48,516 nt of DNA, from NCBI GenBank assembly GCA_031269735.1, contig JAISYS010000026.1, forward strand, positions 1 through 48,516, read 5' to 3'. A program made the translations under genes and the position numbers. The stretch is from Candidatus Endomicrobiellum cubanum (lineage in GTDB: Bacteria > Elusimicrobiota > Endomicrobiia > Endomicrobiales > Endomicrobiaceae). Within the stretch, counting starts at the first letter, position 1, and each line of letters starts with the position of its first letter. This document shows positions 1-48,516 of the stretch, one piece after another. A model generated the notes under the pieces. The model was not told the DNA's origin. It saw only the letters and a program-made list of their open reading frames with translations, and did no database searches.

Positions 1-116
1 TTAGAAAAAACAAAAATTAGATGTTTTTATATAAAACTAACTCTTTGGGTTCCCTCTTTCCTCCTTTTTTCTGAATAAATTTCCCCTTTTTTTCGTTAAA
101 ATGGGCAAGGTAGGTA

Positions 117-173
117 CTATTTAAAATTAATCTCTAACTCTTCCTGAGTGTATCCACATATAGAGCTATATTT
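117..173 (-). pseudogene. Remnant of an AAA-ATPase-like (DUF1703-type) gene
   Basis: A short open stretch on the minus strand ends at a TAG (117-119) and reads YSSICGYTQEELEINF. This resembles the conserved block ending in G-[YF]-T-x-E-E-[LV] of the AAA-ATPase-like/PD-(D/E)XK family (PF09820). Just upstream the same frame meets a stop, and neither flank continues the family, so at most a decayed fragment remains. The rest of 1-219 holds no gene I can support; it is T-rich sequence downstream of smc. The family match is by eye on about 16 residues and is tentative. Confidence 0.35.
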
Positions 174-219
174 ATTACTTATTTACTGAAAATTAGGTAA
201 TTTTTTTCTTTTGCGTCTT

Positions 220-3200
220 TTATGCAATCTCTGAAGTTCTATTTTCTTGGTTGTTCATTCTAACAGAAATTATTTTGGAAACGCCGTGTTCTTCCATTGT
301 TACACCATACAAAATATCAGCCATTTCCATGGTTCGCTTATTATGAGTAACTACTAAAAACTGTGTCTTAGAAGAAAATTCACTTACCATTGCATTGTAC
401 CTGCCAACATTTGCATCATCTAAAGGAGCATCTACCTCATCTAAAATACAGAAAGGAGACGGTTTAGCCATAAAAAAAGCAAAAAGTAACGCAACAGCAG
501 TAAGTGCCTTTTCCCCACCTGAACACAAAGAAATATTTTGGAGTTTTTTTCCTGCAGGTTGAGCATAAATATCTACACCGCTTTCTAGTAAGTTATTTTC
601 ATCAGTAAGCATCAAGTCTGCTTCTCCACCACCAAAAAGCTTTTTATATAAACTTTTAAAATTTTCTCTAACAATATCAAAAGTTTTTTTAAAGTTTTCC
701 ATAGTGGACTGGTTAATTTTCTTTATAACCTCATGCAAGTCTTCTTTGGCTTTTAGTAAATCTTGCTGTTGGGTTAATAAAAAGTTGTATCTTTGTTCTA
801 AAGCATCATATTCTTCTTGAGCAGCTAGATTTATAGAACCTAACGTTTCCATTTTTCTTTTAATTCGATCTATTTCTTCATTGTTTACTTGGACATCATT
901 AAAATCGTTTTTTATTTCTTCATAGTTTTTATTATAAACTTGCAAAAGTCTTTGTTCTAAATCATTTTTTTGATATTCAAAATTTTTTAAATCTACTTGC
1001 ATAGAATTTACAGTACTATTTAATGCTTCTACTGTAGAACGTAAAGTATTCATTTTGTCTGCATCTATATCTAACGCTTCTTGCAAAGTTTGTTTGTCTA
1101 TCAAAGAAACTTGTATCTGAGTTTCTTTAGAAGTTTGCTCTTCATATAATGCTTGTAACTTAGCAGTTTCTTCTTGCGCACAAGTAGTAAGCTCTACAAG
1201 CTTATTGTCATTTATCTCAATTTTATTTTCACAACTAGCTATTTGGCGCTCTATATTAGTTATATTATCTTGAAGATATTGCTGCCCTTTTTGTTTATTT
1301 TCAAGTTCAGAAGTTTTTTTATCCCAATCACTTCTTGCTTGCATCATTAAGGGGGCAATTAAGTCTTCCTCTTTCCTTACAGAAAACATATTGTCTTCAA
1401 TAATTTTTAATTCCTCGTAAAGCCTATTTTCTTCATCAGTAAAATCTGTAAGTTGAGTTTCAAAAGCAGATATTTTGTCACTAAAAGAAGAAAGCTCTAA
1501 AGTTTTAGCATTAATTTCTTCTTCGTTTTTACATATCTCTTCAGAAACGCTTTTTATGTCATTTCTTTTTTCTTCAATTTGCAACTGCTTTCCTTCAATT
1601 TGAGTCTTTATTTTTATAGATTCAAACCCAGTCCTTTCTTTTTCCAATTTTGAATTTATTTGATACTCATTTAGTTGGTTTATTTCAGACTGAATAGAGA
1701 ATATATCCTGGGACAATTGTTCTGATTTTGTTTTAAGAGTTTTTATTTGTTCTTCAATCAAAACAGGCTTTTCAAAAGATATTTTTCCACCACCTTGTAC
1801 AATTACATTACTATAAACTTTGTTTGCACAAACTAAAGTGTTAGAACAAATAAAACGAATTATTTTTTCGTCTTGAATATCATATTTTAAGTATTTTATA
1901 AGCTCTGTATAACCTAATGGAAGTCTAATAGCACTGCTTTGGTAAGAATCTGTAATTTTGTCTGCAACTATAAAAGACAGTCTGCTTAAACTATTTTCTT
2001 CTAAAAAAGATATGGCTTCTTCTGCTTTTTGAGAAGTTTCGCAAACAAGATAATTTAATTTCTCTCCAAGCGCAGAAGCTATAAGGTCTGCTTTATCGTC
2101 TTCAAAATCAATCATACTACTTATTGGTCCTCTAGCTACAGAACCTAAATTAAGCACTGCCCTAATCGAGGATCTTACAGGATCTTGTTGGTCAAATTCT
2201 TTTAGTGTTGCTATACGAGACTGATTTGAAGCTATTTTTTCTTTATGTTCAAGCAAAAGATTTTCCAAAGCTTTTATTTTTCCTTCATTTTCTGATATTG
2301 TTTTATTAATTTCTTCTTTCTTTTTATCAAAAGACTCTAAAGAATCTTTCAAAGAAACTAGCTCTGTTTCTAGCAAAGTAATTTCTTTATTTGTAGGTTC
2401 AATTTCATTTTTAAATCTTGATATAATCCTTTGTAAAGAAGCAATGTCTGCATCCAAGTGTATTTTAGATTCTGAAAGTTCTGCTTTTAAGTTAAGCTGA
2501 GTTTCTTTTTCAGACTCTAAGCTTGAAAGTCTGTTACGAATTTCAGTCCCTCTTTTCCCATATTCCGACAACTTTAGTTTAATAGAATTATATTGTTCTT
2601 CTTTTTGCTTATATTCTTGCTCTAGCTTTTGTGTCTGAGAAAGTAAGTAAGTGTCATCAGTATTTAAATTTTTTAATTGTTCTTGTGTTTGTGTAATTTT
2701 ATCTTTATTTAAAATAAGTTCTTGTTTTAGCTTTTCTTGTTCGGCTTTTATTTCAGCTTCTCTATTCATAGCGTTTTGTATTATCTGATCACAAACCCCA
2801 ATTTGCATCTTTATATTACTAGCATCTCTATTTAAACTCACATAATGTTCATTTTTTTCATCTAAACTAATACGTGTTTCTTGTATTTGAACTTCTAATT
2901 TAGACATCAAAGTATTTGTGGATTCAAATTCTTTTATCTTTGGATCTAACTCATTTTTTAACCTTTCTATTTCCTGACTACCATAAGATATGTGTTTTAC
3001 TAAAGAAGCAACTTCGTACTTAGCAAGCTCCTCTTGATATTGTTTATATTGTTTTGCCTTTTTTGCCGCCATCTCTAAAGCTGTTATCTGCTGCTTGTGT
3101 ATACTAAGAGCATCTGAAAGACGAGACATATCCATATCTATTTTTTCAAGTTTTCGTAAAGTTTCTTCTCTTCTAACTTTATATTTAGAAACACCTGCTG

Positions 3201-3690
3201 CCTCCTCAAACAGTTCCCTTCGATCTTCAGGTTTTGCAGTAGTTAAAAAATCTACTTTTCCCTGTTCTATTATACAATAGCCCTCTGAGCCGATACCTGT
3301 ATCCAAAAACATATCCCTTATGTCTTTAAGTCTACACTGTGCTTTATTTATAAAATACTCGCTTTCTCCACTTCTAAAAAGTCTTCTTGTAATTGTAACT
3401 TCAGAATAATCTATAGGTAAAATATTTTGTGAGTTATCAAACGTAAGAGAAACTTCCGCCATACCTGTAGTAGCTCTAGTTTGAGTACCGCCAAATATAA
3501 CTTCCTGCATGTTTGAGCTTCTCATAGATTTAGCCCTTTGTTCTCCCAAACACCAGCGAATAGAATCAGATATATTAGACTTGCCACAACCATTCGGGCC
3601 AATAATACAAGAAATGCCTGGCTCAAAATCTAACACTGTTTTATCAGCAAAGGATTTAAATCCGCACATCTCTACTTTTTTTAAATACAT
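220..3690 (-). CDS. smc: Chromosome segregation/condensation ATPase SMC
   Basis: This is the SMC subunit of the bacterial condensin complex (with ScpA and ScpB), which compacts and segregates the nucleoid. At 1156 aa it has normal length. The Walker A motif GPNGCGKS is at residues 31-38. Long coiled coils flank a hinge at roughly 505-660. The ABC signature LCSGGEKAL is near 1055, Walker B FCILDEVD near 1080, and a VVTHNK switch histidine near 1115. The gene lies last in a long minus-strand run, after two small genes. A fragment of the dispersed repeat sits just upstream of its start. All ATPase motifs look intact, so I expect a functional protein. Confidence 0.98.
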   Translation of the reverse strand: MYLKKVEMCGFKSFADKTVLDFEPGISCIIGPNGCGKSNISDSIRWCLGEQRAKSMRSSNMQEVIFGGTQTRATTGMAEVSLTFDNSQNILPIDYSEVTITRRLFRSGESEYFINKAQCRLKDIRDMFLDTGIGSEGYCIIEQGKVDFLTTAKPEDRRELFEEAAGVSKYKVRREETLRKLEKIDMDMSRLSDALSIHKQQITALEMAAKKAKQYKQYQEELAKYEVASLVKHISYGSQEIERLKNELDPKIKEFESTNTLMSKLEVQIQETRISLDEKNEHYVSLNRDASNIKMQIGVCDQIIQNAMNREAEIKAEQEKLKQELILNKDKITQTQEQLKNLNTDDTYLLSQTQKLEQEYKQKEEQYNSIKLKLSEYGKRGTEIRNRLSSLESEKETQLNLKAELSESKIHLDADIASLQRIISRFKNEIEPTNKEITLLETELVSLKDSLESFDKKKEEINKTISENEGKIKALENLLLEHKEKIASNQSRIATLKEFDQQDPVRSSIRAVLNLGSVARGPISSMIDFEDDKADLIASALGEKLNYLVCETSQKAEEAISFLEENSLSRLSFIVADKITDSYQSSAIRLPLGYTELIKYLKYDIQDEKIIRFICSNTLVCANKVYSNVIVQGGGKISFEKPVLIEEQIKTLKTKSEQLSQDIFSIQSEINQLNEYQINSKLEKERTGFESIKIKTQIEGKQLQIEEKRNDIKSVSEEICKNEEEINAKTLELSSFSDKISAFETQLTDFTDEENRLYEELKIIEDNMFSVRKEEDLIAPLMMQARSDWDKKTSELENKQKGQQYLQDNITNIERQIASCENKIEINDNKLVELTTCAQEETAKLQALYEEQTSKETQIQVSLIDKQTLQEALDIDADKMNTLRSTVEALNSTVNSMQVDLKNFEYQKNDLEQRLLQVYNKNYEEIKNDFNDVQVNNEEIDRIKRKMETLGSINLAAQEEYDALEQRYNFLLTQQQDLLKAKEDLHEVIKKINQSTMENFKKTFDIVRENFKSLYKKLFGGGEADLMLTDENNLLESGVDIYAQPAGKKLQNISLCSGGEKALTAVALLFAFFMAKPSPFCILDEVDAPLDDANVGRYNAMVSEFSSKTQFLVVTHNKRTMEMADILYGVTMEEHGVSKIISVRMNNQENRTSEIA

Positions 3691-3709
3691 TACATTTTCC
3701 TATAAGTTG

Positions 3710-3729
3710 AGTCTCTCTAAAAACCCAAT
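3710..3729. repeat. End fragment of the dispersed MITE-like repeat
   Basis: The bases AGTCTCTCTAAAAACCCAA match the terminus of the repeat seen at 20928-21090 (GGGTTTCTCTAAAAACCCTAA). No internal repeat sequence follows. The fragment lies between the stop of the small membrane protein gene (3731) and the smc start (3690), so it is probably part of the smc leader. It may be a deletion relic of a full element. Confidence 0.55.
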
Positions 3730-3730
3730 A

Positions 3731-3910
3731 CTAATATTCTTCTGGAGAAAGGCCATCATAAGATTGTCTTAATCTTTTTTGTAAATAGGCTGCCTTTTTT
3801 TCATCATTGTTTAAAAAAGCTTTTGCAATAACAAAGCAAGAACATCCAACTGCAGAAATTAAAACAAACTTACCTAAAATCTCATATAAAGAATCTTTCT
3901 CTTTTAGCAT
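3731..3910 (-). CDS. Small single-pass membrane protein (59 aa), unknown function
   Basis: A 59-residue protein starts MLKEKDSLYEILGKF and ends GLSPEEY. A hydrophobic stretch at about residues 14-33 (VLISAVGCSCFVIAKAF) is a probable membrane segment, followed by a charged tail rich in K, R and E. Its ATG overlaps the stop of the preceding gene as ATGCTAA, a layout typical of translational coupling. The stop falls just before the repeat fragment that leads into smc. I do not recognise the family. The coupling and clean reading frame argue that it is a real gene. Confidence 0.6.
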   Translation of the reverse strand: MLKEKDSLYEILGKFVLISAVGCSCFVIAKAFLNNDEKKAAYLQKRLRQSYDGLSPEEY

Positions 3911-4287
3911 ACTCTACACTTCCTATTTTCTGTTTGTAAAATAACATCACCTGATGGATTTACAAGCCTTGCAGAAATGAAATGATCTCCAGGCGTAAAG
4001 TAAGACCAGTCAAACCACCAATAACCAGAAGCAAATCTACAAGGAAGCCATTCCCCATTGTTAAACGAAAGCTCAACATACCCTTCGTTAGAAGCTCCTA
4101 CTCTAATAACGTAATGAAAGCCTTTAATATTTTCTGATTCAAATGGATAATCTATAACAATATAACTATTACAGTTATTTTTTAATTCTAGCTTTTTTTC
4201 ATCTATAGATTTTGTTTTTAGTTTTGTTTCTTTTTTTGTAGTTGCTTTTTTTAAACTTCTTTTTTTCTTTAATGCTTTAATAACCAT
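3904..4287 (-). CDS. Unknown protein: Lys-rich N-terminus plus beta-sandwich-like domain
   Basis: The start was chosen at an ATG nine bases after a GGAGG; the open frame continues upstream without a ribosome site. The 127-residue product has a very basic N-terminal tail (KALKKKRSLKKATTKK and further lysines, to about residue 35). A compact domain rich in W, Y, F and G follows (ELSFNNGEWLPCRF, GYWWFDWSYFTPGDHFISARL). That pattern resembles an Ig-like or CBM48/E-set carbohydrate-binding fold, but I cannot assign a family. It sits between the ceramide genes and smc and is translationally coupled to the small membrane protein. The function is unknown. Confidence 0.6.
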   Translation of the reverse strand: MVIKALKKKRSLKKATTKKETKLKTKSIDEKKLELKNNCNSYIVIDYPFESENIKGFHYVIRVGASNEGYVELSFNNGEWLPCRFASGYWWFDWSYFTPGDHFISARLVNPSGDVILQTENRKCRVC

Positions 4288-4368
4288 TTTCCCATACCTC
4301 CGACTATAGATTTTCGTCGTTATTCTAGGAGAGGAGCATAAATCTACAAAAACTATACACAACTTTAA

Positions 4369-5490
4369 CTAAAAACTATCAAAAGTAGCATATACTGCAT
4401 ACTTTTTATAAATCCTACCATTCATCATTTCTGCCGTACGATGAGTCATAACATTATCATCTAACACCCAAGAAAGTTCGCAATGTTTATAACCCAACTT
4501 TAAAGCATTCTTAAGACCTTTTTCATACATAATAGCTTCTATGCCTTTATGTCTATATTCTTTTACAACTCCCATTACCATAAGTCTTAAACTATTTATT
4601 TTTCTTCTATAATACAAAAACTTAAAAATACCAAATGGCAAGATTTTACCATTTAATTTCTTTAAAACTTGGTTGTAATCCGGCAAGGATATAAGCATTC
4701 CCACAGCAACACCAGACACTTTAGCTATTATTATCATTTCAGGTTCTACAAAACTTTTTAGTTTCGACGCAATATATGCAAACTCTTCATCGCTCCAAGG
4801 GACAAATCCCCAGTTTTTCTCCCATGCGCAATTATATATAGATATTGCTGAAGCTAAATCTTCTTTAAAAGAACTCTTTTTTAAAGTTTCCACTTTTAGC
4901 AGTGGCATTTTCTTTTTTGCCATATTAACGATTTTCCCAAGTCTAGCTACTCTAGAGTCACTTGTAACGTCCATATCATAAGCATAAAGTTCTTTTATTT
5001 TTTTTAATCCACATTTTTCTGCAAGACACAAATAATATTCTGGAGTATATGGCATCATAATACTCGGTAAAATATTAAAACCTTCCATCAAAAATCCACA
5101 TTCATCATTTGTGGAAGGGTTCATAGGTCCCATAATTTTATGTATGCCTTGCTCGCTTAACCAACTCTTAGCATTATCAAAAAGAAGTCTCGCAACAGTT
5201 ACATCATCAATACATTCAAAAAAACCAAAAAAACCGCATTTATCGTTTTGAAAAGATATATAGTTATAATCAATGATAGCTGCAATCCTGCCTAAAGTTT
5301 TTCCTTGTTCATCACAAACTAAAAAAAGTTGCTTTTTTGCATGTAACCAAAAAGGATTTTTCTCGCTTAAAATTTCTTCTACATCTATTTTTAAGGGAGC
5401 CACCCAAAATTTATTATCTTTATAGATTTCCCATGAGAAATCTATAAACTGTTTTAGTTGTCTTTTATTTCTTATATTAACTATTTTCAT
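4369..5490 (-). CDS. bcerS: GNAT-fold N-acyltransferase, probable bacterial ceramide synthase (YghO-like)
   Basis: This is a 373-residue protein of the YghO-like GNAT family. The block GPMNPSTNDECGFLMEGF, then PSIMMPYTPEYY near residues 120-155, is diagnostic of that family. A C-terminal GNAT-like half includes VMGVVKEYRHKGIEAIMYEK near residue 305. In Caulobacter a protein annotated this way is the bacterial ceramide synthase, which N-acylates the sphingoid base. It lies 13 bases after spt and two genes after cerR, matching the known partner genes. The acyl substrate cannot be read from sequence. The family assignment is firm; the ceramide synthase role rests mainly on context. Confidence 0.72.
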   Translation of the reverse strand: MKIVNIRNKRQLKQFIDFSWEIYKDNKFWVAPLKIDVEEILSEKNPFWLHAKKQLFLVCDEQGKTLGRIAAIIDYNYISFQNDKCGFFGFFECIDDVTVARLLFDNAKSWLSEQGIHKIMGPMNPSTNDECGFLMEGFNILPSIMMPYTPEYYLCLAEKCGLKKIKELYAYDMDVTSDSRVARLGKIVNMAKKKMPLLKVETLKKSSFKEDLASAISIYNCAWEKNWGFVPWSDEEFAYIASKLKSFVEPEMIIIAKVSGVAVGMLISLPDYNQVLKKLNGKILPFGIFKFLYYRRKINSLRLMVMGVVKEYRHKGIEAIMYEKGLKNALKLGYKHCELSWVLDDNVMTHRTAEMMNGRIYKKYAVYATFDSF

Positions 5491-5503
5491 ATATTCACAG
5501 ATT

Positions 5504-6691
5504 TTAAGCTATTACATCACAAGATTTACCAACTTTTTTAAATTTTTCTAAGATAAAATTTAAATGTTCATCAGTGTGTGTTGCCATATAACTTGTCCTA
5601 ATAATTGCCTGTCCTTCAGGTACTGCAGGAGTTACAACAGGAGATGTAAAAACACCTTCATCAAAAAGCATTCGCCACATTTTAAATGCCACCATATCTG
5701 TACCTACAGTTAAAGGTATAATAGGAGACTCTGAATTATTTGTATTAAAACCAAGAGATTTAAATGCTTCTTTCATTTTTTTTGCAGTATTCATAACCCT
5801 CGCTCTTCTTTCTGGTTCTTGCTGTATTAAATCTAAAGAAGCATCTATTGCCCCAACACACGCTGGCGGAAGACTTGCTGTAAAAATAATAGATCTTGCA
5901 TTATGCTTTATGTAGTCTATAACTTCCATTTTACTTGCTATAAAACCACCTATAGACGCCATAGATTTAGAAGCTGTTGCCATTAAGACATCAACATCAT
6001 CTTCCATGTTAAAATGTTCTCCAGTGCCTCTTCCATTTGCACCTAAGACACCTAAAGAATGAGCCTCATCTACAAAAACTCTTGCTCCATATTTCTTTGC
6101 AAGTATTGAAATTTCAGGAAGTTTTGCAATATCGCCTTCCATACTAAAAACACCATCAACAACTATAAGTATTCCTTTATCTTTGTATCTTATAAGTTGT
6201 CTTTCAAGGTCATCCATATCATTATGTCTAAATCTTGCCATCTGTCCAAAAGACAAACGACATCCATCTATTATTGAGGCATGATCTAATTTATCTGTAA
6301 CAAAAACTTCACTTTTTGAGACTAAACATGACAAAGCTCCTAAGTTTGAGTGATGTCCTGTAGTAAATAAAATTGCATCTTCTTTGCCGACAAACTTTGC
6401 AAATTTTCTTTCAACTTTTTCGTGCAAATCATTTGTACCGTTAAGAAGCCTTGAACCTGTACAAGAAGTACCATAATGACTAGCAGCTCTAGCAGAAGCT
6501 TCTATAACTTTAGGATGGTTAGCAAGTCCAAGATAATTATTAGAACAAACAACTACTCTTTTTTTACCTTCAACTGTAATTTCTGGCCCTTGTTCTGACT
6601 CAACTCTATGATAATATGGGTAATATCCTACTTTTTTTAGTTCATTTGCAACCTGAAAATTAAAACATTTTTCAAAAATATCAGAGGGCAT
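5504..6691 (-). CDS. spt: Serine palmitoyltransferase-like alpha-oxoamine synthase
   Basis: This PLP enzyme of the alpha-oxoamine synthase family is 395 aa, the usual length. SPT condenses serine with a long acyl thioester to give 3-ketosphinganine. Visible motifs are VVCSNNYLGLANHP near 48, FTTGHHSN near 110, VDEAHSLGVLG near 208 and the PLP-lysine region ATASKSMASIGGF near 238. The SKS-x3-GGF form fits SPT better than BioF or Kbl. It is flanked by a ceramide-reductase-like gene upstream and a ceramide-synthase-like gene downstream, with 13-16 base gaps. No acyl carrier protein gene is adjacent, unlike in Caulobacter. Kbl or BioF remains a less likely alternative. Confidence 0.78.
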   Translation of the reverse strand: MPSDIFEKCFNFQVANELKKVGYYPYYHRVESEQGPEITVEGKKRVVVCSNNYLGLANHPKVIEASARAASHYGTSCTGSRLLNGTNDLHEKVERKFAKFVGKEDAILFTTGHHSNLGALSCLVSKSEVFVTDKLDHASIIDGCRLSFGQMARFRHNDMDDLERQLIRYKDKGILIVVDGVFSMEGDIAKLPEISILAKKYGARVFVDEAHSLGVLGANGRGTGEHFNMEDDVDVLMATASKSMASIGGFIASKMEVIDYIKHNARSIIFTASLPPACVGAIDASLDLIQQEPERRARVMNTAKKMKEAFKSLGFNTNNSESPIIPLTVGTDMVAFKMWRMLFDEGVFTSPVVTPAVPEGQAIIRTSYMATHTDEHLNFILEKFKKVGKSCDVIA

Positions 6692-6707
6692 TAAAACATC
6701 TCCTATT

Positions 6708-7700
6708 TCATATTAGTTTATTAAAAAAACCTTTTTTTAAATACCAATTATATGTTATTTTAGAAGCAACTTCAAGACTAGTAAAAGACAATTTTAAGTC
6801 TTTTTCAACAGGTTTTGTATCACAAGACCAATTATCACAAAGCATTTCAGCTATTTTTTGTTCGTTTAAAACTAAAGGTTTACCTGTTATATACGATAAT
6901 AATTTAGCTATAAAACCTACAACATCAAAAACAAAGTCAGGGATAATAATAGGAATTGTCTTAACACCTACACTATTAGATATAATTTTGCCAATATCGT
7001 CCCAAGTATATTTTGTAGAATTAGCAAGGTAATAAATATTATTATCTGACTTTCCATTTTCTATAGATTTTACAATACCATTTGCAACATCTTTAACATA
7101 AACAAGTTGTAAAAATCTTTTTTTAATAGTTGTAGGTCGTAAATGTTTATTTACCAAGTTAAAAAATATAAATATATCTTTATCCCTGGGACCATAAACT
7201 GCAGCAGGTCTAAAAATTGTATATGGAATTTTATCGCTCAATATATGTTTTATTTCAATCTCTGCAGCAAGTTTACTCCTACCATAATCAGAAACTGGAC
7301 TTTCTTTATCTGTTACTGTCCTAAGAGAATTTAGATCAGAGGGGCCTTGTGCAGCCTGAGAAGAAATAAAGATAAACTTTTTTAAGGTTGGTTTATTTTC
7401 TAAAATCGCCCTACATAAAATTTTTGTATTTTCAACATTTACTCTAAAGTATTCTTCTTTGCTAAAAGCTCTTACAATACCTGCACAGTGTACAATAACA
7501 TCAAAATCTTTAACTAAAACATCTAAAAAATTTTTATTATTCAAATTACCATACAAATATTCTAAAGGGAGATGTTTTATCCATTTTAAATTTGATGTTT
7601 CTCTGACTAAACATGAGACCTTATATTTTGCTTCAATTAAAGCTTCAACAATATGGCTCCCAACAAAACCATTTGATCCTGTAACTAATACTTTCAACAT
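6708..7700 (-). CDS. cerR: NAD(P)-dependent epimerase/dehydratase family protein, probable ceramide reductase
   Basis: This is an extended SDR protein of 330 aa. The Rossmann motif TGSNGFVGSH is at 7-16, the active-site region FISSQAAQGPS is near 112, and the catalytic YGRSK of PVSDYGRSK is near 140. In sphingolipid-making bacteria an SDR with this PVSxYGRSK block sits next to spt and reduces the 3-keto group (CerR in Caulobacter). Here it starts the spt-bcerS pair, and the three genes are tightly spaced. It could be another sugar-nucleotide or sterol-type SDR, but the neighbourhood favours the ceramide role. Confidence 0.72.
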   Translation of the reverse strand: MLKVLVTGSNGFVGSHIVEALIEAKYKVSCLVRETSNLKWIKHLPLEYLYGNLNNKNFLDVLVKDFDVIVHCAGIVRAFSKEEYFRVNVENTKILCRAILENKPTLKKFIFISSQAAQGPSDLNSLRTVTDKESPVSDYGRSKLAAEIEIKHILSDKIPYTIFRPAAVYGPRDKDIFIFFNLVNKHLRPTTIKKRFLQLVYVKDVANGIVKSIENGKSDNNIYYLANSTKYTWDDIGKIISNSVGVKTIPIIIPDFVFDVVGFIAKLLSYITGKPLVLNEQKIAEMLCDNWSCDTKPVEKDLKLSFTSLEVASKITYNWYLKKGFFNKLI

Positions 7701-7747
7701 TATAATAACCTCTAAAAACTAAAAAATGGAATACTTAGTTCCTTACT

Positions 7748-8755
7748 CTATCTTTTATTTAAAAGCATTATAGCTGAGATTAAGTAAATATCCTCGGCAC
7801 TAGACCCTCTACTTAGATCGCTTACAGGGAGTGATAGACCTTGTAATATAGGCCCTAAAGCTTGGAATCCACCAAATCTTTCTGCAATCTTATAAGATAT
7901 GTTTCCAGAATTTAAGTCTGGGAAAATCAAAATATTGGCGTTCCCTGCGACTAGAGAATTCGGTGCTTTCCTTTTACCTACACTTGGCACAATAGAAGCA
8001 TCAAATTGTAATTCTCCATCAACGTTTACAGAGCTATCTTCTTTATAATATTCTTTTGTAAGCTGTGTAGCTTCTATTATTTTTGAAAGCATTTTATTTG
8101 TAGCACTACCTTTAGTTGAAAAAGAAAGCATTGCAACATTTGCAATTTTCCCTGGGGAAATTTTTTTATAACTGTCTACTGTAGATACTGCTATATTTTG
8201 TAATCCTAAAGCTTGAGGCTCTGGGTTTACAGCACAGTCTGCAAACATTAAAGGTTCTTTTGCTATAGGATGATTTTCTGGAGGAATCATAAGAAAATAA
8301 GATGAAATCATCTTTATGCCTTCTTGAGTACCAATAACATAAATAGCTGCTCTCAAGACATCTGCACTGTCATAAACAGCGCCTCCCACACACGCATCAC
8401 ATTCACCACTTTTAAGATACATCATAGAAAAATACAAAGGATTTTTTAACAAATCTATAGAATCTTGCTCAGACATGCCTTTTTTCATTCTTGCTTCAAC
8501 AAAAGATTTAATTTTAGTACCATTTAATAAAGACCTGTCCATAGAAATTATTTCGATCCCAGTTAAATCAATATTGGCATTCTTCGCTATATTTTTAATA
8601 TCTTCTAAATTATTTGTTGGCAAAACAACAGACGCTATAGCGTTTTTAGTAAGCATAGAAGCTGCCTTTAAAATTCTTATATCAAAGCTTTCTGGAAAAA
8701 TAATTTTACCTTTTATTTTTTTTGCAGCTTCTAAAATTTGTTTTCCAATATCCAT
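7748..8755 (-). CDS. pta: Phosphate acetyltransferase
   Basis: This 335-residue short-form Pta interconverts acetyl-CoA plus phosphate with acetyl phosphate plus CoA. Family features include KIIFPESFDIRILKAA at the N-terminus, CDACVGGAVYDSADVLRAA near 130, and the C-terminal block KAPNSLVAGNANILIFPDL near 265. No acetate kinase lies beside it. It sits between an acyl-CoA synthetase and the ceramide genes, so it may tie acetyl-CoA and acetate metabolism to this operon. It may equally well be a housekeeping fermentation gene. Confidence 0.92.
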   Translation of the reverse strand: MDIGKQILEAAKKIKGKIIFPESFDIRILKAASMLTKNAIASVVLPTNNLEDIKNIAKNANIDLTGIEIISMDRSLLNGTKIKSFVEARMKKGMSEQDSIDLLKNPLYFSMMYLKSGECDACVGGAVYDSADVLRAAIYVIGTQEGIKMISSYFLMIPPENHPIAKEPLMFADCAVNPEPQALGLQNIAVSTVDSYKKISPGKIANVAMLSFSTKGSATNKMLSKIIEATQLTKEYYKEDSSVNVDGELQFDASIVPSVGKRKAPNSLVAGNANILIFPDLNSGNISYKIAERFGGFQALGPILQGLSLPVSDLSRGSSAEDIYLISAIMLLNKR

Positions 8756-8789
8756 CTTTCAAGTCTCCTTAAATAACTACTACCCACTT

Positions 8790-10448
8790 CTACTTGATAG
8801 AATCAGTCTCTCTTATTTGTTTACGTTTTATTTTACCACTTATTGTTTTTGGTAGCTCTTTTACAAATTCTATAATTCTTGGATATTTATATGGAGCTGT
8901 AACTCTTTTTACATGGCTTTGTAGCTCTAAAACAAGCTCTGGACTCGGACTATACTCTTTAGTAAGCACAATAGTAGCTTTAACAACTGAACCTCTAATA
9001 TCATCAGGAACACCAGTAATAGCACATTCTAACACACTTGGATGTTCTAATAATGCACTTTCAACTTCAAATGGGCCAATTCTATATCCTGAACTTTTTA
9101 TAACATCATCTGAACGACCTACAAACCAAATATATCCATCTTCATCTTTATATGCCATATCTCCAGTATCATATATCCCACCTTTCCAAACTTTTTCTGT
9201 CAAAGCATCATCTTTATAATAACCACAAAATAGACCTACTGGTCTAGACTCTTTAGTTCTAATCACAAGACGACCTTCTTGTCCAGACTGACAAGAATTA
9301 TTTTGATTGTCTATAACATCTATATCCCAGCCTGCAGAGGGTCTTCCTACTGATCCTGGTTTTACTTTAATCCAGGGAAAAGTCGCAATAAAAGCAACAC
9401 TTTCTGTTTGCCCAAAACCTTCTTTTATCTCTAAACCTGTCATCTGCTTAAATTTTACAAAAACTTCTGGATTTAAAGGCTCGCCTGCAGTTTCTGCATA
9501 TTTCAAATTAGAAAAATCGTACTTTGAAAAATCTTCTTTTATCATATATCTGTATACTGTAGGAGGAGCACAAAAAGAAGTTACTTTATAATATGCAATT
9601 TTGGATAATAAATCTTGATATTCAAACCTTTCATAATCATAAACAAAAATACAAGCCCCACACAACCATTGTCCATAAATTTTGCCCCAAGAAGCTTTAC
9701 CCCATCCAGTATCTGCAACTGTAAGATGTAAAGAATTTTCATCTAAATTTTGCCAAAACCGTGCAGTAATAATGTGCCCTAAAGGATAAGAAAAATCATG
9801 ACACACCATTTTAGGCATGCCAGTAGTTCCAGAAGTAAAATATAACAAAAATTTATCTTTTGAACTTGTTGATTGTGTACCAGTAGGTCTTTGAAAAACA
9901 TCTGAACACTTCTGAACTTCCTTTGAATAGTCAACCCATCCATCAACTTTACCTCTTACTGAAACTATATGTTCTAATTCAGGTAAATCTTTTTTTGCTT
10001 GTGTTACTATATCAATAATTCTACTATCTGAAGCTGCTACAATAATTTTTACACCTGCAGCTTTTACTCTATACTTTATATCTTTTGCCGTTAACAAGTG
10101 TGTTACTGGTATTAATAAAACTCCTATTTTATGCAAAGCAACTGCACAATGCCAGTATTCATAATGTCTCTTTAGCATAAGTATAACTGCATCGCCCTTC
10201 TTTATTCCCAAAGATTTAAAAAAATTTGCAGCCTTATTACTTTCTTTTTTTATATCTTTAAAAGTAAAAATCTTTTCTTCACCTTCAGGGTTACGCCAAA
10301 CCATTGCTTTTTTATTAGGTTCAGATTTTGCTATCTCATCAACAACATCAAATCCAAAATTAAAATTGTCTGGGACAGAAATTTTACAGTTTTTAATAAA
10401 ATCTTCATAAGATTTATAATTGATTTTTACAAACTTTTCAGCTATCAT
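8790..10448 (-). CDS. AMP-forming acyl-CoA synthetase (acetyl/medium-chain type)
   Basis: This ANL-superfamily ligase of 552 aa activates a carboxylic acid through an acyl-adenylate to the CoA thioester. Core motifs are [12 protein letters not shown] near 200, EGFGQTE near 340, and [23 protein letters not shown] near 440. The C-terminal catalytic lysine region is [15 protein letters not shown]. Its overall form is that of the MACS/acetyl-CoA synthetase group; the chain length accepted is not readable. An XRE-cupin regulator precedes it with a 31-base gap, a pairing common for such synthetases. A role in feeding acyl-CoA to the ceramide genes downstream is possible. Confidence 0.88.
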
Positions 10449-10479
10449 TTTTTTTCTCTTTTTTTTATTTACGTTAAAA

Positions 10480-11046
10480 CTATTTTAACTCAAGAATTAC
10501 CGCTAATAATTTTGCATGAGCGCCTCCTATGGTAAATACACTATGATCATGGCCAGAATCAAAATACACACAATCCCCAACTTCTAAAATATACTCTTTG
10601 CCAACAAAAACAAACTTTACAGTCCCTTCTAAAACATAATTGAATTCTTGTCCTCTATGAGAATAAGAATGCTTCTGGGGCTGAAATGATGGTTCAATTT
10701 TAACTAAAAAAACTTCAGCTTTTTTTCCAACAAATTCATAAGCTAAATCTTGATATTTATATTCTTTCATTCTATTTACAGTTATCCCCTCACCTTTTTT
10801 AACAACAGATAACGCTTTTAAATGAGGTTCTTGTCCTGTTAAAAGTGCTGTTAGTTCTATATTGTACTTGCTAGCAATTGCAGAAAGTACTGTTATAGGA
10901 ATGTCAAGAGAACCTTCTTCATACTTTACAAAAGTTTCAACATCTAAACTAATACTTTTTGAAAAAGCTTCTGCAGACAAACCTGCAATTTCTCTAATAG
11001 CTTTAATTCTCATACCTATTTGTTTAAGAATATCTTTACAAGGCAT
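10480..11046 (-). CDS. XRE-family regulator with C-terminal cupin domain
   Basis: The 188-residue protein has an N-terminal helix-turn-helix at about residues 8-65 ([19 protein letters not shown]). A cupin domain at about 110-185 carries [19 protein letters not shown] and [15 protein letters not shown]. Such regulators sense a small ligand in the cupin barrel and control neighbouring metabolic genes. A GGAGGG stands four bases before the ATG. Its position directly before the acyl-CoA synthetase suggests that gene, and perhaps the pta and ceramide genes after it, as targets. No operator could be defined. Confidence 0.9.
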
Positions 11047-11058
11047 CTACCCTCCATA

Positions 11059-11838
11059 CTAGTTTTTAGAATTCAATATACTTACATTAAATATAATTTT
11101 TCCTTCAATGTTTATAGCTTTTAGGACATCAAAAGAGGCTGTATATTTATTTACATAGTTCTCAAAATTTTTTTGTAAAGCATCTTGAATTATAGGTTCC
11201 ACTACAGAGTCTACAACACCTAAAACTAATAAATAAAGCTCCTTATCTTTTATGCCAATATAGTACATTTGCATTTGAGCTATTAAAGTACCATAAAAAG
11301 GATTTGTTCTAGCCATCATATTAATTTGAGATGCTATAAGCCTTCCAACAAATTCATCTTTTGTTATGTCATGTTTATCATTTATAATTTTGGGCACTAA
11401 AGAGCTGCCAACAAGTTCTACGAGATTTCTTGATTCATAGTCTGAGCGAGATATTCGCATATAAAAGTAATTTTTTATATCTTCAATGTTTTGCACAACT
11501 CTAAAGGCTAAAATTCTGTTTTTATCAAAAGCTGTTGCAACCATATACTGTATATTAGAGTCACTACTTAAAACAACTCTAACAACAGATAGGTTTACAG
11601 TTTGTATTGTATGCATTATTTGTGGAAATATTTTGACATCATTAGAAGCAAGATTGTCTATTATTATATCTAAATATAGAGTTCTACCAACAACAACAGC
11701 TTCAGAATCTAACCCACATTCTTTTTTTACAAGGGCTTGTAGATCTTGTGTAATTTCTCCTTTTTTGTAAGTAACCCCACAAGAAGTTAACAAAAAACCT
11801 AACATTAATAAGCTAAATGCAATTTTAAATTTTTTCAC
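11059..11838 (-). CDS. Lipoprotein of unknown function
   Basis: The 259-residue protein opens with a clear lipoprotein signal: a charged MKKFKIAF, a hydrophobic core, and the lipobox LLTSC with the lipidated cysteine at residue 20. The mature part has no motif I recognise. It contains several stretches typical of mixed alpha/beta periplasmic domains (VVVGRTLYLDIIIDNL, RVVQNIEDIKNYFYMRISR). It lies between ftsH and the XRE-cupin gene with a 12-base gap to the latter. Envelope location is well supported; function is unknown. Confidence 0.8.
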   Translation of the reverse strand: MKKFKIAFSLLMLGFLLTSCGVTYKKGEITQDLQALVKKECGLDSEAVVVGRTLYLDIIIDNLASNDVKIFPQIMHTIQTVNLSVVRVVLSSDSNIQYMVATAFDKNRILAFRVVQNIEDIKNYFYMRISRSDYESRNLVELVGSSLVPKIINDKHDITKDEFVGRLIASQINMMARTNPFYGTLIAQMQMYYIGIKDKELYLLVLGVVDSVVEPIIQDALQKNFENYVNKYTASFDVLKAINIEGKIIFNVSILNSKN

Positions 11839-11876
11839 AATTACAGTTTTTTCCTGTACATATAGTATTCTAAGCT

Positions 11877-13523
11877 TTAATCTCTTTCGGAAAAATCAGA
11901 AATTATAGAATTCTCAGGCTTAGGCTTTCTTTTGCCTACACTTTCCATAACTTCTTCTAGCTCATCAAAATCAAGTTCTTTATCTTTTATAAGCCTTTTT
12001 GCTAACGCGTCTACAGCATCCCAATTTGATTTTAAAAACTCTTCCACTTTAGAATAACAAGAATTTATTATAGATATCGTTTCATCATTTAATTTTTCTT
12101 TTAAACTTTGAGACATTTCCTCTTTAGGTATAACAGAAAAATTTCCTACCAGTCCATTGTTTCCCATACCAACTTTCCATACCATAGCATTCGCTATTGC
12201 CATAGCTCTAGAAAAGTCAGAAGAAACTCCTGTAGTAGTATTGTTGTACTTTAATTTTTCTGCAGTATACCCTGCCAGTGATACCATAATATCTGCAAGA
12301 AGTTCATCTTTATTCTCACTATGTAGCTCCTCTTTAGGCAATGGGGCAACAAGTCCTAAAGATCCTTGATGCGATTTTACAGTAACTTTAAACACATCGT
12401 CTGTCGGATGCATCAAATATATTGCTACAGCATGGCCAGCCTCATGATAAGATGTCATCTCAAGCTCTTTAGGTGTCATATCTAAATGCGTTTCCATGCC
12501 TAAATCTATTCTGTCCATAGCCTCTGAGATGTCTTTCATATCTATTTCTTCTTTACCTTTTCTTGTAGCAATTAAAGCTGCTTCTTTAATGATATTTTCA
12601 ATATCAGCTGGAGATTTGTACACAGCTTTTCTTGCAAGCCTATCAATCTTTACCTCAGAAGACATTTTTACTTTTTTAAAATAGTACTTAAATATTTCTT
12701 CTCTTTCTTTTAGGTTTGGAAGAGTAATAGAAATTTTTCTATCAAATCTGCCAGGTCTAAGCAAAGCTCTATCTAAAACAGCTTCGTCAGCATTTGTTGC
12801 GGCTATAACAATAACATTACTTTTTCCATTATCTAAACCATCCATTTCCACAAGCAGCTGATTTTGAGTGCTGTTTGTTTCTTCTCCACCACCCATATAA
12901 GAGAATGCTCTTCCTCTACCTATAACTTCAATTTCATCTATAAAAACTATACAAGCCCCATCAGTATAAGCATATTCTCTAGCTTTTTTAAAAAGACTTC
13001 TTACTCTGCTTGCTCCAACTCCAACAAGTATTTCAACAAATTCGCTACCAGCCATAGAAATAAATGGAATCTTACATTCTGTAGCTATAGCTTTTGCAAT
13101 TAGAGTTTTTCCACAACCTGGAGGACCCATCAAAATAATACCTTTAATTATTTTGCCACCAATTTTCTGGACTTGCTTTCTATCCTTAATAAGTTTTACA
13201 ACTTCTAAAGCTTCTTTTTTTGCAGCTTCAAGCCCTATAACATCTTTAAAAGAAACTTCAATATCTTTAGCTTTAATTCTCTTCTTTTTTAAGTTGCCAA
13301 AACCTCCTCTTGTAAATACTGTCATGTACATAAACACAAAAGCAGCAGCGCTTGCAAATGCTAATAAAAGTTGTACAGGCATTGTTGCAAGAGTCATCAC
13401 CCTATAAAAAGACTCTAGTTTACTTAGTCCATAAATAGATAAACTTATAAGCCCTATAACAATAGCACCAACAATAAACCATATTTTGTTGTTTATAAAA
13501 TATAATCTAAACTTTCGCAGCAT
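11877..13523 (-). CDS. ftsH: FtsH-type membrane AAA+ zinc protease, short periplasmic loop
   Basis: This is an ATP-dependent membrane-anchored protease. Two TM segments lie at about 13-33 and 48-69. The AAA module has Walker A GPPGCGKT (133-140), Walker B IVFIDEIE near 192-199, and an SRH with RPGRFDRKI near 255. The zinc-protease motif HEAGH is at 360-364, with a plausible third ligand in GVSSDFSRA. The ATG was chosen for a GAGAGG eight bases upstream. At 548 aa it is short because only about 14 residues separate the two TMs, so the usual periplasmic domain is missing. The AAA substrate pore VEILVGVGASR is intact. Confidence 0.93.
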   Translation of the reverse strand: MLRKFRLYFINNKIWFIVGAIVIGLISLSIYGLSKLESFYRVMTLATMPVQLLLAFASAAAFVFMYMTVFTRGGFGNLKKKRIKAKDIEVSFKDVIGLEAAKKEALEVVKLIKDRKQVQKIGGKIIKGIILMGPPGCGKTLIAKAIATECKIPFISMAGSEFVEILVGVGASRVRSLFKKAREYAYTDGACIVFIDEIEVIGRGRAFSYMGGGEETNSTQNQLLVEMDGLDNGKSNVIVIAATNADEAVLDRALLRPGRFDRKISITLPNLKEREEIFKYYFKKVKMSSEVKIDRLARKAVYKSPADIENIIKEAALIATRKGKEEIDMKDISEAMDRIDLGMETHLDMTPKELEMTSYHEAGHAVAIYLMHPTDDVFKVTVKSHQGSLGLVAPLPKEELHSENKDELLADIMVSLAGYTAEKLKYNNTTTGVSSDFSRAMAIANAMVWKVGMGNNGLVGNFSVIPKEEMSQSLKEKLNDETISIINSCYSKVEEFLKSNWDAVDALAKRLIKDKELDFDELEEVMESVGKRKPKPENSIISDFSERD

Positions 13524-13543
13524 TTGCAAAACCTCTCATCTTT

Positions 13544-13726
13544 GAGGCTCTCCCTAAAACCCTCTAACACATATCTTTACTTACTGTGCCATTTTTGACA
13601 CTGCGGCGTTAAACACTCCTGTGTTACAAAACTGGCGCTTATCACTCGATAATCTCTGTGTTTTTTGCCTTGCTTTGTCAAAAAATTCACTGCAATTATA
13701 CGTATTAGTTTTTTAGACAGACCCTT
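13544..13726 (-). repeat. MITE-like dispersed repeat, copy A
   Basis: This copy fills the space between gpmA and ftsH and is inverted relative to copies B and C. Its ends form an imperfect terminal inverted repeat: AGGCTCTCCCTAAAACCC on the left and, read in complement, AGGGTCTGTCTAAAAAAC on the right. Shared core words are GACAAAGCAAGGCAAAAAAC and a TAAAGATATGTGTTA block. No open frame with coding character is present. It is the longest of the three copies, about 183 bp. Confidence 0.8.
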
Positions 13727-13729
13727 TTA

Positions 13730-14476
13730 TTATTTTACTTTTCCCTGATTTGCAACAGCTTCCATGGCTTTTTTGACAGCTTCTTGATCACCCAAATAAT
13801 AATTCTTTATAGGCTTTAAATCCTCGTTTAATTCATAAACCAAAGGCATAGCTGTAGGTATATTTAAATTTACAATATCATTATCACTTATATTATCTAA
13901 ATATTTAACCAAAGCTCTTAAACTATTTCCATGAGCTGCAATTATAATTTTTTTGTCTATTTTTATTTGAGGAACAATTTCTTTTTCCCAATAAGGAACT
14001 ACTCTTTCTACTGTATCTTTTAAACATTCTGTTAAGGGAATCTCTTTTTTGGAAAGTCCAGAATATCTCTTATCTTTACCTGGGTATCTTTCGTCATTTT
14101 CTTCTAAAGGCATTGGAGGCACATCGTAACTTCTTCTCCATATCTTTACTTGATCCTGACCATATTTTGCTGCAGTTTCAGCTTTATTTAAGCCTTGCAG
14201 TGCACCATAGTGCCTTTCATTTAATCTCCAACTTTTTATGACTGGGATCCAAAGCAAATCCATTACATTTAAAACATTCCACAAAGTTTTTATCGCCCTT
14301 GAAAGTACAGATGTATAAGCTAAATCAAATGTAAATCCATCATCTTTTAGATGTTTACCAGCATCTAATGCCTCTTGATAACCTTTTTGAGATAAATCCA
14401 CGTCCGTCCAGCCAGTAAACTTGTTTTCTTTATTCCAAACACTTTCCCCATGCCTAATTAAAACAATTTTATACAT
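13730..14476 (-). CDS. gpmA: 2,3-bisphosphoglycerate-dependent phosphoglycerate mutase
   Basis: This glycolytic enzyme interconverts 3- and 2-phosphoglycerate. The catalytic phospho-histidine is in [20 protein letters not shown] near residue 10. The family block [19 protein letters not shown] is near 84, and the second catalytic histidine is in [14 protein letters not shown] near 180. The 248-residue length is normal. The start was placed at the ATG seven bases after GGAGG, giving [10 protein letters not shown]. The stop lies just outside the right end of repeat copy A. It has its own likely promoter. Confidence 0.96.
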
Positions 14477-14500
14477 TGTATTCCTCCGCAATTTAGGGCA

Positions 14501-14529
14501 ATTATATTACATTTAAATTAAACACACAA
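14501..14529 (-). promoter_or_regulatory. Probable sigma70-type promoter for gpmA
   Basis: Read on the minus strand, TTGTGT (14529-14524) and a perfect TATAAT (14506-14501) are separated by 17 bases, about 25 bases upstream of the gpmA ATG. The -10 is a consensus match; the -35 is weak. AT-rich DNA produces such boxes by chance, so this is a moderate call. Confidence 0.45.
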
Positions 14530-14554
14530 ATGAATGTGTATACGAAAAAATAAT

Positions 14555-16708
14555 TTAGTTGCTAACAACTTCAAGACTAATCCTTTTAAGTTCAGTGTCC
14601 ACTCTCAACACTTTAACTTTTAGCGTATCTCCTACGGAAACAACTTCATATGGATTTTTAACAAATTTTGAACTTAATTTTGATATATGTACAAGTCCAT
14701 CTTGATGAACCCCAATATCTATAAAAGCTCCAAAATTAGTAACATTTGTAACAGTACCATCTAATACCATATCTTCTCTTAAGTCTTCTAAAGTGTTTAC
14801 ATCATCACTAAATTCTGCTGTTGAAAAATCTTGTCTTGGGTCAACACCTGGCTTTTTAAGTTCAGAAATAATGTCATTTAAGGTTAATAGCCCTATCTCT
14901 TGAGTAACATATTTTTTAGGATCAATTTTTTTTATGAGTTCATCATTTCCCACAAGGCCTGTAATATCAACACCCAAATCTTTTGCCATTTGTTCTACAA
15001 CAGGATAACTCTCAGGATGAACAGCAGAGTTATCCAATGGGTTTAAGCCTCCAGCAATTCTTAAAAAACCTGCACATTGTTTAAATGTTTTTTCTCCAAA
15101 TAGTGCTATTTTCATGAGATCATTTTTATCTTTAAAAGAACCGTTTTGGGTTCTATAATTTACAATATTTTTAGCGACAATTTTACCTATACCAGCAATA
15201 TACGATAATAATTCAGTTGAAGCAGAATTTAAGTTAGCTCCAACATAGTTTACTGCAGATTCAACTGTAGCATCCAATTGTTTTTTTAATTGTATTTGAT
15301 TTACATCATGTTGATATTGACCTACTCCTATAGACTTAGGGTCTATCTTTACAAGTTCTGCTAAAGGATCTTGTAATCTCCTTGCTATACTTATTGCTCC
15401 TCTAACAGTAACATCTAAATCAGGAAATTCTAAGGAAGCTAATACAGAAGCAGAATATACTGAAGCTCCTGCCTCACTTACAGTTACAATTTTTGCATCT
15501 AAGCTGTGCTTTTTTAAAACATTTTTTACAAAAGTATTTGTTTCTTTTGACGCTGTACCATTGCCTATAGCTATAAGCTCTACATAGTATTCTTTTATCA
15601 AATCAATTAGTATATCTTCTGCTTCTTGTATTTTTGCTTGGGGCTCGTGAGGAAAAATTGCATGGTATTCTTTAAATTTTCCATTTTCATCTATGACAGC
15701 AACTTTACAACCAGTTCTAAAACCCGGATCCATACCCATTATAACCTTATGTCCAGCAGGAGGTGCAAGTAAAAGATTTTTTGCATTTGTAGCAAAAACA
15801 TCTATAGCATCTTGGTCTGCTTGGTCCATTTTCGCTAAAAATATTTCTACCTGTAACGATGGATATAAATGTCTATCATATGCAGTTTTTACAGCAGTAT
15901 AAAGCTCAGGATAAAATAAAGATCTATTATTTATTGCAACTTTTGAAAGTATTAAATCTATAGCATCTTGATCTTCTACAACTATTTTCCAAGATAAAAC
16001 CTGTTCTTTTGAGCCTCGTCTTATTGCAAGTAATCTATGGCCTACAACGGTTTTTAAAGGTTCATTATAATCGTAGTACATTTCGTACTTTGTTTTTAAA
16101 TTTTGGGCAGCTTTTGTAGCCTTAGAACGAATATTACCTGTTGAAACTATAAAATTTCTCAAGACTCCTCTAGTAGTTGCATCATCTGACAATTGCTCTG
16201 CAATAATATCTATTGCTCCAGAAATTACTTTTTCAATAGTATCAATGCCTTTTTGTGGATTCAAATATTTTTTTATAATATTTTCTCTATTTTCTTTCAT
16301 AGAAAGCTTTTGTGCCAAAATTTCTATGGCAAGAGGTTCCAACCCATTAGCTTTTGCAATTGTCGCCTTAGTTTGTCTTTTTGGCTTATACGGAAGATAA
16401 ATATCTTCTAATTTTGTTTTTTCTTTACACAGTTCTATTTGTTTTTTTAGTTCCGTGGTAAGTTTTTTTTGTTCTTGTATACTATTTAAAATGGTTTCCT
16501 TTCTTGTCTCAAGTTCGATATAGTATTGCAATTTTTCTGAAATATCTCTTACGTTTATTTCAGAAAAATTTCCTGTTTTTTCTTTTCTATATCTAGAAAT
16601 GAAAGGCACCGTATCACCATCACTTAACATAACAACAGTGTTTCTAACTCCAACTTCAGATAAACTCAAATCTGTTGAAATCCAATCAATTATTTTCTCT
16701 GCACTCAT
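14555..16708 (-). CDS. tex: Tex-family RNA-binding transcription accessory protein
   Basis: Tex is a conserved nucleic-acid-binding protein linked to transcription. The order here is canonical: an N-terminal helical Tex domain, a YqgF/RNase H-like domain starting MGMDPGFRTGCKVAVID near 325, a helix-hairpin-helix region (LLSYIAGIGKIVAKNIVNYR near 490), and a C-terminal S1 domain from about 640 (LDGTVTNVTNFGAFIDIGV). The ATG is six bases after GGGAGAG; an upstream in-frame TTG lacks a ribosome site. The product is 717 aa, full length. Repeat copy B lies just upstream of it. Confidence 0.96.
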   Translation of the reverse strand: MSAEKIIDWISTDLSLSEVGVRNTVVMLSDGDTVPFISRYRKEKTGNFSEINVRDISEKLQYYIELETRKETILNSIQEQKKLTTELKKQIELCKEKTKLEDIYLPYKPKRQTKATIAKANGLEPLAIEILAQKLSMKENRENIIKKYLNPQKGIDTIEKVISGAIDIIAEQLSDDATTRGVLRNFIVSTGNIRSKATKAAQNLKTKYEMYYDYNEPLKTVVGHRLLAIRRGSKEQVLSWKIVVEDQDAIDLILSKVAINNRSLFYPELYTAVKTAYDRHLYPSLQVEIFLAKMDQADQDAIDVFATNAKNLLLAPPAGHKVIMGMDPGFRTGCKVAVIDENGKFKEYHAIFPHEPQAKIQEAEDILIDLIKEYYVELIAIGNGTASKETNTFVKNVLKKHSLDAKIVTVSEAGASVYSASVLASLEFPDLDVTVRGAISIARRLQDPLAELVKIDPKSIGVGQYQHDVNQIQLKKQLDATVESAVNYVGANLNSASTELLSYIAGIGKIVAKNIVNYRTQNGSFKDKNDLMKIALFGEKTFKQCAGFLRIAGGLNPLDNSAVHPESYPVVEQMAKDLGVDITGLVGNDELIKKIDPKKYVTQEIGLLTLNDIISELKKPGVDPRQDFSTAEFSDDVNTLEDLREDMVLDGTVTNVTNFGAFIDIGVHQDGLVHISKLSSKFVKNPYEVVSVGDTLKVKVLRVDTELKRISLEVVSN

Positions 16709-16740
16709 TATAATCTCTCCCAAAAAAATAAATTACTTTT

Positions 16741-16893
16741 AAAACCCTTATATGTATAAATGCAGTGAATTTTTTGACAAAGCAAGGCAAAAACGCAAGA
16801 CTTATCATTGGATAAGATAAGCATAAGTTTTTAAACGCAGCTGTGCCCAAAAAAGCGCTGTAAAGATATGTGTTAAGGTTTTAGACAGACCCT
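16741..16893 (+). repeat. MITE-like dispersed repeat, copy B
   Basis: This copy is about 153 bp, in the same orientation as copy C. It shares TTTTTTGACAAAGCAAGGCA, a GATAAGCATAAGTTTTTAAA segment and the right end AAGGTTTTAGACAGACCCT. The left terminus appears shortened, lacking the GGGTCTCTCT part. The last 13 bases overlap the 3' end of the CDF transporter gene and encode its final residues and stop. It separates that gene from tex. Confidence 0.82.
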
Positions 16894-17840
16894 TTAATAT
16901 TTTCTATATTACATCTTTTAATTAAACATCCCTCTTGGCATTTCAATGTACACGTGTTATCGCAAGGTTCTACATGAATTGTCACAGAAGTGTTTTCAAA
17001 TTTTTCAGAAATCTGCAGTTTCATTTGTCTTGTTATATCGTGAGATTGTAAAACACTCATTTGAGGTCTAACAAGTATGTGAAACTCAATAAATCTTTTA
17101 TTACCAGCTTTACGAGTCTTTAAAGCATGGTAACCAGAAATATAAGTATTTGAATGTATTATCCCCTCTATAAATTTAACTTCATCCTCAGGAAGACTTA
17201 CATCAAACAAATCTTTAGAAGATTTAATTATAAGCTTGTAAGCAGTTTTAATAATTATGCTAGCAACAAAAATAGCAGCAATAGAGTCTAGCCAATAAAT
17301 ATTTATTTTCGGATAAAAAAAGTCACAAACAGTAATTACAAATAACGCAAGCATAACTCCTAAAGAAGTGTAGACATCTGTTCTTAAATGCCAGGCATCA
17401 GCCTCTATAGCAACAGAATCTACTTCTTTTGCTGCAACAAAAAGTTTTTTTGAAATAAAAAAATTGACACATGCAGAAAACAACATAACTAAAACACCAA
17501 CTACTGGCATTCGTATCTTTGAAGGATTCAAAAGATGGTATAGTGCTTCATAAACAATATAAATAGCAGCTATAAAAATAAGAAAAGCTTCTATTGTACC
17601 TGAAACATTTTCAAATTTTCCATATCCATATGGATGTTGTTTATCTTCAGGTTTTGAAGACTCTTTCACAGCAAAATATGCCATTAATGAAGCAACTAAA
17701 TCTATTAACGAATGCGCAGCCTCAGAAATAATTGATATTGAACCTACACATATGCCAACAAATAATTTACCTAATGTTAATGAAATATTAGAAAACACAG
17801 AAAGTCTTGCTGTCTTTATTGACTTTTTTAAAACACTCAT
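16881..17840 (-). CDS. Cation diffusion facilitator (CDF) family metal efflux protein
   Basis: CDF proteins export divalent metals (Zn, Co, Fe, Mn) by proton antiport in the inner membrane. Six TM segments precede a cytoplasmic domain. Metal-site motifs are SEAAHSLIDL near 35-45 and the HxxxD of EADAWHLRTD near 150. The start ATG follows AAGGGA by six bases. The C-terminus is unusual: five cysteines at regular spacing (CDNTCTLKCQEGCLIKRC) and a final KGSV encoded by the end of repeat copy B. The specific metal is not readable. Confidence 0.92.
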   Translation of the reverse strand: MSVLKKSIKTARLSVFSNISLTLGKLFVGICVGSISIISEAAHSLIDLVASLMAYFAVKESSKPEDKQHPYGYGKFENVSGTIEAFLIFIAAIYIVYEALYHLLNPSKIRMPVVGVLVMLFSACVNFFISKKLFVAAKEVDSVAIEADAWHLRTDVYTSLGVMLALFVITVCDFFYPKINIYWLDSIAAIFVASIIIKTAYKLIIKSSKDLFDVSLPEDEVKFIEGIIHSNTYISGYHALKTRKAGNKRFIEFHILVRPQMSVLQSHDITRQMKLQISEKFENTSVTIHVEPCDNTCTLKCQEGCLIKRCNIENIKGSV

Positions 17841-17850
17841 TAAAAATCCC

Positions 17851-18600
17851 TTATTTTTTATCACTAAAGAATGCTAATTTTGCAGATATTATTCCTATAT
17901 TGCTTTCAACTTTTATATAAATTGGCAATTTTTTTGTGTCAGCAGTAACCCAAATTAACATCTTACCACCTAAATCAATAATATTGTTTTCATAAATCAA
18001 GGGTTCTATAACAAAACAATTGCGCTGACCTAAAACTGTATTTAATTGTTCTTTCCTTAAAACCATAATAGCTAACGGTACAGAAATATCTTGTGAATGT
18101 AAATTTAAAATATATTTATGCCCTGCTTTTAAATCAAGCGTTCTAATACAATACAAAATAGCTAAAATATCTTTTACATTTTTTAGCGTTTTACCTTCCT
18201 TTATCATTCCATTTCTACTTAATCTATAGATTTTTTCTTTTGGCTCAAATACGACATGCTCGGACATTTCTTTACCATCTTGAAGCATTTTTGAAGTAAA
18301 TTCAAAAGAATATATAGCATTATATTCAAATAAAGACTCAAAATGAGCGTCAAAAGAAAACATAGAAGACAAAAAATCATTTGTTACTACATTCAAACTA
18401 GCATAACGAACTTTTACTCCATTAATATACTTAAAACCTTTAAGCTCTAAACTTGCCTCACCAACAGGAAGCATATTCCACGTTAACGTGTAGTCTATTT
18501 TTTCAAACTCTGGAATTAATTGTCTTGCAGGCAAATTTTTTGCAAAAAAGCCAATCATGCACATAATAAACAAAAATAGGAATTTAGCCTTATTTAACAT
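17851..18600 (-). CDS. DUF3108 periplasmic protein
   Basis: The 249-residue protein has a signal peptide (MLNKAKFLFLFIMCMIGFF). The remainder matches DUF3108, with DYTLTWNMLPVGEASLEL near 36, the LAILYCIRTLDLKAG block near 145, and a C-terminal MLIWVTADTKKLPIYIKVE. The family is found with envelope genes in Gram-negatives; its biochemical role is not established. Its ATG overlaps the gmhB stop by seven bases (ATGTTAA), so the two are probably translationally coupled. Confidence 0.85.
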   Translation of the reverse strand: MLNKAKFLFLFIMCMIGFFAKNLPARQLIPEFEKIDYTLTWNMLPVGEASLELKGFKYINGVKVRYASLNVVTNDFLSSMFSFDAHFESLFEYNAIYSFEFTSKMLQDGKEMSEHVVFEPKEKIYRLSRNGMIKEGKTLKNVKDILAILYCIRTLDLKAGHKYILNLHSQDISVPLAIMVLRKEQLNTVLGQRNCFVIEPLIYENNIIDLGGKMLIWVTADTKKLPIYIKVESNIGIISAKLAFFSDKK

Positions 18601-19166
18601 TTTTTAACATCTCTAACAATTAAATTAACGGCCTGCTTTAAATCTTTACACACAGCGAAAGGTTTTATTTTTTCCTGATTTATTTTTTGTTTTTGGTTTT
18701 TACCATGACCAGTAAGCACTAAAATACCTTTGCCACCAACATTAAAACCCAACAAATAATCTCTAATACTGTCACCAACTGTATAAGATTTTTTTAAATC
18801 TATATTAAAGTCTTTAGACCCTTGCATAACCATGCCTACTTTTGGTTTCCTACATTGGCAGTTATCTGCATCAACGTGAGGACAAAAATATATGCCGTCA
18901 ATAGACGCTCCTGCTATCTTTAAAAGAGACAAAAATTTTTTATGAATCTTATCTAAATCTTTTAATGTAAACATACCTCTTGCAATTCCTGATTGGTTTG
19001 TTACAACTATTACTTTAAAACCAGCCCTTTTAAGCTTGTTAATACTTTCTGCAGTATAAGAATAAAGTTTAACTTGACCAGGAGAGCTTAAGTAATTTTT
19101 ACTGTAGATAAGTGTGCCGTCTCTATCTAAAAAGACTGCAGGGTGTTTAATATACTGTTTTCCCAC
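18594..19166 (-). CDS. gmhB: D-glycero-D-manno-heptose 1,7-bisphosphate 7-phosphatase
   Basis: This HAD phosphatase of the ADP-heptose pathway helps supply the LPS inner core. The nucleophile motif FLDRDGTLI is at 12-20 and VVTNQSGIARG near 54. A zinc loop uses Cys95, His97, Cys103 and Cys105, typical of GmhB. GDSIRDYLLG carries the last catalytic acid. It starts at a GTG after AGGAAAA and overlaps the end of lpxK by 40 bases. The other heptose genes (gmhA, hldE) are not in the window. Confidence 0.9.
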   Translation of the reverse strand: MGKQYIKHPAVFLDRDGTLIYSKNYLSSPGQVKLYSYTAESINKLKRAGFKVIVVTNQSGIARGMFTLKDLDKIHKKFLSLLKIAGASIDGIYFCPHVDADNCQCRKPKVGMVMQGSKDFNIDLKKSYTVGDSIRDYLLGFNVGGKGILVLTGHGKNQKQKINQEKIKPFAVCKDLKQAVNLIVRDVKKC

Positions 19167-20137
19167 TGGAGTTTTCCTGTTATAAATTTAGGAGTTACTT
19201 TTAAAACTATAATTTTTCCCCTTACACTTTCATCAATATCTTTAAACTTTACAGCGTCTTTAGCTGTAACAATAAAATAAGCATTCTGGTATTTCTTAAC
19301 AATATCAGTTAAGAATTTATTATCGAAATTACTATGATCTCTTAAAACTATACTATCCTTTATTTTTAATCCAGATTTTAAAATGGAATTTTTAAATCCA
19401 TTTGTAAAACCCACAGCACTTAAGGAATATAAATTTGACTCTTTTAAATATCTAATGTCAAAAACTGTTTTTAAATCTAAATCTATATATTCAAAATTAC
19501 TATAACAAGTTACTACAGGGTCTTTCCCTGTTAAAGATAATATTTTCTTTTTAAGGTTTTCTAATTCTACATTAGTTACCATATCAGAATTTGTAAGCAC
19601 TATAATATCAGCCCTTCTTAAAGAATTTATAGGTTCTCTTAAAATTCCTGCAGGTATTAACATTCCACTGCCAAAAGGATTAAAAGTATTTACACAAACT
19701 ATATCTAAATCTCTTTTTATATTCCAATGTTGAAATCCGTCATCTAAAACATAAACATCTGTATTCAATTGGTCTGTAAATCTTCCAGCATTGGAATACC
19801 TGTCTGATCCGATAATAACACTTGCTTTGGGAACACTTTTAGCTATTAGCATCGGTTCATCGCCAGTAATAGAAACATCCATATCTATGTTGCCATTTGT
19901 TAATATCACTGCTTTTTTAGTTTTTCTTAAATATCCCCTGGTTAAAACTGTAGGACTTATCTTTTTTTTAACTAAAAGCTTTAAAAGTTCTATTACGATA
20001 GGGGTTTTTCCTGTGCCTCCAAAAGTTATATTGCCAACACTTATTACAGGTTTTTGCAACTTTTTTGGTTTAGTGAATTTTCTATCTAGCTTATATAACC
20101 CATAATAAATTAAAGATATTGGATATAAAGACTTCAT
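19127..20137 (-). CDS. lpxK: Tetraacyldisaccharide 4'-kinase
   Basis: LpxK phosphorylates the lipid A precursor disaccharide at the inner membrane. The P-loop GGTGKT is at residues 40-45 within SVGNITFGGTGKTPIV, and DDGFQHWNIKRDLDIV near 156 is diagnostic. At 336 aa the length is typical. Its ATG overlaps the TGA of the upstream glycosyltransferase (ATGA), and its 3' end overlaps gmhB, so the genes form one translational block. A hydrophobic N-terminal patch is consistent with membrane association. Confidence 0.95.
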   Translation of the reverse strand: MKSLYPISLIYYGLYKLDRKFTKPKKLQKPVISVGNITFGGTGKTPIVIELLKLLVKKKISPTVLTRGYLRKTKKAVILTNGNIDMDVSITGDEPMLIAKSVPKASVIIGSDRYSNAGRFTDQLNTDVYVLDDGFQHWNIKRDLDIVCVNTFNPFGSGMLIPAGILREPINSLRRADIIVLTNSDMVTNVELENLKKKILSLTGKDPVVTCYSNFEYIDLDLKTVFDIRYLKESNLYSLSAVGFTNGFKNSILKSGLKIKDSIVLRDHSNFDNKFLTDIVKKYQNAYFIVTAKDAVKFKDIDESVRGKIIVLKVTPKFITGKLQWENSILNTLQSF

Positions 20138-20886
20138 TTATTTTCTAACTCCCACAGTTTTACATACTTCATTAGAGTGTAAAATGAAGAGTAAAGTAAA
20201 GCAAGTACTAAACCCGTAATACCATCTAAAAAGCCTCTTTTTGATATATACATTTTAAAAAACATGAATGCAGGGTTTACTATCAAATTTACAACTTTAA
20301 ACTTCTTTCCTTTTTGGAACATTTCTTTTGAACGCAAATCACTGTAAAAGTCAGATTTATTAATAAAGCTTTTTATACTATCATAAGGATAATGTAAAAT
20401 ATCTCCTTTAAAATAAAACGGCTTACCCTTATAATCTATATCCTCATGTACCAATTGATCCTTATATATTACCTTACTCTTGTTAAACAAAATAGGATGC
20501 CTATAATCTGGATACCAGCCAGAATGCATAATCCACTTATTTATAAATCGACTTTTTCTCGGAGCAACGTAAACATCAAATTTCAGATATCCTTGAAGGG
20601 TAGACTCTATTTCTTTTTTTAATTCTTGCGATACCCTTTCATCTGCATCAAGACATATAACCCATTGATAAGTACAATGCTTTAAAGCGAAGTTTCTTTG
20701 TTTGCCAAAATACTCAAACTTATTCTGAACAACTTTACATCCAAGAGATTTGGCAATTTTAACCGTATTATCTGAGCTAAAATCGTCTATGACCACAATT
20801 TCGTCAACCCATTTAATACTTTCTATACAATCTTTGATACGTTTTTCTTCATTTTTAGTCAATATGTAGGCAGAAACTTTGTTCAT
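20134..20886 (-). CDS. WaaE/KdtX-like family 2 glycosyltransferase
   Basis: The 250-residue GT-A enzyme has AYILTKNEEKRIKDCIESIK at the start, VVIDDFSSDNT near 31 and the nucleotide-sugar DXD region CLDADERV near 79. HSGWYPDYRHPILFNKS and VHEDIDYKG are typical of the WaaE-like group acting on the LPS core. A C-terminal hydrophobic stretch may anchor it. It is coupled to lpxK by an ATGA overlap. The sugar transferred cannot be determined. Confidence 0.82.
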   Translation of the reverse strand: MNKVSAYILTKNEEKRIKDCIESIKWVDEIVVIDDFSSDNTVKIAKSLGCKVVQNKFEYFGKQRNFALKHCTYQWVICLDADERVSQELKKEIESTLQGYLKFDVYVAPRKSRFINKWIMHSGWYPDYRHPILFNKSKVIYKDQLVHEDIDYKGKPFYFKGDILHYPYDSIKSFINKSDFYSDLRSKEMFQKGKKFKVVNLIVNPAFMFFKMYISKRGFLDGITGLVLALLYSSFYTLMKYVKLWELENK

Positions 20887-20927
20887 TTTACTCTGTCCTA
20901 AAAACTGAGATTTTTAAAAAGATTTAT

Positions 20928-21090
20928 GGGTTTCTCTAAAAACCCTAATACATATAATTTACTGCAGATTTTTTGACAAAGCAAGGCAAAAAACACAGGC
21001 TTTATTGTATCCTAAGCATAAGTTTTTTAACACAGTAGTATCGCAAAAGACGCAATAAGGATATGCGTTAAGGCTTTTTAGAGAGACCCT
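20928..21090 (+). repeat. MITE-like dispersed repeat, copy C (most complete ends)
   Basis: This 163-bp copy has the clearest terminal inverted repeats. GGGTTTCTCTAAAAACCCTA on the left pairs with the complement of AAGGCTTTTTAGAGAGACCC on the right, and each is followed inward by a CATAT/GCATAT. The interior has TTTTTTGACAAAGCAAGGCA and AAGCATAAGTTTTTTAACAC. The right end overlaps the last 23 bases of the GT4 gene. No transposase is encoded, as expected for a non-autonomous element. Confidence 0.85.
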
Positions 21091-22174
21091 TATATACTTC
21101 TAAAACATTTTTTATTGTGTTATTTAAAACGAACTTTTTCTCAACAAACTTTTTACCTTCTATTCCCATTTGCTTTGCAATATGTGGGTTTAAAATAAGT
21201 TTTTTTATTGCATTGGCAACTTGAATAGAATTTTTAGGTTCCACCATAAAACCAGTAACTCCATCTACAAATGCTTCAGAATTTCCTCCAATGTTGGTAA
21301 CAATTACAGGCTTTTCTAAAGATTCTGCCTCCACAACAACGTTCGGCATACCTTCTGTATCCCAAGCAAGCAAGCAAAATATATCCATAGCCAAAATATA
21401 TTTAGGAACATCATCTTGATAACCTGTAAAACAAACTATATCATCAACATTAAGCTTTTTGGCATATGCTTGCTGTTCCTGTAAGCCTTTACCAGAGCCC
21501 ACTATTAAGTATCTTAAATCAGGAAACTCTTCTCTTAACATTTTTGCTGCTTCCATAAGATATGTTTGCCCTTTACCTTTAAAGTCTACAATTTGAGAAA
21601 CCGTACCCACAACTTTTTTATTTTCTAAAGAATATTTCTTAATAACATCACTATAATCTATATTTTTGTTAAATTTTTCAAAATTGACTCCATTATAGAC
21701 AACCATAATTTTTTTAGGATCAACTTTTTCATACTTTATTAGACCATTAGCAACCGATTGTGACACAGTTATAATAGCATCAGCAAATTTATAATGATTT
21801 TTACTTATAAAGCTATGTCTAGTATCTTGCCTTCTATGAAAAACAACTTTAATTTTATTTAAACACAAGAATTTTACTATAAGTGAAGTCCAGTAGAGTT
21901 TACCTTGATGAACATGCAGTATGTTTATATTATTTCTTTTAATAATCTTTACAAGTTTTAAAATACCACAAGGATCAAAAGAATTAACTGCTTTAAATGT
22001 TACTATCTTAATATTTCTTTTCAAAGCCTCTTTGTACATTTGACTTTCATAAGGAACAGCAACTATGTTATCGCAAACTCCTGACTTTTGTAAATTTTCA
22101 GCCAAGAGAAGTGTAGTTTTTTCTGCTCCACCAAAAGAGTAAGATGAAAAAATGTGTAAAATTTTATATCTCAT
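21068..22174 (-). CDS. Family 4 glycosyltransferase (GT-B)
   Basis: The 368-residue protein has FSSYSFGGAEKTTLLLAENL at the N-terminus and, in the C-terminal Rossmann half, VGTVSQIVDFKGKGQTYLMEA near 195. The E-x7-E donor-site pattern is in DTEGMPNVVVEAESLEKPVI near 280. This is the GT4 pattern used for LPS or surface glycans. Its final residues KGLSKKP and stop come from repeat copy C. The PIG-L gene upstream overlaps its ATG. Donor and acceptor are unknown. Confidence 0.9.
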   Translation of the reverse strand: MRYKILHIFSSYSFGGAEKTTLLLAENLQKSGVCDNIVAVPYESQMYKEALKRNIKIVTFKAVNSFDPCGILKLVKIIKRNNINILHVHQGKLYWTSLIVKFLCLNKIKVVFHRRQDTRHSFISKNHYKFADAIITVSQSVANGLIKYEKVDPKKIMVVYNGVNFEKFNKNIDYSDVIKKYSLENKKVVGTVSQIVDFKGKGQTYLMEAAKMLREEFPDLRYLIVGSGKGLQEQQAYAKKLNVDDIVCFTGYQDDVPKYILAMDIFCLLAWDTEGMPNVVVEAESLEKPVIVTNIGGNSEAFVDGVTGFMVEPKNSIQVANAIKKLILNPHIAKQMGIEGKKFVEKKFVLNNTIKNVLEVYKGLSKKP

Positions 22175-22884
22175 CTAAATACTTTACCCCACAAAGATAT
22201 ATATTCCTTGACTGTCATTTTAAGAAAAGCTTCAGCATACATCATACCTTGTTCTTTAATTTCACCCCAATATCGATTTAACCCTTGAGCAATTTTTATA
22301 TAATCTCTTGTTATAATCTGAGTTTTATAGCACTCTATTGCTTGTCTTTTAACATCCCATTCCTTACTTATATCAAATAAACAATTCGGATTAAGTGGAG
22401 ACCACACAGAATAAGCATATATCATAAAATTCAATTTTATTTTCTTCCTTAGTTCATTAATTGCCCAAGAAACAGCTATATGGTCATTATGTTTGTCAAA
22501 AAAGAAAGGTACAAAAACTGCTTCTGGCTTTACAGAATTCAAGACAAAGCCCAAATTTTCTTTAAAATCTTTATTACAATTTAGGTTACGTGAAGAAAAA
22601 TGCATATAATGATTTTTCTTAGACCCTATTATTTCTGCAGCTCTTTTAGATTCTTCCATTCTCTCTTGCGAGTCATTTGTACAAAAAACAATTTCTAAAT
22701 GCCCTCCAGATTTTACATGCTTTATCAATGTCCCAGCACACCCAACAGCTTCATCATCTTGGTGAGGAGCTATAGCTAAAACTTTATTTGCATAAATATT
22801 ATCTTCTTTTGGTATAGAATAATTTATAAGCGGTTGAATATATTCATAAAGTCTAAATAAATGTATATTTTTTAAACGTTTCAT
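22171..22884 (-). CDS. PIG-L family deacetylase
   Basis: PIG-L/LmbE enzymes remove acetyl groups from N-acetylglucosamine-like sugars using zinc. The metal motif PHQDDE is near 40-45, with the second ligand histidines in DKHNDHIAVSWA. The start was placed at the ATG seven bases after GGAG, giving 237 aa beginning MKRLKNIHLF. The frame stays open upstream to 22989, but that would cover the rpmB promoter and has no good ribosome site. Pairing with a GT4 gene suggests surface glycan or LPS modification. Confidence 0.86.
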   Translation of the reverse strand: MKRLKNIHLFRLYEYIQPLINYSIPKEDNIYANKVLAIAPHQDDEAVGCAGTLIKHVKSGGHLEIVFCTNDSQERMEESKRAAEIIGSKKNHYMHFSSRNLNCNKDFKENLGFVLNSVKPEAVFVPFFFDKHNDHIAVSWAINELRKKIKLNFMIYAYSVWSPLNPNCLFDISKEWDVKRQAIECYKTQIITRDYIKIAQGLNRYWGEIKEQGMMYAEAFLKMTVKEYISLWGKVFR

Positions 22885-22971
22885 TGTTTTCTCCAAACTT
22901 AAATGTAAATCAAATAATTTAGACTGATAGTTTATCAAATTTTTAAGACGTAACATAATGAAAATACTAAT

Positions 22972-23001
22972 TTGACTATAATTTAGCAAATTAGGTATAA
23001 T
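22972..23001 (+). promoter_or_regulatory. Strong sigma70-type promoter for rpmB
   Basis: TTGACT (22972-22977) and a perfect TATAAT (22996-23001) are separated by 18 bases, ending 36 bases before the rpmB ATG. A GGGAGG ribosome site lies between. It is the best promoter match I saw in the window and fits a lone ribosomal protein gene opposing its neighbours. Confidence 0.75.
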
Positions 23002-23037
23002 CTTAAAATATTAGTGCTATTGGGAGGAATGTAGAAA

Positions 23038-23229
23038 ATGTCTTATAAATGCGCAGTTTGTGGCAAAGGTTCATCGTCAGGTAATACTGTAAGCCACTCA
23101 AATAAAGCTTCAAAGAGACTTTTTAGACCTAATCTTCAAAGTTTAAACATTGCTGTTAACGGTAAGAAAACCCGTGAATATGTTTGTACCTCTTGTATTA
23201 AGTCAAATAAAGTAAAAAAAGCAATATAA
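23038..23229 (+). CDS. rpmB: 50S ribosomal protein L28
   Basis: This 63-residue protein of the large ribosomal subunit starts [11 protein letters not shown]. It carries the L28 pattern [16 protein letters not shown] and a zinc-ribbon pair of CxxC motifs (Cys5/Cys8 and CTSC near 50). It stands alone on the plus strand between two minus-strand genes, with its own promoter and terminator. Confidence 0.97.
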
Positions 23230-23233
23230 TTTT

Positions 23234-23280
23234 ATAAAACTGTACAGTCATTATTAAAAGTAATGACTGTACAGTTTTAT
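23234..23280. terminator. Bidirectional hairpin terminator between rpmB and the relA/spoT pseudogene
   Basis: There is a perfect 20-bp inverted repeat: left arm ATAAAACTGTACAGTCATTA (23234-23253), a 7-base loop, right arm 23261-23280. The arm ends are A-rich and T-rich, so RNA from either strand would form a hairpin followed by U-rich sequence. It lies five bases after the rpmB stop and touches the stop of the converging pseudogene. Confidence 0.85.
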
Positions 23281-24692
23281 TTATTCTCCCTTAAATATTT
23301 CCTTATTTTAGAACGAGCTTGAACAGTTGTTGCACATTCTAGCCAGTGAATGCTTGGTTTCATATTTTTCCTAGTTAAAATTTCACAAATATCGCCTGTA
23401 TTTAACTTTGTACTTATTGTTACCATCTTACCGTTAACTTTTGCACCAATAAAAGTATTTCCTATATCTGAGTGCACAGCATAAGCAAAATCCAGAGTTG
23501 TTGATCCACATGGAAGCTTTATTACGTTTTTTTAGGTGTAAAAACAAATATCTGTTCAAAATTACATTCTGTCTTTAACGAGTCTAAAAATTCTATAGAA
23601 TCTGTTGTTCCTTTCTGATACTCAAGAAAGTGTTTTAACCAGTCCAACCTATCCTCATCAGCAAGAACATTTCTTGTGTCTTCTTTACCTACACCTTTAT
23701 AACGCCAGTGAGCAGCAACTCCATATTCTGCTCTTTGATGCATTTCTTCAGTTCTAATTTGTGTTTCAACTATGGCATTTGTATCCGAAATAATAGTTAA
23801 GTGCAAAGATTGATACATATATTCTTTCGGAATATTTATATAATCCGTAAAAGAGCCTTCCAAAAGATTAAAATTTGAATTTATTATGCTAAGTATTTCA
23901 TAACAATGCTCTACAGTATCTGTAATAATCCTAAGACCGAACAAATCTTGAATTTCACTGAATGGTTTATTTTGCCTCTCCATCTTTTTGTATATACTAT
24001 ACAAATTTTTTGGCCTTGCTAACTCTCTATACTTTATGCCAACATTCTTTAACTTCTCCTTAATTTGTTTTTCTACTAACATAAGATTTTCTAAGTTACT
24101 CTCTGAACGTTTTTCCCACTGCGCTTTTATAAAATTATATTCTGCAGGATACAGTACCTCAAAAGACAAGTCCTCCAACTCTCCTCTCCAATTATATATA
24201 CCAAGTCTGTGAGCAAATGGAGCATATAAGGTAAGTGATTCGTGAGCAATGTGTTTTTGTAAAGGCAAAAATTTAATAGTTCTCATATTATGAAGTCTAT
24301 CTGCCAACTTAATTATTATAACCCTTACATCTTTAACAACAGCAAGTAACATTTTTCGCCAATTCTCTGCTTGCTCTGTTATAGTATCGTCAAACTGATA
24401 TTTTGAAAGTTTTGTAACCCCATTTACCAAAGAAACTATTTCCATCCCGAATTCTCTTATGAGCTCTTGCTCTGTTACTGCAGTATCTTCTAAGACATCA
24501 TGAAGTAATGCTGCAGATATAGTTGCAAAATCCATTTTTAGTTCCGCTAAGTTTTACATCACATTAATACAATGTGACATATAAGGTTCACCTGAAGCTC
24601 TACACTGGCAAGAGTGTGCAATTATAAGCCTTTTTTACAATTTCAAACTCATTTTCTGGTATGTAAGATAATATTTGTAAAATATTTTTCAT
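23277..24692 (-). pseudogene. spoT: Decayed RelA/SpoT (Rsh) (p)ppGpp synthetase/hydrolase
   Basis: Rsh makes or destroys (p)ppGpp. The remnant keeps the HD hydrolase motifs (ALLHDVLEDT, LADRLHNMRT), the synthetase region (LFGLRIITD, VETQIRTEEMHQRAEYG) and most of the TGS domain. It has at least four lesions. A frameshift lies near 24615, between KAYNC and HSCQCRASGEPY. An in-frame TAA is at 24554-24556. A one-base loss in the run of seven A (plus T, 23527-23533) separates IFVFTPKK from VIKLPCGS. The frame ends after the TGS domain, so the helical and ACT C-terminal half is absent. The start MKNILQILS at 24692 is my choice. It is almost certainly non-functional. Confidence 0.88.
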
Positions 24693-24712
24693 ATTCAGGG
24701 TATTTAAGTTTA

Positions 24713-24731
24713 GAGGTTTTAGACAGACCCT
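24713..24731. repeat. Right-end fragment of the MITE-like repeat
   Basis: AGGTTTTAGACAGACCCTT is identical to the right end of copy B. No other part of the element remains. It overlaps the 3' end of lpxB and supplies that gene's last codons and stop. The upstream side runs directly into the relA/spoT pseudogene. Confidence 0.65.
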
Positions 24732-25816
24732 TTTAAAATTATTTCTGCCACTCTTTTACTTACGCCAGGTTGGCCTAACATTTCTTTAAATAAAAGAAGT
24801 TCCTCAACTTTTGACATGTAATTTTTAGGTTCTAGTTGATTAAGTACGTAATCTGATATTTTTTTAGGATTTGCATTAAATTGAATAAACTCAGATACAA
24901 TATTTTTAGAGGATAAAATATTGACCATAGTTATATATTTTACCTTTATAACTGCTCTTAGAAAGAAATAGTTAATATAAGGCAATTTGTATATTATTGC
25001 CATAGGAATACCCATTAATGCATTTTCAAGACTTACAGTACCAGATGGACAAATAGCAAAGTCTATAAGTTTCCTTTTAGCAAAATCGTTTGAAATATCC
25101 ATTTTAATATAATCTGGCAAACTATAAGAAATATCAGAATTTACACAAAACATTATAAACTTTGCATTTATCTTCTCTTTGAGTATTTTTGCAGCTTCAA
25201 TAAGGATTGGAATGTGACGCTTAATCGCCCAACTGCGACTACCAGGAAACAAGCCTATTAAAGGAGGGTTAAGAGCACTGAACGGCTCTTTATTAAAATT
25301 GTTTTTTTGCGTTATTTTATCTATTAACGGATGACCTACAAAAACAGCATCCACTCCATTTTGTTTATACAAGGTTTCTTCAAAAGGAAAAATGACAAGC
25401 ATCTTTTTTACAGTTTCTGCAAGTTTTTTTATTCTTGAACTTCTTGACGCCCATACTTGGGGACTTATATAATAAAATACTGGAATATTTAGCTTTAGCG
25501 CAAGTTTTGCAATATGTATATGAAATCCGTAGTAGTCTACAAGTACTATTTTATTAGGTCGTTCTAAGATAAGTATAGAAACTAACTTTTTAAATAATTT
25601 TTTAAAATATAAAATTTGCTTTAACGATATAAGACCAAAAGCATTTATGTTAACTATATCCTCAATAAAGTAATCAGCCGCACATTTTAAATTATTCCCG
25701 CCCAATGCAATAACACGACAGTTTTGATTTATATCTTTGATTTTTTTTATAACATCTGCAGCACAAATATCACCAGATAAATCTCCAGCTGATATAAAAA
25801 TCTTATCATTTACCAT
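24719..25816 (-). CDS. lpxB: Lipid-A-disaccharide synthase
   Basis: LpxB (GT19) joins lipid X to UDP-diacyl-hexosamine at the membrane. Motifs are FISAGDLSGDICAADVIKKI at the N-terminus, VDYYGFHIHIAKLA near 95, YISPQVWASRSSRIKKL near 120, FVGHPLID near 160 and GLFPGSRSWAIKRHIPIL near 190. At 365 aa it is normal length. Its ATG overlaps the gnnA stop. The C-terminal KGSV and stop come from the repeat fragment, so the original tail may have been altered. The catalytic core is complete. Confidence 0.95.
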   Translation of the reverse strand: MVNDKIFISAGDLSGDICAADVIKKIKDINQNCRVIALGGNNLKCAADYFIEDIVNINAFGLISLKQILYFKKLFKKLVSILILERPNKIVLVDYYGFHIHIAKLALKLNIPVFYYISPQVWASRSSRIKKLAETVKKMLVIFPFEETLYKQNGVDAVFVGHPLIDKITQKNNFNKEPFSALNPPLIGLFPGSRSWAIKRHIPILIEAAKILKEKINAKFIMFCVNSDISYSLPDYIKMDISNDFAKRKLIDFAICPSGTVSLENALMGIPMAIIYKLPYINYFFLRAVIKVKYITMVNILSSKNIVSEFIQFNANPKKISDYVLNQLEPKNYMSKVEELLLFKEMLGQPGVSKRVAEIILKGSV

Positions 25817-26751
25817 TAAAACACCATGTTCTGTAAAATATTAAGAGCAAGTTCCACTGCATCTCTTCCCTGCTCTCCTGAAACTAATGGTTTTTTACCC
25901 TCAATTACATTCCTTAAAAAGTTATCAAGTTCGTAAAAGAGCGGCTCGTTTGAAGGTAATTTAGGTTTTTTTATATCTATGTCAAACAAAGAAGTTATTT
26001 TTTCTTTCCCTTCTTTTTTCGTATAAACTTTAAGGCTTTTGCCAGCATAGTCTATGGAAATATAACTGTCATTTTGAAAAATTCTTATTTTTCTATATTT
26101 GTCCATTGACACCCTACTTGCAGAAACATCTGCAACACAACCGTTTGCATATTTTAACCTTACCTTCGCAATATCTTCGGTTTCTGAAAAGATTTTTGCT
26201 CCATACGCTTCAACAGAAACTACTCTGTCTTTTACTAGCGAAAATAAGATATCCAGATCGTGTATCATTAAATCAAGCACTACGCCTATATGATTTGTCC
26301 TAGGATCGTAAGGGCCAAGTCTGTTAACTTCAATAAATTTAAGCTTATTTACAAATGGAGACGCTGCAATAACAGCAGGATTAAACCTTTCCACATGCCC
26401 TACTTGTAAAACTAAATTTTTAGATTTTGCTATTTCTATAAGTTCTTGAGCTTCATTGACATTTAAAGTAAAAGGCTTTTCCACAAGACAATGTATACCA
26501 CTTTCTAAAAGAGGTTTTGCAACTTGGTAATGGTACGGAGTGGGGACAGCAACCACTACAGCGTTAACTTTACCTATCAAGTCGTAAAAGTCTGTCAAAT
26601 ATTTTGTCTTGTTTGCTTTTGCAATTTTTTCAGCTCTTTTTGAGTCTGAATCAACAACAAACTCTAGTACAGAATTCTTATGTTGCCCTAAAATTCTTGC
26701 ATGGTGCTGCCCCAAAGAGCCTACACCTATAACAGCTGTTTTTATACTCAT
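25816..26751 (-). CDS. gnnA: Gfo/Idh/MocA-family dehydrogenase, probable UDP-GlcNAc 3-dehydrogenase
   Basis: This NAD-dependent oxidoreductase of 311 aa has a Rossmann motif GVGSLGQHHA (9-18), the EKPF motif near 92, and the lipid-A-cluster signature QVGHVERFNP near 115. In Acidithiobacillus and Leptospira, GnnA oxidises the 3-OH of UDP-GlcNAc and GnnB aminates it to UDP-GlcNAc3N. The order lpxA-lpxI-gnnB-gnnA-lpxB supports that role. The ATG overlaps the gnnB stop. Similar oxidoreductases occur in lpx clusters lacking gnnB; the adjacent aminotransferase makes the GnnA call stronger here. Confidence 0.82.
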   Translation of the reverse strand: MSIKTAVIGVGSLGQHHARILGQHKNSVLEFVVDSDSKRAEKIAKANKTKYLTDFYDLIGKVNAVVVAVPTPYHYQVAKPLLESGIHCLVEKPFTLNVNEAQELIEIAKSKNLVLQVGHVERFNPAVIAASPFVNKLKFIEVNRLGPYDPRTNHIGVVLDLMIHDLDILFSLVKDRVVSVEAYGAKIFSETEDIAKVRLKYANGCVADVSASRVSMDKYRKIRIFQNDSYISIDYAGKSLKVYTKKEGKEKITSLFDIDIKKPKLPSNEPLFYELDNFLRNVIEGKKPLVSGEQGRDAVELALNILQNMVF

Positions 26752-27836
26752 TTTTTATAACCTTGCACAACTTTTATTATCTTAAGTATTTCATTATTTT
26801 TAATAGATGGATGGACTGGAATAGATATAACTTCTTGAGCTGCTTTTTCTGCCTCTTTGCAAAGACCATGTTTATAACCTAATTGTTTATAGAACGGTTG
26901 ATTGTACATAACAGTGTTATAATAAATGCCACTACCTATATCATTTTTTGCAAGATATTTAATAAATTTATCTCTTTGATTAACTCTAAGCGTATATTGA
27001 TGAAATACATGCCTATAATGTTTAGGAACAAAAGGAATCTGTAAAAAATCTAATTCTTTAAAAGCTTCGTTGTACATATTTGCTATTTCTATTCTTTTTT
27101 TAATCCAACTTTCAAGCTGTTCTAGTTGAGCTATACCGATTGCTGCAGCAAGGTTTGTAAGTCTATAATTGTACCCTAAAACAGTATGTGTTGAATGAGA
27201 CTCTCTTCCATGATTTATAATCTGTCTACCATATTTATCAGAATTTTTATTATTCGTTAAAACCATCCCACCTTCACCAGTCATCATATTTTTTGTAGCA
27301 TAAAAAGAAAATGCAGACGCATCTCCAAAAGATCCGACCTTTTTATTTTTAAACTCTGCTCCATGTGCCTGACAAGCATCTTCAATAAGTTTAAATCCGT
27401 ACTTCTTTTTAAGTTCTAATATTGCGTCCATATCGCAAGCAAGCCCATATAAGTGCACTATTAAAACTGCTTTTACATTCTTCTCTCTTTTTAGAGTTTC
27501 TTCGAGTTCTAGTGGATCTATATTAAAAGTTTTTGGGTCAATATCTACAAATATAGGTTTAGCACCACACATTAAAATTGAATTTGCGGTAGCTATAAAA
27601 GAAAATGGTGTAGTTATAACTTTATCTTGTGATTTAATACCACACATTAAAAGAGCAGTGTGCAAAGATGTAGTCCCATTTGCATTTGCAATAGCATATT
27701 TTGTACCACAATATTTTGAAAAAGATTGCTCAAACTGAGTAACATATTTGCCGCTTGCCAAAATCTTTGAATCTAAAACTTCTTTAATTAATTGCCTTTC
27801 TTTTTTTCCAATAACAGGACATGCTACATTAATCAT
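26748..27836 (-). CDS. gnnB: DegT/DnrJ/EryC1 aminotransferase, probable GnnB
   Basis: This is a PLP sugar aminotransferase of 362 aa. The start ATG follows GAAGGAAAAA. Family motifs are ANANGTTSLHTALLMCGI near 53, IEDACQAHGAEFKNKKVGSF near 153 and the PLP-lysine region FSFYATKNMMTGEGG near 178. GnnB aminates the 3-keto sugar made by GnnA to give UDP-GlcNAc3N, the precursor of amide-linked lipid A. Only its linkage to gnnA and the lpx genes separates it from other DegT enzymes. Confidence 0.82.
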   Translation of the reverse strand: MINVACPVIGKKERQLIKEVLDSKILASGKYVTQFEQSFSKYCGTKYAIANANGTTSLHTALLMCGIKSQDKVITTPFSFIATANSILMCGAKPIFVDIDPKTFNIDPLELEETLKREKNVKAVLIVHLYGLACDMDAILELKKKYGFKLIEDACQAHGAEFKNKKVGSFGDASAFSFYATKNMMTGEGGMVLTNNKNSDKYGRQIINHGRESHSTHTVLGYNYRLTNLAAAIGIAQLEQLESWIKKRIEIANMYNEAFKELDFLQIPFVPKHYRHVFHQYTLRVNQRDKFIKYLAKNDIGSGIYYNTVMYNQPFYKQLGYKHGLCKEAEKAAQEVISIPVHPSIKNNEILKIIKVVQGYKK

Positions 27837-27846
27837 TTTTTCCTTC

Positions 27847-28647
27847 TTATACACCAAATATAGTAACTTTTTCTTCTTGTGCTTTCTTTATAACTTCGTC
27901 TTTGTCTAAAATTAGGGTAACACCAGCTTCTATTGCCATTGCTCTTATTCTGTTTTGTTTTAAAGTGTCTATCGTTTGCAAACCAATAACAGGGACATCA
28001 AACCTAAAATCTTGGTTTGGTTTTGCTACTTTAATCACTATAGCATTTTCTCCACCAAGCTTATATGCTCTCTTTATACACTCGTCTGTACCTTCTACCG
28101 ACTCAACAGCTAGCACAGACCTATCCTTAACAACGACAGTTTGTCCAATATCAAAACCAGCTATACCTTTTGCTATCTTGTACCCAAAATCAACATCCTT
28201 GCTTTCATCTAAAAAGAGTTTCTTTCCAGCTATTAAACCTGGCAAAGCAAGTAAGTGTTTTAAGTAAGTGTGAGAATCTATTAAATACATCCCCTCCTTT
28301 TCGAACTCGTTAGCTATGGTTTTTAAAATAGTATCTGTTTTTTTGTTTATTAAACTACCCATAACTTTTATAGCACGAAAATCCATACTTATAGCAGAAT
28401 AAATTTTTACATGTTTTACTTGACCTGCCATTATAACGTTTTTAATATTTTCACTTTTCAATGCATCTATAATTTTTTGAAATTTTCCAATTGAAAACCA
28501 AAAAATTTTATCACAAACTTTTTCTAATTTAGGGTCTGCTTCTTCTTTTAAAGCAATACAAACAACTTTATTTCCACTTTTTTTAATCTCATGTGCAACT
28601 AAAAATGGAAACCTATTATTGCCGGCAATAAGGCCTATGCTTTCCAT
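27847..28647 (-). CDS. lpxI: UDP-2,3-diacylglucosamine pyrophosphatase LpxI
   Basis: LpxI (formerly DUF1009) hydrolyses UDP-diacylglucosamine to lipid X, replacing LpxH in many bacteria. The 266-residue protein has GLIAGNNRFPFLVAHEIKKS at the start, MAGQVKHVKIY near 94, and the catalytic region RFDVPVIGLQTI near 222, containing the conserved aspartate. It sits between lpxA and gnnB with a 10-base gap to the latter. No LpxH-like gene is in the window, so this is probably the enzyme for that step. Confidence 0.93.
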   Translation of the reverse strand: MESIGLIAGNNRFPFLVAHEIKKSGNKVVCIALKEEADPKLEKVCDKIFWFSIGKFQKIIDALKSENIKNVIMAGQVKHVKIYSAISMDFRAIKVMGSLINKKTDTILKTIANEFEKEGMYLIDSHTYLKHLLALPGLIAGKKLFLDESKDVDFGYKIAKGIAGFDIGQTVVVKDRSVLAVESVEGTDECIKRAYKLGGENAIVIKVAKPNQDFRFDVPVIGLQTIDTLKQNRIRAMAIEAGVTLILDKDEVIKKAQEEKVTIFGV

Positions 28648-28691
28648 GTTATTCTCTTATCATTAATTATGGACGCTTCAAAATCAAATAT

Positions 28692-29453
28692 TTAAGGCCT
28701 CGCTAGACCTCTTTTAGAACTTTCTACAAACTTAATAATCTCTTTGACGCAAACTGACTGAATTTGTTCAAGTTTTGATAAAGCATCTTTAAGTAAAAGC
28801 TTTGATTTAAAAAGTATACGGTAAGCTTCTTTAACCGCATCTATATCTATTGAAGAAATTTTTCTTCTTTTCATTCCAACTAGATTTAATCCATCAAGTT
28901 TTACTCTATCACCAGCGCACAAAGCATAGGGAATTATGTCCATAGTAACAGCTGCACCAACACCTGTCATTGTATCTTTGCCAATTTTTACAAACTGATG
29001 TATTCCAACAAGTCCGCTTATAAAAGCATTATCGCCTATTTCAACATGACCGCCAGCTGCAGAACAGTTTGCCATAATAACATAGTCGCCTATTCGACAA
29101 TCATGCGCTACATGAGATGAAGTCATAAAGTAGCAATTTTTACCTATTACAGTTTTGCCAGTTTTTTTTGACCCTCTATTAAAAGTCACAAATTCCCTGA
29201 CTGTAGTACCATCCCCAATATAAACTTTTGATGGTTCATCATTATAACTTAAATCTTGAGGAGGCGTACCTATAGAAGCTGAATTATAAACTTTGCAGTT
29301 ATCACCTATTTGTGCATGCTCAATAAAAACATTAGAGCCTATTATCACATTTTTACCTATAACAACATCTTTTCCTATTACAGTATATGCACCTATAGAA
29401 ACATTATTACCCAAAATTGCAGTCCCGTCTATTATAGCTGTTTTATGAATCAT
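28692..29453 (-). CDS. lpxA: Acyl-ACP--UDP-(3-amino)-GlcNAc O/N-acyltransferase LpxA, copy 1
   Basis: This is a left-handed beta-helix acyltransferase that starts lipid A synthesis. Hexapeptide repeats run through about residue 190. The catalytic histidine is in SSHVAHDCRIGD near 119, IHQFVKIG follows near 160, and the LpxA C-terminal helices contain DGLNLVGMKRRKIS. The ATG start gives 253 aa. It is directly before lpxI and gnnB, so it is the likelier partner for the 3-amino sugar; that is inference. A second, diverged copy lies at 30248-31012. Confidence 0.92.
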   Translation of the reverse strand: MIHKTAIIDGTAILGNNVSIGAYTVIGKDVVIGKNVIIGSNVFIEHAQIGDNCKVYNSASIGTPPQDLSYNDEPSKVYIGDGTTVREFVTFNRGSKKTGKTVIGKNCYFMTSSHVAHDCRIGDYVIMANCSAAGGHVEIGDNAFISGLVGIHQFVKIGKDTMTGVGAAVTMDIIPYALCAGDRVKLDGLNLVGMKRRKISSIDIDAVKEAYRILFKSKLLLKDALSKLEQIQSVCVKEIIKFVESSKRGLARP

Positions 29454-29476
29454 TTTGTTCACTAACTCCAAATCAA

Positions 29477-30214
29477 TTAAAGTTTAAATCTATAAACTAC
29501 GCTAAGAGTAAGCTTAGAAAAAGTATAATTTATTTCTGAGGCTAATGTGTTTCCTATATAAATCTCTTTAGGTCTACCATTGCTTACATTACCACTGAAA
29601 TCATACAATATTTCAAAAAATAAACCCAACGGTAAATCGTAACCTAAACCCAAACCATAATAAACACCAAAATATGTAGTATTATTATTGTCTAGAACAG
29701 CTATTTATCCGGATCTAAAGCTCTAAGAAAAGAATTAATAATATCATCATAGCTAGGTTTAATATGCAAAATGGCAAGTCCTAAATTCCCTTTTAAATAA
29801 AGATTTTCTAAACTTTTTATAGGGTAAAATTGCAATGTCACATAAATTGGATATGCACTAACTTTAATTTCATCAAGACCGAGATCTTCAAAGACTTGTT
29901 TTTCAGAATTACTGAAAGAAACAGATCTTGAAAGAGAATAACAAATTCCGATTCCCCACTTTAATTTGCTTGCAGTAGTATACAAATACTCTAATGCCAA
30001 ATCGATATTTGCATTAACGTTGTCACTCGTACTAGAGTCAATAATTTTTTGCGGAACACCATTAAGTAAAACTTTATTATCAGAAGTTCCCAATTTACCC
30101 AAAATCCCATATCCGGCTTTTATGGTTAGTTCTTGATCCCCTATGGTTTTACTAAAAGAACCATTACAAACATAAAAAAGTAAACAGAAAAACTAATAAG
30201 GCAAGTCTTTTCAC
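29477..30214 (-). pseudogene. Frameshifted outer-membrane beta-barrel protein
   Basis: A signal peptide begins at a GTG (30212-30214): MKRLALLVFLFTF, then a stop. Shifting frame by one at the T6 run restores CNGSFSKTIGDQELTIKAGYG. That frame runs to DPDK, where a stop appears. A further one-base shift at a short A run (near 29701) restores DNNNTTYFGVYYGLGLGYDL and the C-terminal VVYRFKL with alternating barrel-like residues. Both lesions lie in homopolymer runs, so sequencing error or slippage cannot be excluded. It lies between the two lpxA copies. Confidence 0.75.
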
Positions 30215-30247
30215 AACAACCCCCAAATAAAGTTATATGAATATTTT

Positions 30248-31012
30248 CTATTTTGGTCTTGTAATACCTCTTTGAGATCTTTTTATAAAATCTGTTATAT
30301 CTTTAACGTAAAGTGAATTAGATTCTTCTAACTTTGCTATAGCATCCTCTAAACTTAATTTAGACATAAAAAGAATCCTATATGCAGATTTTATATCTTC
30401 TATTTCTGAAAGTTTAACCTTTTTTCTTTTTAAACCTATAAGATTAAGACCCACCAAAACAGCCCTATCACCTTGAACTGTCACGTAAGGTATAATATCC
30501 ATATTAATCATAGAGCCTGCGCCAATAATCACAGACTTCCCTATTTTGCAAAATTGATGTACCCCAATACTTGCACTAAGAATTGCGCCATCATCAATCT
30601 CAACATGACCTGCAATACCCGTTGAATATCCAACAATTACATTATCTTTAATAATACAATCATGAGCTATGTGAGCACAAGCCATAAGTAAACAATTATT
30701 GCCTACCACAGTCTGTCCAGCTGCAGCAGTCCCTCTATTTAAAGTAACACCCTCTCTTATAGTGGTATTATCGCCAACTATAACTTTAGTATGCTCTCCT
30801 TGATATTTTAAATCTTGAGGACGTTTACCTATAGAAGAAAAATTAAAAATCTCACAATTTTTACCTATTTGAGCATACTCTATAACACATTGTCCGTGAA
30901 TTTTAGTCCCAGACTTTATAACAGTATCCGGACCTATTACAGTATAAGGACCTATCTCTACATTATCTTCTATAACAGCATCTTTACTTATAATAGCTGT
31001 TTGATGTATCAT
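30248..31012 (-). CDS. lpxA: LpxA-type acyltransferase, copy 2
   Basis: A second full-length LpxA of 254 aa begins MIHQTAIISKDAVIEDNVEI. Hexapeptide repeats are followed by the catalytic CAHIAHDCIIKDN near 118 and GVHQFCKIG near 160. The C-terminal helices contain VGLNLIGLKRKKVK. A GGGGTGG precedes the ATG. It is clearly homologous to copy 1 but differs in the acyl-pocket region (IIGAGSMINMD against MTGVGAAVTMD). It follows fabZ, the usual place for the standard lpxA. The two copies may prefer different sugars or acyl chains. Confidence 0.92.
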   Translation of the reverse strand: MIHQTAIISKDAVIEDNVEIGPYTVIGPDTVIKSGTKIHGQCVIEYAQIGKNCEIFNFSSIGKRPQDLKYQGEHTKVIVGDNTTIREGVTLNRGTAAAGQTVVGNNCLLMACAHIAHDCIIKDNVIVGYSTGIAGHVEIDDGAILSASIGVHQFCKIGKSVIIGAGSMINMDIIPYVTVQGDRAVLVGLNLIGLKRKKVKLSEIEDIKSAYRILFMSKLSLEDAIAKLEESNSLYVKDITDFIKRSQRGITRPK

Positions 31013-31031
31013 TATCACCACCCCTCTTAAG

Positions 31032-31502
31032 CTATTGTCTATCTACAATAATAAACATAAATTCCGCTTCTGTTGTAAGCTTACCATCCACATAAGCTTC
31101 TCCTTTCATTTTGCCGCGTTTGCCACCACCTTTTATTATTTCAACATGAAGTTCAAGAAGATCCCCTGGTTTTACTGGTATGCGAAATTTAACCTTATCT
31201 ATTGACATAAAATAAGCTAACTTATCCTGCATTTGAGGTTTTGAAAGAAACATAACACAAGATGTCTGTGCCATAGCTTCAACAATTAAAACCCCTGGCA
31301 TTATAGGAGCACCGGGAAAATGCCCTTGAAAAAAACTCTCATTTCCGCTTACACATTTATAGCCTACAGCTTTTGTAGGACAAGAAGAATCTACTTTAAC
31401 TTTATCTATCATTAAAAATGGATACCGGTGAGGAATATACTTTAAAACTTCCTCATGACTTAAAATTTTTTCAGTTGGAGATAATTCTATATTTATATTC
31501 AC
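31032..31502 (-). CDS. fabZ: 3-hydroxyacyl-ACP dehydratase FabZ
   Basis: FabZ dehydrates beta-hydroxyacyl-ACP in fatty acid synthesis. The hot-dog motifs are YIPHRYPFLMIDKV near 25, with the catalytic histidine, and QGHFPGAPIMPGVLIVEAMAQ near 65, with the glutamate region. I chose a GTG start because GGAGG lies five to six bases upstream. The frame remains open to 31550, inside lpxC, which would add 16 residues unlike the family. In some phyla lpxC and fabZ are fused; here they are separate, 16 bases apart. Confidence 0.94.
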   Translation of the reverse strand: MNINIELSPTEKILSHEEVLKYIPHRYPFLMIDKVKVDSSCPTKAVGYKCVSGNESFFQGHFPGAPIMPGVLIVEAMAQTSCVMFLSKPQMQDKLAYFMSIDKVKFRIPVKPGDLLELHVEIIKGGGKRGKMKGEAYVDGKLTTEAEFMFIIVDRQ

Positions 31503-31518
31503 TCTTTCCTCCGAAATT

Positions 31519-32376
31519 TTAATTCTTTTTAATAATGGCTTTACTAACAAATTCTTTCACAAAATTTATATTGTTTTTATGTCCTGGTTTTTGAGCAACT
31601 ATTTTTGCTTTAATGGGTTTTCCTACTAAATAAAGGTCCCCTATTAAATCTAAAATTTTATGCCGTACAAATTCGTCTTCATAGCGGAGTGGCTCTTTAT
31701 TGTGTATTCCGCTTAACCCTATAACTATGGCATTTTCCATTGAGCCGCCAAGAGCAAGCCCATTTTTTTTCAAAGCCTCTATTTCATAGTCAAAACAAAA
31801 GGTTTTAGCGCTAGCAAAATCAATTAAGTAATTATCTTTATTTAAGTCCCTTAAAGATAAATTTTGATGTTCTAAAAATGGGTGGTCAAAACCTATAGTA
31901 CAATCTATTTCTAAGTGATCGCTAGGATATGCTGAAATTTTAGTTTTCCCAGATTCAAAATGAATTGGCTCATTAATCGTATAAAATTCCCTTTGCGCAT
32001 CCAACTCTTTTATACCAGCATTTAAAAGAGTTTCTGTAAAGATTTTTGAACTTCCATCTAAAATTGGAGGTTCATTATTGTTTATCTCTATAGCTAAGTT
32101 ATCAATACTTAAAGCTGCGCATACAGACATTATATGTTCTATTGTATGTACTCTTGCACCATCTTTCCCTATCACAGTCCCTCTTACAGCAAGTCCTGTA
32201 GCTGTATTTTCATAATTTGCCTCAATTTCAGGTTTATTAGGTAAGTCAACCCTTATAAATCTTATGCCATAATCAGCTTGGGTTACTGGCTTAAATACTA
32301 CAACACTTTTATTCCCTGTGTGAAGACCGATACCCTCAAGCGAAATCTTTTTTAAAATAGTCGTTTGTTTTGTCAT
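31519..32376 (-). CDS. lpxC: UDP-3-O-acyl-N-acetylglucosamine deacetylase
   Basis: LpxC is the zinc-dependent committed step of lipid A synthesis. The 285-residue protein has ISLEGIGLHTGNKSVVVFKP at the N-terminus, zinc ligand HTIEHIMS near 77, PILDGSSKIF near 107, FDYEIEALKKNGLALGGSM near 200 and the second ligand region RHKILDLIGDLYLVG near 236. The length is slightly short but all key residues are present. It lies between lpxD and fabZ with short gaps. Confidence 0.96.
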   Translation of the reverse strand: MTKQTTILKKISLEGIGLHTGNKSVVVFKPVTQADYGIRFIRVDLPNKPEIEANYENTATGLAVRGTVIGKDGARVHTIEHIMSVCAALSIDNLAIEINNNEPPILDGSSKIFTETLLNAGIKELDAQREFYTINEPIHFESGKTKISAYPSDHLEIDCTIGFDHPFLEHQNLSLRDLNKDNYLIDFASAKTFCFDYEIEALKKNGLALGGSMENAIVIGLSGIHNKEPLRYEDEFVRHKILDLIGDLYLVGKPIKAKIVAQKPGHKNNINFVKEFVSKAIIKKN

Positions 32377-32383
32377 AATAAAT

Positions 32384-33412
32384 CTACTTATCCTCTAGAT
32401 CTTTTTTTATTTTTTTTAAATCGTTATAAATTTCAGGTAATTTTCTAATTAAAGCTCTTATTTTTATACTTTGGTTTAAAGGCGCCATAGGGTTTCCACC
32501 TACTTGTTGGCCATCTTTTACATTACCAGAAATACCAGATTGACTTGCAATAGTTACATTATTACCTATTTTTAAATGTCCGCCAAGACCAGTTTGTCCT
32601 GCAATAGTTACATTATTACCTATGTGAGTAGAACCTGCTATCCCTACTTGAGCTACAATAATACAATCTTCCCCTATTTCAACATTGTGAGCTATCTGTA
32701 CAAGATTATCTATTTTTGTCCCATTACCTATCTTAGTTGAATCAAAAGTAGCTCTATCTATAGTAGTATTTGCGCCTATTTCAACATCATCTCCTATCTT
32801 TACGTAACCTATTTGAGGAATTTTATAAATTTTCCCAGAAATATTCGCAAACCCAAACCCATCTCCCCCAATAACAGCTCCAGGTTGTATTATAACTCTA
32901 TTTCCAATAATTGTACCTTCTCTTATAACTACATTCGGATAAATAAGGCAATCATCTCCAATTATAACATTTTTGCCTATATAAACATTTGGAAAAATCT
33001 TAGCATTATTTCCAATTTTTGTACCACTCTCAACAACAACGTTTTGTCCAATATAAGCAGATATCCCTATAACAGAATCATTAGATATACAAGCAGTACT
33101 ATGTATTTTTGTTTCTATTTCATTTAATCTTTCTTTTTCTATTAAGCTAAGCACTATACTATAAGAATATTGAGGGTTTTCTACCTTTATAATATTTTTA
33201 TCTTTAAATTTTGAAATATCTGTATCAAAAGCTACAAATATAACACCCGCTTTAGTTGTTAAAGCATCTTGCAAATATTTTAAATTTCCTAAAAAAGAAA
33301 TTTCATTTTCTTTTGCATTAGAAAGACTATTAAGACCAGTTAAAAGAATATCTTTCTTGCCAATAAGCTGGCCAGCAACAATATTTGCTAATTCACAAGC
33401 AGTTAACTTCAT
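32384..33412 (-). CDS. lpxD: UDP-3-O-(3-hydroxyacyl)glucosamine N-acyltransferase
   Basis: LpxD adds the second primary acyl chain. The 342-residue protein has an N-terminal uridine-binding domain ([15 protein letters not shown] near 34). Many hexapeptide repeats follow, with the catalytic histidine in [15 protein letters not shown] near 245 and the family block [19 protein letters not shown] near 185. It begins next to the skp stop (no gap) and is followed by lpxC. Confidence 0.95.
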
Positions 33413-33982
33413 TTATTTCCCTTTTATATCTTTTACAATCTCGTCGGTAATGTTTTTATATTTACCAAATAAAACACTTTTTTTATCCAAGATTGTGTCT
33501 ACGTGATACTTTTTTGCAAATTCTTTCAACAAAGTCTCTATATCTTTTAAAACTTCTGCGCTATAACGTTGTTCCAGCAAAGATATATCTTTCTTTGAAC
33601 TTTCAGACAAATCTGAAATTTTTATACTTTGTTCTTTTAAAATTACTAAAAGACTTTCTAATTCTTTTGATAGTTCACAGACAAGCACTTCATTATTTTC
33701 CAGCTTTGCTTTTGATATTTTTGACTCTAAAGTTTCTATTTTAAATTTCAACTTATTAAACTCTTTTATTAAATCTTCTATAATCACTTTTCTTTTATAG
33801 GCAAACTCTTTAATTTCATTTTTATATTTTAGTGTTTTTGGGTAAGCATTAAATATTTCGTCCATATCAACACAAAAAACACTATTAAAAACTTCAACAC
33901 TTAAAGGTTCATCTAGACCAAATCCCTTTAAAGATATAAAAATCAAACAAAAAACTAATAAAAAAAATTTTTTAGAAAACAT
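33413..33982 (-). CDS. skp: Skp/OmpH-family periplasmic chaperone
   Basis: The start ATG at 33980-33982 lies inside the bamA 3' end and overlaps it by 11 bases; the preceding GGGAA is the likely ribosome site. The 189-residue product has a signal peptide (MFSKKFFLLVFCLIFISLKGFG). A long charged coiled coil follows at about 50-160, as in the Skp/OmpH chaperones that deliver outer-membrane proteins to Bam. The bamA-skp-lpxD order is the standard envelope operon order. Confidence 0.85.
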   Translation of the reverse strand: MFSKKFFLLVFCLIFISLKGFGLDEPLSVEVFNSVFCVDMDEIFNAYPKTLKYKNEIKEFAYKRKVIIEDLIKEFNKLKFKIETLESKISKAKLENNEVLVCELSKELESLLVILKEQSIKISDLSESSKKDISLLEQRYSAEVLKDIETLLKEFAKKYHVDTILDKKSVLFGKYKNITDEIVKDIKGK

Positions 33983-36227
33983 TTCCCATCGTAAAATAGA
34001 ACTCTTGTAAAGGTTCACCCTCTTTATGGTTTAACCCGTAGCCATAATCAAGTCTTACGGGGAAAACTGGCGTTGCTATTCTTATCCCAAACCCTACTCC
34101 AGAGCGTAAATTCTTTTCCCCACTTCCAAGCTCCAAATTTATATTATTAAAATCTGTCCAAGAGCCACCTATATCATAAAAAAAAGCACCTACAAGTATT
34201 GACCTGTCTTTTTCTGTAACTATAGGGAACTTATATTCTAAATTTAAAACACCTTTTACTTTACCACCATTTTTAGAGCCTATTTGTACTCTAGGCTTGT
34301 AACCTCTAATATCGCCTTGGCCACCTACATAAAATCTTTCGTAAATTGGAACTGAAGTCTGATTTCCATAAGCTGTAATTGCACCAAGCTCAATATTAGC
34401 ACATAACACTAATTTCCAAAAAGTTGGGAAAAACCAAGTAGACCTTGCAATACCTCTTATATAGTTTATTTCTCCTCCTAGTTCATTACTTGCCACTTGG
34501 AATTTAAGAAATTGTCTACTACCCTTTGAGGGATCAAAAACATAATCTCTAGAATCATAAATAATCCCTGTAGATACACTAGAGGTTTTTCCTTTTGAAA
34601 GATCGGCAGCTTGTTCTATTTGTTTTTTCACATCATCTTTCATATCTTTAAGCTTTATGTCTTCCAAAGTATATCCAAAAGCTAAGGCTACAGTCTCGCT
34701 TAATCTAGGGCCAATCTCTGTAGAAAAACCTACTCTCCCCTCTTCGTAAGCATCTGTATAAGTTGTATAATCTTTTTTCCTATTTGTATTAAAAAGGCTT
34801 AAAGTTAACTTTATATTTTTGCCTAAAATTCTTGGCTCTGTCCAATCTAATTCATAATTTCGCCTGCGAGCACCAAATTCACATAATAAATTCAATCTTT
34901 GGGCTAAACCAAATAAATTCATATGTTGTATCTGAAAAGAACCTATCAGCAAATCAACTGAAGAATATCCAATTCCAGCCGTAACCATGCCAGGCTTCCC
35001 TTCTGTAACAGCAAGAGACAGGTCTAGAACACCTTGATCACCTGTAGGCATAGGTTGGGTCTCAACACTTTCAATAAAACCTAAATTATAAATTTTCTCT
35101 ACACTTCTACGCACCTTTTGCAAAGAAAACACATCCCCTGGAGACAAAAGGACTTCTCTTCTTATTACTTTATCTTTTGTAGAAACAAGACCATCAATAT
35201 AAATGTTGCCTACATATACTATTGTATTCTCTTGAATTGAAAAGTTTACATCTACCATACTAGAAACTTCATTTGATTTAGTAAATTCCGGCTCAATTTT
35301 TGCATTTAAATAACCTCTGTCAGAATATAAAGAATATATATTTCTAACTATTTCAATAATTTGGGCCTGATTATAAATTTGTTTCTTTTTTAATTTAATT
35401 ACTTTTTGAATATCCTTATCATCAATAGCAAAAGTTCCAGTATAACTTACATCACCAATTTCATATCTATTGCCTTCATCTATATTGATTTTTAAAAACA
35501 TTTCTGTCCTACTTTCATTATATGTAATAGATGAAGACAGCAACTGATAATCCATAAAACCCTTATCTTTATAAAAACTTTGTACTGCCATTAAATCCGC
35601 TTGAAAAATACCTTCTTTAAATATTTTTTTAGGTCTTGTTTTCATAATCCTAAGAATTTTTTTAGTCTTAAACGAAAACACCCCCTCTACATCTACTCCA
35701 CCTATAACAACTTTATTATTTTCCGTTATAACAAAAGTTATAGTGATTTTATTTGTGTCTGCATCCACCGTTGGATAAGCTTCTATTTGGCAATCTGCAT
35801 AACCTTTATCGCTATATAACTCTAAAATTTTATTTTTAGTTTCTTCCAATTTTAAGATGTCATAATATTCTTTTTCTTTTAATACACTTGTTCTTTTTAG
35901 TTTATTTGTTGGTAAAGCTGAATTCCCTTTAAAAACAATACGATTTATATAAGGTTTTTCTGTAACTGTAAAAGTAAGAATCCCTCGTTGGTCATCAAAG
36001 CTTACTTCGACATTTTCAAAATAGTCAAGACCAGATATAGAGCGAACATTTTCTCTAGCTACATCTGCAGAATATATTTCGCCCTTTTTAATGTTAATAG
36101 CTGATAAAACTGTTTTTAATTTAACACTATGTAGTCCTTCAACCAAAACAAAAGATACTCTATCTATACCATAAACAATTGATGTGAAAAAAAACATAAA
36201 AAATATAAGCACAACACGATTTTTCAT
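33972..36227 (-). CDS. bamA: Outer membrane protein assembly factor BamA
   Basis: BamA inserts beta-barrel proteins into the outer membrane. After a signal peptide (MKNRVVLIFFMFFFTSIVYG) come about five POTRA repeats to roughly residue 410, then an Omp85 barrel. The barrel has VGGQGDIRGYKPRVQ near 645, carrying the conserved RGY lid-loop motif, and ends FYFTMGNVF with a terminal phenylalanine. The ATG follows GGGAG by six bases. The 751-residue length is normal. Confidence 0.96.
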   Translation of the reverse strand: MKNRVVLIFFMFFFTSIVYGIDRVSFVLVEGLHSVKLKTVLSAINIKKGEIYSADVARENVRSISGLDYFENVEVSFDDQRGILTFTVTEKPYINRIVFKGNSALPTNKLKRTSVLKEKEYYDILKLEETKNKILELYSDKGYADCQIEAYPTVDADTNKITITFVITENNKVVIGGVDVEGVFSFKTKKILRIMKTRPKKIFKEGIFQADLMAVQSFYKDKGFMDYQLLSSSITYNESRTEMFLKINIDEGNRYEIGDVSYTGTFAIDDKDIQKVIKLKKKQIYNQAQIIEIVRNIYSLYSDRGYLNAKIEPEFTKSNEVSSMVDVNFSIQENTIVYVGNIYIDGLVSTKDKVIRREVLLSPGDVFSLQKVRRSVEKIYNLGFIESVETQPMPTGDQGVLDLSLAVTEGKPGMVTAGIGYSSVDLLIGSFQIQHMNLFGLAQRLNLLCEFGARRRNYELDWTEPRILGKNIKLTLSLFNTNRKKDYTTYTDAYEEGRVGFSTEIGPRLSETVALAFGYTLEDIKLKDMKDDVKKQIEQAADLSKGKTSSVSTGIIYDSRDYVFDPSKGSRQFLKFQVASNELGGEINYIRGIARSTWFFPTFWKLVLCANIELGAITAYGNQTSVPIYERFYVGGQGDIRGYKPRVQIGSKNGGKVKGVLNLEYKFPIVTEKDRSILVGAFFYDIGGSWTDFNNINLELGSGEKNLRSGVGFGIRIATPVFPVRLDYGYGLNHKEGEPLQEFYFTMGNVF

Positions 36228-36290
36228 CAAAAACTCCCACAATAGGATAACAACTTTAGCATTTTACTAAAAATACATGCCTTTCTCAAA

Positions 36291-37034
36291 TTAAAAACTC
36301 ATAAACATCCCAAAGCTATAAGTAGGTTCATCGCTATAAGTAAAAACATCGAAAATAAAGTTAAAAACACCTAAACTAACACTTAAGCCTGCTCCATAAC
36401 CAAAACCATTCACATCTGAAGACATTCCTGCATATTTAGATGTGTATGCTGAAAGATGAGTAATGTCATAATTTAAACCTACATAAGGTTTTAACAGTGG
36501 AATTTTAGAAAATTGCAAAAGTATAGAATTTTTTAAATTCCAAGCTTTAAATTCGTTACTATCAGTGTTGGCACACGCATTATTATAAACAGATTGCAAG
36601 GAAATGGCAGGAACTATAACAGCTTTTGGTCTAAATAGTTCGTAAAGCAGACCAGCCCCAATAATAGTTGTATCATCAAATCTTGACAATCTTAAAATAG
36701 TATTAAAATCATAAGGTAATCCTATACAAAAATGAAGCATAGGGAAAAACAACCCTTTTGAGTCTGTATCTTTAACAATTATATTATCTTTAGAAATACT
36801 CCTATAAGAAATTTTTAAACTAGCATAAACGCCAAGAGGGCCGAGTGCATCGTCAACGCCAAAAGTACCTCCGGAAATTACTTGCCCAAAATCTTTTGTA
36901 AAAATATCAAGACTTTTTTGAGCATCTTGGGTGGATAAAGCATCTAAAACAGAATTAAAAGATGTGTATGGATTTGCTATACCTTGAGAAGTTAACAAAA
37001 AAAACATTACAAAAAATGTAAAAATTTTGTTCAT
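36291..37034 (-). CDS. Putative outer-membrane beta-barrel protein, unknown
   Basis: The 247-residue protein has a signal peptide (MNKIFTFFVMFFLLTSQGIA). Alternating hydrophobic and polar strands follow, rich in glycine and tyrosine, ending in SFGMFMSF. A terminal phenylalanine is the usual Bam-recognition signature. Aromatic-rich stretches such as NGFGYGAGLSVSLGVFNFIF look like transmembrane strands. It overlaps the coaX stop by ATGA and stands just before bamA. I do not recognise the family. Confidence 0.72.
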   Translation of the reverse strand: MNKIFTFFVMFFLLTSQGIANPYTSFNSVLDALSTQDAQKSLDIFTKDFGQVISGGTFGVDDALGPLGVYASLKISYRSISKDNIIVKDTDSKGLFFPMLHFCIGLPYDFNTILRLSRFDDTTIIGAGLLYELFRPKAVIVPAISLQSVYNNACANTDSNEFKAWNLKNSILLQFSKIPLLKPYVGLNYDITHLSAYTSKYAGMSSDVNGFGYGAGLSVSLGVFNFIFDVFTYSDEPTYSFGMFMSF

Positions 37035-37825
37035 TTTCTTAAACCCCTATTCCTTTTTTCCCATATAATTCTTATACCCTCTAATGTTAAGTTTGGGAGT
37101 ATAACTTCTATCTCATCTATTTCATTTAACATCAAACTGGCAAGTCCACCTGTAGCAATTATATGATTAACTTTCATTTCTCTTTTTGTTAGCTTTATAA
37201 TCTCTTTAACAAGTCCGACATATCCAAAATAAAGACCTGCTTGTATACATTCAACAGTAGTTGTCCCTATAGCTTTTGAAGGTTTTTTAAGTTCGACCTG
37301 GGGCAATTGTGCTGTTTTTAAACTTAAAGATTGTGCAGAAATTAATGGACCTGGGGCAATAGCACCACCTAAGTATCTTCCATTAGTATCTATACAATCA
37401 AAAGTCGTTGCTGTTCCAAAATCAATAACAATACAACCACCACCATACATAAAATAAGCAGCGACTGCATCTGCAATTCTATCAGCTCCAACTTCTTTAT
37501 TATCTAAAGACGCAAACTTTAAATCACCACAATTTTTATGATTGATAAAAAACACTTTTTTGTTAAAATATTTTTTTGTCATTTCTTCAAAAATAACATT
37601 TAAAGAAGGGACTACACTTGCAATAGCAACATGTTTTACATCTCTAGCATTAAAACCATTATAAAAAAACATATTCATAAGCATAGTTGCATATTCATCT
37701 GAAGTTTGCCACTTTATAGTAGACATTTTATAAACTTGTAAAGGATTACTTAAAACATTTTTGCCCTCCATTTTAAATAATCCTACTGTTATATTTGTGT
37801 TTCCTATATCCAAAGCTAAAAACAT
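37031..37825 (-). CDS. coaX: Type III pantothenate kinase
   Basis: CoaX performs the first step of CoA synthesis. The 264-residue ASKHA-fold protein shows LALDIGNTNITVGLF at residues 3-17, VASVVPSLN near 70, and GADRIADAVAAYFMYGG near 117, followed by IDFGTATTFDCI near 136. A C-terminal IIATGGLASLM completes the fold. It begins two bases after the fumarase beta gene stop and is coupled to the downstream outer-membrane gene by an ATGA overlap. Confidence 0.95.
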   Translation of the reverse strand: MFLALDIGNTNITVGLFKMEGKNVLSNPLQVYKMSTIKWQTSDEYATMLMNMFFYNGFNARDVKHVAIASVVPSLNVIFEEMTKKYFNKKVFFINHKNCGDLKFASLDNKEVGADRIADAVAAYFMYGGGCIVIDFGTATTFDCIDTNGRYLGGAIAPGPLISAQSLSLKTAQLPQVELKKPSKAIGTTTVECIQAGLYFGYVGLVKEIIKLTKREMKVNHIIATGGLASLMLNEIDEIEVILPNLTLEGIRIIWEKRNRGLRK

Positions 37826-37827
37826 TG

Positions 37828-38358
37828 TTATCCTCTTACAAAAATATTGTTGCCAAGATTATCAATAGCAACAATAAGTGGCATATCTTTTACTTCAAAT
37901 CTATAAATAGCTTCCGGTCCTAAATCCTCAAAAGCAATTAAATCTGCTTTTATTACAGACTTAGAAATAAGCGCAGCAACACCACCTGTAACTATAAAAT
38001 ATATTGCATTGTTTTTTTTTATTGAATTCTCAACTTCTTTAGACCTATCGCCTTTTCCTATTAAAACTTTTATACCCTCTTTGAGCAATCTTGGTGTAAA
38101 AACATCCATTCTAGAAGATGTTGTAGGACCACAAGCGCCAACAATATTCCCTGGTTTTGTTGGTGTGGGCCCGCAATAATAAATTGCAGAATTAGTTAAA
38201 TTAAAAGGAATTTTGTCTTTATTACCAGAATCTAGTAAATTTATGATCCTTTTATGAGCAGCGTCTCTTGCAGTATAAATTGTTCCACTAAACAAAATTT
38301 TTCGTCCAGCTTTTAAACTATTTAAATTAAAAATTAAATCATTTAAGTGTACATTCAT
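37828..38358 (-). CDS. Class I fumarate hydratase, beta subunit
   Basis: This is the C-terminal component of a two-subunit, iron-sulfur class I fumarase or tartrate dehydratase. The 176-residue protein contains SGTIYTARDAAHKRI near 25, IYYCGPTPTKPGNIVGACGP near 59, TTSSRMDVFTP near 80 and GKGDRS near 102, all family landmarks. Its ATG overlaps the alpha subunit stop (ATGA). Fumarase is favoured over tartrate dehydratase by the adjacent malic enzyme gene. Confidence 0.9.
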   Translation of the reverse strand: MNVHLNDLIFNLNSLKAGRKILFSGTIYTARDAAHKRIINLLDSGNKDKIPFNLTNSAIYYCGPTPTKPGNIVGACGPTTSSRMDVFTPRLLKEGIKVLIGKGDRSKEVENSIKKNNAIYFIVTGGVAALISKSVIKADLIAFEDLGPEAIYRFEVKDMPLIVAIDNLGNNIFVRG

Positions 38359-39191
38359 ATTGTGATAGTTTGCCTTCTACAAGAGTGACATTGAATACTT
38401 ACAGCTACTGGAAGCAAAGCTATGTGAGTAGGTTTTGTTTCAATAAAAACTGCTAATGCAGTAGTTTTGCCACGCAATCCCATAGGTCCTATATTTAATT
38501 TATTTATATCTTCTAAGAGTTCTTTTTCCTTATTATCATAAAAAGAACTGTTGTTTTTGCTGCCGATTTCTCTAAATAAAGTTTTTTTTGCCAATAACGC
38601 AACTGAAGGAAAGTCTCCTCCTATACCTATACCTACAATTAAAGGAGGGCAAGCATTTCTTGCGTTGTCTACAACATCTAAAACAAACCTTTTTATTCCT
38701 TCCCATCCGCAAGAAGGCGCAAGCATTTTTAAAGCGCTTGCATTTTCACTGCCACCACCTTTAGGTAAAAAAGAAATTTCTATTTTATCACCATCTATAC
38801 TATCAACATAAACATTTGCAGGAGTATTATTCTGTGTATTTTTTCTATTTAAAGGATCAGTAACGATGGACTTACGTAAATAGTTGTTTTTATATCCTAA
38901 AGATACTCCTTCGTTTATTGCGTCATAAATATTTCCATCTTCTATTTGTACATTTCTACCCAATTTCACAAAAAAGTTAGCTGTACCTGTATCTTGGCAC
39001 AAAGGCAAACCATTTGTTTTTGCAATTTCTGCATTTTCAATAATCTCTTCTAAAATATCTTTTGCCACATTGTCTTCATACAAAATGCTCTGCTTTAAAG
39101 CACATAAAATATCATTAGGTAAATGAAAGTTTGCTTTAGCACACAAATTTGCTATTGCTTCTATTATAATTTTAGATTCTATATTTCGCAC
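38355..39191 (-). CDS. Class I fumarate hydratase, alpha subunit
   Basis: The [4Fe-4S]-binding catalytic subunit is 278 aa. Conserved pieces are GLPLCQDTGTANFFVKLG near 56 with a cluster cysteine, PKGGGSENASALKMLAPSCGW near 143 with a second, and VSIQCHSCRRQ at the C-terminus with the third. It interconverts fumarate and malate together with the beta subunit. The start overlaps the malic enzyme 3' end by 20 bases, indicating tight co-translation. Confidence 0.92.
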   Translation of the reverse strand: MRNIESKIIIEAIANLCAKANFHLPNDILCALKQSILYEDNVAKDILEEIIENAEIAKTNGLPLCQDTGTANFFVKLGRNVQIEDGNIYDAINEGVSLGYKNNYLRKSIVTDPLNRKNTQNNTPANVYVDSIDGDKIEISFLPKGGGSENASALKMLAPSCGWEGIKRFVLDVVDNARNACPPLIVGIGIGGDFPSVALLAKKTLFREIGSKNNSSFYDNKEKELLEDINKLNIGPMGLRGKTTALAVFIETKPTHIALLPVAVSIQCHSCRRQTITI

Positions 39192-40518
39192 TCTGTATGT
39201 AACCTTTTTTCATCATTGTTTCTGTTATGTGTCTACTTCTTCCTATAATTTTTTTTGCGGTTTCATAAAGCTTATCATAACTTAACTTTTTGGAAGCAAC
39301 TTTTTCTTTAACAGCTTCTACTCCTATCGCAGCTGCAACCTTTGGAAAAATCTCCCATTCATCCATGGTTGGAAGAATCTTACCAGGTTTTATTTTATTG
39401 TCAGGTACACAAGACGCAAGCTCTTTAGCAGCCATTATACACATCGTATCTGTAATTGTTACAGCCATTACATCTAAAACTCCTCTAAAAACGCCAGGAA
39501 ACCCTAAAGAATTGTTTACTTGATTAGGGAAATCGCTTCTACCTGTTACAACTACAACAGCGCCTGCTTCTTTTGCTTGCCAAGGCCAAATTTCCGGAAC
39601 TGGATTTGCGCAAGCAAACACTATAGGATTTTTTGCCATTAAAGACACATACTCTTTCTTTATTACTCCTGGGCCTGGTGAAGATAAAGCAATAACAGCA
39701 TCTGCATTTGTCATAGCTTCTTTTATACCACCTCTAATATCATAGGCATTCGTATCTAAGGCAAGTCCCCACTGCTCATAACATGCTTTTAAGTCAAAAC
39801 GTCCTTTGTGCAATATTCCTTTAACATCAACCATAACTATATTTTTAGGATTTACACCGTACAAAATTAAAAGCCTGGCTATACACACATTAGCTGCTCC
39901 TGCACCTATCATAGCTATCTTAATATCACATGCTTTCTTGTTTACAACTTTTAAAGCATTTATAAAACCTGCTAGGGTAACAAGAGCAGTGCCTTGTTGA
40001 TCATCATGCCAAACTGGTATGGAACATTCTTTTCTTAATGTATTTAAAACAGAAAAACATTTTGGCTGCGATATATCTTCTAAATTTATGCCACCAAAAG
40101 AAGGCTGCAAAATTTTAACAGTTTGTATTATTTCTTTCTCGTCTTTTGTTCCAAGACATATTGGATATGCATCTATTCCACCAAGATATTTATAAAGAAG
40201 AGCTTTCCCTTCCATAACAGGCATACTAGCTTTCGCGCCAATATCTCCAAGGCCCAAAACTCTTGAACCATCACTGACAATTGCAACGCTATTGCCTTTA
40301 TTTGTATATTCATAAACTAATTCTTGATTTTTATAAATATCCATACAAACTGCAGCAACACCAGGACTGTACCAGATAGAAAAATCATTTAGGCTTTTCA
40401 CTTGGCATTTCGGTACTACTTCTATTTTGCCTTTATAAAAAGAATGTAATTTTTTTGCTATTTTAGATGGCTTTTGAGCTGCTGTTAAAAGTTTTTCTTC
40501 ATTATTATTTCTTTTCAT
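39172..40518 (-). CDS. Malic enzyme (oxaloacetate-decarboxylating malate dehydrogenase)
   Basis: The 448-residue enzyme converts malate to pyruvate and CO2 with NAD(P). Landmarks are [12 protein letters not shown] near 49, [20 protein letters not shown] near 77, the metal-site region [18 protein letters not shown] near 168 and the Rossmann motif [17 protein letters not shown] near 200. It is the small, MaeB-like form without the phosphotransacetylase-like extension. With the fumarase genes after it, it forms a fumarate-to-pyruvate module. Cofactor preference is not readable. Confidence 0.94.
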
Positions 40519-40575
40519 GGTAAACCCTAAACAAGTATAAACTATGTATATTAATTATATATCTTTAAACAATAC

Positions 40576-40604
40576 TCGTCAAACAGTAGTAATTTTTGTA
40601 TAAT
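40576..40604 (+). promoter_or_regulatory. Possible promoter for the GT2-ygiQ pair
   Basis: A perfect TATAAT at 40599-40604 lies 24 bases before the GT2 ATG, with GAGG between them. The matching -35 (TCGTCA, 17-base spacing) is poor. This is the only intergenic space between the divergent malic enzyme and GT2 genes, so a promoter is expected somewhere here. Confidence 0.4.
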
Positions 40605-40628
40605 AATTTAATAAATTGCGAGGTTTTT

Positions 40629-41666
40629 ATGTTAAATATTCCAAAGGTTTCAGTTATTATTCCAATTTATAATGTTGAAAAATATATAAGACAGTGTTTA
40701 GAAAGTGTTATATCCCAAACTTTAAAAGATATAGAAATACTTTGTATTGACGATTGTAGCACAGATACTTCTATAAAAATTGTTGAAAGTTTTTTAAAAA
40801 AAGATAATAGAATAAAAATATTACAATTAAACAACAACAAACTTCCTGGTATTGCAAGAAATATAGGAATACAAAATTCTATAGGAACATATATTTCTTT
40901 TATTGACCCTGACGATTATGTAAAACCTGATTTCTTAGAAGTTGCCTACACAAAACTTGAAGAATTACAACTAAACAGCGTATGGTTTAATATAAAAATA
41001 TTTGATGATACAAAAAAGTCTTTTACAAAAGATAATTACTTTCTAAAAAGTGATAATGGGCCATTAATTGTAACTTCTAAAAATATAAATATTTTTCCTA
41101 TAAATTGTTGGAATAAAGTATATCGTTTGAGTACAATAAAGGAAAATAATATTATATTTTCAGAAAATATTCTTTTTGAAGATTTGGAATTTTACTATAG
41201 ATTTTTTACACAATCAAAAGAAATTTATTTTATCAACAAACATCTTTATATTTATAGATTAAGACCAAATTCTATACTTTCTAGCAAAAAAAATAGAAAT
41301 GATATTTTTAAAGCTATTAAAAACATATATAACTATTTAAATAAAAAAAACATATTCGAAGATTACAAAGAATCTTTTATTCAATTAATTATTCAAAGTA
41401 TAGAACGTTCACCTAATATTAAAGATATGGTTCCATATATTGTAGATTTGCTAAAACAAATTAACTTCCCTAAAGATTACACTAGAACTGATAAAAATAA
41501 TTTTTATGATTTTTTAAACTATATAATTTATTTCAATAAGCTCTCAAAAACAATGCAAACTTTAAATAAATATTATTTTGGTTTAATTTTTGGAATTTCA
41601 AAATTTTTACCTAAAAAAAGTTATAGAAAAAAATGTAGAGAAAAGTTCAAAAAATACATTTTTTAA
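40629..41666 (+). CDS. Family 2 glycosyltransferase (GT-A)
   Basis: The 345-residue protein has VSVIIPIYNVEKYIRQCLES at the N-terminus, ILCIDDCSTDTS near 40 and the DXD-type site FIDPDDYVKPDF near 96. These are the hallmarks of capsule and LPS GT2 enzymes. The ATG following GAGG was preferred over an in-frame ATG 33 bases earlier that overlaps the -10 box. It is followed by ygiQ after eight bases. The reading frame is very AT-rich. Substrate unknown. Confidence 0.88.
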   Translation: MLNIPKVSVIIPIYNVEKYIRQCLESVISQTLKDIEILCIDDCSTDTSIKIVESFLKKDNRIKILQLNNNKLPGIARNIGIQNSIGTYISFIDPDDYVKPDFLEVAYTKLEELQLNSVWFNIKIFDDTKKSFTKDNYFLKSDNGPLIVTSKNINIFPINCWNKVYRLSTIKENNIIFSENILFEDLEFYYRFFTQSKEIYFINKHLYIYRLRPNSILSSKKNRNDIFKAIKNIYNYLNKKNIFEDYKESFIQLIIQSIERSPNIKDMVPYIVDLLKQINFPKDYTRTDKNNFYDFLNYIIYFNKLSKTMQTLNKYYFGLIFGISKFLPKKSYRKKCREKFKKYIF

Positions 41667-41674
41667 GGATTTTC

Positions 41675-43342
41675 ATGTTCTTGCCGACAACTAAGGAAGA
41701 GATAAAGTTACTTAAATGGGACCGACCTGATATAATTTTAGTTTCAGGAGATACATATATTGACAGTCCTTTCATAGGAGTTGCTGTAATAGGAAACTAT
41801 CTTATATATCAAGGTTTTAAAGTTGCAGTTATAGCTCAACCTGATATTAAAACTGATGAAATTACAAGATTAGGAGAACCAAAGCTCTTTTGGGGAATAA
41901 GCGCTGGAGCTATGGACTCTTTTGTAGCAAACTATACAGCATTAAATAAGTTTAGAAATAACGATGACTTAACACCTGGAGGAATAAATAACAAACGTCC
42001 AGACAGAGCGTGTATGGTTTACACAAATCTAATAAGAAGATATTTTAAAAACACAAAACCTATAATACTTGGAGGAGTTGAAGCAAGTTTAAGAAGGATA
42101 GTCCATTACGACTACAAAGACAATGCTTTAAGACGCTCAATATTGTTTGATTCAAAAGCCGATATTATAGTTTACGGTATGGGTGAAAAAAGCACCTTGG
42201 AACTTGCAAAATGTTTTAAAAATGGCACAAGTTATGAAAATATTGAAGGTATATGTTATATATCAAAAAACAAACCAGAAGATTCTTTAGAAATACCATC
42301 ATTTGAAGAGTGCATAGAAAACAGTGACAAATTTTTTGAAAGTTTTTCTACTTTTTATAAAAATTCTTGCAGTAAAAATGAAAAAATCTTAACACAAAAA
42401 CACAATGATAGATATCTAATATGCAACCCAAAACAAGACACTTTATCTCAAGAAGAACTAGATCAAATTTACAACCTAAACTACACAAGGCAAGTACATC
42501 CATACTATCAAAAACTAGGGCATGTAAAAGCCCAAGAAACAATAAAATTTTCAATTACAACACATAGAGGTTGTTTTGGAGAATGCAATTTCTGCGCTAT
42601 TTCAATACATCAAGGTAAAAAAGTTATTTCTAGGAGTAAAGAATCTATAATTAACGAAACACAAAAAATAACAAATCTTAAAGATTTTAAAGGTTATATA
42701 ACAGACTTAGGTGGGCCTACAGCCAACATGTTTAATTCAAAATGCTTGGCAAACAAAATTGCAGGAACATGCGAAAACAAACGTTGCTTATATCCAAGCA
42801 CTTGCAAAAATTTAGATGCAGGACATGATAGCCAAATTGAACTTTTAAAAGAATTAGCATTATTACCAAATATTAAAAAAATATTTATCTCTTCTGGGAT
42901 AAGATATGATATGGTTTGTTCAGATAAATTGTTTGGAGAAAAATATTTAAATTTTATAGTAAATAATAATGTTTCTGGGCAAATGAAAATAGCTCCTGAA
43001 CATTGTGACGATAATATTTTAGCTCTTATGGGCAAACCAAATTCTCAAATATTAAAAGATTTTATTGAAATGTTTAAAAGAATAAACTCTTCAAAAATTT
43101 TTTTAACTTATTATTTTATTGCAGCTTATCCGGGTTGTAGTGACAAAGAAATGAAAAGTCTTAAAAATTTTATAGACAAAAACCTAAAGATCCATCCAGA
43201 GCAAGTGCAAATCTTTACACCAACACCATCCACAAACGCAACATTAATGTATTACAGTCAAAAAGATCTTTTAAAAAATAAAATTTTTGTTCAAAAAGAT
43301 AGAAATGCTAAACAGAAACAGAAAAGAATAGTTTGTCTATAG
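41675..43342 (+). CDS. ygiQ: YgiQ-type radical SAM protein
   Basis: The 555-residue protein has an N-terminal B12-binding-like region (DIILVSGDTYIDSPFIGVAVI). The radical SAM cluster motif THRGCFGECNFCAIS (Cx3Cx2C) is near 303. Other YgiQ signatures are GGVEASLRRIVHYDY near 130 and YPSTCKNLDAGH near 370. The UPF0313/YgiQ family is widespread but its reaction is unknown. The C-terminus (FVQKDRNAKQKQKRIVCL) stops soon after the core, earlier than in E. coli, so the variable tail is missing. It is probably intact. Confidence 0.9.
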   Translation: MFLPTTKEEIKLLKWDRPDIILVSGDTYIDSPFIGVAVIGNYLIYQGFKVAVIAQPDIKTDEITRLGEPKLFWGISAGAMDSFVANYTALNKFRNNDDLTPGGINNKRPDRACMVYTNLIRRYFKNTKPIILGGVEASLRRIVHYDYKDNALRRSILFDSKADIIVYGMGEKSTLELAKCFKNGTSYENIEGICYISKNKPEDSLEIPSFEECIENSDKFFESFSTFYKNSCSKNEKILTQKHNDRYLICNPKQDTLSQEELDQIYNLNYTRQVHPYYQKLGHVKAQETIKFSITTHRGCFGECNFCAISIHQGKKVISRSKESIINETQKITNLKDFKGYITDLGGPTANMFNSKCLANKIAGTCENKRCLYPSTCKNLDAGHDSQIELLKELALLPNIKKIFISSGIRYDMVCSDKLFGEKYLNFIVNNNVSGQMKIAPEHCDDNILALMGKPNSQILKDFIEMFKRINSSKIFLTYYFIAAYPGCSDKEMKSLKNFIDKNLKIHPEQVQIFTPTPSTNATLMYYSQKDLLKNKIFVQKDRNAKQKQKRIVCL

Positions 43343-43400
43343 AAATCACTTCATTCCAGTTTGACAAAAACTTTATATTTGTAACTTTTACTGATATGTG

Positions 43401-43727
43401 TCAGCTTTTTTTCTTTTTTGGTTTTGGGAATGCTGTTACAGCCAAAAGTTCCGTGACTACTATTTTGACAAACTCTTTGTCCTCAATGTCTAAAATATAA
43501 TGTTCTTTTGCCCCGTCATACGGATAGCCTTTTTGAGCCTCTCCCATATATAGTATCTAAACATGGCAAAATTTTTACGAAGACAGTGTTGTCACAAACC
43601 AGCAATATAGGCTTATCGTTAATATATATTAAAAATTCGCCAAACATTTTTTTATAACGTACTGAACCTGTATCTCTTCTTACTTGTTCTGCAACAAACT
43701 CTACGAACTCAATGGGGTTGTTGACAT
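43401..43727 (-). pseudogene. tfoX: Decayed TfoX N-terminal-domain protein
   Basis: The minus strand encodes IEFVEFVAEQVRRDTGSVRY then KKMFGEFLIYINDKPILLVC, and in another frame EAQKGYPYDGAKEHYILDI. These match the TfoX/Sxy N-terminal domain in order. The parts are separated by a frameshift in a TATATAT tract near 43550 and another near the start, at the CCCC after ATGTCAACAA. The last frame ends at 43401 after a lysine-rich tail. Two indels in about 110 codons make a pseudogene much the likeliest reading. Confidence 0.72.
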
Positions 43728-43750
43728 TAATTTAATTTCTTTTAATTTAG

Positions 43751-43927
43751 TCTCTGTTATTTAAATCCTGGCTTGATCTATCTGTAATACCTTACTTGAC
43801 CGGCAAAAGTAAAAAAGAAAGGTTTGGGGGGAACACTAATGCTCAAACAGATTTTAACTTCACAGCTGCATACCATGACTTGAGCGCTAGAGATAGACTC
43901 ACCTCAAACTTTCTTTTTAGTAAATAA
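43751..43927 (+). pseudogene. Fragment of an outer-membrane protein (DUF481/YdiY-like)
   Basis: A 58-codon open stretch with no start codon in context reads SWLDLSVIPYLTG, then GGNTNAQTDFNFTAAYHDL and RDRLTSNFLFSK. The GNTN, TxFNFTAAY, RDRLT order resembles strands of DUF481-type salt-induced outer-membrane proteins. It is preceded by a stop and followed by TAA, with nothing of the family on either side. It is probably a relic of a deleted gene. The family assignment is by eye and weak. Confidence 0.45.
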
Positions 43928-43932
43928 ACAAA

Positions 43933-44880
43933 TTACCAAATAAATTTCATAGGGTCTAAAGTTTTATCACCTTTTTTTATTGTAAAGTGAAGATGAGGAC
44001 CAGTAACTCTACCAGTTGCTCCACTTTTTGCTATAAGTTGACCTTTTCTTACTTTCTGCCCGACGCTTACATACAGTTTAGAAAGATGTCCATAATGTGT
44101 AATATATCCATTTTTATGATCTATAAAAACAGCAGTGCCGTAATGGCTTACGTTACTACTTGCAACTATCACAATACCATCAGCAGCTGCTCCTACCCAC
44201 GTACCAGATGGCACTGCAATATCTATACCACCATGAAAACTTACTTTCCCAGTTACAGGATGAACACGTTTTCCAAAAACAGAAGAATATCTGCCACTTA
44301 TTGGTGATTGAAATAAAGATCTCTGCTCATACTTTTCTTGCATGCTCTTATTCATTAAATCTATTGCAGGATATTTACCAGGAACAAATACATATTCCCC
44401 TGCAATTAGACTAGAAACACCAAAATTTTTAAGCTGTAACTCATCAATATCTACATCATATCGCTGAGCTATTTTTTGCCAAGTATCCCCTTCTTGAACA
44501 GGATGTAAACAGCCTCCCGAAGATGGTATTAAAATTTTTTGATTTGTGTTTATTTCGTATGTCTTAAGCTGAGAATTAACGCCAATTAATGTGTGTACTG
44601 AATATCCATACCTTTTGGCAAGTTTCCAAAGGTTATCTTTAGGTTTTACTGTATAAACAAAAAAGCTTGTTTCTCTAACTCTGGCAGAAAGATACTTTGC
44701 TCTTAAACTAACATCATTTAATAAATCTTGTGGAGAATATACGGGCAAACTTACAATTGGAACAGACGATATTATAGCCGCCGCTTTTTTTACAACTGCT
44801 ATTTGGGTAACAAAAACAGCAAAAAGAATAAACGTGATAAACAAAACCCATCTAAAAATAATATCTTTTATTTCATGCAT
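43933..44880 (-). CDS. LysM-containing M23 peptidoglycan endopeptidase
   Basis: The 315-residue envelope protein has one N-terminal TM or signal anchor (11-30), two LysM domains at about 75-118 and 126-167 (YTVKPKDNLWKLAKRYGYS; HPVQEGDTWQKIAQRYDVD), and a C-terminal M23 peptidase domain. Zinc-site residues are His216 and Asp220 in HGGID and His298 in PHLHF, with THYGH near 261. All are present, so an active peptidase is likely. No ribosome site precedes the ATG; a TATAAT lies six bases upstream, suggesting a leaderless message. It diverges from the histidine kinase gene. Confidence 0.93.
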   Translation of the reverse strand: MHEIKDIIFRWVLFITFILFAVFVTQIAVVKKAAAIISSVPIVSLPVYSPQDLLNDVSLRAKYLSARVRETSFFVYTVKPKDNLWKLAKRYGYSVHTLIGVNSQLKTYEINTNQKILIPSSGGCLHPVQEGDTWQKIAQRYDVDIDELQLKNFGVSSLIAGEYVFVPGKYPAIDLMNKSMQEKYEQRSLFQSPISGRYSSVFGKRVHPVTGKVSFHGGIDIAVPSGTWVGAAADGIVIVASSNVSHYGTAVFIDHKNGYITHYGHLSKLYVSVGQKVRKGQLIAKSGATGRVTGPHLHFTIKKGDKTLDPMKFIW

Positions 44881-44886
44881 GCGTGT

Positions 44887-44938
44887 ATTATAATAAATTT
44901 AAAATTTACTTGTAAAATTATAATAATATTAATATTAT
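44887..44938. promoter_or_regulatory. Overlapping divergent promoters sharing one -35 box
   Basis: TTGTAA (44910-44915) can serve as a -35 for both strands, since its complement is TTACAA. To the right, after 17 bases, is TATTAT (44933-44938), six bases before the histidine kinase ATG. To the left, after 17 bases, is a perfect TATAAT (minus strand 44892-44887), six bases before the M23 peptidase ATG. Both predicted start sites fall on the ATG itself. The region is very AT-rich, so chance matches are possible. Confidence 0.45.
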
Positions 44939-44944
44939 ATTCTC

Positions 44945-46957
44945 ATGAACTTTTTTAATCTGTTTTCAAGTTTATATTGGAAGCTTCGCGATAAAAAGTT
45001 TTTGTTTCTTGTAGCCGTATTTTCTATTCTTTTAAACTGGGCCGGATACTTTTTTGTTTACGAAAACAGTTACAATTTTTTATACTTCGATATGGTTGGA
45101 ACATTTGTAGCAGCAATAGTGTTAGGAAGCTTATGGGGCATAATAGTAGCTTTTGCTTCTACAATTTTACTTGCAGTGTCAACATCTCCACATTTTATTT
45201 ATCTTGCAGTCGTAAACATCGTGGGGGCATTATATTGGGGCATTCTAAGCGAGTGTGGGATTTTTACAATATTTAAAACCTTAGAACAAAAATCTTCTCT
45301 AAAGTCTAATTTCAGTAAAGCTATATATTTCTTATTATTTTATGGTGTTGGTGCTGGACTTTTGACAGCATTTTTTTCTTCTATTATAAGAAATATCATC
45401 TTCCAAAATATACTAGTAGATAAACCTTACTCTTTGTTTTTTGCTCATTTATTTAAAAATCTTTTTAATTTTTCAAATTCTGACATTACTACAATATTTA
45501 TAAACTATATAGCAGACACTTTTATAGAAATTCCTGACAAAATTATTGACGTCTTTTTCGGACTTACAATATGTTTAACAATATTCAAATTTAATATTTA
45601 TACATTAACAAACACTTATCAAAAACAAATATATAAAATTGATATACCTTGGCATAAAATAACACTAACTCGATTTTCCTCACCAGAAATCTGCTTATTT
45701 TTCATACTGATTATTATATACATTTTAAAGATAAAAACAACTTCTCTTAACTTGCTTGTAGGTTTTATGAATAACTTATCATTGTATTCTCTCCAAGATT
45801 ATATATTTTTAGAAATTCTTAGTTTTCCTATTTTTATATTTGTTATTTTTCTAATGTTAAATCTTTTTTCAGCAAGGTCATATAAATATTTACAAATTAC
45901 ACCAAAATATAATCTTGACATTAAAAGTATAGATAAAGACAGTAAATATTTTCTTATTGACATTTTTTTTGTATCAAGTATTTTAATAATCACATATTTA
46001 TTCATACTTATTGTCATAACAGGTATAACACCTATAGAATATTACAATACAATTAGCATTGTAAAAGCTAATCCAGAACTACTATTATGGTTATTAGTAA
46101 CTGTGTGCACTTTTATATTAATTGACCAAAGAAATAACAAAGTTACAGAATCTGTTACATTAAATAATGAACTTATAAAAAAACAAACTTCAGAACAAAT
46201 ATCTGGAGCTTTTGATGAACAAAAACAAAAACTACAAGTTTTAGAATTAAATTGGTCTGATAATACCTTAGAATTTTTAAAAAGCGCAAAGCACGATTTG
46301 ATAAATGATTTAGAAAAATCAAAAACAGGTCTAAACGAACTATTGACTGAAGTTTATGATAATGTTGTAAAACCATATACTAATCTTATTTTAAAAAACC
46401 AAAAAGAAATACGCGAATATATTGAAGAACTAACTAACAGAGATTTAAAAATTTATTACTTACAAGATATAATAAAAGAACTAGGAAATACTGTATCCAT
46501 GTTACAGTTAAAAGCTCCCTATATCAAAATTAGAATTATTAGAACTAAAAGAATTGACATTTATTGCAAAATAAATAAATTATTTTTTATAGCTTTTGAT
46601 AATATTTTAGACAATTCAGTATACGCTTTACAAAAACACGTGCTTAATAACAATTTTACTGCAACTATAAACATAGTATTAAAAATTAAAGATGATAAAT
46701 TCATATCTTTGTCAATTTTAGATAATGCAGGAGGGCTCTCAAAAGATAAAATTTCAAAAATATACAAATCTTCTATAGAAAGCTCTAAAGGCAATAGACT
46801 TGGAGAAGGCACTATAATAGCAAGCAATTTTATAAAAATACTAGGTGGTTTTATTTATGCAAAAAATATTCGATTTAGAAAAATGAATGGTTTAGAGACT
46901 GTAATTAATATTCCCTACTTTATAAAAGATTTCTCAACTGGAGAAAAAGATGAATGA
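44945..46957 (+). CDS. Multi-TM sensor histidine kinase
   Basis: The 670-residue protein has about eight hydrophobic segments within residues 18-395. The first block (FDMVGTFVAAIVLGSLWGII, then YLAVVNIVGALYWGI) resembles ECF-transporter S-component-like membrane modules. A linker follows (400-520) with a candidate H-box SAKHDLINDLEKSK, His450. The ATPase domain has an N-box FDNILDNSVYAL near 551, G1 box LDNAGGL near 592 and G2 box GEGT near 620. Its stop overlaps the response-regulator start by eight bases. The sensed signal is unknown; the small-molecule idea rests only on the resemblance of the membrane part. Confidence 0.85.
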   Translation: MNFFNLFSSLYWKLRDKKFLFLVAVFSILLNWAGYFFVYENSYNFLYFDMVGTFVAAIVLGSLWGIIVAFASTILLAVSTSPHFIYLAVVNIVGALYWGILSECGIFTIFKTLEQKSSLKSNFSKAIYFLLFYGVGAGLLTAFFSSIIRNIIFQNILVDKPYSLFFAHLFKNLFNFSNSDITTIFINYIADTFIEIPDKIIDVFFGLTICLTIFKFNIYTLTNTYQKQIYKIDIPWHKITLTRFSSPEICLFFILIIIYILKIKTTSLNLLVGFMNNLSLYSLQDYIFLEILSFPIFIFVIFLMLNLFSARSYKYLQITPKYNLDIKSIDKDSKYFLIDIFFVSSILIITYLFILIVITGITPIEYYNTISIVKANPELLLWLLVTVCTFILIDQRNNKVTESVTLNNELIKKQTSEQISGAFDEQKQKLQVLELNWSDNTLEFLKSAKHDLINDLEKSKTGLNELLTEVYDNVVKPYTNLILKNQKEIREYIEELTNRDLKIYYLQDIIKELGNTVSMLQLKAPYIKIRIIRTKRIDIYCKINKLFFIAFDNILDNSVYALQKHVLNNNFTATINIVLKIKDDKFISLSILDNAGGLSKDKISKIYKSSIESSKGNRLGEGTIIASNFIKILGGFIYAKNIRFRKMNGLETVINIPYFIKDFSTGEKDE

Positions 46958-47990
46958 AAAAAATAAAAAAATAATTGCTATAACAGACGATGACTCTAGT
47001 ATACGCATGTCTATAGAAAGGACAATAAAAAAATATTTTCAAGATATAGAAATATTACAATTTACTAATACAATAGAAATAAAAAAATTTCTTTTAAACA
47101 ATCCTGACAAAATAGATCTTTTGATTTTAGATATTTATTTTGGTTTTGGAGAAACAGGTCTTGATATTTTACCAAACATAAAAGAATTTTCACCAAATTT
47201 ACCAATAATATTGCTCTCTGCTATGGAAAAAAATTATGGACAAAAAATAACAGATATAGCAGGTGACTACATAATAGATTTCGTGGCAAAACCAGCAACA
47301 GAAACAGAACTTATTATAAAAATTAAAAAAGCGCTTACTACTAAAGAAGATAAAACAAAAACTATCGAGGATTTACAAAAAGAAAACTATTTACTTACAG
47401 AAATGTTAGATATTAAAGGCAAGGGCGCTGGACAACTTTTTGAAGACGAAGTAAACAATAAATTAAAAAACATGACAAAAGTATTTATGCAGTCACCATA
47501 CGAGCCAAAAGAAAACATTATAATTAACGGTCAAGAAATAGACGTTATAGCTTTTACAGCACCCCCTCTTCCATTTGCAATAATGTTATTTGAAGCAAAG
47601 TATTTCCCTAATGCAAAAATTATAGGAAATATCAACGATCCTACAAAAATTATTATAAATAATATAGAAAAAATTTCTACTAAAAGGAGAAACTTGTTTG
47701 AGCAATCTGAAAATCAGTTTAAACAGGTAAGTAAACGTATAGAAAAAGTTTTATATGATTTTAAATATACTAAAAAAGAAGAAAAGCTTAGACCTTTTAT
47801 ACAAAGTTTTATAGTTTTTACAGATACTACAGATATATCTCAAATAAAAACTATAAATGCAAATAAGTACACAAAAATATGCAAACTTAAAGACTTAACT
47901 CAAGATTTTTTAATAAAAACTGCTTTTGCTATGCCTAGAAGAACTGTAGAAGAAAATGTTAAAACAATAATATTACAAAACTTATTTTAG
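46950..47990 (+). CDS. Response regulator fused to a NERD (nuclease-related) domain
   Basis: The 346-residue protein has an N-terminal receiver domain (1-128) with acidic residues in TDDDS (13-15), phospho-acceptor Asp61 in LILDIYF, Ser90 and Lys114. After a helical linker (135-158) comes a NERD-like domain with GQLFEDEVNNKL (161-172), GQEIDVIAF (194-202), FEAKYF (214-219) and a later NQFKQV. Glu, Asp198 and Glu215-x-Lys217 form a PD-(D/E)XK-type set, so nuclease chemistry is plausible. A hydrophobic VFTDTT strand follows near 289. No DNA-binding output domain is present. The partner kinase gene is immediately upstream. Confidence 0.85.
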   Translation: MNEKNKKIIAITDDDSSIRMSIERTIKKYFQDIEILQFTNTIEIKKFLLNNPDKIDLLILDIYFGFGETGLDILPNIKEFSPNLPIILLSAMEKNYGQKITDIAGDYIIDFVAKPATETELIIKIKKALTTKEDKTKTIEDLQKENYLLTEMLDIKGKGAGQLFEDEVNNKLKNMTKVFMQSPYEPKENIIINGQEIDVIAFTAPPLPFAIMLFEAKYFPNAKIIGNINDPTKIIINNIEKISTKRRNLFEQSENQFKQVSKRIEKVLYDFKYTKKEEKLRPFIQSFIVFTDTTDISQIKTINANKYTKICKLKDLTQDFLIKTAFAMPRRTVEENVKTIILQNLF

Positions 47991-48153
47991 CTATTTTGAT
48001 TTCCACTTGAGAACACATTAAAAAATTCTTACCAATGCCTTATTAATTAGTTTAAATTTAGAGCTAGGATAAGCTGTTAAAAAGTTTTTTATGTCTAATT
48101 TTTGTAGAAGATATTTAAATCTATGTTAAATTCTTATAAAATTACCTACTTTT

Positions 48154-48450
48154 TCAATGCCAGTCCCAACTTAATCTTCTTATTTTATAAAAAACATCTA
48201 TAGGAACGTATTCAACATTATTTATTCCACTTTATGTTCTCCACGATAAATCACAGTTCTTTAATATTTAAAATATCTGAAACTTTATTAAGAACAATAG
48301 AATGCTCTCTTTTAGCTGTTCTTCCTGATTTTATCTCATATGCTTTCTGGCTATCAGTATCTGTCATATCTAGCAAGCCAACTTCATTATTGTTATTATC
48401 AGGATAATAATAAAGCTCTGATAGAATGCGTTTTATCTTGCCATGTATTT
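48154..48450 (-). pseudogene. C-terminal remnant of a DUF4143-type AAA+ ATPase
   Basis: The minus strand shows RILSELYYYPDNNNNEVGLL and then AYEIKSGRTAKREHSIVLNK. After a frameshift comes IYRGEHKVE, and after another NNVEYVPIDVFYKI. The order matches the PD-(D/E)XK-like DUF4143 C-terminus of ATPases in the AAA_14 group (NEVD, EIK, IYRGE, VP). At least two frameshifts and a missing N-terminus make it non-functional. The true extent may reach the window edge. The stretch 48001-48153 between it and the NERD gene holds nothing I can support. Confidence 0.6.
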
Positions 48451-48516
48451 AGAGTATTAATTTACATAAGTTAGAGTATATTATGTAAATAATATATACA
48501 AGTAAAGAGGGCAAGT

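What the first reader, a model, noticed from the sequence alone, without database searches (positions are those of the whole stretch)
44945..47990. Two-component system whose response regulator ends in a NERD nuclease-like domain
A membrane histidine kinase overlaps a response regulator lacking any DNA-binding output domain. Instead it carries a NERD-type fold with an apparently intact E, D, ExK set. That suggests phosphorylation-gated nucleic-acid cleavage or binding, possibly a stress or defence switch. I know of no characterised system of this exact design. It sits in an accessory stretch flanked by decayed genes, consistent with mobility.
Basis: partly seen in the sequence, partly recalled or inferred. 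Interest (0 to 1): 0.85.

Follow-up and report, generated by a model that had tools for sequence, protein, structure and literature searches.

The report
Sensor kinase controlling a nuclease-like regulator
Termite-gut and rumen bacteria of one family (Endomicrobiaceae) carry an inherited sensor kinase whose partner regulator ends, instead of in a gene switch, in an intact-looking nuclease-like NERD domain, suggesting that an outside signal may control a nucleic-acid enzyme directly.

Summary
Window 44945-46957 encodes a multi-TM histidine kinase with all catalytic motifs; it overlaps by 8 bases a response regulator (46950-47990) built as receiver, long helix (probable coiled coil), NERD-like domain. 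AlphaFold2 gives the C-terminal domain an alpha-beta3-alpha-beta (PD-(D/E)XK) core. E165, D198, E215-x-K217 and Q252 lie on the expected elements and are invariant in 27 relatives. A viral 'nuclease-related domain protein' matches the model (E 8e-4).

The pair occurs in 9 of 14 sampled genera of one family; kinase and regulator are present in the same 32 of 77 genomes. Gene trees agree, dN/dS is about 0.12-0.17 between the more distant species, and an M23/LysM peptidase gene stays next door. Endosymbionts without the pair are losing two-component signalling: two checked genomes have no receiver domain at all. No copy was found outside the family, within limits. PADLOC gave no hit, and none of the flanking genes examined looked like a defence gene.

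Best reading: a phosphorylation-controlled NERD enzyme acting on nucleic acid, conserved as ordinary signalling rather than as defence. Cleavage, substrate and signal are inferred. New variant of a known kind.

The parts
44945..46957 (+). Membrane sensor histidine kinase, 670 aa. Multi-helix membrane region (about residues 1-400; residues 26-110 weakly resemble an ECF-transporter S component), SpoOB/DcuS-like helical phosphoacceptor region with H450, HATPase about 507-660.
46950..47990 (+). Response regulator with receiver, helical linker and NERD-like domain, 346 aa; overlaps the kinase gene by 8 bases
46974..47324 (+). Receiver domain (residues 9-125): acid pair D13/D14, phosphoacceptor D61, S90 (S or T), F111, K114
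47301..47408 (+). Long helix 118-153, probable coiled coil: invariant L142, N146, L149, L153 at 4-3-4 spacing
   Evidence: coiled-coil reading is inference (part of the helix has pLDDT below 50)
47427..47987 (+). NERD-like PD-(D/E)XK domain (residues 160-346): E165 on helix A, D198 on strand 2, E215-x-K217 on strand 3, N248/Q252 and N255/Q256 on or beside the next helix
43933..44880 (-). M23/LysM peptidase with N-terminal membrane segment (by sequence), divergent from the kinase; next to the pair in the 16 loci compared, in three arrangements
44881..44944 (.). 64-base AT-rich divergent intergenic stretch, likely holding the promoters (inference)

Best explanation
A complete, chromosomal, family-specific two-component system with an enzymatic output. 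The membrane kinase senses an unidentified envelope or extracellular condition and passes a phosphate from H450 to D61 of the regulator. Phosphorylation is proposed to promote receiver dimerisation through the long helix, bringing two NERD domains together and switching on metal-dependent phosphodiester cleavage of a nucleic acid. Shown by sequence or model: intact kinase and receiver motifs, overlapping genes, strict co-occurrence, PD-(D/E)XK fold with motif residues on the expected elements, purifying selection, vertical inheritance. Inferred: that this kinase phosphorylates this regulator, coiled-coil dimerisation, catalysis, substrate (RNA or DNA) and signal. The distribution suggests a signalling or stress role rather than anti-phage defence.
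For: Receiver residues D13, D14, D61, F111, K114 invariant, S90 always S or T, in 27 sequences. Kinase H, N, G1 and G2 boxes invariant in 23. Predicted topology of the output domain H160-173, E187-192, E195-203, E210-217, then H251-270, E283-290, mostly at high block pLDDT, the PD-(D/E)XK order. E165, D198, E215, K217, N248, Q252 invariant; in 14 classical NERD proteins the D, E and K are invariant, with Q in 12 of 14. Foldseek places a viral 'Nuclease-related domain protein' at E 8e-4. Linker L142-N146-L149-L153 invariant. The receiver-linker-GGDEF protein DgcR is among the top PDB fold matches. Kinase and regulator found in the same 32 of 77 family genomes. dN/dS 0.12-0.17 for the window copy against four species. 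RR-HK distance correlation 0.93, HK-M23 0.96.
Against: No NERD activity is known to me; a 2022 paper states the function of NERD had not been studied experimentally (PMC9040797). The NERD Pfam score is marginal (22.9 against 22.1) and only 11 of 27 sequences match at E 0.1 or better. That model also matches about 120-aa proteins that look like the YraN/UPF0102 family, so the family name is less secure than the fold. Profile comparison with classical NERD is weak (E 0.0025, probability 12%). Placement of the two domains relative to each other is uncertain (pTM 0.54). High overall conservation means motif invariance is only moderately informative (60 of 188 C-terminal positions are invariant). 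The RR-M23 and HK-M23 correlations are as high as RR-HK, so they show vertical inheritance, not specific co-evolution.
Confidence: 0.5

Rival explanations
1. The NERD domain is a phosphorylation-controlled nucleic-acid binder without cleavage, acting as an unusual transcriptional or post-transcriptional regulator.
For: Most response regulators act by binding (established knowledge); no NERD nuclease activity is known to me; the domain is conserved as housekeeping signalling, where an unspecific nuclease would be dangerous.
Against: The whole set of catalytic-type residues, including the K of ExK, is invariant across a family with orthologues down to about 58% identity; a pure binder would be expected to lose some.
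Confidence: 0.2
2. The NERD domain acts at the envelope or division site through proteins rather than nucleic acid, comparable to the NERD-containing SmdA of Staphylococcus aureus, and the system controls cell-wall remodelling.
For: An M23/LysM peptidase gene lies within 400 bases in 16 loci, in three arrangements. SmdA needs its NERD residues for its effect on cell morphology (PMC9040797).
Against: SmdA is reported to lack several of the most conserved NERD residues whereas this domain keeps the motif set; no membrane segment was seen in the regulator; the M23 gene also occurs without the pair.
Confidence: 0.15
3. An anti-phage system in which infection triggers the kinase and the regulator kills or stalls the cell, as recalled for Detocs.
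For: Same logic as Detocs (histidine kinase, receiver-coupled toxic effector; from memory). PD-(D/E)XK domains are frequent defence effectors (established knowledge).
Against: No PADLOC hit. Family-wide vertical inheritance with a stable neighbour and no defence genes noticed nearby. Not seen in plasmid or phage collections. Two genes, with a membrane kinase.
Confidence: 0.08
4. The output domain is degenerate, and the regulator acts only through its receiver and helix, with the NERD fold as a structural remnant.
For: Weak Pfam score; the proline of the classical N-P-x-x-Q motif is missing.
Against: dN/dS of the NERD part is about as low as that of the receiver part; motif residues invariant.
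Confidence: 0.07

Closest known systems
PorY/PorX (Bacteroidota; response regulator with alkaline-phosphatase-superfamily phosphodiesterase domain)
   Same: Receiver plus a phosphodiesterase output; phosphorylation-driven dimerisation (PMC11320123); PorX is among the best whole-model PDB matches, largely through the receiver.
   Different: PorX output is a zinc-dependent alkaline-phosphatase fold, here PD-(D/E)XK/NERD; different lineage.
Classical NERD proteins (PF08378), alone or with membrane segments, kinases or helicases
   Same: PD-(D/E)XK-type motif D, E-x-K, Q; NERD proteins and NERD-helicase fusions occur in the same phylum.
   Different: None of the loci read outside Endomicrobiaceae showed a receiver on inspection (best 30 loci only); sequence similarity weak.
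DgcR-type regulators (receiver, coiled coil, GGDEF)
   Same: Receiver, helical linker and enzyme domain; among the top PDB fold matches.
   Different: Output is a diguanylate cyclase.
SmdA (S. aureus)
   Same: NERD-like domain with functional importance shown by mutation (PMC9040797).
   Different: Membrane-anchored, no receiver, lacks several of the most conserved NERD residues.
Detocs anti-phage systems (recalled from memory; paper not held)
   Same: Histidine kinase plus receiver-linked effector.
   Different: As recalled, three genes with a buffering protein; here two genes, a membrane kinase, no defence context.

Membership tests
Two-component histidine kinase | Phosphoacceptor His plus N, G1 and G2 ATP-binding boxes | tested here: met
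   H450, N553/D556/N557, D593-G596-G597, G620-E621-G622 invariant in 23 sequences; HATPase_c over cut-off in several orthologues, below it in the window copy.
Two-component response regulator | Receiver domain with acid pair, phosphoacceptor Asp, Ser/Thr and Lys | tested here: met
   PF00072 8.9e-11; D13, D14, D61, S90, K114.
Two-component system (cognate pair) | Phosphotransfer from this kinase to this regulator | not testable with these tools
   Only indirect: overlapping genes, same 32 of 77 genomes.
NERD (PF08378) | Score above Pfam's curated cut-off | tested here: inconclusive
   22.9 against 22.1 for the window protein; 11 of 27 sequences at E 0.1 or better; the model also matches YraN-like proteins.
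NERD (PF08378) | Conserved residues: helix-A E, D, E-x-K, N-P-x-x-Q | tested here: met
   E165, D198, E215/K217, N248, Q252 invariant; the proline is replaced. Register of the helix-A E against classical NERD is not secure.
NERD (PF08378) | PD-(D/E)XK core fold | tested here: met
   AlphaFold2 element order; BFVD match to a nuclease-related domain protein E 8e-4. No PDB match specific to this domain could be seen because receiver matches filled the list.
Active nuclease | Metal-dependent cleavage of DNA or RNA | not testable with these tools
   Needs biochemistry.
YraN/UPF0102 | Sequence-profile similarity | tested here: not met
   hhalign E 0.08, non-corresponding regions aligned.
Anti-phage defence system | Known defence family or defence-island context, patchy mobile distribution | tested here: not met
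   PADLOC none; vertical and with a stable neighbour.
Detocs | Kinase, separate buffering protein and effector regulator in one operon (from memory) | tested here: not met
   Only two signalling genes in the cluster; no third one seen beside the loci listed.
PorX | Alkaline-phosphatase-superfamily output domain | tested here: not met
   Output is NERD/PD-(D/E)XK.

The most novel reading that the evidence does not exclude
A housekeeping, non-defence two-component system whose phosphorylated regulator is itself a nuclease: an extracellular signal controls cleavage of cellular RNA or DNA directly, without a transcription step, as a lineage-specific invention of Endomicrobiaceae.
Probability: 0.3. 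Interest if true: 0.82.

Novelty: new variant of a known kind. Interest (0 to 1): 0.6.

Why it matters
NERD domains are widespread but their biochemical activity was described as unstudied in 2022 (PMC9040797). Here the domain sits under a switch that can be turned on in vitro with acetyl phosphate or beryllofluoride, which makes both questions testable: what NERD does, and whether a two-component system can act directly on nucleic acid. It also shows a signalling system being lost as free-living gut bacteria became endosymbionts of termite flagellates.

Tried and rejected
Mobility/accessory element: rejected on congruent trees, stable neighbour and purifying selection. Defence system: no PADLOC hit, no defence context. 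Membership in YraN/UPF0102, suggested by NERD-model cross-hits: rejected. Solved-structure sequence search with the NERD profile: only chance-level matches (best E 0.03). Kinase model too poor in the membrane part (mean pLDDT 60) to identify the sensor. Homologues of the NERD part in plasmids (none), of the whole regulator in phages (receiver only), of the NERD part in viral contigs (none). Remnants of the pair beside the M23 gene in 12 genomes without it: none found. Rfam: nothing. Literature: no paper in the held library joins NERD, response regulator and output domain; Galperin's 2006 and 2010 censuses are not held.

Full report
WHAT IS THERE. The window holds a kinase gene (44945-46957) and a regulator gene (46950-47990) on the same strand, overlapping by 8 bases; GGAG precedes the regulator's ATG. 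The regulator matches Response_reg (8.9e-11) and NERD (22.9 bits, cut-off 22.1) and no DNA-binding family. The kinase matches HATPase_c below the cut-off in the window copy but above it in orthologues; its helical region resembles the SpoOB type (12 of 23 sequences match weakly) and its membrane region weakly resembles ECF-transporter S components (12 of 23 sequences).

WHERE IT OCCURS. The window's genome (1.33 Mb, 60 contigs) belongs to the genus of Candidatus Endomicrobiellum: four orthologous loci are named records of that genus (contig lengths tie three of them to G017, G030 and G004, and the fourth is very likely G114). PMC11257099 describes that genus as endosymbionts of termite gut flagellates within the otherwise mostly free-living Endomicrobiaceae. 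A profile of the NERD part, searched in 295 genomes of the phylum, found it in 32 genomes of this one family; one further weak match (E 0.001) covered 32 positions only. The kinase profile, searched in 77 family genomes, found the same 32 genomes, in 9 of 14 genera. A scan of 84,980 species genomes returned 28 loci, all from records named Endomicrobia, Endomicrobiaceae or Elusimicrobia, from termite guts, ruminants and other sources. That scan used two short peptide patterns taken from this family, so it would miss diverged fusions elsewhere. Plasmid and phage collections and viral contigs gave no NERD-part homologue.

HOW IT IS INHERITED. dN/dS between the window copy and four other species is 0.12-0.16 for the regulator and 0.13-0.17 for the kinase; pairs among the three closest species give 0.25-0.43, where few differences make the ratio noisy. 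Trees of kinase, regulator and the neighbouring M23/LysM peptidase agree in their main groups, and distances correlate at 0.90-0.96. The M23 gene lies within 400 bases of the pair in the 16 loci used for that comparison: upstream and divergent, upstream and co-directional, or downstream and convergent. These 16 were chosen because they contain all three genes, and in some other genomes the M23 gene lies on another contig. Twelve genomes that have the M23 gene but not the pair show no remnant beside it. In Ca. Endomicrobiellum cryptotermitis (L098) the kinase is broken by stop codons, and its ATPase part is fused in frame to the regulator with most of the receiver missing. Among eleven genomes checked, two without the pair (G024, G069) have no receiver domain at all, G075 (no pair) has two, and the Endomicrobiellum genomes with the pair have four to six matches including this one. 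So the pair is an old family trait that is disappearing with two-component signalling in general, not an acquired island.

HOW IT IS BUILT. AlphaFold2 (27 sequences, mean pLDDT 79.8, pTM 0.54) gives a receiver, a helix 118-153, and a domain whose order H160-173, E187-192, E195-203, E210-217, extra strands, H251-270, E283-290 is the PD-(D/E)XK core. E165 is on the first helix, D198 on the second strand, E215 and K217 at the end of the third, Q252 and Q256 at the start of the next helix; all are invariant in 27 sequences. Because 60 of 188 C-terminal positions are invariant, this supports but does not prove activity. In a viral structure library, one match named for this domain was a 'Nuclease-related domain protein' (E 8e-4, probability 1.00). 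Sequence-profile comparison with classical NERD proteins of the phylum was weak (E 0.0025, probability 12%), but aligned the I-D, E-x-K and Q elements in order. The NERD model also hits YraN-like proteins, to which this domain is not similar. I therefore call it NERD-like, PD-(D/E)XK. The invariant L142-N146-L149-L153 spacing suggests a coiled coil; this is inference.

HOW IT PROBABLY WORKS. The kinase senses an unknown signal at the membrane, phosphorylates D61, the receiver and helix dimerise, and the paired NERD domains act on nucleic acid. The first step rests on intact motifs and gene pairing; the rest is inferred. Precedents: PorX, a receiver joined to a phosphodiesterase, dimerises on phosphorylation (PMC11320123), and DgcR, a receiver-linker-cyclase protein, is a top fold match. 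Rivals are non-cleaving binding, an envelope or division role as for SmdA, defence, and a degenerate output; I rank them in that order.

NOVELTY. Receivers fused to enzymes are a known kind (PMC5847659, citing earlier censuses that I could not read). I found no description of a NERD output (library limited), and the 2022 SmdA paper says NERD is occasionally found with kinase, pseudokinase or helicase domains and does not mention receivers in the passages read. Hence a new variant of a known kind.

Noticed in passing
L098 2995-5070: Decaying copy in Ca. Endomicrobiellum cryptotermitis: kinase split by stop codons and its ATPase part fused in frame to the regulator with most of the receiver deleted.
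   Followed up: partly
L167 504-1163 (-), same genome, contig C51: A separate stand-alone protein of about 220 aa with a much stronger NERD score (46.5 bits, E 4.9e-12) in the window's own genome, beside an exonuclease-like gene.
   Followed up: no
genomes G024 and G069: Two Endomicrobiellum genomes at 99% completeness have no receiver domain at all, suggesting complete loss of two-component signalling.
   Followed up: partly
Pfam PF08378 against about 120-aa proteins in the phylum (e.g. L156 196-558 +): The NERD model scores up to about 38 bits on proteins that look like YraN/UPF0102, so marginal NERD hits need structural support.
   Followed up: yes
window 43343-43932 and 47991-48516: Stretches with only short reading fragments, apparently gene remnants; by eye the first recalls a TfoX-N-type protein and the second the end of a DUF4143-type ATPase (not tested).
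   Followed up: no
window 45020-45274 (kinase residues 26-110): Membrane part of the kinase resembles an ECF-transporter S component (3.3e-7 for the window, 12 of 23 sequences), hinting at a small-molecule-binding sensor.
   Followed up: partly
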